Origin: Fibrobacterota bacterium
Lineage (GTDB): Bacteria > Fibrobacterota > Fibrobacteria > UBA11236
NCBI GenBank assembly: GCA_019509785.1
Contig: JAEKLQ010000035.1
Coordinates: 1-64,000 of the forward strand
DNA: 64,000 nucleotides
Direction of reading: 5' to 3'
The notes under the pieces were generated by a model, which did no database searches, was not told the DNA's origin, and worked only from the letters and a program-made list of their open reading frames with translations. Positions 1 to 64,000 of this stretch are shown in pieces; the stretch's first letter is position 1, and each line of letters begins with the position of its first letter. The position numbers and the translations under genes were made by a program.

Positions 1-1115
1 ATGAGGCCGCCCAGATCGCGCAGGCGCATTTGCTTGGCCACTTCCCAGGCCGCGTCGATGTTGGTCTCCAGGATGTTCTTGCCCTGGTCGCGGCCGCGCA
101 CCTTGCCGCCGGTGTTGACGTCGATGGAGACCAAGGCTTCGGTCTGATCGATGATGAGGTAGCCGCCCCGCTTCAACTGCACGCGGCGGGCGAAGGTCTT
201 TTCCAGTTCTTCTTCGATGCCGAAATGATCGAAGAGGGACAGGTCGCCTTCGTAGAGCTTGACCTTGCCCACCATGTCCGGGGAAAGCACGCCCAGGTAG
301 CCTACCACGGTCTTATGCTCGATGCGATCGTCGATCCACACCGCGTCCACGTCTTCGGAGAAATAATCGCGCAGGGTGGTTTCGGAGGAATCGCTTTCCT
401 GATGCACCAGACCCGGGGCCTGGACCTTCTCGGACAGTTCCTTGCAGGCATGCCATTTGGCTTCCAGCTGCTTCATCTGGATGGCGAATTCGTTTTCGCT
501 TTCGCCCAGGCCGATGGTGCGCACGATGTAGCCGACGTCCGGCGACTTCAGATCGCGGATGAGCTTCTTCAGGTTGCGGCGCTGCTGCGGATCCCTGCTC
601 TTCTTGCTGACGCCGATGAAATCGGTGCCGGGCATGCAGACCAGGAAGCGGCCGGCGAAGGACAGGTGGGCCGTGAGACGCGGGCCCTTGGTGCTGATGG
701 GCTCTTTGGTCACCTGCACCAGGATCTCCTGGCCGGTCTTGAGCAGTTGGTCGATGGTCTTATTGTCTTCCACCCGGGGGGCCGGCTTATCGCCATCGTC
801 TTCGTCGTAGTCTTCCAGGTTGGGGCGGCCCTGCACGTCTTCCACGTGGAGGAATCCGGCCTTCTCCATGCCGATATCCACGAATGCGGCCTGCAGGCCG
901 GGAAGCACCGCGTTGACCACGCCTTTATAGATATTGCCCACCAAACGGTTGCTTTCGGGGCGCTCGTAAACGATTTCCGCCAGGCGGCCGTCTTCGAGAA
1001 TTGCGATACGTTTCTCGTAGGGGCGCACGTTGATGAGGATCTCGCGCTTAGACTTCTGGGGCCGGTTCAACTGGTTCGAGGTGACTCGTCCAGTCCGTTT
1101 CAGAGTTTTATCCAT
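1..1115 (-). CDS. rng: Ribonuclease E/G family endoribonuclease, 5' part (partial)
   Basis: This is an RNase E/G family enzyme that cleaves single-stranded RNA during rRNA maturation and mRNA decay in the cytoplasm. The product begins MDKTLKRTG. An S1-type region follows at about residues 25-170 (NIYKGVVNAVLPGLQAAFVD, then FLHV). The catalytic DNase I-like region near residues 340-360 reads EALVSIDVNTGGKVRG, including the Asp expected to bind metal. Only about 371 residues are in the window because the gene runs off the left edge. The start is the ATG at 1115, with GGAG a few bases upstream. I cannot separate RNase G from RNase E without the C-terminus. The acidic insert after GRPNLEDYDEDD is a lineage feature. 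Confidence 0.93.
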   Translation of the reverse strand, partial: MDKTLKRTGRVTSNQLNRPQKSKREILINVRPYEKRIAILEDGRLAEIVYERPESNRLVGNIYKGVVNAVLPGLQAAFVDIGMEKAGFLHVEDVQGRPNLEDYDEDDGDKPAPRVEDNKTIDQLLKTGQEILVQVTKEPISTKGPRLTAHLSFAGRFLVCMPGTDFIGVSKKSRDPQQRRNLKKLIRDLKSPDVGYIVRTIGLGESENEFAIQMKQLEAKWHACKELSEKVQAPGLVHQESDSSETTLRDYFSEDVDAVWIDDRIEHKTVVGYLGVLSPDMVGKVKLYEGDLSLFDHFGIEEELEKTFARRVQLKRGGYLIIDQTEALVSIDVNTGGKVRGRDQGKNILETNIDAAWEVAKQMRLRDLGGL

Positions 1116-1160
1116 TGTCTCCACTAATCGTTCAGGTGTAGGTGGACGTGATTTTTTTAC

Positions 1161-1203
1161 TTCCCAAATAGGGAACCGGGCCCGGATCATCATGATCCGG
1201 CCC
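1161..1203 (-). promoter_or_regulatory. Two hairpins in the leader of the RNase E/G gene
   Basis: The sequence shows TTCCC/GGGAA arms (1161-1165 and 1171-1175, 5-nt loop) and an almost perfect 12-bp stem at 1178-1190/1192-1203 with one bulged base. Both lie 45-90 bases upstream of the start codon and would be in the 5' untranslated RNA. No U-tract follows on either strand, so a terminator is unlikely. Leader hairpins mediate autoregulation of rne in Escherichia coli; a similar role here is only an inference. Confidence 0.4.
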
Positions 1204-1418
1204 GACGAAAAAGCCGCTAACCCCGCCCTGCCACAAAGGCAAGAAGGGGCCTTTAGAGGCGGTAAAGATAGATAAACTATCCAGTTAGCTAGCCGAGGAC
1301 GGTCAAACCGGCTCAAAAACGCCGTCTTGGCGGGGAGGGCCCTGCGGCCTTTATATCCTAAGCGGCCCCACCTTGGTCCGTCCATGAATGAGGGAGGTCA
1401 CCGCGCTTCAAGCGGAGG

Positions 1419-1611
1419 GGGCGGGTCTGGGGGTCCGCGGCGGCGAATTGCGAGTGTACGAGGTTCGGGAGGGGAATCGATCTCGAAAGCCCGCGTCGGC
1501 CGGCGCGCGACCCAGCCCAGTGTTCGCGGGCGATGCCTTCCCGGGCCGAGAACGACCCACCAAAAGCGCCAAGCGAGCAGCTTGAGCCGCCGCGGACCCC
1601 CAGCCCCGCCC
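1419..1611. repeat. Long inverted repeat downstream of sprA (26-bp arms)
   Basis: The arms at 1419-1444 and 1586-1611 are reverse complements over 26 bp with a single mismatch, enclosing 141 bp. They sit between the sprA stop codon at 1621 and the RNase E/G gene. No U-tract follows on either strand, and the enclosed sequence encodes nothing I recognise. It may fold as a roughly 190-nt RNA, act as an mRNA-end structure, or be a short non-autonomous element. The rest of the 505-base spacer (1116-1620) holds only the RNase leader hairpins. Confidence 0.6.
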
Positions 1612-1620
1612 AGACCCACC

Positions 1621-4600
1621 CTAGAAGCGCATCGTAAACTCCCCGTGAACCGTGACCTCGTGGGTCGACTCCTCGCGAGCGGTATGGTAGAGCTTGGTGT
1701 ACTTGTACTGCGTATAGAAAAGGGCGTCGACGTTATTGGTGAAGTTGTAGGAAGCCTCGGGACGGGCGCTCAGGGTCAGGACGTTCTGGTCCTTGTGGGG
1801 ATCCGTCTGCGGAAGGGTTCGCTCCGTCCACATGTAATCCGCGCTGGTGGAGACCTTTAGGCGCAGGTTATTCTCCAACTTCACGTAATAGCGCCAGAAT
1901 TGAAGGCCTTTCTGGGTCTGCACGTCGTAGGCCAGGGAGCCGTCGCCGCCGACGTCGAAAGCGTCGCGCTTGGTGCGCTTGTCGTTGCTCCGTTCATACG
2001 GGGTTTGCAGGGTATCGCCCGAGTAGTAGCGATAATTGATCTGGGGCTTGGGAACCTTCTCATAGTCGATGGCGTTCACCATGCTCACCCGCGTGCTCAG
2101 CTCCCCGCGCACGTCCTTATTGGTCGTCGCCGCCACCCGCACCAGCGGGTCCAGCTTGTAGGTGATCTGTTCGGTTTCGGGCGAAGAGGAAAACAGGGCA
2201 TGCTTATCCTCCTTGCGCAAGTTGAAGGTGGTGGTCGAGGTCATGCTCCGGAAGGTCTTGCGCAAGGCCGGGATCTTGTTGGCGAAGTCGCCCAGCGAGC
2301 CGGTGACGGTGAGATCGGGCCAGACCACCGAGGTATCGCTCGGGGTCAGGGCCCGGAAGAGCGTGTACTCCTGGGTGTACTTGAGGTTGAAGGACATGGC
2401 GAGATCGATCCACGGCACGGTGAAGCCGGTGCTGGCGTCCACGCTACGGGTCACCCCGTGGGAGAACTGCGTACCGCTATGGATGGTGCTGTCCGGGGGC
2501 ATCAGGTAATCCATCCACCGGGGATTCGGCTCCCCGTTGAAGAGGGTGTTGAAGAATTCCGCGGGGCTTTTATACACCAACCCGAACTGGTACTCGTAAT
2601 AATCCCAAACGTCGTTCTTCTGGTTCAGGTAGCCGTAGGTGTATTCCTCATGGTTGTACTTGTGCCCCACGGAATAGCCGAGATCGATGTTGCGCAGGTT
2701 CCAAGTCTCCACCTTCTTGCGGATGGCGCCCAGGATCCCTTTGCCGTCGCCCGATGCCCCCAGTACGCCGGGCAGGCTCAAGGAAAGGTTCAATTTCACG
2801 TCATGATCGGCGTCGGTGGTGAAATGCTCGGGGCTGGTGATGCTATCGCCGTATTTGGATTTCACCGAATCGTTACGGGTCTGATGGAAACCCGAATTGA
2901 AATTGGCGCTGGTGGTGAGCCAGGAGACCAGATTGGGATTGAAATCCAGATGGAAGGCTTGCGTGCGATTGCGCTCGCGGTACAGGATCCCGTACTCGTC
3001 GCCCAGATGGCCCGGATGCCGGGTCGCATCATCCAGGTCGAAGACGAGGTTATGCGCCAAGATGCCTCCCTGGCCGGCGGACCCGCACGAACCATCGTCT
3101 TGACCCCACATGGTCTCATCGAAACACGAGTGCTCATTGTCGAAATCGCGATCCACCGAAGTGCGCACGCCGAAGTTCAGGAAAGTCAACAAACGCCACT
3201 CCATGTCCACGCCATGGGTCAACGCCACCGTGTACTGGGGCGGGATCACCAGCGGCTGCTCATCCAGGGTGCGCGGCTTGTTCACGTTCTCGCTGCGCAC
3301 GAAGGAGAAGTCCGCCAAGGTCAGGTTCAGCTTGTCGGGATAGGGCTCGAACTCCACCCCGGACAGGAAGGACGGCATGAACCGCCACTTGGCGGTGAAA
3401 TCGAGGGGCTTTTTGGTCTTGTTCTCGAAGGGGGACAAACTGTAAAGGACGCGGGTATTGTAATTCCGGGAATCGCTGGAAGCGAAGAACTCGTCCTTGC
3501 TGGAGGAAGAGTAGGAGTATTGCAAATCGGGCCGTTCGAAGAAGATTTGGTTGAGGTAGCTGGAGGATCGATGCTCTTTCTTATAGGCGGCGGTGAATCG
3601 GTTCTCGAAGACGGTGGATTGGTAAACGCGGGCATAGCGGCGGTTGATGTCGTCGATGCTGTCGGCGGAATCGCGAACGGAAATATGCCGATCGCCGATA
3701 TCGCGGGCGATGTCCATCAGACCGGTGCCCTGCAGGGTCAGGTCGGAGGCCGGGCGGGTGAAGGGGCGCGAAATGGCCCCATGGTACTGCAAGGTGAGCG
3801 GGAGGCTTATCCCCCATTGATCCGGGAATACCTTATTGGCGAAGACGCTCAGGTTGCCGTTATAGTCCACCGTCGTCTGGGAATTGGCGGGGGTGGTCTT
3901 GGTCTCGCTCATGGTGGTAAAGCCGCCGTTGCGGTAGGTGAGGTTGCCCGAAACGTTGACGAAGTCGGAGAAATCGAGTTGCAGCTGGGTACGCATGCTG
4001 CTGCCCACGCTATGATCCACGCCCTCCAAGCGCAAATCGTCCACCCAGATCTCGCCCGCTTGCTTCTCCGTCGCGCCCGAATCGACGTAGATCACAAGGC
4101 GCATCCAATCCACGCGGGATAAGGTGGGATTGCCTACCACCGACAAGGTCACGGACGAGTCCTGGCGGCCCTGGTTCCAGATCTGCATGCTGACAGGGCG
4201 GCCGTTGAAGGCCTGGTAGAGAGGGTCGTTCTTGAGCCCGACGAGATCGGACACGTTCACGTTGAAGGAGTTCCGCTCCCACAGCGCGACCTGCTTCTTG
4301 TCATAGATGCCGGCCGTGTCCATATGGATGCGGATCTCGTAGTAATCCTTCGAATCGCGATCGCCTTCGTCCTTACCCAGCCGCAACCCCAGGCTCACCT
4401 TATTCTGCCCGCCCTTGTAGCTATTGAAGTTGGGGATGTAATTGGAGTCCGGATGGATGTCCATGCGGATGCGGGAATACATCGTGAGGTCCTTGGGATC
4501 GCTGCCCAGCAGGCGCGTTGCCCCCACCACCTCGCCGGGATGCAGGTTCGCATAGCTCAGCACCAGCGAGCGCTCGGGCAAAGGCTCGTCGGTGCGGGTA

Positions 4601-7600
4601 TCGCGCTCCGTGGGCGTGTTGGGGGACTGGACGTAACCCCGCGACTCCTGCTTGTTGATGACGGCGACCTTGAGGCGGTTGCTGTCGAGCACGGCGGGAG
4701 GCAGGCGTACCGCGCTGCTGTCCCTCAAGTCCCCGGAAGCGTAGCGGTCGGCGTCGGTCTCGAAGGCGCGGTTTCGATCCCCTTCTTCCCAGGTGTTCCC
4801 TACCAGGTTCACGCGGGCCAGCTGCACGCGGGCGTTGGTCACCCGCGAAGGCAAGCGGCCCATCCACATCCGCATGATCTTCACGTTGGAGAGGATCTGG
4901 TTTTCGCTTTCCCCGGAATTGGCCCCGATGCGGAAGCCCGAGCCGTACAGGGGGATATCGTATTTGCGCCAGCCGGTGCTCAACTCCTCGCAGTGGAATT
5001 GGGCCGTACAGGCGCTATCCAGCGGCATCACGTAACGCAGATAAGTGTTCTTCGTGTCCAGGGTGCCGGAGCGATCCAGATCCTCGGTATCGAAGGTGAG
5101 GCCGTTGGTGTGCCGGTTGTTCCCCTGGGTGCCATTCACGGTGGCCGCCTCTTCGGTACCGCCTTGCGGATCGGTCCAGTTATCGCCGCCCGGATCCCCT
5201 TTGTTTATATGGCTGAGGGGGATGGAATAGCACAAGGGTTTGCACTCCCAACGCACCCCGTGCTCGTCCTCGTCGCGTAGATTGTCCAGCCCCAGATCCG
5301 AGCTGTTGACGGTCTCGCGCGTGGGATCGATCTCCTGGTTCAGGATGCCGTCGGGCTTTCCGTTGTTCAGGCTTTGGATGCTGATGTCTTCGGAAACTTG
5401 CCCTAGGTCAACGACCAGCGATCCCTCGCGCCCGGAAACCACCACTTCCAGGTTCCGCTTCTTGCTTTGGTTCAACAGGCCCTGGCCCAGGCCGCGCATC
5501 ACGCCGCCCCAGGAATGCCCCTCCAGGTTGTCGTTCGGCTGCAGGTTCATCTGCAGGATTGTTTGGTCGCGGCTATCGGTATAGCTGCTCCCGGTTTTCC
5601 CGTAGATCTCCGCGTACGGCTTCTTGATGCTGGAGTGCCAAGTAAGCTGGCCCTGATGCCGATAGTCCATGGTCTCGTCCGGCTTGCCGTTGTCGTCGAA
5701 ATCCGGCGGGGAGGATTTGTACCAGCTGAAAATGGTCATGGGCATGGACAGGATGTTTTCGCTGCCCTCGAAGTTGTCCAGGTAGGCGCTTTCCTTGGTG
5801 TTCGGGTTGTACAGGCTCTGGGCCACTTCGAACTCGAAGTTGGCGCGGGACGGGGCTTCGGTCTGCACGAAGGGGAACAGGTTCGCCAGGCTGGTCATCC
5901 ACTTGGGATTGCCGGTCAGGCGGGCGTTGAAGCCCCATAGCAATTGGTTGAAAGGCTCGCGGCCGAGCTCGGGGCGCTGGGCCGTGGTGCTCTGGCTCTT
6001 GTAAAGGAGGGTGGCCCCCAAAAGGCTCTCGTCCGAGATGCCGTCCAGCTTGTATTCCAAGCGCGTACCCAAGAGGATCTTGTCCTGGATCTGGAAAGGG
6101 GGATTGCATTCGTAACTGATATCGATGTTGGCGTTGGGATCCTTGGCGCGCGGGGAAAGCAGGGTGATTTGCCCGGTCTCGTAGAGGACCTCGTAATCGA
6201 CGTCCCGTTGCAGGGTCACGGAACCGTTGAGGACCAGCTTCTCGGTGCCCTTCTCGATATCCACGCATTGCGATCCGCTTACGGAATGGGAGTTCGAACG
6301 CACGTCGAAAGTGGATTGCCGCTGCTGCGCGGTGATGATGAACTTATCCACCGTGGGGCCGTTGGCGATCTCGTCCACGTTGGCAGTATAGATCTCGGTG
6401 TTGGGGTTCACGCGCTTCATGGGCGTGAGGCAATTCGTGGAATCGTCCTTCGGATTGATGCCTCCCACGCAGGGAAGCACCATATAGCCGAGGTCCAGGT
6501 TGAACAGCGTCGGGTCGTCGACGTTGACTTGGCCGGGCTTGTCGGAAACCTCCATGCCCAGCTTGCGGATGAGGGTGACCGTATCGTTGGGATCGCGCTC
6601 CAGGCTGTCCGCGCTCCGCACCAGGCGCACGTGGAAGCTTTGCTTATCGGTCTTGGAAATGCGGCTGATGCCGTAAACGTTGCGCCACATCAGGTCGTCC
6701 AGCTCGGGCACGCCCACCGCCGAGCGCGAATGGATGAGGATGAGATTACGCAAATCCGTCGCGCCCGCGATGAAGTCCTGGTTCCAGCGCACCGCCAGCG
6801 AGGTATTGCGGGTGCCTCCGGGCACGGTCAGCATGCGCATGCGCTCGTCGTAGAAGTAATCGACACCTTCCTTCAGCGGCTTCCAACGGCCGATCTCGCA
6901 CCTCTCCTTGATGCGCCCGCCCAGGCGGTTGTAAGGGCAGGCCGTGGCGGTATCCTTGACGGTATTGATTTCCTCGCCCTGGCCCAGGAATTGGAAGACT
7001 TGCACGGGCAGGCGGCCGCTATTCTGCAGGTAGGCCGGATTGGCTCCCTGCCAGTTCCGGATGTCGGCATAGTCGTCCCGATCGGAAAGCTTCAGCCAGA
7101 AATGGCGGTGCAGATCAATATCGCGATCCTCCCGCACCGCATCGGACAGGACCGAACCCACGCCCAGCTTCTGCCTTTCCTGCGAGCCCCCTTCCTGCGA
7201 CGCGATGGTGGTCACCTCGAGCCCGCCGAACTTCATGCGCATTTTGAGGCCGAAAAGCCCCTTGTGGGCTTCGGTGTAGCCGGTAAGGCTGGTGCCGGTG
7301 AGGGCCAAGGAGGTGTTGCCCGCTTCGATCTCCTGGATGATGTCGTCCTCGAGCTCGTCCCCCTCGCCCTTATAGGTGATCTTGAGCTGTTCCTTCAGGT
7401 TGGATCCGAAGCCTTCCTCGTTGTTGATCTCGATATTGATGAGGCGCCCGATCGATCCTTTCACCGAGAAGGCGGGCTGCTGATCCATATGCAGGTTGGG
7501 GAGGAAGGATCCGGTGCCGTTGGTCGCGCCATTGCCCTGCACGCCCGTGCCTTCCACCACCAGCTTGTACGATCCGTTGATGCGCAGGCGGGGCTTGTCG

Positions 7601-8115
7601 ACGCCGATGCGTTTCATCCAATCCGGCACATTCACCGGCAGCACGATGTCGAGCATGCCCGGCCCGCCCGCCTGCGAGGCCTCCTCCTTGCCCATGAATT
7701 CGTTCAGCCACAGCCGGCGCAGGGCCAAATCGTTCATGTCCATGGTATAGGAGTTCAACTCCACGTAGTACGACTGCCAGAGGGGGGTGGAGTCCTGCGA
7801 GCCGGGCTCGGCCTCGGGAGGCGGCAGCGACACGTAGCGGATGATCTCCACTTGGCGCGTTTCGAAGTTGACGCTATGGCGGCGCTTGAGGTAGGTGCTG
7901 TTGACCTGCAGCATGCCGTGCCCGCCCGTGCTCTCCACTCCCTTCTGGGGCAACAGCTCGTCGAGGGGATGCGCCGCATCCGGAACGTTCAGATAGGATT
8001 GGCTCTCGATGTAGATCGCTTGCGCGGGCCATATCGCAAAGGCCAGGCCCAACAAGGCCGCGATGCGCGCGCCCGCGAAACGCGGGGCCGCGAAGCGCAG
8101 ATCGGTTTTAAGCAC
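1621..8115 (-). CDS. sprA: SprA, outer-membrane translocon of the type IX secretion system
   Basis: SprA forms the very large single-polypeptide outer-membrane barrel that exports proteins carrying C-terminal sorting domains. The product is 2164 residues, slightly shorter than the roughly 2400 of Bacteroidota SprA. A signal peptide ends near residue 33 (WPAQA). The body is rich in short aromatic beta-strands. Landmarks are WLNEFMGKE near residue 140, SAYLDNFEGSE near residue 780, and a C-terminus ending in GEFTMRF, a typical barrel ending in aromatic Phe. The start is GTG at 8115 with only a weak GGGAG upstream. The secreted proteins at 26561, 31347, 33116 and 53552 end in tails that could be its substrates. 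Identification rests on length and overall pattern. Confidence 0.88.
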   Translation of the reverse strand: MLKTDLRFAAPRFAGARIAALLGLAFAIWPAQAIYIESQSYLNVPDAAHPLDELLPQKGVESTGGHGMLQVNSTYLKRRHSVNFETRQVEIIRYVSLPPPEAEPGSQDSTPLWQSYYVELNSYTMDMNDLALRRLWLNEFMGKEEASQAGGPGMLDIVLPVNVPDWMKRIGVDKPRLRINGSYKLVVEGTGVQGNGATNGTGSFLPNLHMDQQPAFSVKGSIGRLINIEINNEEGFGSNLKEQLKITYKGEGDELEDDIIQEIEAGNTSLALTGTSLTGYTEAHKGLFGLKMRMKFGGLEVTTIASQEGGSQERQKLGVGSVLSDAVREDRDIDLHRHFWLKLSDRDDYADIRNWQGANPAYLQNSGRLPVQVFQFLGQGEEINTVKDTATACPYNRLGGRIKERCEIGRWKPLKEGVDYFYDERMRMLTVPGGTRNTSLAVRWNQDFIAGATDLRNLILIHSRSAVGVPELDDLMWRNVYGISRISKTDKQSFHVRLVRSADSLERDPNDTVTLIRKLGMEVSDKPGQVNVDDPTLFNLDLGYMVLPCVGGINPKDDSTNCLTPMKRVNPNTEIYTANVDEIANGPTVDKFIITAQQRQSTFDVRSNSHSVSGSQCVDIEKGTEKLVLNGSVTLQRDVDYEVLYETGQITLLSPRAKDPNANIDISYECNPPFQIQDKILLGTRLEYKLDGISDESLLGATLLYKSQSTTAQRPELGREPFNQLLWGFNARLTGNPKWMTSLANLFPFVQTEAPSRANFEFEVAQSLYNPNTKESAYLDNFEGSENILSMPMTIFSWYKSSPPDFDDNGKPDETMDYRHQGQLTWHSSIKKPYAEIYGKTGSSYTDSRDQTILQMNLQPNDNLEGHSWGGVMRGLGQGLLNQSKKRNLEVVVSGREGSLVVDLGQVSEDISIQSLNNGKPDGILNQEIDPTRETVNSSDLGLDNLRDEDEHGVRWECKPLCYSIPLSHINKGDPGGDNWTDPQGGTEEAATVNGTQGNNRHTNGLTFDTEDLDRSGTLDTKNTYLRYVMPLDSACTAQFHCEELSTGWRKYDIPLYGSGFRIGANSGESENQILSNVKIMRMWMGRLPSRVTNARVQLARVNLVGNTWEEGDRNRAFETDADRYASGDLRDSSAVRLPPAVLDSNRLKVAVINKQESRGYVQSPNTPTERDTRTDEPLPERSLVLSYANLHPGEVVGATRLLGSDPKDLTMYSRIRMDIHPDSNYIPNFNSYKGGQNKVSLGLRLGKDEGDRDSKDYYEIRIHMDTAGIYDKKQVALWERNSFNVNVSDLVGLKNDPLYQAFNGRPVSMQIWNQGRQDSSVTLSVVGNPTLSRVDWMRLVIYVDSGATEKQAGEIWVDDLRLEGVDHSVGSSMRTQLQLDFSDFVNVSGNLTYRNGGFTTMSETKTTPANSQTTVDYNGNLSVFANKVFPDQWGISLPLTLQYHGAISRPFTRPASDLTLQGTGLMDIARDIGDRHISVRDSADSIDDINRRYARVYQSTVFENRFTAAYKKEHRSSSYLNQIFFERPDLQYSYSSSSKDEFFASSDSRNYNTRVLYSLSPFENKTKKPLDFTAKWRFMPSFLSGVEFEPYPDKLNLTLADFSFVRSENVNKPRTLDEQPLVIPPQYTVALTHGVDMEWRLLTFLNFGVRTSVDRDFDNEHSCFDETMWGQDDGSCGSAGQGGILAHNLVFDLDDATRHPGHLGDEYGILYRERNRTQAFHLDFNPNLVSWLTTSANFNSGFHQTRNDSVKSKYGDSITSPEHFTTDADHDVKLNLSLSLPGVLGASGDGKGILGAIRKKVETWNLRNIDLGYSVGHKYNHEEYTYGYLNQKNDVWDYYEYQFGLVYKSPAEFFNTLFNGEPNPRWMDYLMPPDSTIHSGTQFSHGVTRSVDASTGFTVPWIDLAMSFNLKYTQEYTLFRALTPSDTSVVWPDLTVTGSLGDFANKIPALRKTFRSMTSTTTFNLRKEDKHALFSSSPETEQITYKLDPLVRVAATTNKDVRGELSTRVSMVNAIDYEKVPKPQINYRYYSGDTLQTPYERSNDKRTKRDAFDVGGDGSLAYDVQTQKGLQFWRYYVKLENNLRLKVSTSADYMWTERTLPQTDPHKDQNVLTLSARPEASYNFTNNVDALFYTQYKYTKLYHTAREESTHEVTVHGEFTMRF

Positions 8116-8234
8116 GACCGTCCGCTCCCTCGTTGGAACGGGGACAAGCCAAGCGAACTACCGCGGCGAGGAACGCCCGGCTTCCTGAATTCCGCATCCA
8201 AATCCTCATGAACCGCGCCCGATTCGGCCATTCG

Positions 8235-8262
8235 AAAAAGGAGAGCCGGCGAAGGGCTCTCC
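8235..8262 (-). terminator. sprA: Intrinsic terminator-like hairpin inside the sprA leader
   Basis: The arms GGAGAGCC (8240-8247) and GGCTCTCC (8255-8262) form a perfect 8-bp stem with a 7-nt loop, followed on the minus strand by TTTTT (8239-8235). The hairpin lies 120 bases upstream of the sprA start codon and downstream of a TATAAT. The only neighbour, rsmA, is divergent, so this cannot be the end of another annotated gene. It could be an attenuator or the end of a short leader RNA. Confidence 0.65.
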
Positions 8263-8309
8263 TGGCGGACGGATTCCCATCGGCGGGTTACCAAACCGAT
8301 AGCCGGAGT

Positions 8310-8315
8310 ATTATA
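8310..8315 (-). promoter_or_regulatory. sprA: Candidate -10 box of the sprA leader promoter
   Basis: A perfect TATAAT is read on the minus strand about 50 bases upstream of the terminator-like hairpin. No good TTGACA lies at the right distance; the nearest match is GGACGC with a 15-base spacer. Between box and hairpin, ATCGG and CCGAT can pair around an inner GGTT/AACC, giving a second possible stem in a leader of about 65 nt. The spacer 8116-8447 contains nothing else that I could identify. Confidence 0.45.
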
Positions 8316-8447
8316 CGAAAAAGGCCATTTGCGTCCTGTCCCAGCCGACGTTTTTTTTCGCCCAAGCGCTTGTTGCGTCTCGGGATAGCGGCTGGATTGC
8401 TAGCTTTGCCCCTCCTTTGTCACGAAACACCCTCAAAGGTCCTAGAG

Positions 8448-9404
8448 ATGCGCCGACCCCCGCCCATGGATGATGACCGTAAACGCCGTTGGAAGTTCGG
8501 GCAGAACTTCCTGGTGGACGAGTCCGTGGTTCGGCAGATCGCGGAGGATGCGGCGCCCAAGAAGACCGATTGGGTCGTCGAGATCGGCCCCGGCCAGGGC
8601 GCGATCACCCGCCGCCTCTTGCCCGAATGCGCCAAGCTCACCGCCATCGAAGTGGATCCCAAATGGGTGGAACATCTGCGCAGCCGCGATTGGGGCGCGC
8701 TTGACGTGGTCCAGGCCGACGCCACCCGCGTGGACGTCGCCGAGATCCTGGCCCGGGAACCGGGGAAGAAGCCCATCGTGGTAGGCAATCTGCCCTACAA
8801 CCGGGCCGCGCCCATCCTCTTCCGCTTTCTGCCCTTCATCCACCGCTTCCAGTCCATGCAGATCATGGTCCAATACGAAGTGGCCAAGCGCATCTGCGCC
8901 AAGCCGCACAGCCGCGATTTCGGATTCCTGACCGTCTTCATCCGCACCCACTGCGAGCCCGAGTTCCTGCATAAAATCGGCCAGGAAGCCTTCCGCCCGC
9001 GCCCCAAGGTCTTCTCCGCCACGGTACGCCTGGTGCCATTGCCGGCCCCCAAGATCGAGGATCCCCTCTTCCTCCGCTTCGTCGAAATCGCTTTCTCCAG
9101 GAAACGCAAGAAGGTGGTCAACTCCTTGATCGGCTTCTATCGCAGGGACAAGGTGGTCGAAGCCTTGAACGCCCTCAAGGACATGACGGACGATCCCGAA
9201 GAGCATCGCGTGAATGCCGACTCCCGGGCGGAAGATCTCTCGGTGGACCAGTTCGTGGAGCTGTTCAAAAGGCTAGGGCCGCCTCCCGGCGTCCTCGCGA
9301 AGGCGGAAATCCCGTCGATCGCGTTAGCCGATATGGAATCGGGGCCGGATGGGGATACGGACGAAGAAACGGACGGGGAAGCGGAAACAGGGGAAGACGA
9401 GTAA
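8448..9404 (+). CDS. rsmA: Ribosomal RNA small subunit methyltransferase A (KsgA/RsmA)
   Basis: RsmA dimethylates two adjacent adenines near the 3' end of 16S rRNA late in 30S assembly, using S-adenosylmethionine. The Rossmann fold is clear: FGQNFLVDE at residues 18-26, the SAM loop EIGPGQG at 45-51, and the target-adenine motif NLPY at 114-117. The C-terminal half carries EAFRPRPKVFSATVRL, typical of the family. The product is 318 residues. The reading frame is open upstream to 8133, but ATG 8448 has AAAGGT at good spacing and places the family N-terminus correctly. The last 20 or so residues form an unusual acidic Glu/Asp/Thr tail. Confidence 0.93.
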   Translation: MRRPPPMDDDRKRRWKFGQNFLVDESVVRQIAEDAAPKKTDWVVEIGPGQGAITRRLLPECAKLTAIEVDPKWVEHLRSRDWGALDVVQADATRVDVAEILAREPGKKPIVVGNLPYNRAAPILFRFLPFIHRFQSMQIMVQYEVAKRICAKPHSRDFGFLTVFIRTHCEPEFLHKIGQEAFRPRPKVFSATVRLVPLPAPKIEDPLFLRFVEIAFSRKRKKVVNSLIGFYRRDKVVEALNALKDMTDDPEEHRVNADSRAEDLSVDQFVELFKRLGPPPGVLAKAEIPSIALADMESGPDGDTDEETDGEAETGEDE

Positions 9405-9524
9405 CGAAGATTCGCCCCCGGGACCGGCCCCGGCGCGGCGGGCGCATCTTACCGCCGTTTGGGAGGTGCCGGGACCGGCCGCAGGGGCGGTCGGGAGTTG
9501 GGTCGAAAGGGCGTTACGCGCGCC

Positions 9525-9944
9525 TTAAGCCGGGATCATCTGGCGATGCGGGGCCCGGATGTAGGCCTTCGCCGCGTTCTTACGCTCCGTATACGTCGCC
9601 AATTGTTTCCGGATTTCGGCCATCTTGCCTTGCATCTGGCGGATCATCTGGTGATCGATGGCCTGGATGCGCGTTCCCGCGTCCAGGAGCAGATTCCGCT
9701 TCTCTTCGACCAGGGCGCGTTCATTGGAAGGAACCAGGCGCTCCGCCTGGTATTCCTTGAGCAATACGGACAACGTTTGCGAAGCCTGCGCGGTATGCCC
9801 CAGTATTTTCTCGCGCGCATCGATCACCTTCTGGATGCGGGCTTCGTCTTCGGGCAGGATTTTCCGGGTCACGTCGGCGGCCATCTGGTAAAGGCCGTAG
9901 AGGACGTCGATTTCGGAGATGATTTTCTGCGTCAGGGAGTGCAT
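9525..9944 (-). CDS. Putative FliT/FlgN-like flagellar chaperone
   Basis: This is a 139-residue, mostly helical protein with no signal peptide. It contains heptad-like stretches such as LLKEYQAERLVPSNE and EIRKQLATYTERKNA. It lies 13 bases after fliS, in the position where fliT or a FlgN-like chaperone usually sits in fliD-fliS operons. The ATG has GGGAAGGGAACC just upstream. I recognise no diagnostic motif, so the function is inferred from context and shape: binding flagellar filament-cap or hook-junction proteins in the cytoplasm. The gene is convergent with rsmA across a 120-base GC-rich spacer. Confidence 0.55.
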   Translation of the reverse strand: MHSLTQKIISEIDVLYGLYQMAADVTRKILPEDEARIQKVIDAREKILGHTAQASQTLSVLLKEYQAERLVPSNERALVEEKRNLLLDAGTRIQAIDHQMIRQMQGKMAEIRKQLATYTERKNAAKAYIRAPHRQMIPA

Positions 9945-9957
9945 GGTTCCCTTCCCC

Positions 9958-10386
9958 TTACGACACCAGGGAGAGTTGGGCGCCGCTCTTTTGGGACAGC
10001 GCGCCGTGATCCTCGCGGCGTACGTTTTCGATCGCCACCAGCCAGGCTTCGCGCAGCATGCTCATCATGCCCGCCACATCGCGCAAGGCCTGTACGGACC
10101 GATCCTTGATGGCCTGGGTGAGATGGCGGGAATAGAACTCGTACAAGCGGAACAGGTTCCGCGCGATATCCCCCCCGCGCTCCATGTCCAAGGCGCACAT
10201 CAGCTCGGTGAGACCGTTCTGGACGCGCTGCACCGCGCGCACCATCTTCTCCACGTTCTTGGTGTCGAGCTCCTCTTCCGCCTTTTTCGTCCACTTGATG
10301 CAGTGGTCGTAAATCATGATCACCAGCTTGCCGCGATCGGCGGTGGTCACATTGGCGTTCTTGTAGCTCTGATGGGCGTATGACAT
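9958..10386 (-). CDS. fliS: Flagellar secretion chaperone FliS
   Basis: FliS binds newly made flagellin in the cytoplasm and keeps it unfolded for export. The 142-residue product starts MSYAHQSYKNANVTTADRG and continues LVIMIYDHCIKWTKKAEEEL, matching the family pattern in which a Tyr-rich N-terminus is followed by an LI-x-MLYDG-like segment. It has the usual length and an all-helical composition. The gene starts just after the fliD stop codon and precedes the FliT-like gene, so the three are probably one transcript. No flagellin gene is in the window. Confidence 0.92.
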   Translation of the reverse strand: MSYAHQSYKNANVTTADRGKLVIMIYDHCIKWTKKAEEELDTKNVEKMVRAVQRVQNGLTELMCALDMERGGDIARNLFRLYEFYSRHLTQAIKDRSVQALRDVAGMMSMLREAWLVAIENVRREDHGALSQKSGAQLSLVS

Positions 10387-10388
10387 CG

Positions 10389-12518
10389 TTACCTCGATAA
10401 GCCGCTGCTGCTGAACGCGGCGCTTTGGGACTTGAGCTTGGAGACGGATAATTCCAGGTTCGCGAACTGCTGGGTCAGGCGGTCCTTGACGCTTGCCACT
10501 TGGGATTCCAACTGGGCGATCTTGGTGTCCTCTTGGTTGATCTGATCCTGGTAATTCTTGGCGGTGGTGGTGACGAAGCCGTCGACGAAGTTCGTGATCT
10601 TGTCGTAGAAATCGCGGATCTGGCCCGCCACCCCGCGCACGAAAACGACCTTGCCAGGACCACTGCCTGCGGCGGCTTGCACCGCCATGCCATTCGAGTC
10701 ACCGGAGGTCGAATTCAGCAGGTCCCCGTCGCCGCTCACGGTGGCGGCGCTCCAGTTGGTTCCGCTCGATTTATCCGTGTCGATCCGCTGGCCGGCGGGA
10801 TCAATGTCGTATACGCCCGTCCTGGTGTCCTTCGTATAGGTTCCGAACTGGTGGGACGAATTCGTCATGTACCCGCCGGTAATGAAAATCCGCTTTACGC
10901 CTTCGAAGTCCGAGTCCAGGGCGGCGCTGAAGGTATCGCTTTTGATGGTCAGGAACCCGGTCTTCTGTTCCGAGGTGATGCCGACCGAGGCCAGGCTGCT
11001 GAATCGGCTGACATGGTTGTCGGTCAGTTCCGACATCATGCTGGTCATCATCCCCTGGATCTGCGAGCGTAGCCCTAAGATGGAAGAATCGCCGGCGAAA
11101 GGGCCCTTATCGATCGTAGTCGTCTGCTGGGACTGGCTGTTCGAGGGATCGGCGCTCTTAGTGACGTTGATCTTCGACTTATCGTCGATGAATTTGATCA
11201 ATTGGTTATAGCTATCCAGGAAGTCCTGGACCTTCTTCGTGATGCCGTCCTTATCGAAATCCAAGGTCAGCTTGATGTTCTGGGTGGGATCGGCCCGCTT
11301 CAAGATGAAGACGGTTCCATTGACCGTGTTATCATCCCGGTTGGTTTGCGACGACACCGACATGTCGTTCATCAGGTAGAAAGCCTTGCTGCCTTGGGAG
11401 ACCACGTTCTTGAAGGCGCTCTTGGTCACCGCCGCGCCCAGCCCGAGCTTGGACCCCGAGCTATCGGCATCGTTCAGGCTCAAATTGAGGGCCATGGTGC
11501 TGACGCCGCCGGCGGCGTCGAGGACCTCGATCTCGCCCGAGGTGTTCAAGGAGACGGTGGCTTTGGCCCCGAATTGGGCCTGGATGGAAGCCACCAGGTC
11601 GCCCACCGTCTGGACCGCCGTGTTGGCGATGGTGAAGCTGGAATTGATGGCAGTGCCGTCGCTGGCCGTGCCGGTGAAATTGATCTGGTCGTTGTTGGTC
11701 AGATTCGAGGCCGAGCCGATGCTCTGGAACAGGCTCGCGAAGGTGGTGGCCGCGGTCGCGGGCCCGCCCGCGGCTTGGCGGAAGTCGAAGTTGGCGCGCA
11801 ACGCCTGCTTTTGGGTGGTGGCCGTCTGCTGCGTCACCAAATCCAACCCGTCGGCGAAGATGCTCTGGGCTTCTTTGCCCGCCACGGCATTCAGCTGGAA
11901 CGCCTTGGTCCCTTCGTCCACGGCGGTGAGCATGAGGCGGTAATCCGTATCGCCCATCTTCAGCACCGAGGCGGTCGCTCCCGTGCCTTTGGCGCGATTG
12001 ATTTTGTTGGCGATGTCCGTTATGGTATCGGTAGCGGTTATATCGATCTGCACCGATGTCGCGGTGGGATCCGCCTTCAGGGCCGCCGCCGAAGTCGAGA
12101 TGGTAAAGCTGCCGGTGAGGCTGAGCGAGGCATTGGAATTGGCGAAGGAACCGGAAGCCACCTTCAGGGAGCTGGCCAGGTTCATCACCTTCACGTCGTA
12201 ATTTCCCACGGTGGCTTTATCGCCTCCGGTGATATCGGCGACGGTGGCATCCGAGGAGGTGTTCTTGAACACGTTGAACACCGTGCTCTTGTCCATCGCC
12301 GAAGCCTGGGTATCGAAATCGTTGAGCTTGGTTTTAAGATCGTTGAAGGTCGAAAGCTTCAGTTGGATTTGGGATTGCGCATTCTCTTCCCGGGTGACCT
12401 TCTGCTGTTCGATGGAAATCAGGCCCGTGATGATGGAGTTGGTATCCAGGCCCGTGGCCAAGCCCCCCACCTGCAGGAGCCCCGCCTGCGAACCTACTCC
12501 TGAAGTTGAATCTGCCAT
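10389..12518 (-). CDS. fliD: Flagellar filament cap / hook-associated protein 2 (FliD)
   Basis: FliD forms the cap under which flagellin subunits fold at the filament tip. The N-terminus carries the family pattern GLATGLDTNSIITGLISIE at about residues 18-36. The C-terminus has the expected coiled segment INQEDTKIAQLESQVASVKD followed by LTQQFANLELSVSKLKSQSA. The middle is rich in Ser, Thr, Ala and Gly, as in variable cap domains. At 709 residues it is longer than enterobacterial FliD (about 470) and implies extra outer domains. ATG 12518 is chosen over an upstream in-frame GTG at 12539 because GGGAG lies 5 bases before it. A sigma-28-like promoter lies upstream. Confidence 0.93.
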   Translation of the reverse strand: MADSTSGVGSQAGLLQVGGLATGLDTNSIITGLISIEQQKVTREENAQSQIQLKLSTFNDLKTKLNDFDTQASAMDKSTVFNVFKNTSSDATVADITGGDKATVGNYDVKVMNLASSLKVASGSFANSNASLSLTGSFTISTSAAALKADPTATSVQIDITATDTITDIANKINRAKGTGATASVLKMGDTDYRLMLTAVDEGTKAFQLNAVAGKEAQSIFADGLDLVTQQTATTQKQALRANFDFRQAAGGPATAATTFASLFQSIGSASNLTNNDQINFTGTASDGTAINSSFTIANTAVQTVGDLVASIQAQFGAKATVSLNTSGEIEVLDAAGGVSTMALNLSLNDADSSGSKLGLGAAVTKSAFKNVVSQGSKAFYLMNDMSVSSQTNRDDNTVNGTVFILKRADPTQNIKLTLDFDKDGITKKVQDFLDSYNQLIKFIDDKSKINVTKSADPSNSQSQQTTTIDKGPFAGDSSILGLRSQIQGMMTSMMSELTDNHVSRFSSLASVGITSEQKTGFLTIKSDTFSAALDSDFEGVKRIFITGGYMTNSSHQFGTYTKDTRTGVYDIDPAGQRIDTDKSSGTNWSAATVSGDGDLLNSTSGDSNGMAVQAAAGSGPGKVVFVRGVAGQIRDFYDKITNFVDGFVTTTAKNYQDQINQEDTKIAQLESQVASVKDRLTQQFANLELSVSKLKSQSAAFSSSGLSR

Positions 12519-12551
12519 GGATCTCCCGAATCCTTGCACGAGTACATTGGT

Positions 12552-12579
12552 TTATCGACCAAAGAGCCCATGGCCTTTA
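12552..12579 (-). promoter_or_regulatory. fliD: Sigma-28 (FliA)-like promoter of fliD
   Basis: The minus strand reads TAAA, then 16 bases, then GTCGATAA, close to the FliA consensus TAAA-N15-GCCGATAA. The -10 end lies about 34 bases upstream of the fliD ATG, leaving room for a short leader. This fits late-class flagellar expression of fliD-fliS-fliT. Confidence 0.65.
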
Positions 12580-12723
12580 ATCCGGAAGTGGTTCCACTTG
12601 GAGAGCATCGAGTCACAAACAATGACATAAATAGGCCCATTTTCTCCCATAATTACTGATTTTTATGATATTAGAGATGAAGAATCGCAACATCTGTTAC
12701 AGATTAACGATGTTTTGTCACGG

Positions 12724-12762
12724 TATATGACGTAAATTAGACATTCGTCATATATCATGACG
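12724..12762. promoter_or_regulatory. Cluster of ATGACG/CGTCAT sites, candidate enhancer of the sigma-54 promoter
   Basis: TATATGACG at 12724-12732 and CGTCATATA at 12746-12754 form a perfect 9-bp inverted repeat. A third half-site ATGACG at 12757-12762 makes a second palindrome with the middle copy. The cluster lies 60-100 bp upstream of the -24/-12 element at 12821, the usual distance for NtrC-type activator sites. The surrounding 12640-12820 is notably AT-rich compared with the rest of the window. The binding protein is unknown. Confidence 0.5.
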
Positions 12763-12820
12763 GAATAAGCATTTAACCGAAAAATCCTTTACAAATTCGC
12801 ATGAAAAGTGCATAGGACTG

Positions 12821-12838
12821 CTGGAACGGGACTTGCTT
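12821..12838 (+). promoter_or_regulatory. Sigma-54 (-24/-12) promoter of the sigma factor gene
   Basis: The sequence CTGGAACG-N4-TTGCTT matches the sigma-54 consensus TGGCACG-N4-TTGCW with one change. Transcription would start near 12849, giving a leader of about 30 bases to the ATG at 12881. It would need a sigma-54 activator bound upstream; the palindromic cluster at 12724-12762 is suitably placed. Confidence 0.65.
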
Positions 12839-12880
12839 GCTTCAGATTCGACCCCACACCCACCCGCAAAGGACAGGCGA

Positions 12881-13693
12881 ATGACCTTTGACACGACCGA
12901 TGAGACCTTAAAGCGTTATCTGGAAGATATCCGGAAGACGAGCCCCATCGACCGGAAGGATGAGCATTTGCTCTTCAAGCTTTGCCGCGAAGGCAACCGC
13001 GGAGCCCGCGAAAAGCTCGTAAGCGCCAACATGCGCTTCGTGCTTAAAGTGGCCTTGCAGTATCGCGGCTGCCCCATCCCTCTCCCGGACCTCGTGAGCG
13101 AGGGCGCGATGGGCCTTATCCGCGCCATCGAGAGCTTCGATCATAGCCGCGGCCTCAAGTTCATCTCTTACGCCGTTTGGTGGATCAAGGCTTATATCAC
13201 CCGCGCCATCAACGAGCAAGGCTCGCTGATCCGCTTGCCTGCCAATCAGCATTTGCGCGTGCGCAAGGCGCTTAAGGAAAAGAGCAAGGGCAAGGAGCTG
13301 GGCGACGATATCCGCGAATTGATCCAGCTGGGCGAAGCCGGCATCTCTTTTGACGCGCCCCTCAAGACCGATACCAAGACCACCTATCAGGAAGTCTTGC
13401 CGGACGAGAAGGCCGTCAATCCGGAGAACGAAGCCGAAATCCAGGCCGTGGAGCATCTCGCGAAGGACCTGTTGTCCGAGCTGCCCGAAAGGGAAGCCCA
13501 GGTCATCAAGGGCCTGTTCGGCATCAACCATGAGGCCCCGCAGACCTTGCGCGAAGTGGGCGAGACCCTGAACATCTCCCACGAACGCGTGCGCCAACTG
13601 CGCGACCAGGCCCTGCGCCGGATCCGCAAGAACAAGAACAAGGAAGTCCTTCGCGAGAAGTACGAAGGCTACCTGCAAGCGCTGACGAACTGA
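12881..13693 (+). CDS. RNA polymerase sigma-70 family factor, RpoD-like without region 1.1
   Basis: The 270-residue product has regions 1.2 to 4 of a primary-type sigma factor but no long region 1.1. Region 1.2 is TLKRYLEDIRKTSPI. Region 2 includes MRFVLKVALQYRG, DLVSEGAMGLIRAIESFD and YAVWWIKAYITRAI. The region 4.2 helix-turn-helix is TLREVGETLNISHERVRQLR. It lacks the RpoH box, so a group 2/3 factor is most likely. The start at ATG 12881 has AAAGGACAG upstream; a longer frame open from 12833 would overlap the sigma-54 promoter. A strong terminator follows. Its target genes cannot be read from the sequence. Confidence 0.9.
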   Translation: MTFDTTDETLKRYLEDIRKTSPIDRKDEHLLFKLCREGNRGAREKLVSANMRFVLKVALQYRGCPIPLPDLVSEGAMGLIRAIESFDHSRGLKFISYAVWWIKAYITRAINEQGSLIRLPANQHLRVRKALKEKSKGKELGDDIRELIQLGEAGISFDAPLKTDTKTTYQEVLPDEKAVNPENEAEIQAVEHLAKDLLSELPEREAQVIKGLFGINHEAPQTLREVGETLNISHERVRQLRDQALRRIRKNKNKEVLREKYEGYLQALTN

Positions 13694-13717
13694 GATTAGC
13701 GCTTCGATGCGATTGCG

Positions 13718-13752
13718 AAGGCCCCGGGGGAAACCTCGGGGCCTTTCTTTTT
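13718..13752 (+). terminator. Rho-independent terminator of the sigma factor gene
   Basis: AAGGCCCCG (13718-13726) pairs with CGGGGCCTT (13737-13745), a perfect 9-bp stem, followed by TCTTTTT. It starts 24 bases after the stop codon. Confidence 0.9.
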
Positions 13753-13824
13753 GCATTCCGTCATGAAGTTTCGCGGAACCGCGGCGAAGCACGCAAGACT
13801 TCCCACAAAGCTAACTTTCGACCC

Positions 13825-14454
13825 ATGCAGCTCCCTTCCAGCCTTCGGAACCTGTTCGAGCCTGCCTTGCTGGCGGAGTTGGACCGCCGCGCGGAACACC
13901 GGCGCGTGCCGGAAGGCCAAGCCCTGCTTGAACCCGGCCAAATGGTCCGCACCGTGCCGATCGTGATTTCGGGGCTGGTCAAGGTTTCCCGGATCGAACC
14001 CGACGGGCGGGAGCTGTTCCTGTATTACGTGAACCCCGAAGAGACCTGCGCCATGACCTTCACTTGTTGCATGGAAAGCCAGCCGAGCGAAATCCGCGCC
14101 CTCGCGGAGGAGGACGTGGAGCTTTTGGCCGTGCCCGTGCAGGTCATGGACGAATGGCTGGCGAAATACCCTTCGTGGAAATCCTTCGTGATGCGCACCA
14201 TCCGGGCCCGTTTCAACGAATTGCTGCGCACCATCGATCTCATCGCCTTCCAGAACCTGGACCAGCGCTTGGCCGCCTTCCTGCGGGAGAAGGCCCGGGC
14301 GCAGGCATCCTCCCTCATCAACCTGTCCCATGAGGCCGTCGCGAACGAGCTTGCCACCTCGCGCGTAGTCGTATCCCGGCTCCTCAAGAAGCTGGAGCGC
14401 GACGGCAAAGTGCTCCTTTTCCGCAACCAGATAAAGTTGCTCGGGGAATTGTAA
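13825..14454 (+). CDS. Crp/Fnr family transcriptional regulator
   Basis: This is a 209-residue cyclic-nucleotide-binding-type regulator. Residues 20-110 form the beta-roll sensor (GQMVRTVPIVISGLVKVSR, then GRELFLYYV). A long dimer helix follows, and a winged helix-turn-helix near 165-195 contains SHEAVANELATSRVVVSRLL. Three cysteines, C75, C81 and C82, sit in a TCAMTFTCCME patch on the roll. This Cys patch occurs in some redox- or sulfur-responsive Crp/Fnr relatives, but it is not the four-Cys iron-sulfur site of Fnr. OsmC and rhodanese genes follow on the same strand with 58- and 46-base gaps, suggesting a small thiol/sulfur-stress regulon, which is an inference. Confidence 0.88.
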   Translation: MQLPSSLRNLFEPALLAELDRRAEHRRVPEGQALLEPGQMVRTVPIVISGLVKVSRIEPDGRELFLYYVNPEETCAMTFTCCMESQPSEIRALAEEDVELLAVPVQVMDEWLAKYPSWKSFVMRTIRARFNELLRTIDLIAFQNLDQRLAAFLREKARAQASSLINLSHEAVANELATSRVVVSRLLKKLERDGKVLLFRNQIKLLGEL

Positions 14455-14512
14455 CCCAAGTAGCGGACGCGGCCGTGCCCATGGCGTATCTTCCAAACGA
14501 GGAGGGCAGGCC

Positions 14513-14974
14513 ATGGCCCATGAAGTGGAAACGCGCTGGTCGGGTAAGATGGAGTTCCAGGCCGAGGTGGACGGGCATAAGGTGATCATGGACGCCCCGG
14601 AGCGCGTGGGCGGCGAGGATCACGGACCCATCCCCAAGCCTTTCGTGCTGACCGCGCTCACGGGTTGCACCGGGATGGACGTGGTGGCGCTGCTTCGCAA
14701 GCGCGGGAAGACGCTGCGCGAATTCCGCTTGCATGCTTCCGGCGAACTCAGCCGTAGCGCCCCCATCGAATACGTCTCCATCCATCTTACCTACGGGATG
14801 GAAGGGGACGAGGCCGATCGCGAAGCGGCCCTGGAAGCGGTGGACCTCTCGCAAAGCAAATATTGCGGCGTATCCCATATGCTCAAGAAAATCATCCCGG
14901 TAACCTGGGAGGTACGGTATAACGGCGCGATCGCATTCACGAACAAGCCGGCGCAGGAGCGGGCGGCGGCCTGA
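14513..14974 (+). CDS. OsmC/Ohr family protein
   Basis: This 153-residue protein belongs to the OsmC superfamily, whose members reduce organic hydroperoxides using a reactive Cys. The first conserved segment is LTALTGCTGMDVVALLRKRG, with the N-terminal peroxidatic Cys in GCTGMD. The second catalytic Cys position falls in SQSKYCGVSHMLKK. It resembles the OsmC-like (YhfA) subgroup more than Ohr. The ATG has GAGGAGGGC upstream. It lies between a Crp/Fnr regulator and a rhodanese gene and is probably co-transcribed with them. Confidence 0.9.
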   Translation: MAHEVETRWSGKMEFQAEVDGHKVIMDAPERVGGEDHGPIPKPFVLTALTGCTGMDVVALLRKRGKTLREFRLHASGELSRSAPIEYVSIHLTYGMEGDEADREAALEAVDLSQSKYCGVSHMLKKIIPVTWEVRYNGAIAFTNKPAQERAAA

Positions 14975-15020
14975 GAGGCCCGCCTTAAGTTTTGGGTCCT
15001 AAGGGGAAGGGAGATAGACC

Positions 15021-15344
15021 ATGTTTGACGGCTTGAAGAATCTATTGGGTATCGGGAACGCAAATGGCGACGAGATCATCCGATTGGCGGAGCAAGGCGC
15101 GCCTATCGTGGACGTGCGTTCGCCCGCGGAGTTCGCGTCCGGGCATTTTCCGGGATCGGTGAACGTCCCGCTGGACCGGCTGTCCGCGGGGCTTCCGCGC
15201 TACGGAAAGGATCAAGCCCTGATCGTCTGCTGCGCCAGCGGGATGCGTAGCGGCATGGCGAAACGGACCTTGGAAGCGGCAGGGCACGGAACCGTAGTCA
15301 ATGGCGGAGGATGGAGGACCTTGAAAGAGCGACTGGGGAAGTGA
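15021..15344 (+). CDS. Single-domain rhodanese-like sulfurtransferase
   Basis: This 107-residue cytoplasmic rhodanese domain transfers sulfane sulfur from donors to thiol acceptors. It has PIVDVRSPAEFASGHFPGSVN at about residues 28-48 and the active-site loop C71-A-S-G-M-R-S, preceded by a second Cys at position 70. The six-residue loop C-x-x-G-x-R is complete, so it should be active. GGGAAGGGAGATAGACC precedes the ATG. The order Crp/Fnr, OsmC, rhodanese suggests a shared role in sulfur or oxidant handling. Confidence 0.9.
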   Translation: MFDGLKNLLGIGNANGDEIIRLAEQGAPIVDVRSPAEFASGHFPGSVNVPLDRLSAGLPRYGKDQALIVCCASGMRSGMAKRTLEAAGHGTVVNGGGWRTLKERLGK

Positions 15345-15359
15345 ACGCGACGCCCGCAT

Positions 15360-15815
15360 TCACTTCAGGCGGATTTGCAACTCCGTCACGTTGTCCGAGG
15401 AATCGTAGCCGGCCCATTTGAGGTAGATTTCGCGACGCTCATCGCTTATGGCCAGCCCTTTTTTTTCGGCCTTGGCGAAGAACTCCCCCCAGGCATCGGT
15501 GATGGAAGTCATGGGACCCTTGAAGCGGGCGGATAGGCAAGCCCACTCGGGCTCCCAGCGGGCCCGGTAGGGCGACTTCCCGCGCGTGCCGGGCCTCACC
15601 GGATGGCCGGCGCGCAAGGCCAACTTGCCCGGGGCCGCCGGACGGTAACTCCAGACCGGGGGACCGATGAGGACGGTCGTCCCCTCGATGAGGGACTGCA
15701 GATCGTCCATGATTTTCCCGCCTTCGGCGGGCACCTTGGCGTAAGCCACCACCTTGGAGCCGTGCAGGAAGGTGAAGGGCTTGGCGGTCTTCTTCTTGAT
15801 CGGGCCGATCAGCAT
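15360..15815 (-). CDS. GyrI-like / effector-binding-domain protein
   Basis: This is a 151-residue cytoplasmic protein. Its C-terminus, DERREIYLKWAGYDSSDNV followed by TELQIRLK, resembles the end of GyrI-like small-molecule-binding domains, where REVYL and a final TEIQ strand are typical. The middle, GEFFAKAEKKGLAISDER, also fits that fold. No DNA-binding domain is present, so it would be a stand-alone ligand binder. The ATG has GGGAG upstream. The gene is convergent with the rhodanese gene. Identification rests on the last 60 residues only. Confidence 0.55.
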   Translation of the reverse strand: MLIGPIKKKTAKPFTFLHGSKVVAYAKVPAEGGKIMDDLQSLIEGTTVLIGPPVWSYRPAAPGKLALRAGHPVRPGTRGKSPYRARWEPEWACLSARFKGPMTSITDAWGEFFAKAEKKGLAISDERREIYLKWAGYDSSDNVTELQIRLK

Positions 15816-15892
15816 GGCGCGCTCCCGGGCCGGCGGGGCCGCGCTAGATTGGAGCGAACCGTTTTCATAAACCGCATCTCATATTCCGAATT

Positions 15893-17386
15893 TCATATGC
15901 CGTATAGTCCGGCGTACTTGGCTTCGAGGTAAGCCAGGAAAGGCCCGGCCGCGGTCCTGTGGCCGGTGATTTTTTCCATCAGGGCGTCCCCGTCGTAGCG
16001 TCGGCCGTAACGGTAGACGTTCTCGCCCAACCAGGCCTTCAGGGCCCCGAAGCGACCGGCCCGGATGTCGCCGGCTAAGCCCGGCAGGGCGCGCCGCGCG
16101 GCCTCGAAGATTTGGGCGGCGCGCAGGTTGCCCAAGGTGTAGGTGGGGAAATAGCCCAAAAGCCCGCAGCTCCAATGCACGTCTTGCATGTATCCGAGCC
16201 TGGGCTCGGGCGGGGTAACACCGAGGTTACGCTGCATGGATTCGTTCCAGGCCGGCTCCAGATCCGAAGGCTTGAGATCGCCGCTGAAGAGGGCGGTTTC
16301 CAGCTCGAAGCGGAGGACGATATGCAGGTTGTACGTCACCTCATCCGCCTCGACCCGGATGAAGGAAGGCTGCACGCGGTTGATGGCCTTAAGGAAGGCG
16401 TCCAAGGGCAGGCTGGCGAGCGGGCCGGGGAAGGCCGCTTGCAGTCCCGGGTACCGTCCGGTCCAGAAATCCCGCGAGCGTCCCACCTGGTTTTCCCACA
16501 AGCGGGATTGCGATTCATGCACTCCCAGCGAAACGGCTTCGGCCATGGGCGTTCCGTACCATTCGGGAAGGAATCCCTGTTCGTACAGGCCATGGCCGCC
16601 TTCATGCAAAGTGCTGAACAGCGCCGACATGAGATCGCCTTCATGGTAGCGCGTCGTGAGGCGTACGTCGCGGGGATGGGTGCCTTCCGTGAAGGGATGG
16701 GCCGATTCGTCCAGCCTTCCGGCTTCCAGATCGAAGCCCATGGCCGCCAGGATCCCGTGGTTGAAGCCGCGCTGGGCTTCGAGGGGAAAGGTTTTCCCGG
16801 CCAAGGGATCGGGCGCGGACCCCTGGGCCGCGCGGATGCGGCCCAACAAGGGGACGAGTTCGGATTTCAGATCGGCGAGCAGAACGCGGAGGGACGAGGC
16901 GCGCGCGCCGGGCTCGTAATTCTCCAGTAGGGCATCGTAAGGGGTTTCGGCGTAACCGAGGCACTCCGCCTCTTGCCGGCGCAGGGCGATGACCTTGGCG
17001 AGCCACGGATTGAAGGCGGCGGTGTCATTCTTGGGCCGGGCCTCGGCCCAGGCCCGTTGCGCCAGCGAAACGGTTTCGGCGATCTCGGCGGCCAAGGACT
17101 CGGGCAACTTTACCGCCTTGTCCCGATCCCGCTTTAGCTCGCGCACCACCGCGCTCTCGTCTTCGGAGAGCGGCGCGGCCTCGGCGGCGGCCAAGGCTTC
17201 CGCGAGGCGCGGATCGGAAAAGCGCTGGTGCATTACGCGCGCCAGCGCGGCCATCGAACGGGCCCGGCCATCGCCGCCTTTGGGGGGCATATAGGTTTCT
17301 TGATCCCAGGAAAGCACGCCGACGGCGGAGCGGAGCGCGTACAGGTCGCGGCTCAGTTCCAGCACGGTCTCGAAGGCCCGGTTCAT
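15893..17386 (-). CDS. M32 family metallocarboxypeptidase (carboxypeptidase Taq type)
   Basis: M32 enzymes remove C-terminal residues from peptides in the cytoplasm with a metal-dependent HEXXH site. The 497-residue product has HEGGHGLYEQGF with HEXXH near residues 263-267, then SLGVHESQSRLWENQVGRS and GYMQDVHWSCGLLGYFPTY, all family hallmarks. The N-terminal LSWDQETYMPPKGGDGRA is also typical. ATG 17386 is preferred to an in-frame start at 17485 because AAAGGGA precedes it and the family begins near there. The gene is monocistronic and convergent with nothing close by. Confidence 0.93.
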   Translation of the reverse strand: MNRAFETVLELSRDLYALRSAVGVLSWDQETYMPPKGGDGRARSMAALARVMHQRFSDPRLAEALAAAEAAPLSEDESAVVRELKRDRDKAVKLPESLAAEIAETVSLAQRAWAEARPKNDTAAFNPWLAKVIALRRQEAECLGYAETPYDALLENYEPGARASSLRVLLADLKSELVPLLGRIRAAQGSAPDPLAGKTFPLEAQRGFNHGILAAMGFDLEAGRLDESAHPFTEGTHPRDVRLTTRYHEGDLMSALFSTLHEGGHGLYEQGFLPEWYGTPMAEAVSLGVHESQSRLWENQVGRSRDFWTGRYPGLQAAFPGPLASLPLDAFLKAINRVQPSFIRVEADEVTYNLHIVLRFELETALFSGDLKPSDLEPAWNESMQRNLGVTPPEPRLGYMQDVHWSCGLLGYFPTYTLGNLRAAQIFEAARRALPGLAGDIRAGRFGALKAWLGENVYRYGRRYDGDALMEKITGHRTAAGPFLAYLEAKYAGLYGI

Positions 17387-17548
17387 GCATGTCCCTTTCG
17401 GATCGCCGCGCGGGGGCGGAACGGGTTTGGAATCCACAACGTATCGGGACCCTAAAGATACGATTCCATGGCAGGCAGGTGGCAAACGGATTGCGCCCCT
17501 TCCGAGGCGGGCCGCCCAGGTCCTGTCCCTTTTCTAATTTTCCGGACC

Positions 17549-18436
17549 ATGTCCCCCTTCAAGCTCGCCCTCATCCAGACCAAGGGCAACAACCTGCATC
17601 CGGACCGCTTTCCCAAGCTGCAAGAGCGCATCGCCCAGGCCGCCGCCCAGGGGGCGCAGGTCGTCATCCTCCCCGAGCTGGTGTTCCACGATTATTTCTG
17701 CATCGAAGAGGACATCCGGCATTTCGATCTCGCGCATGACTTGGAGCATCCCGCCCTGCAGGCCCTCTCCGCCCTGGCGAAAGAAAAGGGGATCGTCCTG
17801 GTGGTGCCCATCTTCGAGAAGCGGGCTCCGGGCCTGTACCATAACTCCGCCGTGGTCTTCGACGCGGATGGTAGCCGCGCCGGCCTCTACCGCAAGATGC
17901 ACATCCCGGATGATCCCGGGTTTTACGAGAAATATTATTTCACGCCCGGCGATCTCGGATTCCAAAGCTTCGCGACCCGCTACGGGCGCATCGGCGTATT
18001 GATCTGCTGGGATCAGTGGTTTCCCGAAGCCGCCCGGCTCACCGCCCTGCAAGGCTGCGACCTGCTGGTCTACCCGACCGCCATCGGTTACGACGAACGC
18101 GAAACGGCGGACCTGCCCGCGGCCGGCGCCCGGGCGCTCAACGCCAAATGGCTCGACGCCTGGATCACCGCCATGCGGGCGCATGCCATCGCCAACGGGG
18201 TCTACGTGGCCGCCGTCAACCGCGTAGGCCAGGAAGGCCATCTCCGCTTCTGGGGCAATTCCTTCATATGCGATCCGGGCGGCGGTTTGCTCGATCGCCT
18301 CGACGACACGAAGGAGGCCTTGCTCTTGCGGGACATCGATCCCGGCGAGGTAGAGAACCATCGCCGCGTGTGGCCATTCCTGCGTGATCGCCGTATCGAC
18401 GCTTATCCCGATCTCTTGAAGCGCTTCGCGCGCTGA
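17549..18436 (+). CDS. aguB: N-carbamoylputrescine amidase
   Basis: AguB hydrolyses N-carbamoylputrescine to putrescine, CO2 and ammonia, the last step of the agmatine route. The 295-residue nitrilase-fold protein has the triad Glu (LPELVFHDYF, near residue 43), Lys (YRKMHIPDD) and Cys (GVLICWDQWFPEAARL). The WDQWFPEAAR segment and the FYEKYYFTPGD loop are characteristic of AguB rather than generic nitrilases. ATG 17549 gives the family N-terminus (MSPFKLALIQ); the frame is open upstream to 17468, and I see no strong ribosome-binding site. aguA follows 17 bases later. Confidence 0.93.
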   Translation: MSPFKLALIQTKGNNLHPDRFPKLQERIAQAAAQGAQVVILPELVFHDYFCIEEDIRHFDLAHDLEHPALQALSALAKEKGIVLVVPIFEKRAPGLYHNSAVVFDADGSRAGLYRKMHIPDDPGFYEKYYFTPGDLGFQSFATRYGRIGVLICWDQWFPEAARLTALQGCDLLVYPTAIGYDERETADLPAAGARALNAKWLDAWITAMRAHAIANGVYVAAVNRVGQEGHLRFWGNSFICDPGGGLLDRLDDTKEALLLRDIDPGEVENHRRVWPFLRDRRIDAYPDLLKRFAR

Positions 18437-18453
18437 CCCGGAGCCCCGCCTTT

Positions 18454-19533
18454 ATGCACGACGCCCTTAAGCCGCCGTATCCGTCCTTGCTCTTGCCCGC
18501 CGAATGGGAGCCGCAGCAGGCGATCTGGTTCACCTGGCCTCAGAACGCCGAAACCTGGACGCCGGTCTGGGAGGAGGCGCGCGCCGCCTACCGCGCCATC
18601 ATCCGCACGGCGATCCGGTACCAGGACGTGAACGTTTTGGTGAACGACGAGCGGACGCGTGATCGCCTGGCCGCTGAATTCGAAGATGCGGCCCAGGGGC
18701 GGCCTGCGGGCGATGGGGCCACGGGACCGTTTCGCTTGGAATTCCTGGTTTATCCCACCAACGACAGCTGGATCCGCGATTACGGCGCCATCACGGTGCG
18801 GGCGCCGGATTCCGGGAAGGGCACGCGCCTGATCGCCCTGGACTTCGGATTCAATTCCTGGGGCGGCAAATACCCGCCTTGGGACAAGGACGATGCGGCC
18901 CCCCGCTTCATGGCCGAAGCGCGCGGGCGCGAATGCTTGGCCGTGGATCTCGTGTTGGAAGGCGGCTCCATCGACGTGAACGGGAAGGGCCTATTGCTCA
19001 CCACTTCGCAATGCCTCTTGAATCCGAACCGGAATCCCGGGCTGGATCGGGGCCGCATCGAGGCGGCCCTGCACGGATGGCTGGGAGCGGAGCGGACCTT
19101 GTGGCTGGAATCGGGCATCCACGGGGACGATACCGACGGCCACGTGGACGATTTGGCGCGCTTCTCCGACGCGCGCACGGTTCTGTGCGCCATCGAAACC
19201 GACAAGCGGGACGAGAATTACGCTCCTCTCAAGAAGAATATCGAGGCGTTGAATCATGCGGCCCGCACCGTCGACCTCGAGGTCATCGAGATCCCCATGC
19301 CCGCCCGACAGGTCAAGGCGGAGCTGCGGACCCCGGCCACCTATCTGAATTTCCTGATCCTGAACGGGGCCGTACTGGTCCCCGTGTTCCGGGACAAGCG
19401 CGATGATTGGACCCTGCAAGCCTTCGCCGACCGCTTCCCCGGACGCCGCATCGAACCCATCGATTGCCGGGGACTGGTATTCGGCCAGGGCGCCATCCAC
19501 TGCAGCAGCATGCAGGAGCCCGCCGGCGGCTGA
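18454..19533 (+). CDS. aguA: Agmatine deiminase
   Basis: AguA converts agmatine to N-carbamoylputrescine, the substrate of the AguB encoded just upstream. The 359-residue product has LPAEWEPQQAIWFTWPQN at the N-terminus, TNDSWIRDYGAITV near residue 110, the GGSID segment, the His motif HGDDTDGHVDD, and the catalytic Cys in GQGAIHCSSMQEP near the C-terminus. Length and motif order match the guanidino-group-modifying family. No arginine decarboxylase is seen in the window, so the source of agmatine is encoded elsewhere or taken up. Confidence 0.94.
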   Translation: MHDALKPPYPSLLLPAEWEPQQAIWFTWPQNAETWTPVWEEARAAYRAIIRTAIRYQDVNVLVNDERTRDRLAAEFEDAAQGRPAGDGATGPFRLEFLVYPTNDSWIRDYGAITVRAPDSGKGTRLIALDFGFNSWGGKYPPWDKDDAAPRFMAEARGRECLAVDLVLEGGSIDVNGKGLLLTTSQCLLNPNRNPGLDRGRIEAALHGWLGAERTLWLESGIHGDDTDGHVDDLARFSDARTVLCAIETDKRDENYAPLKKNIEALNHAARTVDLEVIEIPMPARQVKAELRTPATYLNFLILNGAVLVPVFRDKRDDWTLQAFADRFPGRRIEPIDCRGLVFGQGAIHCSSMQEPAGG

Positions 19534-19552
19534 TTCCGTCCGACACGGAAAC

Positions 19553-20302
19553 ATGGAGGTTACCCCCGACTTCGGCCTTTTGCCCCGTGACCGCTCTTTC
19601 GCCCAATCCCTGCCCGCTTTCCTGCTTCCCTATCTGGCCTACGTGGCCCTGGCTTCGCTGCCCCACCGTTTCCTGCCGCCCGCCGCCGCCGAAGCCCTGC
19701 GTTTCGCCGTGGTCGGAAGCCTCATGTTGGCCTACCGCCGGGCTTATCGCCTGGGCCCGCCGCTCACCGTACGCCCGGCCTTGGCGGCTTTGGGGACGGC
19801 CCTCTGCGCCTTGGCCCTTTGGGCGATTCTTTACCGCCTTACCCTCGCCTTGCCTTTGCCCCTGTTCCGTTCCCAATTGGATTCGGCCGCCGCGACCGAT
19901 CCGGGCCCTCTTTACGCCGCCTTCAGGGGCCTGAACTCGGTCCTCTTGGTGCCGTTCTTCGAAGAGCTTTTCTGCCGCGCTTTCTTAGGCGAACTCTTGG
20001 CGGGGATGCCTTCCCGGCCCGGTGGATTCCTGGCCCGCCTGGCTCTGCGTATGGACGAGCACCCCGGGCCCTTGTCCCGGCCCCCGGCGCAAGGCCGGGC
20101 CGCATGGGGCTGCGCGCTGGTGTTCACGCTGGGGCACGGGCTGGCGGCTTGGCCGGCCGCTTTCGCGTACTTCGCCCTCACCACCGTTTTATATCGCCAA
20201 ACAAGATCCTTCCGGGCCTGCGTGGCGGTGCACGGATTGGCCAACCTCGGGATCGCGATCCTGGTGTCGCTAGCGCCCGGGATGCGATTCCTTTGGTATT
20301 AA
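19553..20302 (+). CDS. CPBP family intramembrane (CAAX-like) protease
   Basis: This is a 249-residue membrane protein with about six hydrophobic segments. The three Abi/CPBP motifs are visible: FFEELFCRAFLGE near residues 137-149, TLGHGLAAWPAAF near 196, and the final His in VAVHGLANLG near 227. These residues form the glutamate-based site of Rce1-like proteases. It starts 20 bases after aguA and ends 4 bases before the convergent PrsR-like gene. CPBP proteins of this type often sit in exosortase loci, which fits the genes that follow, but it could equally be an unrelated aguBA operon member. Confidence 0.8.
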   Translation: MEVTPDFGLLPRDRSFAQSLPAFLLPYLAYVALASLPHRFLPPAAAEALRFAVVGSLMLAYRRAYRLGPPLTVRPALAALGTALCALALWAILYRLTLALPLPLFRSQLDSAAATDPGPLYAAFRGLNSVLLVPFFEELFCRAFLGELLAGMPSRPGGFLARLALRMDEHPGPLSRPPAQGRAAWGCALVFTLGHGLAAWPAAFAYFALTTVLYRQTRSFRACVAVHGLANLGIAILVSLAPGMRFLWY

Positions 20303-20305
20303 GGC

Positions 20306-21691
20306 CTAGCCTTCGGCCTCGCCTCCGTTCACCTTCGCCTCGGTGCGCACCCAGATACCGGTCTTGCGCATCATGTCGTAGAAGGTAGGACGGGTAACGC
20401 CTACGGTACGCGCCGCCAGGGACACGTTGCCGTTGGCGCGCTGCAGGGCGTTGAGCAACAGGTTCTTCTCGAATTGGCGGCGGGCCTCCCGATAGCTTTG
20501 GGTGGCGTCGCCGGAACCGTCCAATTCCAGATCGGCGTCCTCGATCACGTTCCCTTCGGCCACGATGGAGGCGCGGTTGAGCCGATTCTGGAGTTCGCGC
20601 ACGTTACCGGGCCACCCATGGGCCAGTAAGGCTTTCTCCGCGCGCGAGGACAGCCGCAGGCGCGGCCGCCCGAAACGGGCCCGGTTCTGCTCCAGGATCG
20701 CTTCGGCCAGGATGAGCACGTCGCGCCCGCGCTCCCGCAGGGGCGGCACGCGCACCTCGAACTCGCTCAGCCGGTAATAGAGATCGCTGCGCAGGGCCCC
20801 GTCATTGCCGGTCAAAATGGGCCGGTTGGTGGCGGCGATGACGCGCACGTCCAATACCCGCGATTTGCTTTCGCCGATGCGTTGCAGGCGCTTGTCCTGT
20901 AGGAAACGCAGCAGTTTCACCTGCAAGGCGGGCGGCATGTCGCCGATCTCGTCGAAGAACAAGGTGCCGCGGTGCGCGGTTTCGATGAGACCGGCCTTGT
21001 CCTCGTCCGCGCCGGAAAACGATCCCTTCACGTACCCGAAAAGCTCCGATTCCAGCAGCGTTTCCGGGATGGCCCCGCAATGGATGGGAACGAAGGGGTG
21101 GCGGGCGCGTTGGCCGCCCTCGTGGATGGCGCGAGCGCAGAGCTCTTTGCCCGTGCCGCTTTCGCCGGTAAGCAGGACGTTCACGTCGGTCTGGGCCAGG
21201 CGATGCAGGGTCGCGAACAAATTCCGCATGGGCTCGCTTTCGCCCAACATCGGTTTTTCGGCCGTCACCGGCGTCCAGGAAGGCTGCTCGTCGGGCACGC
21301 TTTCCAGGGAACGCATGCGGATGGCCCGGTCCAGCGCCGCTTCCAGCTTGCCGATGTCCACAGGCTTGGCGAGGAAATCGAAGGCTCCCCTCCGGATGGC
21401 CTCGCGGGCCAGGGCATCGTCCTCCTCCCCTATGATCACGATGACCTTGGCGGCCCGGTCGGCCGACAAGATCGCGTCAATCACCTCCAGGCCGCGATCC
21501 GCGCGGCCCTCCAATCCCAAGTCGAGGCAAACGATGGGCGATCCCCCCTCGGCGGCCAGTTCTTTGGCCGTCGCGAGGGAATCGGCTTCCAGTATCTCGA
21601 AATGCTCGCGTAGCGCCCACTTGAGCTGATCGCGCAAGCCGGCATCGTCTTCCACGAGGATGAGTCTAGTCATGGCCAAGGTATCATGCAT
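20306..21691 (-). CDS. prsR: Sigma-54-dependent response regulator, PrsR (PEP-CTERM/exosortase) type
   Basis: This is a 461-residue NtrC-family activator. It has a receiver domain (phospho-acceptor D57 in VCLDLGLEG, Lys in FLAKPVD), an AAA+ domain (Walker A GESGTGKE near residue 172, Walker B LFFDEIGDM) and a Fis-type DNA-binding domain near the end (NVSLAARTVGVTRPTFYDMM). Overall pattern and C-terminus match the PrsR group that controls exosortase-linked exopolysaccharide genes. The sigma-54 contact loop reads GSFSGA instead of GAFTGA. ATG 21691 is chosen for its GGAGGAG; frame and ATG at 21673 are alternatives. It is divergent from a polysaccharide gene. Confidence 0.82.
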   Translation of the reverse strand: MHDTLAMTRLILVEDDAGLRDQLKWALREHFEILEADSLATAKELAAEGGSPIVCLDLGLEGRADRGLEVIDAILSADRAAKVIVIIGEEDDALAREAIRRGAFDFLAKPVDIGKLEAALDRAIRMRSLESVPDEQPSWTPVTAEKPMLGESEPMRNLFATLHRLAQTDVNVLLTGESGTGKELCARAIHEGGQRARHPFVPIHCGAIPETLLESELFGYVKGSFSGADEDKAGLIETAHRGTLFFDEIGDMPPALQVKLLRFLQDKRLQRIGESKSRVLDVRVIAATNRPILTGNDGALRSDLYYRLSEFEVRVPPLRERGRDVLILAEAILEQNRARFGRPRLRLSSRAEKALLAHGWPGNVRELQNRLNRASIVAEGNVIEDADLELDGSGDATQSYREARRQFEKNLLLNALQRANGNVSLAARTVGVTRPTFYDMMRKTGIWVRTEAKVNGGEAEG

Positions 21692-22041
21692 TGTGCTCTC
21701 CTCCACATCCCCGGCGCTTCCGTTGGGGCGGAAGCCCCGGGAACCGGGCCGCGTGCGGCCCATGGTTAGGAGGGCGATATGCGGAACTCACCCTCGCTTG
21801 GCCGCTTGGATCTAATGGGATCCGGGCTTATCGGCTTCGGCGAAGGATGAATTCCGCATGGCGTCCTCATCGGTTAAGATAAATTTCCCGACTGCCGCAA
21901 GATCAGGTTGTTCCCGGATCCGGTCCCCGTTATACCCGCTTTCTTTCCGCTTTACGGAGAAGTCCGTCCTCGTGGAGGGGGCGTCGAGAATTTTATTTAT
22001 CCCTACACGCTTACCGGTTTTACAAGCCTGGAGTTATTCCG
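21692..22041. other. Divergent control region between prsR and the polysaccharide fusion gene
   Basis: This 350-base spacer has no coding sequence I support. It contains an AT-rich patch near 21990-22000 and GGAG 11 bases before ATG 22042. I looked on both strands for a -24/-12 sigma-54 element, expected if PrsR controls its neighbour, and found none convincing. Confidence 0.5.
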
Positions 22042-24294
22042 ATGAAACCTGCCTGGACCGTTATCTGCATGAAACGTCTGATTGATTTCCTGGCCGGATC
22101 GGCTGGCATGTTGATCATGGCCCTGGTCCATCCCATCCTAGCCCTGCTCATCAAACTGGAGTCGAAGGGACCTGTACTATATAGCCAGGAACGCGTGGGC
22201 ATGAACCGCCGCTCGCGGGGCCCGGCGGGAATTCCCCCCGGCGGGATCGAGCGCCGGCAGTCCAACATCGGCGGGAAACCGTTCAAGATCTGGAAGTACC
22301 GGACCATGCGCCTCGACGCGGAAGCGGCGGGACCGCAATTGGCGAAAAAGGGGCTCGATCCGCGCGTGACCCGGGTCGGCAAATGGCTGCGCGCGCTCCA
22401 CATCGACGAAATCCCGCAGTTCCTGAACGTGATCCGCGGGGAGATGAGCCTGATAGGCCCCCGCCCGGAACGCCCGCACTTCACGCGGCAATACACCGCC
22501 AACCTGCCCCATTACTCCGATCGCACCCGGCACATCCGCCCCGGGCTTACCGGCCTGTCGCAAGTCCTGCTCGGTTACGATGATTCCCTCGAAAGCGTGG
22601 TGCGCAAGACCCATTTCGACATGTCCTATCGCGCTTCCTTTTGCAGCCTCGCCTCTTGGATCAAGATGGAGGCCTGGATCGTGTGGTACACAATTACCTA
22701 TCTGTTGCAGAAGCCCCAATTCGAAGGCGAGACCCGCGAGCTGGCCGTGCTCAAACGCGCCAAGCAATTGCCCTTCCAGGGCCGCGCGCAATCCCCGGTC
22801 CCGGCCCGGACCCGCGTCGCCATCACCTTCGGCAGGGAAGCCCGGCCGGTGGTTTTGGCCGGCTCCAACCCCGCCGAACTCGCCGCCCGCTTCGATGCCC
22901 TGGAGTTCGAAGGTCGCCCCGCGCCCGAGGTCATCGTGCATGCCAAGCCGCACTTCGATCTCGAGGACGTGGGATTCCTGGTGGGATTGGCCCATAAGGT
23001 GAAGCATTATGGCGGCCGGCTTGAGCTGCGCAACGCCCCGCCGGCGGCCCGCAAGATCTTGCGGGAGATGCGCATGGATTCCGTGCTCAACGTGCAGCAT
23101 GCGTATCAAGGCGTCCGCAACTTCCTCACGGTGGACGTCGAGTGCTGGTTCCATGCCTATAATATGCGGGCGGTCGCGCCCAAGTGCGCCTGGCATACCC
23201 TCCCCTCCGGCATCGAACGGAACATGGAGAGGCTGCTCGACCTGCTGCGCGCCCACGAGGTCAAGGCCACCTTCTTCGTGCTGGGCTGGGTGGCCGATCG
23301 GCATCCGGAGGTGGTGCGCATGATCGATCGCGAGGGGCATGAGATAGGCACCCACGGTTACCATCATGATCTGATCACGGAGATGACCCCTGCCGAATTC
23401 GAGGACGATTTGCTCCGCTCCCTGGAAGCGATCTCGCGGAACGCCTCGCAACGCATCCGAGGCCATCGCGCCTCCAACTTCAGCGTGGTTTCCTCCACCC
23501 TGTGGGCGCTGGAAATCCTGGCCCGCCACGGCATGCAATACGATTCCAGCATCTTCCCCATCACCCGCAAGCGCTACGGGATAGGCGATTGGCCCAATCG
23601 CCATCCGCATACCCTGAAGCTGGCCGGCGGCCGTTCGCTGGTCGAATTGCCCATGTCCACCATGCAAGTGGCGGGCCGGCGCATGGCCGTCGCCGGCGGC
23701 GGGTACCTGCGCCTCTATCCTTCCCAGGTGACCGAACGCTTCATCGCCCAACAGAACCTGCGCGGCCTGCCCGCCATGGTTTATCTGCATCCCTGGGAGC
23801 TCGACGCGGAACAGACCCGGCGCAATCTGGGGATGATGGAGAGCTTCCAGCATTACGTCAATCTCGACACCACGGAATGGAAGCTGAACCGGCTGCTGCA
23901 GCGCTTCGCCTTCGGCCCGGTGTCGGAGACGCTCAAGTTGCCGCGTTTGCAGGCCATGCTGCGCCGTAACCCGGTCACCGTCCCCGAGCAATCGCCCGAT
24001 TCCGGCCACCGGATCTCGGCGCCTTTCGCCCATCGCCCCGAGGTCCTCGCCGAAGCGATGACGACGGCCCAGGCGGCCCCGTTGTCCAAGGTCACCTGGC
24101 CACTCCAGATCGGCCCGACGGTCGATTGGACCCCCGTCCGCCGTATGGAAGAGGCGCAAGCCAGCGGGAACGGGAGCCAGAATCCCAACCGCGAAACCCC
24201 GAGAGGGATCGAAAACCCGAAAGGATTTTCGAGCGAAACCCCGGGGGAAGCGCGTCTGTTAGAGGACCTGGAGACGGTGCCGCAAGAGGTATAG
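22042..24294 (+). CDS. Fusion: bacterial sugar transferase, STAS-like domain and polysaccharide deacetylase
   Basis: This 750-residue protein joins three parts. Residues 10-230 are a polyisoprenyl-phosphate hexose-1-phosphate transferase (one N-terminal helix, KPFKIWKYRTMRLDAEA, HIDEIPQFLNVIRGEMSLIG, GPRPERP). Residues 255-355 resemble a STAS fold (DVGFLVGLAHKVKHYGGRLE) but lack the phospho-acceptor Ser. Residues 358-640 are a NodB-type deacetylase with FLTVDVECWF, GTHGYHHD and the extra C-terminal region typical of exosortase-locus (XrtA-type) deacetylases. The rest is a low-complexity tail. It would start repeat-unit synthesis on the inner membrane while the other end modifies glycan, although the topology of the deacetylase is unclear. 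Confidence 0.85.
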   Translation: MKPAWTVICMKRLIDFLAGSAGMLIMALVHPILALLIKLESKGPVLYSQERVGMNRRSRGPAGIPPGGIERRQSNIGGKPFKIWKYRTMRLDAEAAGPQLAKKGLDPRVTRVGKWLRALHIDEIPQFLNVIRGEMSLIGPRPERPHFTRQYTANLPHYSDRTRHIRPGLTGLSQVLLGYDDSLESVVRKTHFDMSYRASFCSLASWIKMEAWIVWYTITYLLQKPQFEGETRELAVLKRAKQLPFQGRAQSPVPARTRVAITFGREARPVVLAGSNPAELAARFDALEFEGRPAPEVIVHAKPHFDLEDVGFLVGLAHKVKHYGGRLELRNAPPAARKILREMRMDSVLNVQHAYQGVRNFLTVDVECWFHAYNMRAVAPKCAWHTLPSGIERNMERLLDLLRAHEVKATFFVLGWVADRHPEVVRMIDREGHEIGTHGYHHDLITEMTPAEFEDDLLRSLEAISRNASQRIRGHRASNFSVVSSTLWALEILARHGMQYDSSIFPITRKRYGIGDWPNRHPHTLKLAGGRSLVELPMSTMQVAGRRMAVAGGGYLRLYPSQVTERFIAQQNLRGLPAMVYLHPWELDAEQTRRNLGMMESFQHYVNLDTTEWKLNRLLQRFAFGPVSETLKLPRLQAMLRRNPVTVPEQSPDSGHRISAPFAHRPEVLAEAMTTAQAAPLSKVTWPLQIGPTVDWTPVRRMEEAQASGNGSQNPNRETPRGIENPKGFSSETPGEARLLEDLETVPQEV

Positions 24295-24333
24295 AGACCC
24301 TAACGGAATGGCCGCTCGGCTACGGCCGGCGGC

Positions 24334-25068
24334 TCAAGTGCAGGCCGCCGACGATTCCAGGCGCAGGCAAACCTTCTCCATCATCCGGTTGAGGTCCGGC
24401 GCCCCCGCCAGCCCCGCCCGCAACGCATCCGCGTCCTGCACGTAACGCCCGCGTTCCGTCCCCGCGATGGATAGCTCGCTTCCGCACTCCCGCATCAGGG
24501 CCGCCTGCGAAGCCGCCGTCACTTCGGGATGGAATTGCAGCCCCAAGGCGCGCTCGCCCCAGAGAAAACCCTGGTTGGCGCAGGCGGAAGAGGACCCGAG
24601 AGGCACGGCGCCGGCGGGAATGCCGAAGGTATCCCCATGCCAATGGAAGGGCGTGAACCGCTCCGGGAAAACGCGGCCCAACCAAGTCGTCTTGGCCGCC
24701 TCGGACAGGCCGACCGGGAACCAGCCGATTTCCTTGGACGCATTGGGCTTCACTTCGGCGCCGAGCACGTGGGCCATGAGCTGCGCCCCCAGGCAGATGC
24801 CCAGCACCGCGGCGCCGCGATCCAGTCCCGCGCGTAGGGCGGCTTTCTCCGCCTTCAGCCAGGGGAACTCGGCCTCGTCGTGGACGCCCATGTGGCCGCC
24901 CATCACGATGATCCAATCGGCATCCGGGCCGGCGGGGATCTCTCCCGCGAAGAGGCGCACGTGGGCAAGCCTATGGCCGCGCCCGGCGAACCACGGCTCC
25001 ATGCTTCCGAGGCCTTCGAAAGGGACGTGCTGGAAAACCTGAACGCTTAACGGGCGGGGGGCGGGCAT
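24334..25068 (-). CDS. Class I glutamine amidotransferase-like protein
   Basis: The 244-residue product has the triad of class I amidotransferases: Cys in GAAVLGICLGAQLMAH near residue 90, and His/Glu in GLQFHPEVTA near residue 170. HWHGDTF and VFQHVPFEGLG match the stand-alone group related to GMP synthase amidotransferase domains, which hydrolyse gamma-glutamyl bonds of varied substrates. ATG 25068 has GGAGGT 4-5 bases upstream. The partner or substrate cannot be read from context. It is convergent with the polysaccharide fusion gene. Confidence 0.85.
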   Translation of the reverse strand: MPAPRPLSVQVFQHVPFEGLGSMEPWFAGRGHRLAHVRLFAGEIPAGPDADWIIVMGGHMGVHDEAEFPWLKAEKAALRAGLDRGAAVLGICLGAQLMAHVLGAEVKPNASKEIGWFPVGLSEAAKTTWLGRVFPERFTPFHWHGDTFGIPAGAVPLGSSSACANQGFLWGERALGLQFHPEVTAASQAALMRECGSELSIAGTERGRYVQDADALRAGLAGAPDLNRMMEKVCLRLESSAACT

Positions 25069-25140
25069 GGTAACCTCCAAGTTACGGGGCGGGAAAGGAC
25101 AGGGCGGCCGGACGACCGGACTCCGGTCGTCCGGATCAAA

Positions 25141-25818
25141 TCAAATCGGCCGCGCGGCTTTCTTGAGGGACCAGTCCCGCAAAATCTCTTCGAGATCGTC
25201 CCTACCTATATGACCGCGCTGGAACTCGGATTCGGCGGCCAGTACGCCTTGGGCGAAAACCAATTCGCGCAGGTAGCCGTTCAGATGATAGCGACGATCC
25301 CGGCCCCGGCGGGCCGCGAGATCGCGCAATTCCCGCTGCATTACCGCTTGGCTGGAAAGGAGCGCCTTCAGGCTTTGCGGGCTGATCTGCTCCAGTACCG
25401 CGCCGTTGTTGAGCAACTCCCCCAATTCCTGGGGGCTGGCCGACACCGGTTTCATGCCGCCGGACCGGGCCTCCGTCCCGCTATCCTGAACGGTTTTCCC
25501 GTCTGCGCCGGCATGGGCGCCCGCGATGTCGGCATCGAAAAGGCTATCGAACTTGAACTGGGACAAATGAACCTGCGCGCCGTCCGCGGTCAGCGCGTCC
25601 TTGGCCATATCCATCAAGGTGGCCGCGCGGGCCATGCGGTCCTGGCGCTCCTCGGAGCGCGAGAACTCGAGGGCCCCGTATACTCCCAGGAAACACGCGC
25701 ACAAAGTGAGGAGCATTCCCGAAAAAGCCGGGTTGCGGGCGTAGAACACCCTAGCGGACGGATGGAAGGTGGCCGCTGCCAAGACGATGAAGAGCAAGAT
25801 GGCGGATCCGAAAGCCAT
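25141..25818 (-). CDS. Hypothetical two-helix membrane protein
   Basis: I do not recognise this 225-residue protein. Two hydrophobic helices lie near residues 2-22 (FGSAILLFIVLAAATFHPSA) and 33-50 (SGMLLTLCACFLGVYGALEF). They are followed by a soluble, charged, mostly helical region of about 170 residues, predicted cytoplasmic if the helices form a hairpin. It ends with RDWSLKKAARPI. No strong ribosome-binding site precedes the ATG. Neighbouring genes face away or belong to other functions, so context does not help. Confidence 0.7.
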   Translation of the reverse strand: MAFGSAILLFIVLAAATFHPSARVFYARNPAFSGMLLTLCACFLGVYGALEFSRSEERQDRMARAATLMDMAKDALTADGAQVHLSQFKFDSLFDADIAGAHAGADGKTVQDSGTEARSGGMKPVSASPQELGELLNNGAVLEQISPQSLKALLSSQAVMQRELRDLAARRGRDRRYHLNGYLRELVFAQGVLAAESEFQRGHIGRDDLEEILRDWSLKKAARPI

Positions 25819-25926
25819 GGAGGATACCCTGGCTTAATGTAGCTATTCCCTTTTCCCGCCGATCTGCGGGCGACCAGGCCCGGGGAATGTATTTTTGGGG
25901 GGTAATCCGCCCTAAAAGGAGTTTCC

Positions 25927-26508
25927 ATGGCTATCCGTACGCTTGCCTTGGCCGCCTTGCTTGGAGCTGCCGCCGCGGCGACCTCCGCGCGCGCCGAGGA
26001 TCTCAACCTCAAGGAAAAACCGGACACGGTCCAAGCCTCCATCGCGCCCTACAGCCTGGGGCTGGGCGCGGGGGTCCTATCGTCCATCAACAATGAGCTT
26101 TCCGATCGCAGCGCCGCCTTCCTGAAGCTCTCCGTCATCCAATCGATCCAGTTCACCGACCACGTGGCCGCCGGCTTGGATCTCGATTGGCTGCTGCCGG
26201 GGCAGAATTGGGGCGGGGACTTGACCTTGGACTACCTGATGCTGACCGGAGCCATCAAGCCATTCGTCGGGATCGGGGGCGGCATCCGTTACTTCGACAA
26301 GGCCGGCCCATTCGGGGATAACATCGGCGCATCCGGCACCGTGCACGCCGGCTTGATCCTGGACGTCATGGACGAGATGCAATTGCGGATCCGCGTACCT
26401 TACCACGTGGTCGCCAATAAGGCCATGGACCAGGGCGTGGGCATCGACGTGGGATTCCTATTCTCCTCGCCGTTGCGCACCACCAAGGTAAAGAAGCTGA
26501 AATACTGA
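25927..26508 (+). CDS. Secreted or outer-membrane beta-barrel-like protein
   Basis: The 193-residue product has a signal peptide cleaved after TSARA (about residue 23). The remainder alternates short amphipathic strands with Gly-rich turns (YSLGLGAGVLSSIN, KPFVGIGGGIRYF, GASGTVHAGLILDV) and ends in FLFSSPLRTTKVKKLKY, a pattern typical of small outer-membrane barrels. No specific family is recognised. AAAAGGAG precedes the ATG. It appears monocistronic. Confidence 0.75.
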   Translation: MAIRTLALAALLGAAAAATSARAEDLNLKEKPDTVQASIAPYSLGLGAGVLSSINNELSDRSAAFLKLSVIQSIQFTDHVAAGLDLDWLLPGQNWGGDLTLDYLMLTGAIKPFVGIGGGIRYFDKAGPFGDNIGASGTVHAGLILDVMDEMQLRIRVPYHVVANKAMDQGVGIDVGFLFSSPLRTTKVKKLKY

Positions 26509-26560
26509 TCCGACGGGCGCTCTCGCGCCCCCGGAATGGCCTCGAAGCGGAAGTCAGGAT

Positions 26561-27613
26561 TTAAGGCGCATCGATATTCAGCTGAATATCCTTTTTGACC
26601 TCTCCCAACGATTTCCCGTTCTTCGACTTAATGACGTCCAGGACCCGTCCGTCCAACGAAATGATTTTCAATTCCCCGTCCGAAAAATTCGCGCCCGCGG
26701 AGGCCGGTTGCATCAGCAATTTGCTTCTGTCGATGGAAGTGGTGCCTTGGCGTGGCTCCCAAGCATTGTTGGCGAGCGAAAGATACGCCTTCGCGTAACG
26801 GGTCCCGAACTCCTGGAACCCGGCCGGGGTGAAATGCCAGGTGTCGCGGCCGTTCCCCACCAAACCGGAGGACGAAACGTAGGCGCTGTGTTGGTATTTG
26901 GCCGGGAACCCGTCCACCATCTTGTTGAAGGCGGTATTGTTCGGCGGAGGATTAGTGTTGTCCGAGCGCAATTCACCGACGATCACGGGGGTTGCGGCAT
27001 CGAGGCTCAGGTCCTTTTTGATGTTATCGAAAACCGTCATCGCCATCGCATCCCATGCCACGCTGGAACCGGAACCGCTTTCGCCTTGATGCAGAAGGAT
27101 GCCCTTGATCACGCCGACCTGCTGGGCCAGTTTGCAACGCGCGATCATCCAGGCATAAGCGTTCTTCCCGTTGGGAGGCCCGATGCCCGCATTGGGCCCG
27201 TCCGGGAGGAAAACGTTCAAGGCGACCCCGGCCAAGGCGCAAGGGATGAGCCCGATGGTGATGTCGGAGCGGACCGAATCCAACAGGGTCTTGGCGAAAA
27301 AATCCCCCGGGCAAATGCCTTCGCTGCAATCATGCAAAGGCGGAAAAGCCGTGTACCATTTGTCCGTCGTCCGGCCTAAGGGAAATTGGCATTCCGGGCT
27401 TTTGCCGGAGCAATTCATATAGGCCATGACCTTCACCCGCGAAGTGGTATCGCATTCCTTGGCGACGACCGGGCTGGTGGCCCCGCCCCCCGTCATGTTC
27501 GATTGCCCGAAAAGCAGGAAGATGTGGTAGTTCGGATCCGGGGCGGCGGAAATTTTCCCGATCAGTAAAGAGGCCGCGAAAGCCGAACAAATAAAAATCC
27601 ATCGCGATTTCAT
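26561..27613 (-). CDS. Secreted CE6/sialate O-acetylesterase-type carbohydrate esterase
   Basis: This 350-residue SGNH-type esterase would remove acetyl groups from plant or host glycans outside the cell. A signal peptide ends near ISAA (residue 24). The nucleophile lies in FLLFGQSNMTGGG near residue 38, a second block is ILLHQGESGSG, and the His block DTWHFTPAGFQEFG lies near residue 260. These match the acetylxylan esterase/sialate O-acetylesterase group. The last 50 residues, with GELKIISLDGRVLDV, look like a short surface-sorting tail, consistent with export by the type IX system encoded by sprA. Confidence 0.83.
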   Translation of the reverse strand: MKSRWIFICSAFAASLLIGKISAAPDPNYHIFLLFGQSNMTGGGATSPVVAKECDTTSRVKVMAYMNCSGKSPECQFPLGRTTDKWYTAFPPLHDCSEGICPGDFFAKTLLDSVRSDITIGLIPCALAGVALNVFLPDGPNAGIGPPNGKNAYAWMIARCKLAQQVGVIKGILLHQGESGSGSSVAWDAMAMTVFDNIKKDLSLDAATPVIVGELRSDNTNPPPNNTAFNKMVDGFPAKYQHSAYVSSSGLVGNGRDTWHFTPAGFQEFGTRYAKAYLSLANNAWEPRQGTTSIDRSKLLMQPASAGANFSDGELKIISLDGRVLDVIKSKNGKSLGEVKKDIQLNIDAP

Positions 27614-27930
27614 AACGTATTTCCGTTCTGTATTCGGCTTCGCCAGCTACCGGCCAGCCATCAGCGGTTAAAGTTCTCAGGCCCCACCCAACAGCCCCTA
27701 AATTACCCCCGACTTCCTAATGCCACAACAGGAGCATAGGCGATCGAGCCTGGTTTTCGGTTAATAAATCCCCCTGACCGGCGTTTTCAGGTTAATCCGG
27801 TCACTACCCTAGTCCCGCCATCCCGTTCTTCCCTTCCACCCGCATCCACGTTTGAGGAAGCCCCACTTGTGGTTCCCGCCCGGTCCTGCTACCTATTGTC
27901 GCTACCTATTTCGAAACGGAGGGATACCTG
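27614..27930. other. Intergenic region with small repeats
   Basis: This 317-base divergent spacer contains no gene I support. TTTTC(A)GGTTAAT occurs twice (near 27754 and 27784), and GACCGG/CCGGTC (27776-27781 and 27797-27802) form an inverted repeat with a 15-nt loop. These could be a regulator site for either neighbour, but no promoter is obvious. Confidence 0.4.
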
Positions 27931-28452
27931 ATGAAGCATTCCATAGCCACTTTCGCCATCCTTTGCCTGGCCGCCTCGCTGCGCGCCGGGGACATGAATC
28001 ACGAACACATGGCTCCGCCCAAGGGTTCGGCCGAGCTCGAACGTTTGAAGTCCCTGGCCGGAACCTGGGAAGGCATGACGGAAAAGGTCAAGGACCAGCC
28101 GACCGTCGTCACCTACGCCGTGACCGGAGGCGGAAGCGCGGTGGAAGAGAAGATCATGCCCGGCACCCCCATGGAGATGACCACCGTCTATTACGACGAG
28201 GGCGGCAAGATCCGGCTGACCCATTATTGCGCGTTGGGAAACCATCCCTCCATGAAGCTGGACAAGACCGAAGGGAACAAGATGGAGTTCTCCCTCGTGG
28301 ACGGGACCATCGGTAGCCCTGCCGAGATGCACATGCATGCCCTGGCGCTCTCGATGCCCGATAAGGACCACCTGGTCGCGGATTGGACGATGTTCGACAA
28401 GGGCGCCAAGAAGGACGTGAAGACGTTCAACCTCACGCGCAAGAAGGCGTAA
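27931..28452 (+). CDS. DUF1579-like secreted protein
   Basis: The 173-residue product has a signal peptide ending near LRAG (residue 20). The mature part matches the DUF1579 pattern: LKSLAGTWEGMTEKVKDQ, then TTVYYDEGGKIRLTHYC and MEFSLVDGTIG. These lipocalin-like proteins of unknown role typically measure about 150-180 residues. The fold suggests binding of a small hydrophobic ligand in the periplasm, but no ligand is known. CGGAGGGATACC precedes the ATG, a good ribosome-binding site. Confidence 0.72.
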   Translation: MKHSIATFAILCLAASLRAGDMNHEHMAPPKGSAELERLKSLAGTWEGMTEKVKDQPTVVTYAVTGGGSAVEEKIMPGTPMEMTTVYYDEGGKIRLTHYCALGNHPSMKLDKTEGNKMEFSLVDGTIGSPAEMHMHALALSMPDKDHLVADWTMFDKGAKKDVKTFNLTRKKA

Positions 28453-28461
28453 ACGTTCCGT

Positions 28462-28485
28462 GCGGCTTCGCGGGGGCGAAGCCGC
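28462..28485. terminator. Hairpin between convergent genes, possible bidirectional terminator
   Basis: GCGGCTTCG and CGAAGCCGC form a perfect 9-bp stem with a 6-nt loop between the converging genes at 27931 and 28524. There is no U-tract on either side, so factor-independent termination would be weak. Confidence 0.4.
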
Positions 28486-28523
28486 TTACCGAATAAGGAT
28501 GGTATCGCAGATCGCCTGGTACG

Positions 28524-29084
28524 CTACTTCATGTCGGCGCAGAGCAACGGCTTCTGCTGCTTCAGCCACACTCCCGCCCGCTCCTTGACATCCTTGGCGG
28601 CCGCCTCGGGCTTGGTATAGTAATACTGCCGGTTGGAACGGCCCGCGTAGGTATCCCCGTCGGAGGGATTGGAAACGAACTCCTTGGATTCGGGCAACCG
28701 CTTCTCCACTTCCCGCATGGTGGGCTCCTTGCCTTCCACCGATTTGGTGGCTACGATCAGCAGATCCTTTTTATAGACCTGGTAATTGATGACCAGATGG
28801 GCGGTGTAGGTCTTGGCCCAATCGTTCTTGTTGGGATCGCCGTTGATCTCCTTGAGGTAGCGCGAGTCCGAGGTGACCTCGGGTTCGATAGCCTCGGCTG
28901 AGGGCAGGGCGACGATGCACTCTTTCACGGCTTCGCGGCTGATCTCGGAGCTGCCGTCGGCGGTGCCGGTCGCGTTGATCAAGGTGACCGTTTTGCGCTC
29001 GACCTTATCGTGCGTCGCTTCGGCGGAGACGGCGAAATCGACGGCCAGGGTGACCCCTAATAAGATGGCGAGATGGCGATTCAT
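28524..29084 (-). CDS. Hypothetical secreted protein
   Basis: I do not recognise this 186-residue protein. A signal peptide ends near AVSAEA (residue 23). The mature part is hydrophilic with mixed strand and helix, contains VKECIVALPSAEAIEPEV and ends LKQQKPLLCADMK, giving two cysteines that might form a disulfide in the periplasm. GAGGAG precedes the ATG. It is divergent from the LpoB-like gene, with 132 bases between them, and both products are probably envelope proteins. Confidence 0.7.
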   Translation of the reverse strand: MNRHLAILLGVTLAVDFAVSAEATHDKVERKTVTLINATGTADGSSEISREAVKECIVALPSAEAIEPEVTSDSRYLKEINGDPNKNDWAKTYTAHLVINYQVYKKDLLIVATKSVEGKEPTMREVEKRLPESKEFVSNPSDGDTYAGRSNRQYYYTKPEAAAKDVKERAGVWLKQQKPLLCADMK

Positions 29085-29216
29085 TTTTTACTCCTCGGAA
29101 TGCCGCCGGGGGCGCGGGCGTCGCGGCCTCCGCAAGACGGCCGTCGGATGAAAGTATAATTTTGCCGGCCCGCGGCCATTTAAGTAAACTATATGGCGCG
29201 TAAATCAGGAGGCTAC

Positions 29217-29807
29217 ATGTCCCGCATGCTCAAATCCGTCTTGGCCGCGGCCCTGCTCACGACGGGTTGCGCCACCAAGGTCACCCGCGTTTCCCACGAT
29301 TCCACCATCGATCTCACCGGCAAGTGGAACGATACCGATTCCCGCCTCACGGCCGAAGAGATGGTGAAGGACTGCCTGAACGGATCCTGGTACAACAAGT
29401 TCGCAGCCAACAAGACCACCCCGACCGTGGTGGTGGGCGAGATCCGCAACAAGAGCCACGAGCATATCAGCACCGAGACTTTCATCAACGACATGCAGCG
29501 CGCCTTGATCAACTCGGGCAAGGTGGACTTCGTGGCCAACAAGACCGAACGCGGGCAGATCCGCGACGAGAAGTCCGACCAGGCCTCCAACGCCTCGGTG
29601 CAGACCCGGCAATCGGCGGGCGAGGAAAGCGGGGCCCAGCTCATGATGATCGGCGAACTCAATTCCATCGTGGACCAGGAAGGCGGAAAGGCCGTGGTCT
29701 TCTACCAGGTGAACCTGGAGCTGGTGGAAATCGAAAGCCATAAGAAGCTTTGGATCGGCGACAAGAAGATCAAGAAGTTCGTCGAGCGCAGCGAGACCAA
29801 GTTCTGA
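29217..29807 (+). CDS. LpoB-like outer-membrane lipoprotein
   Basis: The 196-residue product has a lipobox LLTTGC (Cys near residue 18). The mature domain matches the LpoB pattern: LTAEEMVKDCLNGSWYNKF, TPTVVVGEIRNKSHEHIST, FINDMQRALINSGKVDFV and AQLMMIGELNSIVDQ. In gammaproteobacteria LpoB reaches through the peptidoglycan to activate the synthase PBP1b; the role in this lineage is an inference. ATG 29217 follows AGGAGGCTAC, a strong site. The downstream gene encodes the COG3014-type lipoprotein that often accompanies LpoB-like genes. Confidence 0.8.
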   Translation: MSRMLKSVLAAALLTTGCATKVTRVSHDSTIDLTGKWNDTDSRLTAEEMVKDCLNGSWYNKFAANKTTPTVVVGEIRNKSHEHISTETFINDMQRALINSGKVDFVANKTERGQIRDEKSDQASNASVQTRQSAGEESGAQLMMIGELNSIVDQEGGKAVVFYQVNLELVEIESHKKLWIGDKKIKKFVERSETKF

Positions 29808-29878
29808 GACTGGCCGACAGGGCCCGGAATGGGACGGGGTCTTCGCCGCGCGCTGGTGCGGATCGTCCCGCCTTCCGT

Positions 29879-31333
29879 TTGGCCAATCCTCTCGCCGCCG
29901 CCCTCATGCTGGCGGCCCTCCTTTTCCAAGGCTGCGCCGACAAAAGCCTGCTCCGCTTCCAGAAGATCGCCGACGCCGCCGGCCGCGACGAGTACGCCAA
30001 GGCCGCCGCGGAAGTGGTTAAGAACAAAAGCCTGTACGGAAGCAACAACGCCCTCCTCTATCACATGGATCTGGGGGTGCTCTACCATTACGCCGGCCAA
30101 TACGATTCCAGCATCGCGGAACTTTCCAAGGCCGTGGCCGTGCAGGAAGATCTCTTCGCCAAGAGCGTAAGCAACGAGGCCTTCGCCCTGGTCACCAACG
30201 ACAACTCCCGGCCTTACCGGGGAAAGCCCCACGAAATCGTGCTCTTGCATCAGTTCCTGGCCTTCGATTACCTGGCGCTGGGGAAATTCGACGATGCCTT
30301 GGTGGAAGCCCGCCAGACCCAGCTCTACCTGGACGAACTCAAGCGCAAAGCGGGCCCTACGGGCAAAGGCTACGTAGACGACGGCATGTTCCGGTACCTA
30401 TCGGCCCTGGCCTACCAGGCCGCGGGCCAGAAGGACGACGCCGCCATCTCCATGTACCAATCCGTCAAGGCCTACCGTAACGGGCCCGTTACCCTGCCCA
30501 CCTCGGTCGCCCGCGGGGCCTATGCCTTCCTGAAGGCCCAGGATCGCGAAAACGACATCCAGGAACTGAAACTGGAGGGCACGCCTCCTCCGCAGGCGGG
30601 CGGCTCCATCGCCCCGGCCGACGTAGGCGGATCGGAAATCGTCGTGGTAGGGGAAGCCGGCCGCGCCCCGGCCCTGGATCAGAGCGTCTACTGGGGCACG
30701 TACGCCCGGGACGGCCTGCTGGTTCTCCACTACCATGACGCTAAAGGCAACGAGGTTACCCAAGCCCTGCCTGCCCCCGGCCTTCCCGCCTCCGAATTGG
30801 CGAAGGTGGCGCGCGGACGGCGCAACCGTTCCGGCACCACCTTCCACGTCAAGTTCGCCCTGCCGGGGGTGAAGGATGTCAAATCGGGGACGAGTTTCTT
30901 CTCCGTGGCCGGCGAAGCCGCCCCGGCCCCGATCAAGACCGAACCTCTCACGGACCTGCGTCCCCTGATGGAGAGCTATCTGGAAGAGAATCACGCCGCC
31001 ATGCTTACGCGCACCGTGATTCGTGTCGTGTTGCGCACCATCGCGGCGCAGGAGACCAAGGACGCCATCTCCGGGAGCAACCCCCTTCTCAACCTGCTCT
31101 TCAATGTCGGGACCGATGTGTTGGCCGATCAATTGGAACAGGCCGATACCCGCACCTGGTTCCTGCTCCCTCGCACTATCCAGGTGGCCCGCATCCCCGT
31201 CAAACCCGGCGTCCACTCCCTCACCATCCAGGCCCATGACGCCAACGGCAATCCCCTCGCCACGCATCTATTCGACAATGTCGAGGTGAAGCCGGGCGAG
31301 AAGAAATTCCTCTTCTTCGCTTCCCTGAAATAG
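29879..31333 (+). CDS. COG3014-like TPR lipoprotein paired with LpoB
   Basis: This lipoprotein of about 484 residues has the lipobox ALLFQGC near the N-terminus. Helical TPR-like repeats follow (LLYHMDLGVLYHYAGQYDSS, FLAFDYLALGKFDDALVEAR), then a beta-rich C-terminal half ending with HSLTIQAHDANGNPLATH and EVKPGEKKFLFFASLK. It resembles the COG3014 family found next to LpoB-like genes. The start is uncertain: the frame is open back into the upstream gene, the only nearby ATG (29906) leaves too short a signal, and TTG 29879 gives a proper lipoprotein signal but no clear ribosome-binding site. Translational coupling to the upstream gene is plausible. Confidence 0.72.
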   Translation: MANPLAAALMLAALLFQGCADKSLLRFQKIADAAGRDEYAKAAAEVVKNKSLYGSNNALLYHMDLGVLYHYAGQYDSSIAELSKAVAVQEDLFAKSVSNEAFALVTNDNSRPYRGKPHEIVLLHQFLAFDYLALGKFDDALVEARQTQLYLDELKRKAGPTGKGYVDDGMFRYLSALAYQAAGQKDDAAISMYQSVKAYRNGPVTLPTSVARGAYAFLKAQDRENDIQELKLEGTPPPQAGGSIAPADVGGSEIVVVGEAGRAPALDQSVYWGTYARDGLLVLHYHDAKGNEVTQALPAPGLPASELAKVARGRRNRSGTTFHVKFALPGVKDVKSGTSFFSVAGEAAPAPIKTEPLTDLRPLMESYLEENHAAMLTRTVIRVVLRTIAAQETKDAISGSNPLLNLLFNVGTDVLADQLEQADTRTWFLLPRTIQVARIPVKPGVHSLTIQAHDANGNPLATHLFDNVEVKPGEKKFLFFASLK

Positions 31334-31346
31334 CCGAGGCCGTCGT

Positions 31347-32882
31347 TCAGAACAAGGCGCGCAAGACCGAGCGCGCCCCGGCCCGGATGTAGTAGAGACC
31401 CTTGGGCAGGCCGGCAGGCACTTCATATTTCCCCGCCGATAAGCGGCGCAAGGCCACCTGGCGCCCGTCTAGGGAAACCAGGGTCACTTCCCGGTTACCC
31501 CTGTAACCGTCGAGGCCGCTTCCGCCGTCATCCGGAACGAGGGTCAGGAACCGCCCTCGCAAGCGGATGGATTCCCCGGCGGACAAGCGCTTTGACCGGC
31601 CCACGGCCGTGGTAGAACCTCCCATCTCCCTCACCCACCTCTCCAGCAAGGCTACGGCGGGATTATTGACCTCGAAGGTGGCCAAGGGGGGCATTTGCAT
31701 ATAAATCAAATCGTAATCGCCCGGAGTGGTGTTGCGCGATTTCTCCCGAAATATTAAAACCGATTTTTCCGGATAGCCTGGAACGATCAGGGCGGGCACT
31801 ATGGGCTCCGAATCCCCGTGGGTGACGTTGGCCGCATCGTTCGGCTTATAGTAGAGCGGGGGAACGGTATCCAGGCCAAAGCCCCAACCAGTTGCGCGGT
31901 TACGGAATTCCATGGCAGCCTGCATATCGTGGAAATCAAAATTATCCATCACGCCCATGGCGGCGCCTGCGCTAATACCACGGCGCCCATGGCAACCCGA
32001 GCAGTTGGCGGCGATGTAAGAGCGCGCCCGCAGGTCTACGCTGGCGCCGCTATCCTCGATGCCCCTCCAATGCGGGGAATCGTTCCAGGCGGCCGGCTTG
32101 CTACCCGCGAGTATCCCTTTGGAAAAAAACCAATCTAATTGGTTCAAGCCGGCGCTGTCCGGGGCGGGCCGATTGAGTTGGGCCGTGAAAAACCCCAGGA
32201 CGCTCCGCTCATGGACCGTATCGGCCGTATTGGTCCGATGGCAGACCCAGCATTGGTAGATGGTCGGGAAATGCCACTTCTTGATGGCGCGCGACTTCCC
32301 GGACCCAGTTCCATTGGGCCAAACGGGTATGCTGTCATCCTTGCCGTGGATCAAATCGACGCGATCGGCGTCTTGCTGGTTCTTGCGCCATTTGTAGCTT
32401 ACGCCATGCCAACCACCTATGGAGTTCGGATCGAGGGAATCGATTTTGTTGAAGAGCACCCGGGTTTCCCAGAGCACGCGGCTGCTGGAATCCCCGGGGA
32501 TGGTATCAATGGATAATTCCTCCACGAATACGGCGCTGTCGGGATAGCCCCAATAATCGTCCTTCTCGGTGAAGGCGATGTGGCGGCCGGTTTTGAGGAT
32601 CACCCAGTGGCGTTTCCTGGCGCCATCGCTCCATTGCGGGACATTGACTTCATAACGAAGGGCCTGGGGGATGAGCGCGGCATTTTTGCCCGGCGTAACC
32701 GCATACAGCCCCAAGGCGGATAAGGTTTTGGGGATGGCGGCCGTATCCCTCGTGTCCCAGTACCGGAAGCCCGAAGGCGCTGGGGCCGCCGGGACCGCGG
32801 CGCGGGCGATGAGGGCGGAGAAAGCCGCCAACATCGCCAGCACGATTAGGAAGGAGCGCGGATTGGATTCACGAACCGGCAT
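31347..32882 (-). CDS. Secreted diheme c-type cytochrome with T9SS-type tail (paralogue 1)
   Basis: This 511-residue protein has an N-terminal signal ending near LIARA and two heme-binding motifs, CWVCH and CSGCH (in AANCSGCHGRRG). The block LGLYAVTPGKNAALIPQALR followed by YEVNVPQWSDGARKRHW is characteristic of SO_2930-like diheme proteins. The last 75 residues (VTLVSLDGRQVALRRL, GLPKGLYYIRAG) form a type IX sorting-type domain, so the cytochrome should be exported to the surface. ATG 32882 follows AAGGAG; an upstream in-frame extension to 33098 overlaps the terminator of the neighbour and is rejected. Its paralogue lies directly upstream. Confidence 0.82.
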   Translation of the reverse strand: MPVRESNPRSFLIVLAMLAAFSALIARAAVPAAPAPSGFRYWDTRDTAAIPKTLSALGLYAVTPGKNAALIPQALRYEVNVPQWSDGARKRHWVILKTGRHIAFTEKDDYWGYPDSAVFVEELSIDTIPGDSSSRVLWETRVLFNKIDSLDPNSIGGWHGVSYKWRKNQQDADRVDLIHGKDDSIPVWPNGTGSGKSRAIKKWHFPTIYQCWVCHRTNTADTVHERSVLGFFTAQLNRPAPDSAGLNQLDWFFSKGILAGSKPAAWNDSPHWRGIEDSGASVDLRARSYIAANCSGCHGRRGISAGAAMGVMDNFDFHDMQAAMEFRNRATGWGFGLDTVPPLYYKPNDAANVTHGDSEPIVPALIVPGYPEKSVLIFREKSRNTTPGDYDLIYMQMPPLATFEVNNPAVALLERWVREMGGSTTAVGRSKRLSAGESIRLRGRFLTLVPDDGGSGLDGYRGNREVTLVSLDGRQVALRRLSAGKYEVPAGLPKGLYYIRAGARSVLRALF

Positions 32883-33060
32883 ATCGGGCTCCTTGGCCTT
32901 GGGTTTGAGACGGGGCGCTGCGCGGATGCCTGGCTTCAATTTATGTACGGAAGCCGATTCGATGGGGCGACCGGAAAAAACTTTCGTTTTCCCGGGGAGG
33001 ACGAAATGGGCCTTCAACGACCGGGCGAACGAAAGGAAACCCGAAAACCTGGTCTTACCA

Positions 33061-33093
33061 ATAAAAAAGGCCCCGCCATGCCGCGGGGCCTTT
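33061..33093 (-). terminator. Rho-independent terminator after the upstream cytochrome gene
   Basis: GGCCCCGC and GCGGGGCC (33069-33076 and 33083-33090) form a perfect 8-bp stem. On the minus strand it is followed by TTTTTTAT. It lies 25 bases after the stop codon of the cytochrome gene at 33116 and separates it from its paralogue. Confidence 0.88.
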
Positions 33094-33115
33094 GACAATC
33101 TGAAAGTCCCTGTTC

Positions 33116-34651
33116 TTAGAACAGGTAGCGGGTGAAGTTCTGCTCGCCCACGCGGATGATGTAGACGCCCTTGGGCAGGCCCGACGGCAAGGCGAAGACA
33201 TTGCGGCTGACCGCCTTCAAATCGAAGGTGCGACCGTTGATCCCCGTAAGCTTAACCGAAAGCTTGGAGGTCGCGGCGAAGTCCGCCGGGAGAATCACCA
33301 AGCCGCCGCGGATGACCGGGCTCTTCAACTGGGAGCGGACGGATGCGCCGTGTACTATTCCGACGTTGCCGGTCCCGTCTACAGGGAGGGGCACCATTTC
33401 CGTCACCCACCGCTCCAGAAGCGTGACAGCCGGGACATTGACCTCGAAAGTGGCCAAGGGAGGCATCTGCTCGTGGATGACGTTGTAGCCATCGGAGCTG
33501 GTATCGGGCAAGGTATTCCGAGACTTCTGGCGGAAAATCAGGACGGACTTGTTCGGATATCCCGGCACGACCAGAGCGGGCAAGATCGGCACCGAATCCC
33601 CATGAGTGATGTTCGCCGCATCGGTCTTCTTATAAAAGAGCGGCTGGAGGGTATCCAGGTTCCAACCCCAACCGGTTACGCGGTCGCGGAACTCCATCTG
33701 GACTTGCATTTGGAAGAAGTCGTAGTTCAGCTCTACGCCCTGGGTGGCGGAAGTGGCGATGCCGCGGCGGCCATGGCAGCCCGAGCAGTTGGCGCCGATG
33801 TAGGAACGGGCGCGCAAGTCCACGCTGGCGGTGCTGTCCTCGATGCCGCGCCAATGGGGCGTGGTCGCCGCGTCCCAATTCGACTTGGTCCCGGCGAGGA
33901 TTTTCTTCTGGAAGAAATATTCGAGCTGATTGATGCCGGCGACATCCGGGTGGGGGCGGTTCAACTGCGCGGCGAAAAAGCCAAGCACGGCGCGGCCGTG
34001 GGTGGAATCGGTCATACCCGAACGATGGCAGGTCTGGCATTGGTAGATGGTCGGGAAGTGCCACTTCTTCATGATCGAGGTCTTGCCGACCCCGGTGCCA
34101 TTGGGCCATACGCGGATGGCGGTGTCCAACCCGTGGGCCGTGTCCACGAGATCGGCATCGAGCTGGTTCTTGCGCCACACGTAGCTGTAGCCGTACCAGT
34201 GGTCGGAAACGCTTTTGTCGATGGTGTCCTTGATGTTCAACAGGACGCGGGTTTCCCACAGTACGCGGCTGTTGGTGTCCAGGCCGTTGGTATCGATGGC
34301 GAATTGCTTGATGAATACGGCGCTGTCGGGATAGGCCCAATAATCGTTTTGCTCTTCGTACTTGATGGAGCCGCCGTTATTGGCCCGATTGCGGTTCTTA
34401 AGCATGACCCAACGGGACTTATGCGCGTCATCGCTCCATAGCGCGCTGTTGACTTCGAAATGGAAAAGGTTGGTGTCCAATATCTTGGCCCGGATAGGCA
34501 TGGCCGTGATGTTCTGGTAGATCCCCAACTCCGTCAGCGTCTTGGGAGGGGGGTTGTTCAGGGTGGGATTCCAATACTTGAAAGCCGCCGATGCCAACAT
34601 CGGCATCCCCAAGATCAGCAATGATTTTTTCAATAATCCGGACTTAACCAT
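33116..34651 (-). CDS. Secreted diheme c-type cytochrome with T9SS-type tail (paralogue 2)
   Basis: This second 511-residue copy aligns with the neighbouring cytochrome along its whole length. A signal peptide ends near MLASA. Heme motifs are CQTCH and CSGCH (GANCSGCHGRRGI). Shared blocks include HFPTIYQCQTCHRSG, DLRARSYIGANCSGCHG and EQMPPLATFEVNVPAVTLLE. The C-terminal sorting-type domain reads VKLTGINGRTFDLKAV and ends GLPKGVYIIRVGEQNFTRYLF minus its first residue or so. The gene has its own terminator, so the two copies are separate transcripts. Electron transfer at the cell surface is the likely role, but partners are not visible here. Confidence 0.82.
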   Translation of the reverse strand: MVKSGLLKKSLLILGMPMLASAAFKYWNPTLNNPPPKTLTELGIYQNITAMPIRAKILDTNLFHFEVNSALWSDDAHKSRWVMLKNRNRANNGGSIKYEEQNDYWAYPDSAVFIKQFAIDTNGLDTNSRVLWETRVLLNIKDTIDKSVSDHWYGYSYVWRKNQLDADLVDTAHGLDTAIRVWPNGTGVGKTSIMKKWHFPTIYQCQTCHRSGMTDSTHGRAVLGFFAAQLNRPHPDVAGINQLEYFFQKKILAGTKSNWDAATTPHWRGIEDSTASVDLRARSYIGANCSGCHGRRGIATSATQGVELNYDFFQMQVQMEFRDRVTGWGWNLDTLQPLFYKKTDAANITHGDSVPILPALVVPGYPNKSVLIFRQKSRNTLPDTSSDGYNVIHEQMPPLATFEVNVPAVTLLERWVTEMVPLPVDGTGNVGIVHGASVRSQLKSPVIRGGLVILPADFAATSKLSVKLTGINGRTFDLKAVSRNVFALPSGLPKGVYIIRVGEQNFTRYLF

Positions 34652-35018
34652 GATAAACGACCCCCTAATGCCACGACGCGAACGCCTGGCGCGGTAGACA
34701 TGTAACCCTTGGCCTAGATTTAATCAATATCGGACGGAAAATCTGGAAGTTTCTTGAGGAAAAAATGGCGGAGAAGCGGCCTAGGATTTTATTCTCCTCT
34801 AACCGGAAGCGCTTGTAAATCGGCGATTTAGGAGAATTTCCAAGAGAGGATTTTTCGCCTTCCGAGCAATCAGCCATTGGTTCTCCTCCCCCCCTCTAAA
34901 TGGCCCCCGATTTGAGGGCATTTCCACGCATCCTGTCGAGATCATACCCTCGCCTGGGAGCGAAGGGAGGAGGGCGGCGGGAAATGCCGCTCCCCGATGG
35001 AGAGCGACGGTAGAAGAA
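34652..35018. other. Intergenic region without a supported gene
   Basis: This 367-base spacer between two minus-strand genes is AT-richer than its surroundings around 34730-34860. It has several purine-rich AGGAG-like words but no convincing start codon or coding pattern. I see no clear terminator for the HupE-like gene, and no promoter with both boxes for the cytochrome gene. Confidence 0.45.
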
Positions 35019-36194
35019 TCAGAAACCGGGGCGGACGATACGCTGCACGAACCAAAAGAGGCCGACGGCGGCGATCAAGGCGCTAACCGGCACCACCACG
35101 CGCTTGAAGTACCAGGGTTTCTTCCACATCCAGCCCGTGAGGGCCGCCGCCATGGCGACCACGGCGAGCTGACCGCCTTCTACCCCCAGGTTGAAGCTGA
35201 CCAGCACCTTGAGGAACTGGTTCGCGGGCAGGCCCAGGCTCTTGAGCACCCCCGCGAAGCCGAGGCCGTGGATGAGCCCGAAGCCGAAAACGATGAGGAA
35301 GCGGGAAGGGCGCAGTTTGCGGTAGAAGATGTTTTCGATGGCCACCACCGCGATCGACAAGGCGATAAGCGGCTCCACGATGCGGGAGGAGAGGGAAAAG
35401 ACCCCGAACAAGGAAAGCCCCAGGGTGATGGAATGCGCGATGGTGAATGCGGTGATCTGAACGAATAGGGGACGGAAGTAGGTGGCGAAGAAGAAGAGCC
35501 CCAGCACGAATAGGATATGGTCCAAGCCTTCGGGAAGGATATGCGTGAACCCCAGCCATAGGAAGCGGCCCACCACCGATTCCTGGGGTTGGGCTTGGGG
35601 CGGAGCCGCTTGGCCAGGGGCGGGAGCAGGCTGTCGGGCCGCCGCCAGCATGGCTTCCAGGGAATCCTTTTCGAGGGACATGGAGAAGCGATCATCCAGT
35701 CCGAGGAACTTGCGCCGGATTTCCGTTCCCTGGTAGAAGATGCGCAAATGGCATAAGGGCTGGATCTCGAACTCGGCGAACAGCTTGCTGTCGATATCCA
35801 GCTTTTTCGCTCCGGGGGGAATGGGATAGCGCAAGCGGAAGGCGACCGTAGTATCCATGTAGTCGGCGCTATCCATGTAGCGGGTGGAATATCCCGACCT
35901 CTTGCGGAACTCAAACAACCCCACGGGCGCGGCATGCCCGTCGACCTTGAAATCAAAGCGGGCTTCCAAGTAGTAGGCGAGCTTATCGCCGATCTCCTGC
36001 AATTTCGCCGGGGTGGCGCCCCAATAGTTGCCGGCTTGGGTGACCGACAAGATATCGTCCGGCTTCACCTGGATGCCCGCCTCAGCGCTATCGCCCTTGA
36101 GCGTGATATCGATCAGGGACGCGCCGTTGGGATGGGCCGACGCCGGCAGCGCGCCCAGGCAAACGGCGATCAGTAAACTGGCTAGGTAACGCAT
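35019..36194 (-). CDS. HupE/UreJ family membrane protein
   Basis: This 391-residue protein has a signal peptide ending near PASAH. An extracytoplasmic domain of about 170 residues precedes a C-terminal block of six or seven membrane helices beginning with LWLGFTHILPEGLDHILFVL. That block and GFGLIHGLGFAGVL, GVEGGQLAVV are the hallmarks of the HupE/UreJ C-terminal family, linked in some bacteria to nickel or cobalt import and elsewhere of unknown role. The His-rich GxxHxxxGxDH-like segment is complete. It is last in the ABC transporter operon, 21 bases after the ATPase gene, but a functional link is not evident. Confidence 0.82.
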   Translation of the reverse strand: MRYLASLLIAVCLGALPASAHPNGASLIDITLKGDSAEAGIQVKPDDILSVTQAGNYWGATPAKLQEIGDKLAYYLEARFDFKVDGHAAPVGLFEFRKRSGYSTRYMDSADYMDTTVAFRLRYPIPPGAKKLDIDSKLFAEFEIQPLCHLRIFYQGTEIRRKFLGLDDRFSMSLEKDSLEAMLAAARQPAPAPGQAAPPQAQPQESVVGRFLWLGFTHILPEGLDHILFVLGLFFFATYFRPLFVQITAFTIAHSITLGLSLFGVFSLSSRIVEPLIALSIAVVAIENIFYRKLRPSRFLIVFGFGLIHGLGFAGVLKSLGLPANQFLKVLVSFNLGVEGGQLAVVAMAAALTGWMWKKPWYFKRVVVPVSALIAAVGLFWFVQRIVRPGF

Positions 36195-36215
36195 GCGGGT
36201 CAAATTAGTAACTCG

Positions 36216-37226
36216 CTACTTGTCGAAGTACAGCAGGCTGCCAGGCTCTATGCCAAGACGGAAGCGGTCCCCGGCCTTGGCCCGCAAGGAAGCCGGAGCG
36301 GTAGCGCGCAGGATCAATCCCTGCAACTCCAGGACCAAGGCCAGATGGGGCCCAAGATGCTCGACCACGGAGGCGGTAGCGGGACCGGCCGGGTCGGCCG
36401 AGATCCTCCAGCTCTCCGGGCGAATGCCGACGCGCTTGCCGCCTTGCAACGGAAGCCCCAGAGCGGCGGCCTCGTCGGGCGAAAAGAGGTTGATGGCGGG
36501 CCTGCCCAGCATGCGCGCCACGCGCGTCCCCGCCGGCTGCCGGTAGATTTCCTCCGGGGGGCCCATCTGCAGGGCCCGGCCCCGGTCCAGCGCCAGGATG
36601 CGATCGGCGAGGCCCATGGCTTCGGAATGCTCATGGGTCACGTAGATCATGGCGCAGCCCAGCGATCGCTGCAAGCGTCGGATCTCCATGATCATGCGCT
36701 CGCGCAACTTGGCGTCCAAGCTGGCCAAGGGTTCGTCGAGCAAGAAGAGCTTGGGGCGCCGCACCAGGGCCCGCCCCAGGGCCACGCGCTGTAGCTCGCC
36801 TCCCGAGAGCTGGCCCGGCCGGCGTTCCAGCTTGTCGGAAAGGGCCAGCATCGCCGCCGCCTGCGCTACGCGGGCTTCGATCTCCTGTCGCGGCAAAGCC
36901 AGGGTTTTTGCCTGCAAGGGAAAGGCCAGGTTCTCGCGCACGCTCATGCGCGGGTACAGGGAAAAATTCTGGAAGACCATGGCCATGTCGCGCCGGTGCG
37001 GCGGTAGCCCGGAAAGATCCAAGGGTCCTTGCGGGCCTATCTCGAAGACGCGCCCCGCGGAAGGTTTCTGAAGGCCCGCCAAGGTGCGCAGCAAGGTGGT
37101 CTTGCCGGCGCCCGATCCCCCCAGCACCACCAGCAATTCGCCCGGTTCGATCCGGAAGGAAACCCCGGACAATGCGGGCTTGCCGACGAAGTCGACGGAG
37201 AGCCCTTCTACCGCGTAGCCGGGCAT
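36216..37226 (-). CDS. CUT1-type ABC transporter ATPase, first subunit
   Basis: This 336-residue ATPase has Walker A GGSGAGKTT, Q-loop VFQNFSLYPRMSV, signature LSGGELQRVALGRAL, Walker B LFLLDEPLASLD and the switch His in VTHEHSEAMG. A C-terminal MalK-type beta domain follows (GKRVGIRPESW). It hydrolyses ATP to drive sugar or polyol import. ATG 37226 follows GGAGG and overlaps the end of the other ATPase gene by 19 bases; the frame is open further upstream but only as a shadow. Two non-identical ATPases suggest a heterodimer, as in rhizobial GlpS/GlpT. Confidence 0.9.
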   Translation of the reverse strand: MPGYAVEGLSVDFVGKPALSGVSFRIEPGELLVVLGGSGAGKTTLLRTLAGLQKPSAGRVFEIGPQGPLDLSGLPPHRRDMAMVFQNFSLYPRMSVRENLAFPLQAKTLALPRQEIEARVAQAAAMLALSDKLERRPGQLSGGELQRVALGRALVRRPKLFLLDEPLASLDAKLRERMIMEIRRLQRSLGCAMIYVTHEHSEAMGLADRILALDRGRALQMGPPEEIYRQPAGTRVARMLGRPAINLFSPDEAAALGLPLQGGKRVGIRPESWRISADPAGPATASVVEHLGPHLALVLELQGLILRATAPASLRAKAGDRFRLGIEPGSLLYFDK

Positions 37227-38317
37227 GCCGCCTCCAAGGTAAGCCAGGGTAGGGCCGCTCCCGTGGGGCCGCCGAACCAGCGGCAGCCGCCGGGCAGGAA
37301 GGAAACCCGCACGGTTTCCCCTTCCCCGAAGCGGATGCCCGCGGGCAGCCAGGCCTTCAGGAACCCAGCGCCGGCGCGCAGGGTCAGCAGATTGTAAGCG
37401 CCCAGGGGCTGGGTCCGCTCCACCTGGCAGGGCGCGCCGGATTCCGTGAGCACGACGTTCTCGGGACGCACGCCCAGCCACAACGCCCCCGTTTCCGCCA
37501 TACCGGGCTCGCTGCCATCGGAAAGGCGCAGGGCCAGATCGATCCCTTCCGGCGCGGCCCAATCGCCCTCGCGCCGCGCGCGCATCAGGTTCATGCCCGG
37601 CGAACCCAGAAAATCGGCCACGTAAAGATCGGCCGGATGATCGTAAAGGGCGCGCGGCGATCCCGTTTGGACCACGCGGCCCTCGCGCAGGATGGAGATG
37701 CGGTCGGCCAAGCCCATGGCTTCTTCCTGATCATGGGTCACGAACACCGTGGTCGCGCCGCTCTGGTTGTGTATGGCCCGCAAGGTCGCGCGCATCTCGG
37801 CCCTGAGGCCGCCGTCCAAGGTCCCCAGCGGTTCGTCCATCAGGAAGGCCTGCGGCCGCCGCACCAGCGCCCGCGCCAGGCCCACCCGCTGCTGATCGGA
37901 CCCGGAAAGCCGTTCGGGATGGAGGGACGCGAAGCCTTCCACGCCCATACGACGGAGCATATCGAAGGCTTGGCGCTTGGCCTCGGTCGCGGGCAATCCC
38001 TGGGCCCGCAAGGTGAAGGCGACGTTGTCGAGGACGGTCAGATGGGGATACAGCGAAAACAGTTGGAACACGAAGGCGACGTCGCGGGCGCCCGGCCTTA
38101 AGGAGGTCGCGTCCCTCCCGTTCAGGAAGACCTTGCCTTGCGTGGGCGAATCCAGCCCCGCCATCATGCGTAGGGTGGTGGTTTTGCCGCAGCCGCTCGG
38201 CCCCAACAATACCAGGAACTCGCCCTTGGGTACTTCCAGATCGAGCGGATAGACGGCGATCACATCGCCGAATTTCTTGGCTACTCCTTCCAGGCGAATG
38301 CGGGCATGCGCGCTCAC
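37208..38317 (-). CDS. CUT1-type ABC transporter ATPase, second subunit
   Basis: This 369-residue ATPase has Walker A GPSGCGKTTT, Q-loop FVFQLFSLYPHLTV, Walker B AFLMDEPLGTLD and switch His in VFVTHDQEEAMG, with a MalK-type C-terminal domain (ALWLGVRPENVV). The signature reads LSGSDQQRVGLARAL, so Gly-Gln of LSGGQ is replaced by Ser-Asp. That may make the composite ATP site it contributes less active in a heterodimer with the neighbouring ATPase. The start is GTG 38317, overlapping the upstream stop codon as GTGA, which indicates translational coupling. Confidence 0.88.
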   Translation of the reverse strand: MSAHARIRLEGVAKKFGDVIAVYPLDLEVPKGEFLVLLGPSGCGKTTTLRMMAGLDSPTQGKVFLNGRDATSLRPGARDVAFVFQLFSLYPHLTVLDNVAFTLRAQGLPATEAKRQAFDMLRRMGVEGFASLHPERLSGSDQQRVGLARALVRRPQAFLMDEPLGTLDGGLRAEMRATLRAIHNQSGATTVFVTHDQEEAMGLADRISILREGRVVQTGSPRALYDHPADLYVADFLGSPGMNLMRARREGDWAAPEGIDLALRLSDGSEPGMAETGALWLGVRPENVVLTESGAPCQVERTQPLGAYNLLTLRAGAGFLKAWLPAGIRFGEGETVRVSFLPGGCRWFGGPTGAALPWLTLEAACPATR

Positions 38318-38571
38318 GCGGGGCCCCCGTCGGCCGCAGGCCCGCCCTTTTCGATAGAGGCCTGTGCCGCCTGCGCGATGCGGGCCAGTTCGCGCTCCTT
38401 GGCGGCGCGGTCGCCGGAAAGCCACCCCGCCGCGTTGTAGCCGATCAAGGCGATCAAGGTGAAGGGGAATCCGGCGGCGAAGAGCGCATGCGACCACGGT
38501 TGCACGATAAGCCCTAAGCCCAGCCCCATGGCGGCCAGGGAAGCGCGTTGCAGGGTGAGTTCCTTGCGCAT
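38314..38571 (-). CDS. Small two-helix membrane protein of the ABC transporter (GlpU/DUF2160-like)
   Basis: The 85-residue product has two hydrophobic segments (ASLAAMGLGLGLIVQPWSHA and GFPFTLIALIGYNAAGWL) and a charged C-terminal tail. It lies between the second permease and the ATPase genes with 1-base spacing and a 4-base overlap. This position and size match GlpU (DUF2160) in rhizobial glycerol ABC operons, a protein of unknown exact role. Sequence similarity beyond the hydrophobic pattern is not certain. Confidence 0.65.
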   Translation of the reverse strand: MRKELTLQRASLAAMGLGLGLIVQPWSHALFAAGFPFTLIALIGYNAAGWLSGDRAAKERELARIAQAAQASIEKGGPAADGGPA

Positions 38572-38572
38572 G

Positions 38573-39469
38573 CTAACCCTTCACCGCGCCGAAGGTGGCG
38601 CCCCGGACCAAGTGCTTACGCATCATCAGGCCGAAGAAAACGATGGGTACCAGGAACAAGGTGGCGGCGGCCGCCAGCGGGCCCCAGGGCACCGTTCCGG
38701 TATCGCCGGTGAGGGAATGGATGCGCACGGGCATGGTGACCGCGTCGGTGCTGGTCAAGGTGAGGGCGAAGGCGTATTCGTTCCAGGCCGAGATGAGGGA
38801 GAAAACCGCGGTGGCGGCAAGCCCCGGGGCCGCCTGGGGCAGGACCACGCGCAGCAAGGCTTCCAGGCGCGTGTGGCCGTCGAGCATGGCCGCTTCCTCG
38901 TAGGCCGCCGGGATCTCATCGATGAAGGCCTTCATCATCCAGGTGGTGAAGGAGAGGTTGAAGCAGGTGTAGAGAAGGATCAGCCCGAAGCGCGTATCGA
39001 GTATCCCCAGGCGGCTATACATGAAGCTGATGGGCACGGCCACCGCGAGGGGCGGGAGCATGCGCGTGGCGAGGACGAAAAAAAGCGCGTCCCGGCCGCC
39101 GCGGAAAGGGAAGCGGCTGAACCCGTAACCGGCCAGCGACCCCGCCGCCACGGAGAGCACGGTGCTGCATACGGATACGAAAACGGAATTGAAGAAATAA
39201 AGCAGGGTCCCGCCATCGGCCAGCACGCGGCGGAAATTCAACAAGGTGAAACGGAACCAGTAGGAATCCTCGGGGGCGGAGGCTCCCGGCAGGAAGCGCG
39301 GCGGCAAGGCGGCGGCATCGGTGGGCAGCTTGAAGGCCGTAAGCACCAAGTAGACGATCGGCGCCAGGCTGATCAAGGCGTAGGCCGCCAGCAGGGCCGC
39401 CTTCAACGGCGCCCAGGCCCCGCCTTCGCTCTGGAAGGCGCCGCCCTCGGTCCGGGAAGCGCGGCTCAT
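38573..39469 (-). CDS. CUT1-type ABC transporter permease, second subunit (MalG-like)
   Basis: This 298-residue inner-membrane permease has about six helices. The cytoplasmic EAA loop, YEEAAMLDGHTRLEALLRVV followed by LPQAAPGLAATAVF, couples to the ATPase. The C-terminal SAWNEYAFALTLT is typical of MalG-type subunits. The start overlaps the stop of the preceding permease gene by ATGA. A Ser/Glu-rich N-terminal extension of about 20 residues is unusual but harmless. Confidence 0.9.
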   Translation of the reverse strand: MSRASRTEGGAFQSEGGAWAPLKAALLAAYALISLAPIVYLVLTAFKLPTDAAALPPRFLPGASAPEDSYWFRFTLLNFRRVLADGGTLLYFFNSVFVSVCSTVLSVAAGSLAGYGFSRFPFRGGRDALFFVLATRMLPPLAVAVPISFMYSRLGILDTRFGLILLYTCFNLSFTTWMMKAFIDEIPAAYEEAAMLDGHTRLEALLRVVLPQAAPGLAATAVFSLISAWNEYAFALTLTSTDAVTMPVRIHSLTGDTGTVPWGPLAAAATLFLVPIVFFGLMMRKHLVRGATFGAVKG

Positions 39470-40380
39470 GCGCCCCTCCCCGTGAACCCGCTCGCGCCCC
39501 GCCGCGCGCGCACGTGATCGAGGTAACGCAAGACCAGGCTGGCCAGGGCCAGCGAAGCGATCAAGAGCAGATAGGCGAGGGCGGCCGGTTCGCCAAGGGA
39601 ACGGCTGCCGCCGAAACCGCGCGCATGCAACAGCACGCTCACGAAGGTGGTCGGCTGCCCTTCCAGGTTCCCGTTCAAGACCATGGCGGTATCGAACAGG
39701 CGGAAGCCGTCCATGGCGCGGAAGACCACGCCCAGGATCACCATGGGCGCGGCCAAGGGAAGGGTGATATGCCGGAAGCGGAACCAGTTCCCGGCGCGAT
39801 CCACTTCGGCGGCTTCGTAGAGGGTCTTGGGGATGGCGTTAAGCCCGGCCAGGGAGAGCAGCATCATGAAGGGCGTCCACATCCACACCTCGGCGATGAC
39901 GACCGCCCAGAAGGAGAGCGGGCGAGATCCATCCCACGCCAGGCGCGCGTCCAGCAGCCAATCGACCACTCCGTAATCGACGTTGAAGAGGTAACGCCAG
40001 AATGACCCCATCACCGCCGGGGACAGCATCATAGGGATGAGGAGGATGGCGGTGAACAGGCCCCGGCCCTTGAAGGCCCGCCTCAGCAGCAAGGCCACGC
40101 AGAAGCCCAGTATCGTCTCCAGGCCTACGGTGACGGCGACCATGGCCCCGGTGCGGGAGAAGGCGCGCCACACCTCCTGGCGCGGGCTGTCGAGCAGGCC
40201 CCCGTAATTGGCGAGGCCGGTGAAGATAGGTTTGGTATCGATGATGGGATTGAAGTCGGTGAAGCTCAGGGCGAAGGAGGCCAGCAGCGGGAATACGTTG
40301 AAGAGGATGAGAAGGCCGAGGGCGGGCATGACGCAAAGGTTGCGCACCGCCCGATCCGAAAGGGCCCGCACCGCGCTCAT
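39466..40380 (-). CDS. CUT1-type ABC transporter permease, first subunit (MalF-like)
   Basis: This 304-residue permease has six predicted helices. It carries NVFPLLASFALSFTDFNPI near the N-terminus and the EAA loop LYEAAEVDRAGNWFRFRHIT followed by LPLAAPMVILG. Sequence and length fit the MalF/UgpA group without the extra periplasmic loop. The start codon overlaps the stop of the substrate-binding protein gene (ATGA), showing tight coupling. It pairs with the MalG-like permease encoded next. Confidence 0.9.
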   Translation of the reverse strand: MSAVRALSDRAVRNLCVMPALGLLILFNVFPLLASFALSFTDFNPIIDTKPIFTGLANYGGLLDSPRQEVWRAFSRTGAMVAVTVGLETILGFCVALLLRRAFKGRGLFTAILLIPMMLSPAVMGSFWRYLFNVDYGVVDWLLDARLAWDGSRPLSFWAVVIAEVWMWTPFMMLLSLAGLNAIPKTLYEAAEVDRAGNWFRFRHITLPLAAPMVILGVVFRAMDGFRLFDTAMVLNGNLEGQPTTFVSVLLHARGFGGSRSLGEPAALAYLLLIASLALASLVLRYLDHVRARRGASGFTGRGA

Positions 40381-41771
40381 CGGCCCGGCCTCCGCTTGGC
40401 CAGGATGGCTTCCTGCTCGGCCTGCACTTGCCTCACGGCCGTCTCCGCATCGGCGCCGTCCTGGGATACCGCGCAGAACTCGCGCTGGCAGGTCTTCAGG
40501 AGATCGTCGTACTCGGGGACGGACCAGAAATCGCGCATCAGCTGGAAGGCTTCCTCGAAGAGCGGATTGTAGGGCGCCGCCTTGCGGAAAGTTTCCCCGG
40601 ACAGCACCGTCTTGTCCGAAGTGAATCCGCCCTTGGCGGCCCAATCGGCCTGGGTCGCGCTTTGCGAGAACCATTTCAGGAATTCCTTGGCGCGGTCCTG
40701 CCGTTCGGGGGAGATATGCGCGTTGATGCTCATCCCCTGCCCGCCCAAGGCGGCCGCGCGGCGGAAGGTCCCGTCGGCGCCTTGGTGCCCGGGCGAATTG
40801 AAGAATCCGGTTTTGTCGTAGTAATCGGGATTCTCGCCGGGATTGGTGAAGGCGGGGAAAAAGGCCATGAAGTTGCAGGCCATGGCCGCGCGGCCGGAGA
40901 TGTATTCCGCCGCCACCTCCCCGTAGCCCATGTTCCGTCCGCCCGCGGAAGAGGAGGACAAGAGATCGGTATAGAACTTCAGGGCCTCCACGGTGGCCGG
41001 GGAGCCGATGGTCACCTTCTCCGCGGCGTAATCGCCGAACTCGCCGCCGAAGGACCATAGCACCGGCTCGAAGCCCATGGTGGCCATGTCGTAATTGCGG
41101 GAGGTGGGCATCACCAGCCCGGCCATGCCCGGCACGGCCTGCTTGAAGTAGCGGGCGATCAGGCGCAATTGCTCCCAGGTCGCCGGCGGCGCCAGGGGAA
41201 ACGCCGGCGTTACCTTCTCCTTGGCCAGGAAGGCGGCGAAGCCGGATTTATGGGCGGGATCCTGGAAAAGATCCTTGCGGTAGATCCAGGCCATGACGTC
41301 GGCTTCGCAGGGGACCGCATAGTAACGGGCGGAGCCCTTGGGGTATTCGCAGTACCATTTCATCGCCGCCGGCTCCAGGCGATCGGTGGCGATATTCCCC
41401 TTGATCCAATCCGTGAGTTCGACGTAATGGCCGCCCACCGCGCCCAGCCCCAGCCATTGGCTGTCCCCGATGATGATGTCGTAATGATCATCGCGGTTGC
41501 GGAACTCCGCGAACACGGCGTCGCCGAAAGCGCCGTCCCACGATTTCTGGATCACTTGGACGCGCACCCCGGTCTTAGCCTGGTATTCCCGGCCCAGCTC
41601 CGCCAGCGCGTCGGAAGGATGCCATTCGGCCCAGAGGATGCGGATGGTCGGGACGGAATCGCGCCGCCCGCAGCCTGTCAGGGCCAGGACGGCGAACAGT
41701 GCCATCGCCAAGCAGGCGGCCGCGTTGGATCGGAACGATCCTCGGAGAGGAATGGATTCAAGCCTGCCCAT
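40377..41771 (-). CDS. ABC transporter substrate-binding lipoprotein (sugar or polyol)
   Basis: The 464-residue solute-binding lipoprotein has the lipobox LALTGC near residue 34. The mature part shows the extracellular family 1 fold: TIRILWAEWHPSDALAELGR, then YDIIIGDSQWLGLGAVGGHY, then YYAVPCEADVMAWIYRKDLF. The conserved PCEADVM-type segment and neighbouring genes fit glycerol/polyol importers more than maltose ones, but the ligand is not known. ATG 41771 follows GGAG; TATATT lies just upstream at about 41781, so a promoter may sit in the 99-base gap before it. Confidence 0.87.
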   Translation of the reverse strand: MGRLESIPLRGSFRSNAAACLAMALFAVLALTGCGRRDSVPTIRILWAEWHPSDALAELGREYQAKTGVRVQVIQKSWDGAFGDAVFAEFRNRDDHYDIIIGDSQWLGLGAVGGHYVELTDWIKGNIATDRLEPAAMKWYCEYPKGSARYYAVPCEADVMAWIYRKDLFQDPAHKSGFAAFLAKEKVTPAFPLAPPATWEQLRLIARYFKQAVPGMAGLVMPTSRNYDMATMGFEPVLWSFGGEFGDYAAEKVTIGSPATVEALKFYTDLLSSSSAGGRNMGYGEVAAEYISGRAAMACNFMAFFPAFTNPGENPDYYDKTGFFNSPGHQGADGTFRRAAALGGQGMSINAHISPERQDRAKEFLKWFSQSATQADWAAKGGFTSDKTVLSGETFRKAAPYNPLFEEAFQLMRDFWSVPEYDDLLKTCQREFCAVSQDGADAETAVRQVQAEQEAILAKRRPGR

Positions 41772-41870
41772 GGGGCTCCATAATATAACCCGTGAACGGA
41801 TCCGTCCCGTCCGTCTTTTTCGGAACTTCGGAAAGCGGTGGCGGCGCAAGTCTTCCGGTGCCGGCCGGCT

Positions 41871-42701
41871 TTACAGCGCCCGCGTCAATACGCCATGAGA
41901 GCGCAGGAATTCTTCCGATGCGGCCATGGCCCGATGAGGCTCGTCCTTAAAGGGATACAGGTCGGGCGTGAAGTCGCCATGGTAGCCGATCTCCCGCAAG
42001 GCCCGGAAAACGGGCGCGAAATCGATATCGCCTTCGCCATAGAGCTTATGCGCGTGCACGCGGCCCCGGATGTCTTCCAAATGCAGGTTCCGCAACAGCG
42101 GCCCCAGGCGATGGATGCAGGCCGCGATATCCTCCCCCATCACCGCGCTATGCCCCACATCGAAGGTCGCGAAGACCTCGCCCGGGAAAGCGAGGCAGAG
42201 CGCGTCCAATTGCTCCACCGAACGGATCACGTGTTCGGGCTCCTGCTCGATGAGGAGCTTCAAGGCGGCGGGCTTGATCGCCACCAGTCCCGCCAGCGCT
42301 TCCCGGAAAGCCGCCTCCTGGCGGGCATGCGTAGCTTCGGATTCGGTGAGCCCGGAGGTGATGGTGAGATGCGGCGATCCCAACGCGACCGCGATGCCCA
42401 TGCAGGCTTGGCAGGCGGCCGCCTTGGCCGCCCTATCCGCGGGATCGAGGGAGGCCAAGCCCGGGCGATGCGGCTCGGGCCCAAGCAAATGCGGCGCGCC
42501 CAAATGCACGTTGCGGAACGCCAGGCCCTTCTCCCGGTACAAGTCGCGGATGCCCTTCCAGTAAGCCGCATCGGCGGCGCGCGCCAGCATGGGCGGCGTC
42601 ACCGTCAGTTCCACGCCCGTGAAAGGGGTGTTGGTCAGGAGATCGGAGATGGCGGGAAGGGAAAGGGCGTCGGGAAGGGAACCGGTGCTATAGCAGAGCA
42701 T
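41871..42701 (-). CDS. TIM-barrel sugar phosphate isomerase/epimerase-like protein
   Basis: This 276-residue AP endonuclease 2-type TIM barrel has expected metal-site segments: LTVTPPMLARAAD, RNVHLGAPHLLG, LIEQEPEHVIRS, ATFDVGHSAVMG and NLHLEDIRGRVHAHKLYGEG. His, Asp and Glu ligands are present, so it is probably a metal-dependent isomerase or epimerase. Its start overlaps the end of eboD by 14 bases, placing it in the same transcript. The classical eboE gene lies divergently, so this is an additional member of the same superfamily. Confidence 0.82.
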   Translation of the reverse strand: MLCYSTGSLPDALSLPAISDLLTNTPFTGVELTVTPPMLARAADAAYWKGIRDLYREKGLAFRNVHLGAPHLLGPEPHRPGLASLDPADRAAKAAACQACMGIAVALGSPHLTITSGLTESEATHARQEAAFREALAGLVAIKPAALKLLIEQEPEHVIRSVEQLDALCLAFPGEVFATFDVGHSAVMGEDIAACIHRLGPLLRNLHLEDIRGRVHAHKLYGEGDIDFAPVFRALREIGYHGDFTPDLYPFKDEPHRAMAASEEFLRSHGVLTRAL

Positions 42702-43872
42702 CCCAATACTCGAGCAGGACGCGTTGCAGCTGGAACTCGCAGACGGGCGTGAGCACGGAACCTTCCTGCCGATTCACTTCCCCCACCGCCTTCATGAGGA
42801 TGAAGGCCATGCCCTTGCCCACTTTTTTGTTGTCCTTCTGCGCGGCCGCCAGGATCTGGCCCACGGAAATGTCTTTCGGGATGGACGGGATGCCGGTGAG
42901 GCGCGAGAGCAAGAGGCTCTGCTTCTTAAGCTCGGCCAAAGGCATGATGCCCATATGCGCCGCCAGCTGGCCCGCCACGTTGATCCCGTGATAGACCGCT
43001 TCCCCGTGCAGCAGGCGTCCATGGGAAAGCCATTCCAAGGCATGCCCCACGGTATGCCCGTACTCGAGCATCAGCCCCAGGGAGCGTTCCTTGGGATCGA
43101 GGCGGGCGATCTCGAACTTCTGCGCCAAGCTGTTCTCCAACAGGCGCGCGAGCTGGGGGGCGGAAAAGATCTCGGGAGCGGAGAAGAACGCGAGGGCTTC
43201 CTCGTAATGCCTGCCGCCCAGCAGGATGGCGTTCTTGCAATATTCCACCGCGGCGGCGCGCAACTGGCGCATGGGCTCGCTGCGCACGTAGCGGATGTCG
43301 GCTACGACGGCCACCGGCGTATTGAACACGCCCAAGCGGTTCTTGCCGCCGGCGAAATTGATCCCCTGCTTGTTCGAGACGATGACGTCGCTTTGGGCCA
43401 TCAAGGTGGTGGGCGCTTGCACGAAACGGATGCCGCGATAGACGAGGGAGGCCGCCAGCCCGCCGATATTGAGGACCACCCCGCCGCCGAAATTGACCAC
43501 CACGGACGACTTCGTAGCCCCGCGTTCGAAAAGCTGGGTGCAGAGCGATTCCAGGTTGGCCAGGTTCTTCTCCCCTTCCCCATCGGGAATGAGGAGGATT
43601 TCGGGAGCGAAATGGGGGGAAAGCGCCTGCAATAAGGAGGACCCGTGCAGATTGAATACGCGGGTATCCGAGATGATGAAAAGCCTGTCCGGTTTGAGTC
43701 CCTGCAACAGGCCGGGCAACCGCTCGATGGCGCCGGGCCCGAAATGGATGGGCGCATTGCCGGCCAGGGGCGATTCCCAGGTGCGGACCACGGACGCCAC
43801 GTCGTTTAGTTCCGGGGCCGACAAGGTCTTGGCCACCCCTTGGGCGGCTGCTTGCAGATTTTCCTGTTTCAT
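42688..43872 (-). CDS. eboD: EboD, 3-dehydroquinate synthase-like sugar phosphate cyclase
   Basis: The 394-residue product has the dehydroquinate synthase fold: NAD loop NFGGGVVLNIGGLAASLVYRG minus its ends, then RFVQAPTTLMAQSDVIVSNK, and Zn ligands Glu in AAAVEYCKNA, His in EYGHTVGHALEW and His in RLLHGEAVYHG. It departs from AroB in several blocks and matches the EboD group, cyclases in an operon that makes or exports an unknown metabolite. eboE and eboF lie divergently 54 bases away, which supports the assignment. AroB of the shikimate pathway would be the main alternative. Confidence 0.8.
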   Translation of the reverse strand: MKQENLQAAAQGVAKTLSAPELNDVASVVRTWESPLAGNAPIHFGPGAIERLPGLLQGLKPDRLFIISDTRVFNLHGSSLLQALSPHFAPEILLIPDGEGEKNLANLESLCTQLFERGATKSSVVVNFGGGVVLNIGGLAASLVYRGIRFVQAPTTLMAQSDVIVSNKQGINFAGGKNRLGVFNTPVAVVADIRYVRSEPMRQLRAAAVEYCKNAILLGGRHYEEALAFFSAPEIFSAPQLARLLENSLAQKFEIARLDPKERSLGLMLEYGHTVGHALEWLSHGRLLHGEAVYHGINVAGQLAAHMGIMPLAELKKQSLLLSRLTGIPSIPKDISVGQILAAAQKDNKKVGKGMAFILMKAVGEVNRQEGSVLTPVCEFQLQRVLLEYWDALL

Positions 43873-43926
43873 CGGTTTACTACCTTAATCTACTCCGGGG
43901 TCCGGGGATTGGGAAACGGTTTTCGC

Positions 43927-45264
43927 TTGAAAAACCTCAGCCTCACCTATTGCACCAATGTGCATCCTTTGGGGGATTGGGGCGTTTGGAGCGACCTGAT
44001 CGGCCGCTTCGGGCCCATGGTGCGGGATGAGCTGGGCTGGCCGGGGATGCCCATGGGCCTCTGGTTCCCCGCTTCCTTTATAGAAGAGATGAACCGGGAT
44101 CCCCGCGCCGCACGCGAACGTCTGCTGGATCATCTGTCCGCGCACGGGCTCTCCGCCTTCACTTGCAACGCGTTCCCTTACGGAAACTTCCATGATGCCG
44201 AGGTGAAGACCAAGGTCTATCAACCCGATTGGACCACGCCCGAACGCTTGGCCTATACGGTGGCCTGCGCCCGCCTACTGGCGGCGATCCTGCCCGCCGG
44301 CGCGGAGGGATCGGTCTCGACCTTGCCCTTGGGCTGGCGCGTGGGTTGGACCGCGGAGCATGGTCATCGCGCGGCGGCGAACTTGTGCGCCTTCGCGCGC
44401 GAGGCGCGCGCCCTCGCGGAAATGGACGGGCGCACGATCCGTCTCGGGCTGGAGCCGGAGCCGGGCTGCGCCCTCGAAACCACCCTGCAAGTCCGCCTTT
44501 TCTGGGCCCAAGTCTTAAGGCCGGAAGCCAAGCGCGCGGGCCTAAGCGACGAGGATCTGTCCCGTTTCCTCGGCGTCTGCTATGACACCTGCCACCAGGC
44601 GGTGCAATTCGAGGATCCCGTCGACGTTCTGGAGGCCTTCGCGGCGGACGGCATCCCCATCGCCAAGATGCAATTGTCCAGCGCCCTCGAGTTCAAGCCC
44701 GATCCGGCGCGCGCCACCCTGGAAATGCGGCGGCGTTTCGTCGAGCCGCGTTTCCTGCATCAAGTCCGCGTGCGCACGCCTGTCGGCGTGGCCGTCTTCG
44801 ACGATCTGCCCCAGGCCCTCGCCGAGGGCGCGCGGCCTATCGAAGCCTTGGTCGGTTCGTCCGTCGGGACCGCGGGAGCGTCGGCGAGCTCGGCCGCAGG
44901 TGGGGCGGCGGACAAAGTCCGGGCCGCCGGCGTCCCGCCGGCCCATTTCTCTGGGCTCGATTTGTGGGACTATCCCTGGCGCGTTCACTTTCACCTGCCT
45001 ATCGATTCCGATCGCATGCTCGATGCGGAGGCCATCGGCACCACTCGCGAGGATATGCTCGCCGCCTTCCAGCATGCGGTGGCCCGCAAGCTTTGCCGGC
45101 ATTTCGAAGTGGAGACCTATACCTGGAGCGTATTGCCCGAAGCCCATCGTCCCGACGGAGATGCCGCCCTGGCCGCCTCCCTCGCGCGCGAACTGCGCTT
45201 CATCGAGGAGCGGGTGCCTCCGGGATATGTAATGAACGGCTGGACGAAAGGGCGCCATGGCTGA
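43927..45264 (+). CDS. eboE: EboE, metabolite traffic protein (isomerase-like TIM barrel)
   Basis: EboE proteins are xylose isomerase-like TIM barrels of the ebo operon. This copy of about 445 residues has LTYCTNVHPLGDW at its N-terminus, FTCNAFPYGNFH, LGLEPEPGCALETT, GVCYDTCHQAVQFE and IAKMQLSSALEF, all characteristic. Near the C-terminus ETYTWSVLPE is also typical. There is no ATG near the family start; TTG 43927 gives the right N-terminus, with GGGAAACGG upstream. A linker near residues 305-335 rich in Ala, Gly and Ser is not usual. eboF overlaps by 8 bases. Confidence 0.82.
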   Translation: MKNLSLTYCTNVHPLGDWGVWSDLIGRFGPMVRDELGWPGMPMGLWFPASFIEEMNRDPRAARERLLDHLSAHGLSAFTCNAFPYGNFHDAEVKTKVYQPDWTTPERLAYTVACARLLAAILPAGAEGSVSTLPLGWRVGWTAEHGHRAAANLCAFAREARALAEMDGRTIRLGLEPEPGCALETTLQVRLFWAQVLRPEAKRAGLSDEDLSRFLGVCYDTCHQAVQFEDPVDVLEAFAADGIPIAKMQLSSALEFKPDPARATLEMRRRFVEPRFLHQVRVRTPVGVAVFDDLPQALAEGARPIEALVGSSVGTAGASASSAAGGAADKVRAAGVPPAHFSGLDLWDYPWRVHFHLPIDSDRMLDAEAIGTTREDMLAAFQHAVARKLCRHFEVETYTWSVLPEAHRPDGDAALAASLARELRFIEERVPPGYVMNGWTKGRHG

Positions 45265-46660
45265 TCGGAGAGGGACTTTGCATAACACCGCCGTGCTCAA
45301 CGTGGTGGGCCTCACGCGCTCCCTCATCGGCCCGCATACGCCCCGCATCGCGAAATTCCTGTCCGAAGGCTGGAGCGCCCCGTTGCAGGAAGTCTTCCCC
45401 GCCGTCACCTGTTCCAGCCAGGCGGCCATGCTCACCGGCGCCCCGCCTTCGTCAAACGGCATCGTCGCCAATGGATGGTACTTCCACGATCTCGCCGAAG
45501 TCGGCTTCTGGAAACAGAACAACGGTCTCATCCAGGGCGAGAAGGTATATGAAAGCCTCAAGCGGGCCCATCCCGATTTCACCTGCGCCAAGCTGTTCTG
45601 GTGGTACAACATGTACGCGCCGGTGGACTGGAGCGTAACGCCCCGTCCGCAATATCCCGCCGACGGACGCAAGATCTTCGACGTATACGCCCAGCCCTTC
45701 GGCCTGCGGGACGAATTGGTCAAGGACTTGGGGCCCTTCCCCTTCTTCTCGTTTTGGGGACCCGGATCGGGCATCGCCTCGTCGCAATGGATCGCCGCCG
45801 CCGCGAAGAAGGTTTTCCAAAGCAAACGGCCCACTCTGAACCTGGTCTACTTGCCCCATCTCGACTACGGCCTGCAACGTTTCGGCCCGGGTGCGCCGGA
45901 AATGGCGGCGGAGCTGGCGGCCATCGACGCCGTGGTGGGCGACTTGATCGATTTCTACCGCGGCCAGGGCGTGCGCATCATGTTGGTTTCCGAGTACGGG
46001 ATTTCCAAGGTGACGCGGCATACCCATCCTAACCGCATCTTGCGGCGCGCGGGCTTGCTGGAAATACGCCCCAGCCTGACCTGGGAAATGCTGGACGCGG
46101 GGGCCAGCCGCGCCTTCGCCGTTTCCGATCACCAGATCTGCCACATCTACGTGAAGGACAAGGCGCTGATCCCGAAGGTGGCCGCCCTGTTCGAAAAGGA
46201 ACCGGGGCAGAAAGCCGTGCTGGTCGGCGACGCCATCGCCAAGGCGGGGCTGAAGCATGAACGTAGCGGCGACGTGATCCTGATGGCCGAGCCTGACAAT
46301 TGGTACACCTATTATTACTGGGAGGACGACCGCAAGGCCCCGGACTTCGCCCGCTGCGTGGACATCCACCGCAAACCCGGCTACGATCCCGTCGAGCTGT
46401 TCCTCGATCCCGGCATCCCCGCCATCAAGGCCAAGATGGCCTTCACCTTGCTCAAGAAGATGCTGGGCTTCCGCTATTACATGGACGTGATTCCGCTGAA
46501 GCCGGAACTGGTGAAAGGGAGCCATGGGACTCCGGCGACGAACCCGGAGGAAGCGGCCCTGTGCATCTCGGAGGTCAAGGGCCTGCAGCCAGTAACGTCT
46601 ACGTTACCCATGACGGCGATGAAGGAATTGATCGCCGCGCACGTGCTCCAGGGCGATTAG
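45257..46660 (+). CDS. eboF: EboF, alkaline phosphatase-superfamily nucleotide pyrophosphatase
   Basis: The 467-residue product belongs to the nucleotide pyrophosphatase/phosphodiesterase branch of the alkaline phosphatase superfamily. The nucleophile lies in PAVTCSSQAAMLTGAPPSSN, with further metal-site segments LPHLDYGLQRFG, VSEYGISKVTRHTHPN and IHRKPGYDPVELF. Note that the N-terminal part differs from secreted NPPs: there is no signal peptide. This and its overlap with eboE fit EboF. Its substrate in the ebo pathway is unknown. Confidence 0.82.
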   Translation: MADRRGTLHNTAVLNVVGLTRSLIGPHTPRIAKFLSEGWSAPLQEVFPAVTCSSQAAMLTGAPPSSNGIVANGWYFHDLAEVGFWKQNNGLIQGEKVYESLKRAHPDFTCAKLFWWYNMYAPVDWSVTPRPQYPADGRKIFDVYAQPFGLRDELVKDLGPFPFFSFWGPGSGIASSQWIAAAAKKVFQSKRPTLNLVYLPHLDYGLQRFGPGAPEMAAELAAIDAVVGDLIDFYRGQGVRIMLVSEYGISKVTRHTHPNRILRRAGLLEIRPSLTWEMLDAGASRAFAVSDHQICHIYVKDKALIPKVAALFEKEPGQKAVLVGDAIAKAGLKHERSGDVILMAEPDNWYTYYYWEDDRKAPDFARCVDIHRKPGYDPVELFLDPGIPAIKAKMAFTLLKKMLGFRYYMDVIPLKPELVKGSHGTPATNPEEAALCISEVKGLQPVTSTLPMTAMKELIAAHVLQGD

Positions 46661-46839
46661 AGGGCGGCTGGCTCCGGCCCTACGGGAAACCGGCGCGGCG
46701 GCGGCGGTCAGAAATTCACCAGGCCGAAGGGCGCGGCGGTGCGCCCGATTCCTTAAGAGCGCGATTTTCGACGACCAGGAAAATTTTTTTATATCGGCAT
46801 GGAAGTTGCGAAGGGCGTCCTATTTTTCAGGAGGTTCGC

Positions 46840-47763
46840 ATGTCCATTCTTAAGACCCTATCGAGTGCCCCTCATCGACCTTTTTCGGCGGCCCGGTCCA
46901 AGCGCGCCTTGGCCCTAGGTTTCCTTGGCGTACTGCTGCCGTCCATCGCGGCGCGGGCCCAGACCACCACGCCCGCTTGCGGTCCCGGGGTGCGGGAAAT
47001 CTTCGACTTCCACGTCGGCGATATTTTCCAGTACCGGATCTACAGTCAGGATCCTGTGGGCATGGGCCACAATAAGGAAGTCATCCGCAAATACGAAGTG
47101 GTCTCCCGGAACGAATCCGGTTTTATCCGGACCTATGATTTTTCCGGGCTGGAATCGCGCCGTTCCCTGATTGGCAACGTCGTCGCCGAACAGAGCTACA
47201 ACGATTATCAAGAGACCCGCGCCTATCTGGATACGGCGGGCTCCCCGTTCAACGGGTGCCCCGGTGAAATCGTCCGGATGATTCCAGATCCCGATCTCAA
47301 TATCCGCGCGGGGGGTGGTTACACCCGCGTGCAAGCTCTCCGGGGCGATACCTCGAAATTCGCTTTGGCAGGGCCGGATTTGCGCATGAAAGCCTACGGT
47401 GGCCGGGAATTGGGCAGAGTGCAAGATTCGGTCATCATCCCCGTGCTGGACTGGGATGAAGAGGGGACCTATGCCGAAGGCCTCGGGCTGGTGTACGCAT
47501 ACTTCAGGAGCCTTGGCCCGTACACCCGGGTTGACTTGGTCGGTTATGTCAAAGACGGGGATACGGTCGGGGTGGTTTCCCCGGATACTTCGTTTAGGCA
47601 TACCACGGCCCTTCATTCTCCCGCAGCCCGTCGCACCGGAGCCGGAAGCCTTTCGGCAGAAGCCGGTGGCGTCCTCTCCGCTTACGATGCGCAGGGCCGC
47701 CAGTTGCCGGGGATGGCAAAGCGCAGGAGCCCAACCGCGGCGATGCCCCGTTTCCGGAAATGA
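46840..47763 (+). CDS. Hypothetical secreted protein
   Basis: I do not recognise a family for this 307-residue protein. A long signal peptide ends near IAARA (residue 41). The mature part is beta-rich: VREIFDFHVGDIFQYRIYSQ, EVVSRNESGFIRTYDFSG, then YAEGLGLVYAYFRSLGPY. The C-terminus has VLSAYDAQGRQLPGM, which resembles the core of a sorting-type tail. AGGAGG precedes the ATG, and an AT-rich stretch with TTTTTTTATAT lies about 55 bases upstream. It appears monocistronic after eboF, with a 179-base gap. Confidence 0.72.
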   Translation: MSILKTLSSAPHRPFSAARSKRALALGFLGVLLPSIAARAQTTTPACGPGVREIFDFHVGDIFQYRIYSQDPVGMGHNKEVIRKYEVVSRNESGFIRTYDFSGLESRRSLIGNVVAEQSYNDYQETRAYLDTAGSPFNGCPGEIVRMIPDPDLNIRAGGGYTRVQALRGDTSKFALAGPDLRMKAYGGRELGRVQDSVIIPVLDWDEEGTYAEGLGLVYAYFRSLGPYTRVDLVGYVKDGDTVGVVSPDTSFRHTTALHSPAARRTGAGSLSAEAGGVLSAYDAQGRQLPGMAKRRSPTAAMPRFRK

Positions 47764-47799
47764 TCTTCTATCGGCCCTAAGCCGACTGAAGCGATTCCG

Positions 47800-48348
47800 T
47801 CATGCGGCCTGGATCGGGTGGATCAGTAATTCGCAGGAAGAGGAATCGTTGCCGATCGTCACGGTAAGGGTCCCTTCCTGATGCAGGAGACTCCATTTGT
47901 TGGTCCGCTCCAGCGAGGGCGCCAGGCCTTCCAGGAACTTAGCCTCCAGCGAGAACACCTCGATGGTTTCGGCTTTGTGGACCTTGTTCCCGCGGATTTC
48001 CTCGAGCAGGACCCGCACGTCCTTATAGGTATACACGCGCACCTGCCTGGCCGCCTTGGAAGCCTTATGCAGCTTCCGCGCGCTAGGGTTGCCGATCTCG
48101 ATCCATAAGAGGATCTCCCCATGCGGCGTGGCGGCTTGGATGCAGGGCGCATCCGGATCCGAGAGCCCGCCGGGGGAAAACTCCAGGTACTCGCGGTCGT
48201 TCAGGATATAGGCGATGAGCCGGGTGAGTAGGTAGGTTTCCGATTCGGAGGGATGCCTGGCGAGCCTGAGGTCGAAGGCCTTATACACCCCGCGATCGAT
48301 GTCGGAGAAATCGATTTGGAAGCGATGCAGGGAAACGGGTTGCGCCAT
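47800..48348 (-). CDS. yaeQ: YaeQ family protein
   Basis: The 182-residue product matches YaeQ along its length: HRFQIDFSDIDRGVYKAFDL at the start, then RLARHPSESETYLLTRLIAY, LWIEIGNPSARKLHKASKAA and RVYTYKDVRVLLEEIRGN. The fold is PD-(D/E)XK nuclease-like. Its cellular role is uncertain, although YaeQ can compensate for loss of RfaH in enterobacteria. ATG 48348 is the start matching the family; the frame is open upstream. The gene is convergent with the secreted protein gene before it. Confidence 0.92.
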   Translation of the reverse strand: MAQPVSLHRFQIDFSDIDRGVYKAFDLRLARHPSESETYLLTRLIAYILNDREYLEFSPGGLSDPDAPCIQAATPHGEILLWIEIGNPSARKLHKASKAARQVRVYTYKDVRVLLEEIRGNKVHKAETIEVFSLEAKFLEGLAPSLERTNKWSLLHQEGTLTVTIGNDSSSCELLIHPIQAA

Positions 48349-48431
48349 AGGGACCGGGCGGCCCCAAAGGGACCGGGCGGGAAGGTAACAACTTCGGGGT
48401 ATCCTGGATCCGGATCGCGGCCGGGGCGGCC

Positions 48432-49826
48432 CTACCGGGCCGGTACCAGGGTGAAGGATCCGGACATGATCAACAGTACGGTATCGGAAGGGATCGCCTT
48501 CAGGCGGAGGGAGCCAATGTAAGACGAGGACGAGGGCGGCGGAAGGGTCCATGGGTATGTATTGTAACCTGAATCGTTGACGATACTATCCGCGACCGGT
48601 AACCAGGTCCCGTCGAGGCCATCTTTACCCTTATAAGCGACCTCTAACCGCACCAGGGCGCCCGGGGCATAAGCCCAACTCACCTTATAGGATGAGCCCT
48701 GCACGAGGGTGTCGCCGGGCTGGGGAGAGACGAATTTCGTTTGGGTGGGACTCGGTTGCGGATTGACATTTATGGATAGGGTGTCCCGCACCGTGACGGT
48801 CCCGAAGGTGGCAGACAGCTCCAGGTTATAGCCGGGAGAAGCGGGGAACCGGATCGAGGTCCGCAACCGGGTCGCATCTGCGATGCGGGCGGAATCGCCC
48901 GGGGCCTTGTCCAGAAACCGCCATAGGATCGAAACACGCGTATCGTTGGAATCGGCTCCCGACAGTAGGCCTTGGATTCCGATCTCCTGTCCCGCGAAGG
49001 TCAACACGGGCGTCCCCGCGTCCACGCCAAAGCCGGCGGGCGGATTGATCGCTTCGATCCGCCCGATCGGATCCGGCGCGGCCGTGAAGGCATGTCCCGC
49101 CCGCGTATCCAGGCTTTCCCGGACGGCGTACATATACCCGTCTCCGCTCAGCATCCGCGCGGTGAAACGTCCTTCGGGTAAGTCTTCCAGAACGAAATCG
49201 CTGTCGACCAGGGTGGCCTGGAAAGGCGTGCCCGGCAGGATGATCCGCCCCAGCACGCCCTGGACGGCCTGGCGGTGCAGGCTCGCGGCGAAGCGGAGCA
49301 AAGGCTTGGGCAGCATGCGCACGCTTTTCGCGCCGACGGCCTCAAGGAAAAAGCGATGGAGGCCGGGATCATAGGAAAGCCCTGCCGCCATGGCGCCGGA
49401 ACCCGAAGCGCTGCGGAAAACCAGATTGAACCGGATCAAGGTGTCGGATGCGGCCGAGACCGCCGCCGCGGACCGCTTCGCTGCCGCCGACCGCTTAGGC
49501 GCCCGCGCGGCCAGGATCCGATCGAAATCCCCGGCGGTCAACTTGAAACCCGTATTACCCTCCATGTCGAGGCGCATCAGGGGCGCCGAATCCAGGGCGG
49601 GATTGTGGTCCTGATCATAGATCTCGAGCGCGCCACGGGCCGGAACCAATTTGCCTGCATCATCGCGGAACTCGACGGGAAGCTCGGCCACGCCGGGGTT
49701 GTCCACGCCGGTGCTCCCGCCTTCGCAGCCCGTATGCATCACGGCCGGACATGCGATCAAGGACGCGACCAGTAGGGACGCAATCCGCCCCGGGAGGCGG
49801 AGACGACGTACGGGGATGAGGTTCAT
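48432..49826 (-). CDS. Fibrobacter-type lipoprotein (STGVDNPG) coupled to a TIGR02147 protein
   Basis: This 464-residue lipoprotein has the lipobox MHTGC near residue 34, immediately followed by EGGSTGVDNPG, a sequence I associate with lipoproteins of Fibrobacterota. The mature part is beta-rich with Ig-like segments (SPQPGDTLVQGSSYKVSWAY is typical of a Ser-Thr-rich fibronectin/GPI-like module near residue 380). No enzyme motif is seen. Its start overlaps the stop codon of the TIGR02147 gene (ATGA), so the two are translationally coupled. Confidence 0.8.
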   Translation of the reverse strand: MNLIPVRRLRLPGRIASLLVASLIACPAVMHTGCEGGSTGVDNPGVAELPVEFRDDAGKLVPARGALEIYDQDHNPALDSAPLMRLDMEGNTGFKLTAGDFDRILAARAPKRSAAAKRSAAAVSAASDTLIRFNLVFRSASGSGAMAAGLSYDPGLHRFFLEAVGAKSVRMLPKPLLRFAASLHRQAVQGVLGRIILPGTPFQATLVDSDFVLEDLPEGRFTARMLSGDGYMYAVRESLDTRAGHAFTAAPDPIGRIEAINPPAGFGVDAGTPVLTFAGQEIGIQGLLSGADSNDTRVSILWRFLDKAPGDSARIADATRLRTSIRFPASPGYNLELSATFGTVTVRDTLSINVNPQPSPTQTKFVSPQPGDTLVQGSSYKVSWAYAPGALVRLEVAYKGKDGLDGTWLPVADSIVNDSGYNTYPWTLPPPSSSSYIGSLRLKAIPSDTVLLIMSGSFTLVPAR

Positions 49827-50764
49827 GCGCCCTTGCCCGGCGCGTTTTTGCCAGCCGCTTTCGCCACGGGCAAGCCCAGGCCCGGGCCCGCCTCGGATTG
49901 GCTGTTGGGGAAGAGTTGCAGGGTGAGGGTATAGATGCGATCCTCGCCCGAGTCCCGATCGACGATTTCGCGCAGCTCCTCTTGGAACGAGCCGATGCGG
50001 TCCTTGACCGCCCGGAAGCCGGTTTCGGACACGGAGAACATGAGGGCGTTGAACTGGCGGCGATCCGGCGGTACGGAATCGAGCGCTCCCATGGCCAGCC
50101 CCGCGAGATCATGCAAATGCTGCCTCGTGGCCATGGCCTTCAAATCCTTTTCCGTATACAGATGCTTGTCGGTGGCGGCATACCCCGAAGCCGTCTTCTT
50201 GATTAGCCCTAAGGTGAGCAGGAGGCGGATGCTTTCCTCGACCTGGGCCGGGGTGGCGGGCGGGAAAAGGCGCGCGCCGATGATGCCCGGATGCCGCTGC
50301 TTCTGGTCGAAGGTGAAATAGGTCCATACCGCCGAATGATGCCACTTGGTGTAGTAGCGGTACTGCGCTTCGCCCACGATGCGGGCCCGCGAGTTGCGGA
50401 ACTTGGAAAGCTGGGCGAAGAAATGATTTTTCTCGATCATCCCCTTGGCCTGGTTGAACTGCACCAGCAAGTCGAAATAGCGGTAATCCCTTTCGGAAAG
50501 CGCCAGGGCCTTCCCGAATTTGATGCGGAGGTTCGCGCTCAGGTTGCGGCGGCCGTTCACCACGCCGGGAAGCAAACTGGAACACGTCGGGGGGAGGTCG
50601 GCCTCCTGCGCGAAGATGCGCTGGGAAAAGCCGGGATCGATCCCCTTGCGCCAGGCGCAATGATCGCGGATGAAATCCCGGAAATCGAGATACTGCAGGA
50701 TGCGCGGCGCGGCGCCGGACCCCGGCGCGGCGGAGCGGGAAGGTTCCTTATCGTCAGCCTGCAT
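49823..50764 (-). CDS. TIGR02147 family (DUF4423) probable regulator
   Basis: This 313-residue protein belongs to the TIGR02147 family, expanded in Fibrobacter. The pattern includes ILQYLDFRDFIRDHCAWRK, LLPGVVNGRRNLSANL (a helix-turn-helix-like segment near residue 70), FDLLVQFNQAKGMIEKNHFF, YRYYTKWHHSAVWTYF and ATRQHLHDLAGLAMGALDSV. It is probably a cytoplasmic DNA-binding regulator, but no ligand or target is established. ATG 50764 follows GGGGT; the frame extends further upstream across the repeat region. The downstream lipoprotein gene overlaps by 4 bases, suggesting that the pair work together. Confidence 0.85.
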   Translation of the reverse strand: MQADDKEPSRSAAPGSGAAPRILQYLDFRDFIRDHCAWRKGIDPGFSQRIFAQEADLPPTCSSLLPGVVNGRRNLSANLRIKFGKALALSERDYRYFDLLVQFNQAKGMIEKNHFFAQLSKFRNSRARIVGEAQYRYYTKWHHSAVWTYFTFDQKQRHPGIIGARLFPPATPAQVEESIRLLLTLGLIKKTASGYAATDKHLYTEKDLKAMATRQHLHDLAGLAMGALDSVPPDRRQFNALMFSVSETGFRAVKDRIGSFQEELREIVDRDSGEDRIYTLTLQLFPNSQSEAGPGLGLPVAKAAGKNAPGKGA

Positions 50765-50816
50765 ACCCCAAGTATAATCGCCGGTTCGCGCTCCGCCCAC
50801 ATCGAACTGGTCCCAA

Positions 50817-50924
50817 GTGAGGACAAAAAATCCCTGCCCTGCCCGCAAGGATAGGCGGTAAACCGCGATTTTAATGCGGATTCCAGGTGATTTTCAGGGA
50901 CATAGGTGAGGACAAAAAATCCCT
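50817..50924. repeat. 19-bp direct repeat pair between divergent genes
   Basis: GTGAGGACAAAAAATCCCT occurs identically at 50817-50835 and 50906-50924, 89 bp apart, in the divergent spacer between the TIGR02147 gene and the lipoprotein gene at 51000. Both copies are followed by similar CCGCAAG-containing sequence. Two identical 19-mers near both starts suggest operators for a shared regulator, possibly the TIGR02147 protein itself. Confidence 0.7.
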
Positions 50925-50999
50925 CCTCTTCCGCAAGATGGTGGAAAAAAATCCCGGGCGGAAGATTAATCTTAAAGCATCCCCTAACCCGGAGGTCAC

Positions 51000-51608
51000 A
51001 TGCGCAACAAGCTCTTCATCACTCACGGAACCCTCGGCCTGGTCCTGGCCGGATCCGTATTCATAGGCTGCCAGGATTTCCTCGGCAGCGACAAAGGCAA
51101 TCAGCCGGCGGCGCCATCGGGCGACAACCTACAACATGCCGCCCAGGCGCTCTCGGCCCAGGACAGCGCGAAGGATTTACCCGCCCAGGCTGCCGCAGGC
51201 ACCCCCGGTACCGCCCAGGAATTGCCGGCCAATGCGCCTGGGAACACCTCGCCGGAGGGTGGCGCCCCCTCCTCGCAACCCGCCGCGACCGAGCCCGAGA
51301 AATCCGCTCCGCCACCTGCTGCGACCGCCCTGACCCCCGAACAACAGGCGTGTTTGGATGCCTATAACGTATTGCAGTCCGGCAAAGGAGACGCTTACGC
51401 GCAGGCCAAGGACATGTATGTCGGCAACAATTGCGATCAGGTCCTGGGCGCTGCGAAGCCGGACCCCCGCCCCACCTATACGCCTCCCGATACCGCGCAG
51501 CTATGCGAGATGTACCGGAAAAACGCCGTGACGCTGCCGACGACGGGAGACCCCAAGTACGACGCATACATGGCGCAGCAGGCGATCATGTGCGCCGGGT
51601 ATCCCTAA
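51000..51608 (+). CDS. Hypothetical lipoprotein with Ala/Pro-rich linker
   Basis: The 202-residue product has a lipobox VFIGC near residue 24. A low-complexity Ala/Pro/Gln/Ser linker covers residues 35-110, and a small folded domain follows with four cysteines (QQACLDAYNVLQSGKGD, VGNNCDQVLG, AQLCEMYRKN, AIMCAGYP), probably two disulfides. No family is recognised. GGAGGT precedes the ATG. One copy of the 19-bp repeat lies 76 bases upstream, so it may share control with the divergent TIGR02147 gene. Confidence 0.72.
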   Translation: MRNKLFITHGTLGLVLAGSVFIGCQDFLGSDKGNQPAAPSGDNLQHAAQALSAQDSAKDLPAQAAAGTPGTAQELPANAPGNTSPEGGAPSSQPAATEPEKSAPPPAATALTPEQQACLDAYNVLQSGKGDAYAQAKDMYVGNNCDQVLGAAKPDPRPTYTPPDTAQLCEMYRKNAVTLPTTGDPKYDAYMAQQAIMCAGYP

Positions 51609-51621
51609 GCGAAACGCTACC

Positions 51622-51663
51622 GGCCCCCTCCGGCCCGCCGGAACGGGGGCCTTCCTCCCCTTG
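51622..51663 (+). terminator. Probable terminator hairpin after the lipoprotein gene
   Basis: GGCCCCC-TCCGG and CCGGA-(AC)-GGGGGCC form a 12-bp stem with a 2-base bulge and a 4-nt loop, followed by TTCCTCCCCTT. The tract is C-interrupted, so termination may be partial. It starts 13 bases after the stop codon. Confidence 0.6.
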
Positions 51664-51801
51664 AATCGGGCCGCGCCTGCAAGAACCATGGCGGGCCCGG
51701 CTTTCAGGTATTATTTCCCTAGGTTGTCGAAAGGGAGGGCATCCCGTTCGACTATCGGGTAGAGCGACCCGGATTCGCGGGCGCCTAACCTAGAGGAAAT
51801 C

Positions 51802-52164
51802 ATGAAATACCTATGCCTCATCTACGGAAACGAAAAGGAAATGGACGTGCGCCGGGAAGGCGAAAATCGCGTGATGTTGGAGGAATACTTCACCTTCACG
51901 TCGGACATCAAGAAGAACGGGAAATACCTCGCGGGCGAAGCCTTGCAGCCCACCGCCACCGCCACCACGGTGCGGGTCCGTTCCGGCAAGCTCGTGACCA
52001 CCGACGGCCCCTTCGCCGAAACCAAGGAGCAATTGGGCGGCTTCTACATGATCGATGCGGCCGATCTGAATGAAGCCATCCAAATCGCCGGACGCATCCC
52101 CGGGGCCAAAACGGGTTGCGTAGAGGTGCGGCCGATCGTGGTGTTCGCCAACCCTCCGGCTTAA
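51802..52164 (+). CDS. YCII/DGPF domain protein, partner of the ECF sigma factor
   Basis: The 120-residue product matches the YciI-like DGPF family: MKYLCLIYGNEKEM at the start, LVTTDGPFAETKEQLGGFYM in the middle and ADLNEAIQIAGRIPGAKTGC, then VEVRPIV. These small ferredoxin-like-fold proteins are regularly encoded beside ECF42 sigma factors, whose gene begins 30 bases downstream. The exact function is unknown. The ATG has GAGGAAATC upstream. Confidence 0.92.
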   Translation: MKYLCLIYGNEKEMDVRREGENRVMLEEYFTFTSDIKKNGKYLAGEALQPTATATTVRVRSGKLVTTDGPFAETKEQLGGFYMIDAADLNEAIQIAGRIPGAKTGCVEVRPIVVFANPPA

Positions 52165-52194
52165 CGGCCTTTCACGACGAAGGCGCGGTCCCCC

Positions 52195-53421
52195 ATGCGG
52201 CAACTCATCGAGGAAACTTACCGGCGGGAATCGCGCCGCATCCTGGCGACCCTGGTGCGCCTCCTGGGCGATTGGGATTTGGCCGAAGAAGCCTTGCAGG
52301 ACGCCTTCGCGGAAGCCTTGGCCCATTGGCCCGCCCAAGGCGTGCCGGAAAACCCGCGGGCCTGGCTGGTGTCGGCGGGCCGGTTCCGCGCCATCGACAA
52401 ATTGCGGCGGCGGGCGCGCCAGGCGCCCTTGCCCGAAGGGTACGAGGATTTGCTCCGCGCGCCGGAGGAAGCCTTCGCCCGCGCCGAGGAATTGCCGGAC
52501 GATCGCCTGCGCATGATTTTCACCTGTTGCCATCCGGCGCTTTCGCAAGAGGCCCGCATGGCCCTCACCTTGCGCGAGGTCTGCGGGCTTCCCACCGAGG
52601 CCATCGCCGCGGCCTTTCTGAGCCCGGCGGCCACCGTGGCCCAGCGCATCGTGCGCGCCAAAGCCAAGATCCGCGACGCCAAAATCCCTTTCGCCATCCC
52701 GGAAGGGCCGGAACTGGCCATGCGCATGGAAACCGTCCTGCACGTGGTCTACCTGGTCTTCAACGAGGGGTACCACGGGAGTAACGGGTCTGATCTGCTG
52801 CGGGCCGATCTCACGGGCGAGGCCATCCGGCTTGGAGAGCTCCTGCTGGAACTGGCTCCCGATCCGGAGGTCAAAGGGCTCTTGGCCCTTATGCTCTTCC
52901 AGGATTCGCGCCGGGCTTCCCGGCTCAGCCCCGAAGGCGAACTGGTGCTGCTCGAAGAACAGGACCGCGGCCTATGGGATCGGGACGGCATCGCCCGGGG
53001 CCAGACTCTGCTGGACCAGGCTTTCGCCGAGGGCCGCATCGGCCCCTATTGCCTGCAAGCGGCCATCGCCTCCTTGCACGCCGCCGCGCGTACGGCCGCC
53101 GAAACCGATTGGCCGCAAATCGCCGGGCTCTACCAGGTCCTGCGCCGCTGCGCGCCTTCCCCGGTGGTCGACTTGAACGCCGCCGTAGCCGAAGGCATGG
53201 CCTTCGGGCCGGAAGCGGGCATCCGGCGCATCGATGCCCTGTTGGAAAAAGGCGAGTTGGCCGGCTTCGCCTTGGCCCATTCCGCCCGGGCCGCCTTCCT
53301 GGAACGTTGCGGCCGGCCGGTCGAGGCCCGGGACGCGTATGCGAAAGCCCTCCAACACGTGCCAGCCGACGGCCCGCAGCGGAGATTCCTGTCGCGCAAG
53401 TTGGATTCGCTCCAAGCCTAA
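52195..53421 (+). CDS. ECF42-type RNA polymerase sigma factor
   Basis: This 408-residue sigma factor has region 2 (RILATLVRLLGDWDLAEEAL, then QDAFAEALAHWP and NPRAWLVSAGRFRAIDKLRR) and region 4 (EARMALTLREVCGLPTEAIA, AAFLSPAATVAQRIVRAKAK). A C-terminal TPR-like domain of about 200 residues follows (VVYLVFNEGYHGSNG, LQAAIASLHAAARTAAETDW). This extension and the adjacent DGPF gene define the ECF42 group, in which the extension replaces an anti-sigma factor as the controlling element. No transmembrane anti-sigma factor is nearby, consistent with that. Confidence 0.92.
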   Translation: MRQLIEETYRRESRRILATLVRLLGDWDLAEEALQDAFAEALAHWPAQGVPENPRAWLVSAGRFRAIDKLRRRARQAPLPEGYEDLLRAPEEAFARAEELPDDRLRMIFTCCHPALSQEARMALTLREVCGLPTEAIAAAFLSPAATVAQRIVRAKAKIRDAKIPFAIPEGPELAMRMETVLHVVYLVFNEGYHGSNGSDLLRADLTGEAIRLGELLLELAPDPEVKGLLALMLFQDSRRASRLSPEGELVLLEEQDRGLWDRDGIARGQTLLDQAFAEGRIGPYCLQAAIASLHAAARTAAETDWPQIAGLYQVLRRCAPSPVVDLNAAVAEGMAFGPEAGIRRIDALLEKGELAGFALAHSARAAFLERCGRPVEARDAYAKALQHVPADGPQRRFLSRKLDSLQA

Positions 53422-53551
53422 AGGAAACGCGATTAGGCGGGTCTTAAAACGCAGAACCGCCGGGGAATCGGAAATACGCATCTCCGCGCCGGGAAAGACC
53501 CGTCCCGATCGGGGGCGGGGAGGTAAGTTCGGTCCGGCGCAGGAGACGAAT

Positions 53552-54826
53552 ATGAAGACCCATTTTTCCGCATCCTTTCCCCTTGCCCTTTCCTTCGCGG
53601 CGGCCCTGTCGGCGCAGCCGGGCATGGCGCAAACGACGGTCGGGACCTGGACCAAGGCCGCGGTCCTCCCGGTCATCCAATCCGAATGGGACGGGGCCGC
53701 CATCGGCGACTCGCTGTTCTGCGCGGGCGGCGAGATGAAGAGGACCCCGGCCACCGATGCGAACAAGGCTTCCGACGAGCTGTGGATCTACGATGCGAAA
53801 GCGGACAAATGGATCCAAGGAGCCAACATGCCGGGCAGCCGCAATCATCCCGCGGTCTGCGCCCTGGACGGCAAATTCTACGTCTTCGGCGGTTACGACT
53901 GGCCTTGCTGCGCCAATTACCCCTGGCCCTACGGCAGTACCAACGCCTGGCAATACGATCCCAAGACCAATGCCTGGAAAACCTTGGCCAACGTCCCTCG
54001 CCGGCTGGGCGCGGGCCTGGCAGTGCCATTCGACGGCAAGATCTACGTCATGGCGGGAACCGATTCGGGCAAATACCACTCCGTCGCGTTCGCGCACGTG
54101 TACGATCCCGCGACCGACAGCTGGAAGGCGCTCGCGTCCATGAAGAATGCGCGCGAGCATACCAAAGGGGTCGTCGTGGACTCCCTCATCTACGTCATCG
54201 GCGGACATTCCGTGCCGACCGGCAGCACGACCCGGTTCAACCAGGCCGCCGTCGAAGCTTATTCGCCCAAGAGCGACAAGTGGTACGACAAGGGGACCAT
54301 GCCCACGCCGCGCGGCGGCATCGGCCTGTCTTACTTGGGCGGCAAGGTCTACGTCTTCGGGGGCGAAGGGGCCGACTTCAGCCTCTTCAGCCGCATCGAT
54401 CAATTCGATCCGGCCTCGGGGCAATGGGCCAAGGTCAACGATTTCCCGGACGGCGGCATCCACGGCCATGCGACCGTAACCTATAAGGGCACGGCCCATC
54501 TGGTGGCCGGCAACAATCCATCCGGGTTCGCTCCCAAGAACTACCACTACGTCTTCACCCCTCCGGCCAGCAGCGTTTCCTTGCTTCCGCCGCAAGCGAA
54601 CGGAAGCCTACGCCTTTCCATGACGAAGGCGGGATGGCGCTTGGAAGGACTGGCTCCGGGAGAGCACCGTCTTGCCATCCTCGATCCCAAGGGCCGGGCG
54701 TTGCGGAAAGCGTCTTTCGCGGGCACGGGAATCGACTTGGCCGGCGCGCCCTTCGCGGGCGCCCGCTTCCTCCGCATCGAAGGGCCTGGCGGCGCCGTCG
54801 TCAGGGTCTTGCCCCCGGCGCCCTGA
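53552..54826 (+). CDS. Secreted kelch-repeat protein with sorting-type tail
   Basis: The 424-residue product has a signal peptide ending near GMAQ (residue 26). Five to six kelch repeats follow, each with a GG-turn and aromatic/Trp residues (KFYVFGGYDWPCCANY, GKIYVMAGTDSGKYHS, SLIYVIGGHSVPTGST, GKVYVFGGEGADFSLF), which should fold into a beta-propeller. The last 70 residues (LRLSMTKAGWRLEGLAPGEH, RLAILDPKGRALRKA) look like a type IX sorting-type domain. The start ATG 53552 follows AGGAGACG. An eboC-like gene starts 19 bases after it. Ligand and partner are unknown. Confidence 0.83.
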   Translation: MKTHFSASFPLALSFAAALSAQPGMAQTTVGTWTKAAVLPVIQSEWDGAAIGDSLFCAGGEMKRTPATDANKASDELWIYDAKADKWIQGANMPGSRNHPAVCALDGKFYVFGGYDWPCCANYPWPYGSTNAWQYDPKTNAWKTLANVPRRLGAGLAVPFDGKIYVMAGTDSGKYHSVAFAHVYDPATDSWKALASMKNAREHTKGVVVDSLIYVIGGHSVPTGSTTRFNQAAVEAYSPKSDKWYDKGTMPTPRGGIGLSYLGGKVYVFGGEGADFSLFSRIDQFDPASGQWAKVNDFPDGGIHGHATVTYKGTAHLVAGNNPSGFAPKNYHYVFTPPASSVSLLPPQANGSLRLSMTKAGWRLEGLAPGEHRLAILDPKGRALRKASFAGTGIDLAGAPFAGARFLRIEGPGGAVVRVLPPAP

Positions 54827-54845
54827 AACTTCCTATCCTTTCCGC

Positions 54846-55727
54846 ATGAAGCGCGCCTTCTTTTCCCTCGTACGCATCCCCACCGTTTTCTCATCCATGT
54901 CCAACGCCTATGCCGGATGGTGGATCGGCGGCGGGCGCGGACTGGAATGGCCCTTGTGGGCGGGCGTGGCATCCGCGGCCTTGTTCATCATGGCGGGCAT
55001 GGCCCTCAACGACGTGGCCGATAAGGACGTCGATGCGCGCGAGCGGCCCAATCGCCCCATCCCTTCGGGGGCCATCTCCCTACGCGCAGCCTGGACGTTA
55101 AGCTTGGGGATGATGGCCTTGGGACTGGCCATCCTGGCGGTGGCCCATCCTCTCTCCGCCCTGTTCGGGCTTGCCCTATGCGCGGCTATCTTCGCCTATA
55201 ACTTCTGGCTCAAAGGCGGGCCCTTTGGGCCCGCCGCCATGGGCCTGTGCCGGGCCCTCAACCTTTTCACCGGCATGTCCCTGGCATGGAGCGCCTTCCC
55301 CGCGGTCTGGCCGGGTTCCGTAGTCTTAAGCCTCATCTCCTTATGGGCCTATATCGCCCTGGTCACCTACCTGGCGCGCGATGAGGTCGGCGGGAATTCG
55401 CGCCGCCGCGCGACCTTGTTCCTGGGCGGACAGGGATCGTGGTTCGCCGCTTGGGCCGCGGCCGGGATCCTATGGTACCGCGCCGAACGGCCGCTGGCCC
55501 TTGCCTGGCTGGCCTTGGCGATCTTGCTGCGCGATCCCCTCCGCGATCTTGCGAAAGATCCCTCGCCCAAGCATACGGGCAAGGCGGTGGGCATGCTGCT
55601 CCGTTGCGTGCCCCTCGTAGACGTGGTCGCTTTGTTCGCCAACCAGGTTCCCTGGCAATACGCAGCCGCGGGCGCCTTGTGGATCCTGCCCGCCTACGCG
55701 GTAGGGAAATGGTTCTATAGCACTTAA
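54846..55727 (+). CDS. eboC: EboC-like UbiA-family prenyltransferase
   Basis: This 293-residue membrane protein has about eight helices. The first Asp-rich motif NDVADKDVDARERPNRPIPS is at residues 55-74, and a second, shorter acidic segment ARDEVGGNSRR lies near residue 178. These are the prenyl-diphosphate and Mg sites of UbiA-type enzymes. The NRPIPSG block fits the EboC group, and eboD, eboE and eboF are 8-12 kb upstream, but the gene is separated from them. It could also be a different UbiA member, such as a phycocyanin- or quinone-type enzyme. There is no clear ribosome-binding site before ATG 54846. Confidence 0.72.
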   Translation: MKRAFFSLVRIPTVFSSMSNAYAGWWIGGGRGLEWPLWAGVASAALFIMAGMALNDVADKDVDARERPNRPIPSGAISLRAAWTLSLGMMALGLAILAVAHPLSALFGLALCAAIFAYNFWLKGGPFGPAAMGLCRALNLFTGMSLAWSAFPAVWPGSVVLSLISLWAYIALVTYLARDEVGGNSRRRATLFLGGQGSWFAAWAAAGILWYRAERPLALAWLALAILLRDPLRDLAKDPSPKHTGKAVGMLLRCVPLVDVVALFANQVPWQYAAAGALWILPAYAVGKWFYST

Positions 55728-55751
55728 GGGTTCAATAGCCCTTATAAGGCG

Positions 55752-56267
55752 TTAAAGCACCCGGGCATACAGGATTTCATCCGCCACCACGCCGTCCTTC
55801 AAAGCGCTTTTCCGCAAACTTCCTTCCGCCACGTAGCCGCACTTTTCCAACACCCGCATCGAAGCCCCATTCCATTCCAGGACATAGGCGGATAAGCGGC
55901 GCAGACGGAATTCCCGGAAGGCGTATCCGGTGAAGGCGGCCAGGGCCGCGGTCATGATCCCGCGCCCCCAAAAGGGTTCTCCCAGCCAATAGCCGATTTC
56001 CGCCGTGCCCACATGCACGTCGGACCCGGGGATGATCCCGATCCCTCCGGCCAGCGCGCCGCCCTCCGCCACGATGGCGAAGTGCTGGCAGGGTAGCTGC
56101 CGCGTTACGGCCCGGATCCAAGCGCGGGCGTCCTTTTTCGCGTAAGGGTGCGGGAAGGCGTCGCGCAGGTTCCGCCAAATCGCCCGGTTATCCGCCAGGC
56201 GCGCCAAGGCGCTGACGTCGGAGGGGAGCCAAGGGCGGATGCACCCTCCCGGGAAGTCGATGCCCAT
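55752..56267 (-). CDS. GNAT family N-acetyltransferase (RimJ/RimL-like)
   Basis: The 171-residue product matches the RimJ/RimL branch of GNAT enzymes: IRPWLPSDVSALARLADNRA at the start, then AGGIGIIPGSDVHVGTAEIG, YWLGEPFWGRGIMTAALAAF (the acetyl-CoA loop, in which G-x-G is present as FWGRGIM), and AYVLEWNGASMRVLEKCGYV. It would acetylate an amine or protein N-terminus in the cytoplasm. Substrate is unknown. It is convergent with the eboC-like gene. Confidence 0.9.
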   Translation of the reverse strand: MGIDFPGGCIRPWLPSDVSALARLADNRAIWRNLRDAFPHPYAKKDARAWIRAVTRQLPCQHFAIVAEGGALAGGIGIIPGSDVHVGTAEIGYWLGEPFWGRGIMTAALAAFTGYAFREFRLRRLSAYVLEWNGASMRVLEKCGYVAEGSLRKSALKDGVVADEILYARVL

Positions 56268-56453
56268 CGGCCCAAATCTAACTAAGGGAAAGCCCTACAG
56301 TTCCCACCCGATTCTTCCGATGATGATAAGGCAAAACGTCCTTTCTTCGTGAGGCCCATCACGCGCAGGGGTCCCCCCGGTTCCATTTCCACTCAGAGCT
56401 AAAGTTTTGATCCGCCCCCTCCGAAAACCCATACTGGAACAGGGAGGCATTCA

Positions 56454-57314
56454 ATGCGCAACGTCAAACAACATCTTATCCACCTCACGGCCGCGGCCGC
56501 CGCGGCCATCTCGCTTGCGGCCTGCGGATCCTCGCCGAGATCGGTCGACGACCCCGCGTCCAGCGAGGCCAACGCCACGGTCAAATCGACCATCGTGCTG
56601 GGAAAGGTGGGCACGCTTTCCAAGACCTCCGCCATCAACCTGCAGAAACTGATCCTGACCGCCGTTTCCAGCGCGACCCCCCCGGACACCGTGCGCGACA
56701 CGGCCACGGTCTCGGGTAATTCCCAGGTTACGGTGCTGCGGGTGCTGACCCTGGCCCCTCTCCGCAATTGGACGGTTTCCGCGGTTTCCAAGGACGCCAA
56801 GGACTCCATCATCCATCAGGGATCGACTTCCCCCTTCTTCGTGAAGCCCGCCGACACCGCCGAGGTGACCTTGAACCTGACTTCCCGTTTCTCCATGTAC
56901 CAGGCGAACTTCAATACCCTTCCCGATAGCATCAGCTCGAGCGTCTCGGGCACGGGCAAGGACAAGTTGAACCTGAACCGGGTGACCTTGCTGGTCGACG
57001 GCGTAATCAAGGCCGATTCCGTCCTGTCCAGCGGCTTTTTCTCCGGAAACCAGAGCGTTTCGGTCTTCTGGGATTACATCGCCCCGGGCAGCCATACCGT
57101 CACCCTGGAAGCGTACGGCGTGCTCCACACCTACTCCGGCAAGCTGTATAGCGGCTCCCAGACCTTCACCTCCACCGCCGGCACGGACGATACCCGCAGC
57201 GTAACCTTGAACTGGGTCGGCCCCACCACCGGCACCGGCAAGCTCACGGTCACCATCGGCAAGGTCGGAAAGGTCACCATCAATGGCGGCCTCCCCGGAA
57301 CCGTCATCCCTTAA
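56454..57314 (+). CDS. Hypothetical lipoprotein
   Basis: This 286-residue lipoprotein has a lipobox LAACG near residue 24. The mature part is Ser/Thr/Val-rich, mostly beta, with repeated short strands (STIVLGKVGTLSKTSAINLQ, SVFWDYIAPGSHTVTLEAYG). It ends with GTGKLTVTIGKVGKVTINGG, in which the VTIGKVGKV segment echoes IVLGKVGTL near the N-terminus. No family is recognised. CAGGGAGGCA precedes the ATG. A terminator follows. Confidence 0.75.
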   Translation: MRNVKQHLIHLTAAAAAAISLAACGSSPRSVDDPASSEANATVKSTIVLGKVGTLSKTSAINLQKLILTAVSSATPPDTVRDTATVSGNSQVTVLRVLTLAPLRNWTVSAVSKDAKDSIIHQGSTSPFFVKPADTAEVTLNLTSRFSMYQANFNTLPDSISSSVSGTGKDKLNLNRVTLLVDGVIKADSVLSSGFFSGNQSVSVFWDYIAPGSHTVTLEAYGVLHTYSGKLYSGSQTFTSTAGTDDTRSVTLNWVGPTTGTGKLTVTIGKVGKVTINGGLPGTVIP

Positions 57315-57342
57315 TCCCCGATTCCTCCCTCCCTTACCTCCG

Positions 57343-57374
57343 GCGCCTCCCTCCGAGGCGCTTCCCTATTTTCC
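57343..57374 (+). terminator. Probable rho-independent terminator
   Basis: GCGCCTC and GAGGCGC (57343-57349 and 57355-57361) form a perfect 7-bp stem with a 5-nt loop, followed by TTCCCTATTTT. It lies 29 bases after the stop codon of the lipoprotein gene. Confidence 0.65.
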
Positions 57375-57491
57375 CCGGCCCAAGATCCGCAAATGCCTTC
57401 CGTCGCCCATCCCTTAGGTGATGGCCGTAGCCGGGATCCGCCCCCATAATGGAGTCCATGCGGGCCTCGGCCCGTGTTGGGAGCCTTGGCA

Positions 57492-58025
57492 ATGGCTGAT
57501 GAAATTTCGAATGGAACCAATCTCGTTCCGCCGCGCTCCGATCGCCGCACCTTGGCGAAGATGCGCAGCAAGTTGGCCTCATCCGGACAACGGGGCAAGC
57601 GGCCCGAGATGACACATTTCGTCGGGCCCAAACGTCAAATCCGCATCTGGCCGTTCGTGATCGGTTTGGCGTTGGCGCTGGCCGGAATGGAATTCGCGAT
57701 GTACACCCGTCAGGACAGCGGAACCGATGCCTCCGCCGGACGGTCGAATAGTTCGGCGCGCCTGGCCCCTCCCCCGGGACTTTCCCTGGACGAACAGGCC
57801 CGCTTCTGGTGCTATGCCGTATACGATTATCCCAAGCTGAAATCGCGCTTCAAGCCACCCAGAGGCTCGGTGTTCGACATGAAGGAAGCCCGCGCGAACC
57901 TGGAACGCGTGTTGGCGGAGGATCTCGGCAATTCCGTTCGTAACGAAATATTCGTCTACCAACAGGCGCATCCCGATCGGTCCGTCGTCAAATCATCGTC
58001 AAAGCCGAGCACCAAGAAAAAGTAA
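57492..58025 (+). CDS. Hypothetical single-helix membrane protein
   Basis: I do not recognise this 177-residue protein. A basic N-terminal region of about 50 residues, probably cytoplasmic, is followed by one membrane helix near residues 53-70 (RIWPFVIGLALALAGMEFAM) and a C-terminal domain with a conserved-looking LDEQARFWCYAVYDYPKLKS. The C-terminus is Ser/Lys-rich. ATG 57492 with GGGAG 9 bases upstream is preferred to TTG 57474. It is followed, after 154 bases, by a TonB receptor gene on the same strand. Confidence 0.65.
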   Translation: MADEISNGTNLVPPRSDRRTLAKMRSKLASSGQRGKRPEMTHFVGPKRQIRIWPFVIGLALALAGMEFAMYTRQDSGTDASAGRSNSSARLAPPPGLSLDEQARFWCYAVYDYPKLKSRFKPPRGSVFDMKEARANLERVLAEDLGNSVRNEIFVYQQAHPDRSVVKSSSKPSTKKK

Positions 58026-58179
58026 CCGGCTCGCCCTTTCCCTCTTTTCGGCCGTAACACGCTTCCTCCCGGGGCGGCCGATGATTAATTGAATCTCCCC
58101 GCAAATCTGTTTACGTTCTCCCTTCGCGCCGCGGGCGGGGTTCCTACTTGGGACGTCCGCGGCAATTCGGGGAGCGGCA

Positions 58180-60687
58180 GTGGGATTTGGTCTATTCTGG
58201 ATGGCGATGGGAGCGGCAGGGCTCGCCTCCGCCGCGCCCGCCCCTTCCCCTAGTAACGTGCACATGACCGGTATCTTGCGTGATACCTCTTTTGCCGCCG
58301 GGGCCGCCCTGCGCCTGGAGGTCCTGGAAACCGGCGACACCTTATCCGTGGCGCCGGGGAAGCCGTTCCGCATCGATCTGCCCCGCGATACGGTATGGAA
58401 CCTCTGCTTCAGCGCGCCGGTCGATAGCTTCCGCGCGGCCTCCCAGAACCGGGCGGTTCAGGAGGGAGGGATCTCCGCCCAGGGGGGTCGGGCGCCCTCA
58501 GAAGGACGCTTGGAAAAATGCTTCGAGGTCCGCCTGGTCGGGAATGACACCGCCTTTTCCGCCGACATCGGCGATCAGCCCTCCATGGTGGTCCAAGCCC
58601 CGCGGGCCGCGGCCCCGATCGCAGCCGCGCCGGACTCCGTCGCGAGAGATACCGGAGCGACCCAGTACAAATCCGAAGAGGCCGTGCAATTAAAAAAGGT
58701 TCTGGTGCGCGCCCAACGCGCGCCCAAGCGGTCGTTGGGCAAATCCACCGTCTCGGCAAAGCTCATCAAGCGCATGCCGGGCCTGGCCGAAGCCGACGTC
58801 ATCCGCTCCATCCAGGCCCTGCCCGGGGTGGTCGCCAGTTCGGATTTCTCCACCAAAATCTACGTGCGCGGCGGAGGTTCGGATCAGAACCTCATCCTCT
58901 TGGATAAGGCGGTGGTGTATTCGCCCGTGCATTTCTTCGGGCTCTTCTCCACCTTCCTGGTGGAAGGCATCGATGAAGTCAACTTCTATAAGGGCGGCTT
59001 CCCGCCCGAGTACGGCAATCGGCTTTCTTCCGTGCTGGACATCAAATCGCGCGAGGGCGGCACCGATAGCGCCCAGACGTGGGAAAAGGGATCCTCGCTC
59101 CAAGTCAGCACCTTCGCCTCCCAGATCCATACCGAGGGCCACCAGGGCCCCGTGCGCTGGCTGGTGGCCGGCCGCCGCACCTATATCGATCAAGTGCTGA
59201 CGTTACTGCGGGACCAGGGACTGACCGATCTCGATCTCGACTATTACTTCTACGATCTGCAAGGCAACGTCCATTACGATATGTCCAAGAACGACGGCTT
59301 CATGCTTTCCTGGTACAACGGACGCGACGAACTGAACTTCACCCCCTTCAAGGTGGACTGGGGCAATACCGTCATCCCGCTCAATTACGACGGGGTTCTG
59401 GATAAGCACCTGACCACCCATGCGACGGCCTCGTACAGCCTTTTCAGCCAAGACTTCAGCCTGGAACATATCTTCGCGTTCTACAACCGCATCGCGACCA
59501 TCAATTACAAGCAGTCCCTGGAATATACCGGCATCGACGGCCACCGCCTCACGGCCGGGCTCGATCTCAATTGGATCGAGACGATATTCCGGAACGATCA
59601 GATCATCGCCAAGATCCTGCTCCGCGATCGCACGACCTTCTTCCTGAACAGCCTGTTCTTCGAGGACAAGTGGTCTCCGGGCGCGACCGAGCTGACGGGC
59701 GGCTTGCGGTTGACGCAATCGACCGTGCTGGACGTACCGGGAGTGGAACCGCGCCTCTCCCTGAAATACAAGCTGCCCCACGCCCAGGCCCTCGATTTCC
59801 ACGTCGGCTTCTATCAGCAGTACGTCAACTCCATCCAATTCTCCGATCAGGAAAGCATCAACGAGTTCTATTACCCGGCCAAGAAAGTCTCGACGCAAAC
59901 CGTGAACCCCACCTCCTCCCTCCTTTTCTCCGCCGGTTACGGCATCGACAAGGTCAAGGATACCTGGGACTTCACCTTGGAAGGCTATTTCAAGACCGTC
60001 AACCACCTGCCCGTCTACTCGCCCAATGACGTGCCCGACTCCATCCTGCTGGATGTCAGCCGCGATTTGGGCGATCTCTTCCGCGAGGCCAACGGCTACA
60101 GTTACGGCTTCGAAGCCTCGCTCCGCAAGCCGGAAGGCCTTATCTTCGGAGGCCTATCCTATTCCAACGGCACCGCCGTCATCCGGGAGGACGCGCATAA
60201 GGATCAAGCCTACTTCCCTTCCTGGCATCAACCCCATAGCCTCAAGGCCGATCTCGCCATCAACCTTTTGGGGAAGGACGGGCTGTTCGTGAAGAGCGGC
60301 CGCAAGTACCTGCGCATGTCCAGCCAATTGAAATACGCCACCGGCCTGCCGTACACGGAATACGTAGGCTATTCGGACGCGCATCTTTTGGACCAGAACC
60401 AGGGCCGGCAAGCGGGAGGGCCCAATCCGGAATTCCAGGACAACATCGATCTGCTGCGCGGCAACCGCAACGCCGCCTTCGTCCCGGCGTATTTCCGATG
60501 GGACTTGAAGCCGGTGGATTGGGGCCGGGAAGGCAAATGGAATTTCTCGTGGACCCTCCTCAACATCACCGATCATAAGAACATCTTCTTCTATACTTAC
60601 GATCGGCAAGCGAACCCTCCCAAACGCATCGAGATCACTCAATTCCCCTTCTTCCCCTTCCTGGTGAATTATGAGTACTACTTCTAG
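58180..60687 (+). CDS. TonB-dependent outer-membrane receptor
   Basis: This 835-residue receptor has a signal peptide ending near LASAA and an N-terminal beta-sandwich-like region, residues 28-170. A plug domain covers about 180-300 (IKRMPGLAEADVIRSIQALP, then GVVASSDFSTKIYVRGGGSD and QNLILLDKAVVYSPVH). The rest is a 22-strand-type barrel ending FFPFLVNYEYYF, an aromatic C-terminus as expected. It imports a ligand across the outer membrane using TonB energy. The start is GTG 58180 with GGGGAG upstream; ATG 58201 is an alternative. The next gene overlaps by 17 bases, so the two products probably form one complex, comparable with SusC/SusD pairs. Confidence 0.9.
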   Translation: MGFGLFWMAMGAAGLASAAPAPSPSNVHMTGILRDTSFAAGAALRLEVLETGDTLSVAPGKPFRIDLPRDTVWNLCFSAPVDSFRAASQNRAVQEGGISAQGGRAPSEGRLEKCFEVRLVGNDTAFSADIGDQPSMVVQAPRAAAPIAAAPDSVARDTGATQYKSEEAVQLKKVLVRAQRAPKRSLGKSTVSAKLIKRMPGLAEADVIRSIQALPGVVASSDFSTKIYVRGGGSDQNLILLDKAVVYSPVHFFGLFSTFLVEGIDEVNFYKGGFPPEYGNRLSSVLDIKSREGGTDSAQTWEKGSSLQVSTFASQIHTEGHQGPVRWLVAGRRTYIDQVLTLLRDQGLTDLDLDYYFYDLQGNVHYDMSKNDGFMLSWYNGRDELNFTPFKVDWGNTVIPLNYDGVLDKHLTTHATASYSLFSQDFSLEHIFAFYNRIATINYKQSLEYTGIDGHRLTAGLDLNWIETIFRNDQIIAKILLRDRTTFFLNSLFFEDKWSPGATELTGGLRLTQSTVLDVPGVEPRLSLKYKLPHAQALDFHVGFYQQYVNSIQFSDQESINEFYYPAKKVSTQTVNPTSSLLFSAGYGIDKVKDTWDFTLEGYFKTVNHLPVYSPNDVPDSILLDVSRDLGDLFREANGYSYGFEASLRKPEGLIFGGLSYSNGTAVIREDAHKDQAYFPSWHQPHSLKADLAINLLGKDGLFVKSGRKYLRMSSQLKYATGLPYTEYVGYSDAHLLDQNQGRQAGGPNPEFQDNIDLLRGNRNAAFVPAYFRWDLKPVDWGREGKWNFSWTLLNITDHKNIFFYTYDRQANPPKRIEITQFPFFPFLVNYEYYF

Positions 60688-62386
60688 GTTCCGCGCCGCT
60701 AAAGGCGGGATCGGCTTACTGGCTTTGGTTGTCGCGGCTTGCATCCAAGGGCCTTGGGACTACTATCCCGAGAATCCGGCGACCTTCCGCGGGGTATTCG
60801 CCACCGCCTACGTATTGTCCGGCAAACCGTTGGAACAAGTCTGCTTCGAACGCATCCTGGACGTCGACGAAGAGCATACCCAAGCCTTCGCCTGGTATGA
60901 CAGCGCCGACGTGCGCATCTCGGGACCTTTCTACGCGCGCGGTACGGACTCGACCGCGGGGAAATCCCTAGAGATGGTGCTCTCCCCCGTTTCCGACACC
61001 CCCAACTGCTTCAAGGGAGACCCGACCCTGCTCGCCGAGCGCGGCCAAGAATACGACTTGCGGGCCCGATTCACGTGGGACAGCGCGGGAACGCGGACCC
61101 GTTCGCTCCTGACGGGGACGGCGCACGTTCCGAAGAATTTCCGGATCCATGATTCCGCCGTCGCGCCGACCCTGGCCTTCTCGGGCGGCGTTCCGGATAC
61201 GATTTTCGATCCCGTCTTTATTTCAAGCTTACCCAAGTCGATCCTGGATTCAATGACGGCCCAATTCGGAGACACCTTGGTCAAGCTTCTCATCGATTCG
61301 ACCGGCCGCGGCGCCTACCTGAAGCAGCATGGGGATGCGATCCAAAATCGCCTGCTCGAATTGATCCAAGAAGCGCAGCAGCCTTATCCGAAGGATACGA
61401 CCCTGTATTACCTGAACGGCGAGCTCAATACCCTGTCCCACTATTTCAGTTCCGATCATAGCGAGGACGTTGGGGCCGTGCTCATCACCCAGCGTTTCGA
61501 TCCCAATAGCGAACGCCCGGAGACCCGCTTCGATTCGCCCTTCGGCGGGAAACCGGATACCAGCCGGTATTACTTCCCGGGCAATATCCGGCGGCTGTTG
61601 ATCTACCCGAACGCGACCGGCGCCAAAGGCTGGAACCTGCTCGATAGCATGGGCGTGGTGAATACCTGGTTCTTCACCTTGCTGAACCGGTTTTACTTCT
61701 ACGGGTTCGAAAAAGCCTATTATGATTTCCACGCCAGCGCGACCGAGGTGCAGGGAGGCGGCGGATCGAACGGGGATCCGCGCGTAAAGCCCCGCTATAA
61801 CGTGCAGGGCGGGGCCGGGATCTTCGCGGGAGGCATCCCCGATTCCTTCGACTTGCATATCATACACGATCGGTTCACCAAGGCTTATCCCTTGCCGATC
61901 GCCCATGTCTACGCTTGCGAAAAGGACGGTTGGGGCGATTCCAAGGATTGCCGCGATTTCTATCCCGAATATTGCCGCGACCAGGCTTGGCGGCCCGCCA
62001 TATGCCATGCGGATGCCATCCGCCTTTGCCTGGACACCGCGGCCGCCCGGGATTCCACCGGCCCCCATTGCGATTCCGTCGCCATCATGGCCCGTTCCGA
62101 TACCGTCGCCGCCCCCATCGGCCAACTCATGCATTGCGTGGAAAAGGATTTCCCGGATGAGCCCGCCTGCGCCGGCCCGCGCACCGCTTGCCTGGAAACC
62201 AAGGGAAAGAATGACTGCAAGGATTGGTTCTGGGATTATTGCCAGGATCACGATTGGAGGCCGTTGGATCTTTGCGGCCCCGCCTTGGCTTCCTATTGCC
62301 GCGATAAGCCCAGGCAATCGGAAACCCTTTGCCGCAACGCGGACGCCTGGTGCGCCGCGAACGCGGATTCGCCCTTATGCAAATGA
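60671..62386 (+). CDS. Cys-rich outer-membrane lipoprotein partner of the TonB receptor
   Basis: The 571-residue product has a lipobox VVAAC near residue 24. The N-terminal third is beta-rich and resembles DUF4249-type receptor partners (GVFATAYVLSGKPLEQVCFE, RITSG-like turns). The middle contains helices and LITQRFDPNSERPETRFDSP. The last 170 residues hold 16 cysteines and two copies of a D-C-[RK]-D-[FW]-x3-Y-C-x-D-x2-W-R-P-x(2,3)-C unit (61946-62005 and 62213-62275). It starts inside the receptor gene (17-base overlap), which implies coupled expression. A ligand-capturing surface role is inferred. Confidence 0.78.
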   Translation: MSTTSRFRAAKGGIGLLALVVAACIQGPWDYYPENPATFRGVFATAYVLSGKPLEQVCFERILDVDEEHTQAFAWYDSADVRISGPFYARGTDSTAGKSLEMVLSPVSDTPNCFKGDPTLLAERGQEYDLRARFTWDSAGTRTRSLLTGTAHVPKNFRIHDSAVAPTLAFSGGVPDTIFDPVFISSLPKSILDSMTAQFGDTLVKLLIDSTGRGAYLKQHGDAIQNRLLELIQEAQQPYPKDTTLYYLNGELNTLSHYFSSDHSEDVGAVLITQRFDPNSERPETRFDSPFGGKPDTSRYYFPGNIRRLLIYPNATGAKGWNLLDSMGVVNTWFFTLLNRFYFYGFEKAYYDFHASATEVQGGGGSNGDPRVKPRYNVQGGAGIFAGGIPDSFDLHIIHDRFTKAYPLPIAHVYACEKDGWGDSKDCRDFYPEYCRDQAWRPAICHADAIRLCLDTAAARDSTGPHCDSVAIMARSDTVAAPIGQLMHCVEKDFPDEPACAGPRTACLETKGKNDCKDWFWDYCQDHDWRPLDLCGPALASYCRDKPRQSETLCRNADAWCAANADSPLCK

Positions 62387-62403
62387 AGGAAGGAATTTCA
62401 GCC

Positions 62404-63324
62404 ATGCATCGAACGCATAGAAACGGCGCCAAAGCCGCGGTCGTTATGGCCGCGACGTTGTTGGCCCTGTCATCGCCGCGCGCCCAGGATGCCGACGCCA
62501 CGCCGCGCCTGGAGGCCGATCTCCAGAAAGCCCGCGCCGAGGTGGAGAAGTCCAAGAAGGACGTCCAGAAGGCGGAAGGCGATCTGCGCAAGACCGACTC
62601 CCTGGTGCGCGACGAAAACGATCGGGCCGCCGCCGCCGAGCAGCGCGCCGGGAAGGACCGCGAGCGGCGCGAGAAGGAGAACGCCGCCCTGCAGGCCCGG
62701 GTGCAAGAGACCCAGGCGAAGGTCGATCAGGAAAGGGCCGCGTCGAGCCGTAAGCAAAACGACGAAGACGAAATCAAGTCCCGCCAGAAGCGCCTGTCCC
62801 TGGTTTTGGCCGGTTATTGCGATTCCCTGGCCCGCCGTATCGAAGGCGGGCTGCCCTGGGACAACGAAGCCCGCCTCGATCGCGTGCGTTCGCTTAAGAA
62901 GGATCTGGAGGCCGGATCGGCCACCGTGGACGAGGGCTTCGCGCGCCTCAACGCCCTGCTCAAGGACGAAGCGAAAAGCGGCGACGAGATCGCCTTGTTC
63001 AATAAGCCCATCGCCCGCAAGAACGGGGAAATGGTGAACGCGCAAGTGCTCAAGATCGGGAACCAATGGCTGGCTTATATGGACGAAGAAGGCAAACGCT
63101 TCGGCATCCTGGAAAGGAAGCCCGGGGGAGCGTGGGAGTGGCGCGAGGATCCCGGCTTCGCGGAGAAGAACCGCATCAAGGCCGCCATCGAGATCAAGGC
63201 CTCCAAGCGGCCCCCGAGCTTGGCCGTGCTGGATCTGGGCATCGCGCCCGGCGCCCTCCCGATTCCCGCCTCCCATCCGGCCCCGGTCTCACCGGCCCCG
63301 TCCGCGCCGAAAGGAGCCAAGTGA
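62404..63324 (+). CDS. DUF3450 family periplasmic coiled-coil protein
   Basis: The 306-residue product has a signal peptide ending near SSPRA (residue 26). A long coiled coil covers about residues 35-130 (charged Lys/Glu/Ala heptads such as ARAEVEKSKKDVQKAEGDLR). A C-terminal domain contains NAQVLKIGNQWLAYMDEEGK and RFGILERKPGGAWEWREDPG. This layout matches DUF3450 proteins, encoded in TonB operons beside ExbB- and ExbD-like genes. ATG 62404 follows AAGGAAGG at 8 bases. The next gene overlaps at TGATG. A Pro/Ala-rich C-terminus ends the protein. Confidence 0.85.
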   Translation: MHRTHRNGAKAAVVMAATLLALSSPRAQDADATPRLEADLQKARAEVEKSKKDVQKAEGDLRKTDSLVRDENDRAAAAEQRAGKDRERREKENAALQARVQETQAKVDQERAASSRKQNDEDEIKSRQKRLSLVLAGYCDSLARRIEGGLPWDNEARLDRVRSLKKDLEAGSATVDEGFARLNALLKDEAKSGDEIALFNKPIARKNGEMVNAQVLKIGNQWLAYMDEEGKRFGILERKPGGAWEWREDPGFAEKNRIKAAIEIKASKRPPSLAVLDLGIAPGALPIPASHPAPVSPAPSAPKGAK

Positions 63325-64000
63325 TGTTCTCCGTCGCCCTTCGCACGATTCGGTATCCGTTCCGGAAGAGCTTGGGAATCGCCGCCTTGTTGGCCGCCTC
63401 CATGGCATTCGGTAAAGAAGACCCCCAAGCCATCCAACGCCAAGCTTTGGCGGACTTGCAAAAGGAATTGTCCTCCTTGGAGAACTTGAAAGCCGAAAAG
63501 CTGGACGCGTTAGAAAAGAAAGAGGCCGAACGTTGGGACGCGCGCTATCGCGCGGCCGCCCGCGCCAAGGAGGACGATGAGCGCGCGCGCTCGTTGGAAG
63601 AGAAGTATGGCCGCCTGGCATCGGATCTCACCCGCACGGAGGAGGACCTGGTCAAGGCGCGCAGCGAGGCCAAGGACAAGGTCGATGAGGCCGCGGCTGT
63701 GCGCGCGGGCTGGGACGGTTTCAACGCCTCCCTGAAACGCGCCATCGACGGCGCCGCCGAAAACCTCTCCTTGGACGTTCCCGTGGCGCTGGAGGATCGC
63801 ACCTTACGCCTGTCCAAGGCTTCGGAATTCATGGCCGCCAAAGGCGGGGCGAATACGCAAGATGCCCTGGCGGCCTTTCTGGACGCCTCGCTTCTGCGGG
63901 TAGATCAGACCCTGAAGCAAAGCCTGGAAGATCGCCAAGCCGTATTCGGGGGAGGGCGGCCCGCCTCCGCTTGGCGGCTGCAACTGGGGACCGTCTTCGT
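63324..64000 (+). CDS. Probable large ExbB/TolQ-type protein, N-terminal part (partial)
   Basis: Only the first 225 residues are in the window. A signal peptide or first membrane helix ends near SMAFG (residue 30). A coiled coil rich in Lys/Glu/Ala follows to about residue 125 (LADLQKELSSLENLKAEKLD), then a region with LSLDVPVALEDRTLRLSK. No membrane block of the ExbB type is yet reached. In DUF3450 operons the next gene normally encodes a MotA/TolQ/ExbB proton-channel protein with just such an N-terminal extension, so that call is an inference. Start ATG 63324 overlaps the stop codon of the DUF3450 gene. Confidence 0.65.
   Translation, partial: MFSVALRTIRYPFRKSLGIAALLAASMAFGKEDPQAIQRQALADLQKELSSLENLKAEKLDALEKKEAERWDARYRAAARAKEDDERARSLEEKYGRLASDLTRTEEDLVKARSEAKDKVDEAAAVRAGWDGFNASLKRAIDGAAENLSLDVPVALEDRTLRLSKASEFMAAKGGANTQDALAAFLDASLLRVDQTLKQSLEDRQAVFGGGRPASAWRLQLGTVF

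Follow-up and report, generated by a model that had tools for sequence, protein, structure and literature searches.

We identified in the window, the 64 kb stretch of DNA analysed here, a single uninterrupted ORF of 750 aa (22042..24294, + strand) that joins a PGT, a STAS domain and a polysaccharide deacetylase in one polypeptide, followed by a variable C-terminal tail. The fusion is probably a bifunctional priming enzyme of XrtA/PEP-CTERM-type exopolysaccharide (EPS) synthesis, in which de-N-acetylation would occur on the cytoplasmic side, the STAS domain would be a constitutive module and the fusion itself would be ancestral to the genus. The three-domain architecture, proposed in an earlier note from the sequence alone, was borne out by Pfam and NCBIfam matches, by 13 of 13 homologous linkers, by hhalign, and by the predicted fold and its Foldseek matches.

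The gene starts with ATG, with GGAG about 8 nt upstream, and the MKP/MRP protein start is common to the homologues of groups A–C (described below). The PGT is of the small monotopic class: its core begins at about residue 3, and the TM bundle that, with a DUF, precedes the core in large PGTs is absent. The re-entrant membrane helix (residues ~10–40; 22069..22161, +) carries the conserved K11, R12, D15 and P31 and was modelled as a helix over residues 5–40 with a pLDDT of only 50–59. The catalytic core (residues 76–221; 22267..22704, +) matched PF02397 (Bac_transf) with an E value of 5.3e-46 and contains the Asp122-Glu123 dyad and the PRP and RPG motifs, which match PglC in a structure-based alignment (8e37/8g1n). 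In the full-length model the PGT part was poor (pLDDT ~30), as was the placement of the domains relative to each other.

The XrtA-type deacetylase (residues 360–631; 23119..23934, +) consists of a NodB/CE4 core and DUF3473. Polysacc_deac_1 matched residues 380–497 (3e-22) and DUF3473 residues 502–631 (6.5e-38), and Foldseek returned CE4 folds. The match to TIGR03006 (XrtA system polysaccharide deacetylase) covered residues 360–630 with 296.6 bits, or 299.9 bits in the genome search, above the curated cut-off of 276.2 bits. The tail (residues 640–750; 23959..24291, +) is probably disordered (pLDDT about 30) and ends in LLEDLETVPQEV; the identity was 28–49% in the tail versus 75–91% in the deacetylase part. 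The group A proteins have a similar short acidic end motif, LLEDLET.. (24256–24291 in the window), after this poorly conserved tail.

With regard to the region between the two enzymes (residues ~255–352; 22804..23097, +), domain search and structure prediction both matched STAS. In this protein alone, STAS_2 was found at residues 306–346 with an E value of 0.0064, under the Pfam gathering score. All 13 homologous linkers matched both STAS_2 and STAS (best 4.7e-6), and the linker profile picked up stand-alone DSSG/DSTG STAS proteins, at E values down to 2.6e-9, in other families of the phylum. When the linker alignment was compared with three stand-alone STAS proteins, hhalign gave 96.9% and an E value of 1.6e-10. 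The domain modelled alone had a predicted beta-beta-alpha-beta-alpha-beta-alpha-beta fold (pLDDT 83), for which the top Foldseek matches were SpoIIAA chains (prob 1.00, TM about 0.58–0.61), with a modest E value (0.003) and with unrelated APOBEC folds close behind in the ranking. The linker is a divergent STAS domain by its family matches, the hhalign comparison, the predicted fold and the Foldseek matches, and a chance match was ruled out by the same evidence.

The D-S-[ST]-G acceptor site of STAS proteins reads DLED, DLDD or DLEE in the fusions, with Leu opposite the Ser in 14 of 14 aligned members (Leu307 of the DLED motif, residues 306–309, in the window protein). The suggestion that the usual phospho-acceptor serine is missing was thus correct, and the domain is not a phosphorylatable STAS of the SpoIIAA/RsbV type, which has Ser/Thr at this position. 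We considered and rejected the idea that an Asp/Glu in the acceptor position mimics phosphorylation, because the gap-free alignment pairs the Ser with Leu307 and with neither Glu308 nor Asp309.

The catalytic residues of both enzymes are intact. Wherever the sequences covered them, PGT residues K11, R12, D15, P31, D122-E123, PRP and R/K-PG were conserved throughout the fusion members; R166 is Lys in groups B and C, and the remaining motif residues were invariant. D365, E367, H438, H442, R476 and H583-PWE of the deacetylase were likewise conserved in every member where covered. Purifying selection acts on each of the PGT, STAS and deacetylase domains, with dN values for STAS of 0.10–0.31 against dS values of 0.60–0.85 (unsaturated pairs). 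The linker and the C-terminal tail diverged faster than the domains.

We searched 61 relatives, aligned the ORFs and added a GTDB-wide pattern scan. Each of the six genus genomes searched (soil and groundwater Fibrobacterota) carried the fusion, with as many as four copies in a genome, and the GTDB-wide scan returned named records (isolates nzgw217, RYN_348, RYN_349, 336R_metabinner_36 and Chersky_265), of which all but one are Fibrobacteres/Fibrobacteria MAGs. Among plasmid records, none carried 80% of the query in one place, and none gave a STAS match. The copies in the genus form four paralogue groups. Group A, which includes the window locus, occurs in four of the six genomes (G000, G002, G004 and G005) and is split over two contigs in G002. 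Groups B and C have the same PGT-STAS-deacetylase order, each in 6/6 genomes. Group D, also in 6/6 genomes, consists of PGT and deacetylase with a short linker and without STAS; its copy in G000 (L057) lies on contig C51, 6868–8784, and that in G001 is broken up by the ends of two contigs. Although the window is part of a draft assembly (106 contigs), an assembly or annotation artefact is vanishingly improbable: a single ORF encodes the fusion, which recurs at up to four loci per genome in six genomes that several metagenome projects produced independently. The full-length homologues in all six genus genomes exclude an assembly or frameshift error. In regards to the role of STAS as the joining element, the proposal held for groups A, B and C and failed for group D, which joins the same two enzymes without it. 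Therefore, STAS is not needed for the coupling of PGT and deacetylase.

The fusion gene, on contig C35, lies outside the EPS cluster. The only exosortase locus of the genome is on contig C58, where an XrtA-like exosortase is found alongside PrsK, PrsT, a chain-length/tyrosine kinase protein and a PrsR. Next to the fusion, only a PrsR-like regulator points to such a system, and since the gene is outside the EPS cluster, its link to the XrtA pathway is drawn from the protein families and this neighbour. The regulator is a divergently oriented PrsR-like (PEP-CTERM-box) sigma-54 response regulator (20306..21763, − strand) that matched TIGR02915 with 439 bits, under the cut-off of 502.6. It adjoins the fusion in 4/4 group A loci and is a second, orphan copy that shares 56% identity with the PrsR of the exosortase locus. 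In the four genomes checked, a second PrsR copy was present in the two with group A (G000 and G002), and a single PrsR in the two without it (G001 and G003).

That PGT and deacetylase are normally separate agrees with their relatives. In a scan of 168 genomes of the phylum, further deacetylases that scored above or close to the TIGR03006 cut-off were single proteins of 278–329 aa with two exceptions, namely ORFs of 384–441 aa in the sister genus and a fusion of deacetylase and GT2 in G003. The latter (contig C20, L065:5818-7587) joins an XrtA-type deacetylase to a GT2 glycosyltransferase in 589 aa. The sister-genus genomes G007 and G008 use a deacetylase that is not fused to a PGT, and the fusion is therefore not needed in related bacteria. 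The G008 protein (L059:6569-7894) has a PGT-type re-entrant helix at its N-terminus and no PGT catalytic core; this helix is about 31–49% identical to that of the fusions, and when only the fusions were searched, the best E value was about 1e-6 or lower. The resemblance hints at a former fusion that may since have lost its PGT core, and favours a post-fission over a pre-fusion state of this deacetylase. The G008 gene adjoins an aminotransferase gene and other EPS genes. HPWKL near the C-terminus of the G010 PGT was evaluated as a deacetylase remnant and rejected (E 0.2, not significant).

In an XrtA locus of Vibrio alfacsensis, two separate genes encode PGT and deacetylase, with 4 bp between them. 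They are adjacent and in the same order as in the fusion, so the joining of neighbours offers a simple origin. The fusion would date back to the ancestor of the genus or earlier, probably through the merging of neighbouring PGT and deacetylase genes, and would later have been duplicated into three or four paralogues. In a maximum-likelihood tree of the deacetylase part, groups A, B, C and D and the stand-alone G007/G008 proteins were separate, with a branching order that was not resolved under the outgroup, so that the tree did not distinguish a pre-fusion from a post-fission state of the G007/G008 proteins; a tree built earlier, with a single very long outgroup, placed G007/G008 beside A.

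From these data we infer both activities, the substrate order, the cytoplasmic site, the role of STAS and the membership in the XrtA pathway. The small monotopic PGT would sit on the cytoplasmic face of the inner membrane via its re-entrant helix and would move a sugar-1-phosphate, probably N-acetyl-hexosamine phosphate, onto polyprenyl phosphate. The tethered NodB-family deacetylase would then strip the N-acetyl group from the lipid-linked sugar or early oligosaccharide before flipping. Both enzymes most likely work at the cytoplasmic side, because the stand-alone deacetylase relatives start at the catalytic motif and lack a signal peptide, and because PglC-type PGTs are monotopic proteins of the cytoplasmic face (PMC10942596). 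The deacetylase most likely modifies a lipid-linked sugar or oligosaccharide at an early stage rather than the exported chain. The STAS domain, devoid of the acceptor Ser, would serve as a constitutive docking, dimerisation or spacer module and not as a phosphorylation switch. It is plausible that the fusion couples priming with chain modification and that the STAS domain binds a partner, as the earlier note suggested.

The conservation of the STAS domain could also reflect a regulatory input, in which a partner (an anti-sigma-type HATPase, a response regulator or another STAS protein) switches the priming enzyme while the fusion remains unphosphorylated. We regard this reading as unlikely. 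The purifying selection on STAS and a conserved DLED-x-G surface motif are consistent with it, but the phospho-acceptor needed by partner switching is missing in all members, and no conserved STAS partner gene lies beside the paralogues, with groups A, B and C differing in their neighbours. Also in favour of a regulatory input, a small signalling protein directly regulates the priming PGT in Myxococcus (EpsW-EpsZ, PMC12802240), and a PrsR-like regulator gene adjoins group A. PrsR is, however, a transcription factor, and its adjacency thus suggests transcriptional control. More speculative, and in our opinion improbable, is that STAS forms a non-phosphorylated regulatory hub that ties priming and de-N-acetylation of an exopolysaccharide to a partner-switching signal, so that the STAS-bearing paralogues would be signal-gated two-step enzymes; in the literature searched, such a control mode was not found described for priming enzymes.

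The PGT might alternatively be a mere tether that anchors the deacetylase to the membrane, with the two domains serving different substrates or pathways. The G008 deacetylase, whose N-terminal anchor is just the PGT-like helix, fits this explanation, and so does the GT2 fusion of G003, which indicates that the deacetylase changes partners. An anchor would not need the PGT catalytic residues, however, and these are kept in every fusion member; we consider the tether rather doubtful. A bifunctional priming enzyme with a constitutive STAS module is the reading that we prefer.

Proteins in which a second functional domain is attached to either end of a small PGT core constitute a described class, the Bi-PGTs (PMC10942596), and receiver domains have been reported on small PGTs (PMC12802240). 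The present fusion belongs to the Bi-PGTs, sharing with them a PglC-like core and a further enzyme domain in one polypeptide, and differs in its partners, an XrtA-type deacetylase and STAS. The class reportedly goes back to the 2021 PNAS survey of O'Toole et al. In the literature searched, which that survey lay outside, neither a PGT-STAS-deacetylase nor a PGT-XrtA-deacetylase fusion was found described. The XrtA/PEP-CTERM locus on the Vibrio alfacsensis plasmid NZ_CP140104 encodes a TIGR03013 PGT and then a TIGR03006 deacetylase, in the same order but as two proteins, with a PGT of 466 aa, whereas the window fusion joins a short PGT through STAS outside the EPS cluster. The STAS domain shares with the SpoIIAA/RsbV antagonists (PF13466, PF01740) the predicted fold and the C-terminal motif ...GG.L...N.S..V...L....D.V..I; unlike them, it is embedded between two enzymes and has Leu for the acceptor Ser in all members. 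In Myxococcus xanthus EpsZ/EpsW, a signalling-type domain is likewise associated with a priming PGT, but EpsW is a receiver-domain protein of its own whose target is a large dimeric PGT, whereas the STAS domain here is fused to a small PGT and its regulatory role is hypothetical.

To our knowledge, the order and cellular site of the deacetylase step in XrtA systems have not been established. The conserved fusion of PGT and deacetylase constitutes Rosetta-Stone evidence for an action on early lipid-linked sugars at the cytoplasmic side. Moreover, the natural coexistence, within one genome, of fusions that carry STAS and fusions that lack it provides a handle on the role of a degenerate STAS domain on an enzyme.

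The divergent intergenic region between the fusion and the PrsR-like gene (21764..22041) contains inverted motifs, GATAAAT (21878–21884) and ATTTATC (21995–22001), that are conserved in the alignment of the four group A loci, where they read GGTTAAGATAAATTT and TTTATTTATC-C-TAC. In its exact form, ATTTATCNNTA has a single occurrence in the 64 kb window, and the exact group A motif is absent upstream of groups B, C and D. The inverted motifs are possibly divergent promoters or a site for PrsR or another regulator; a simple pattern search for sigma-54 -24/-12 sites upstream gave nothing consistent. Directly downstream of the PrsR-like gene, a CAAX-type (Rce1-like) membrane protease is encoded (19403–20302), which other group A loci share; fusions of EpsH with a CAAX protease are on record (PMC1569441).
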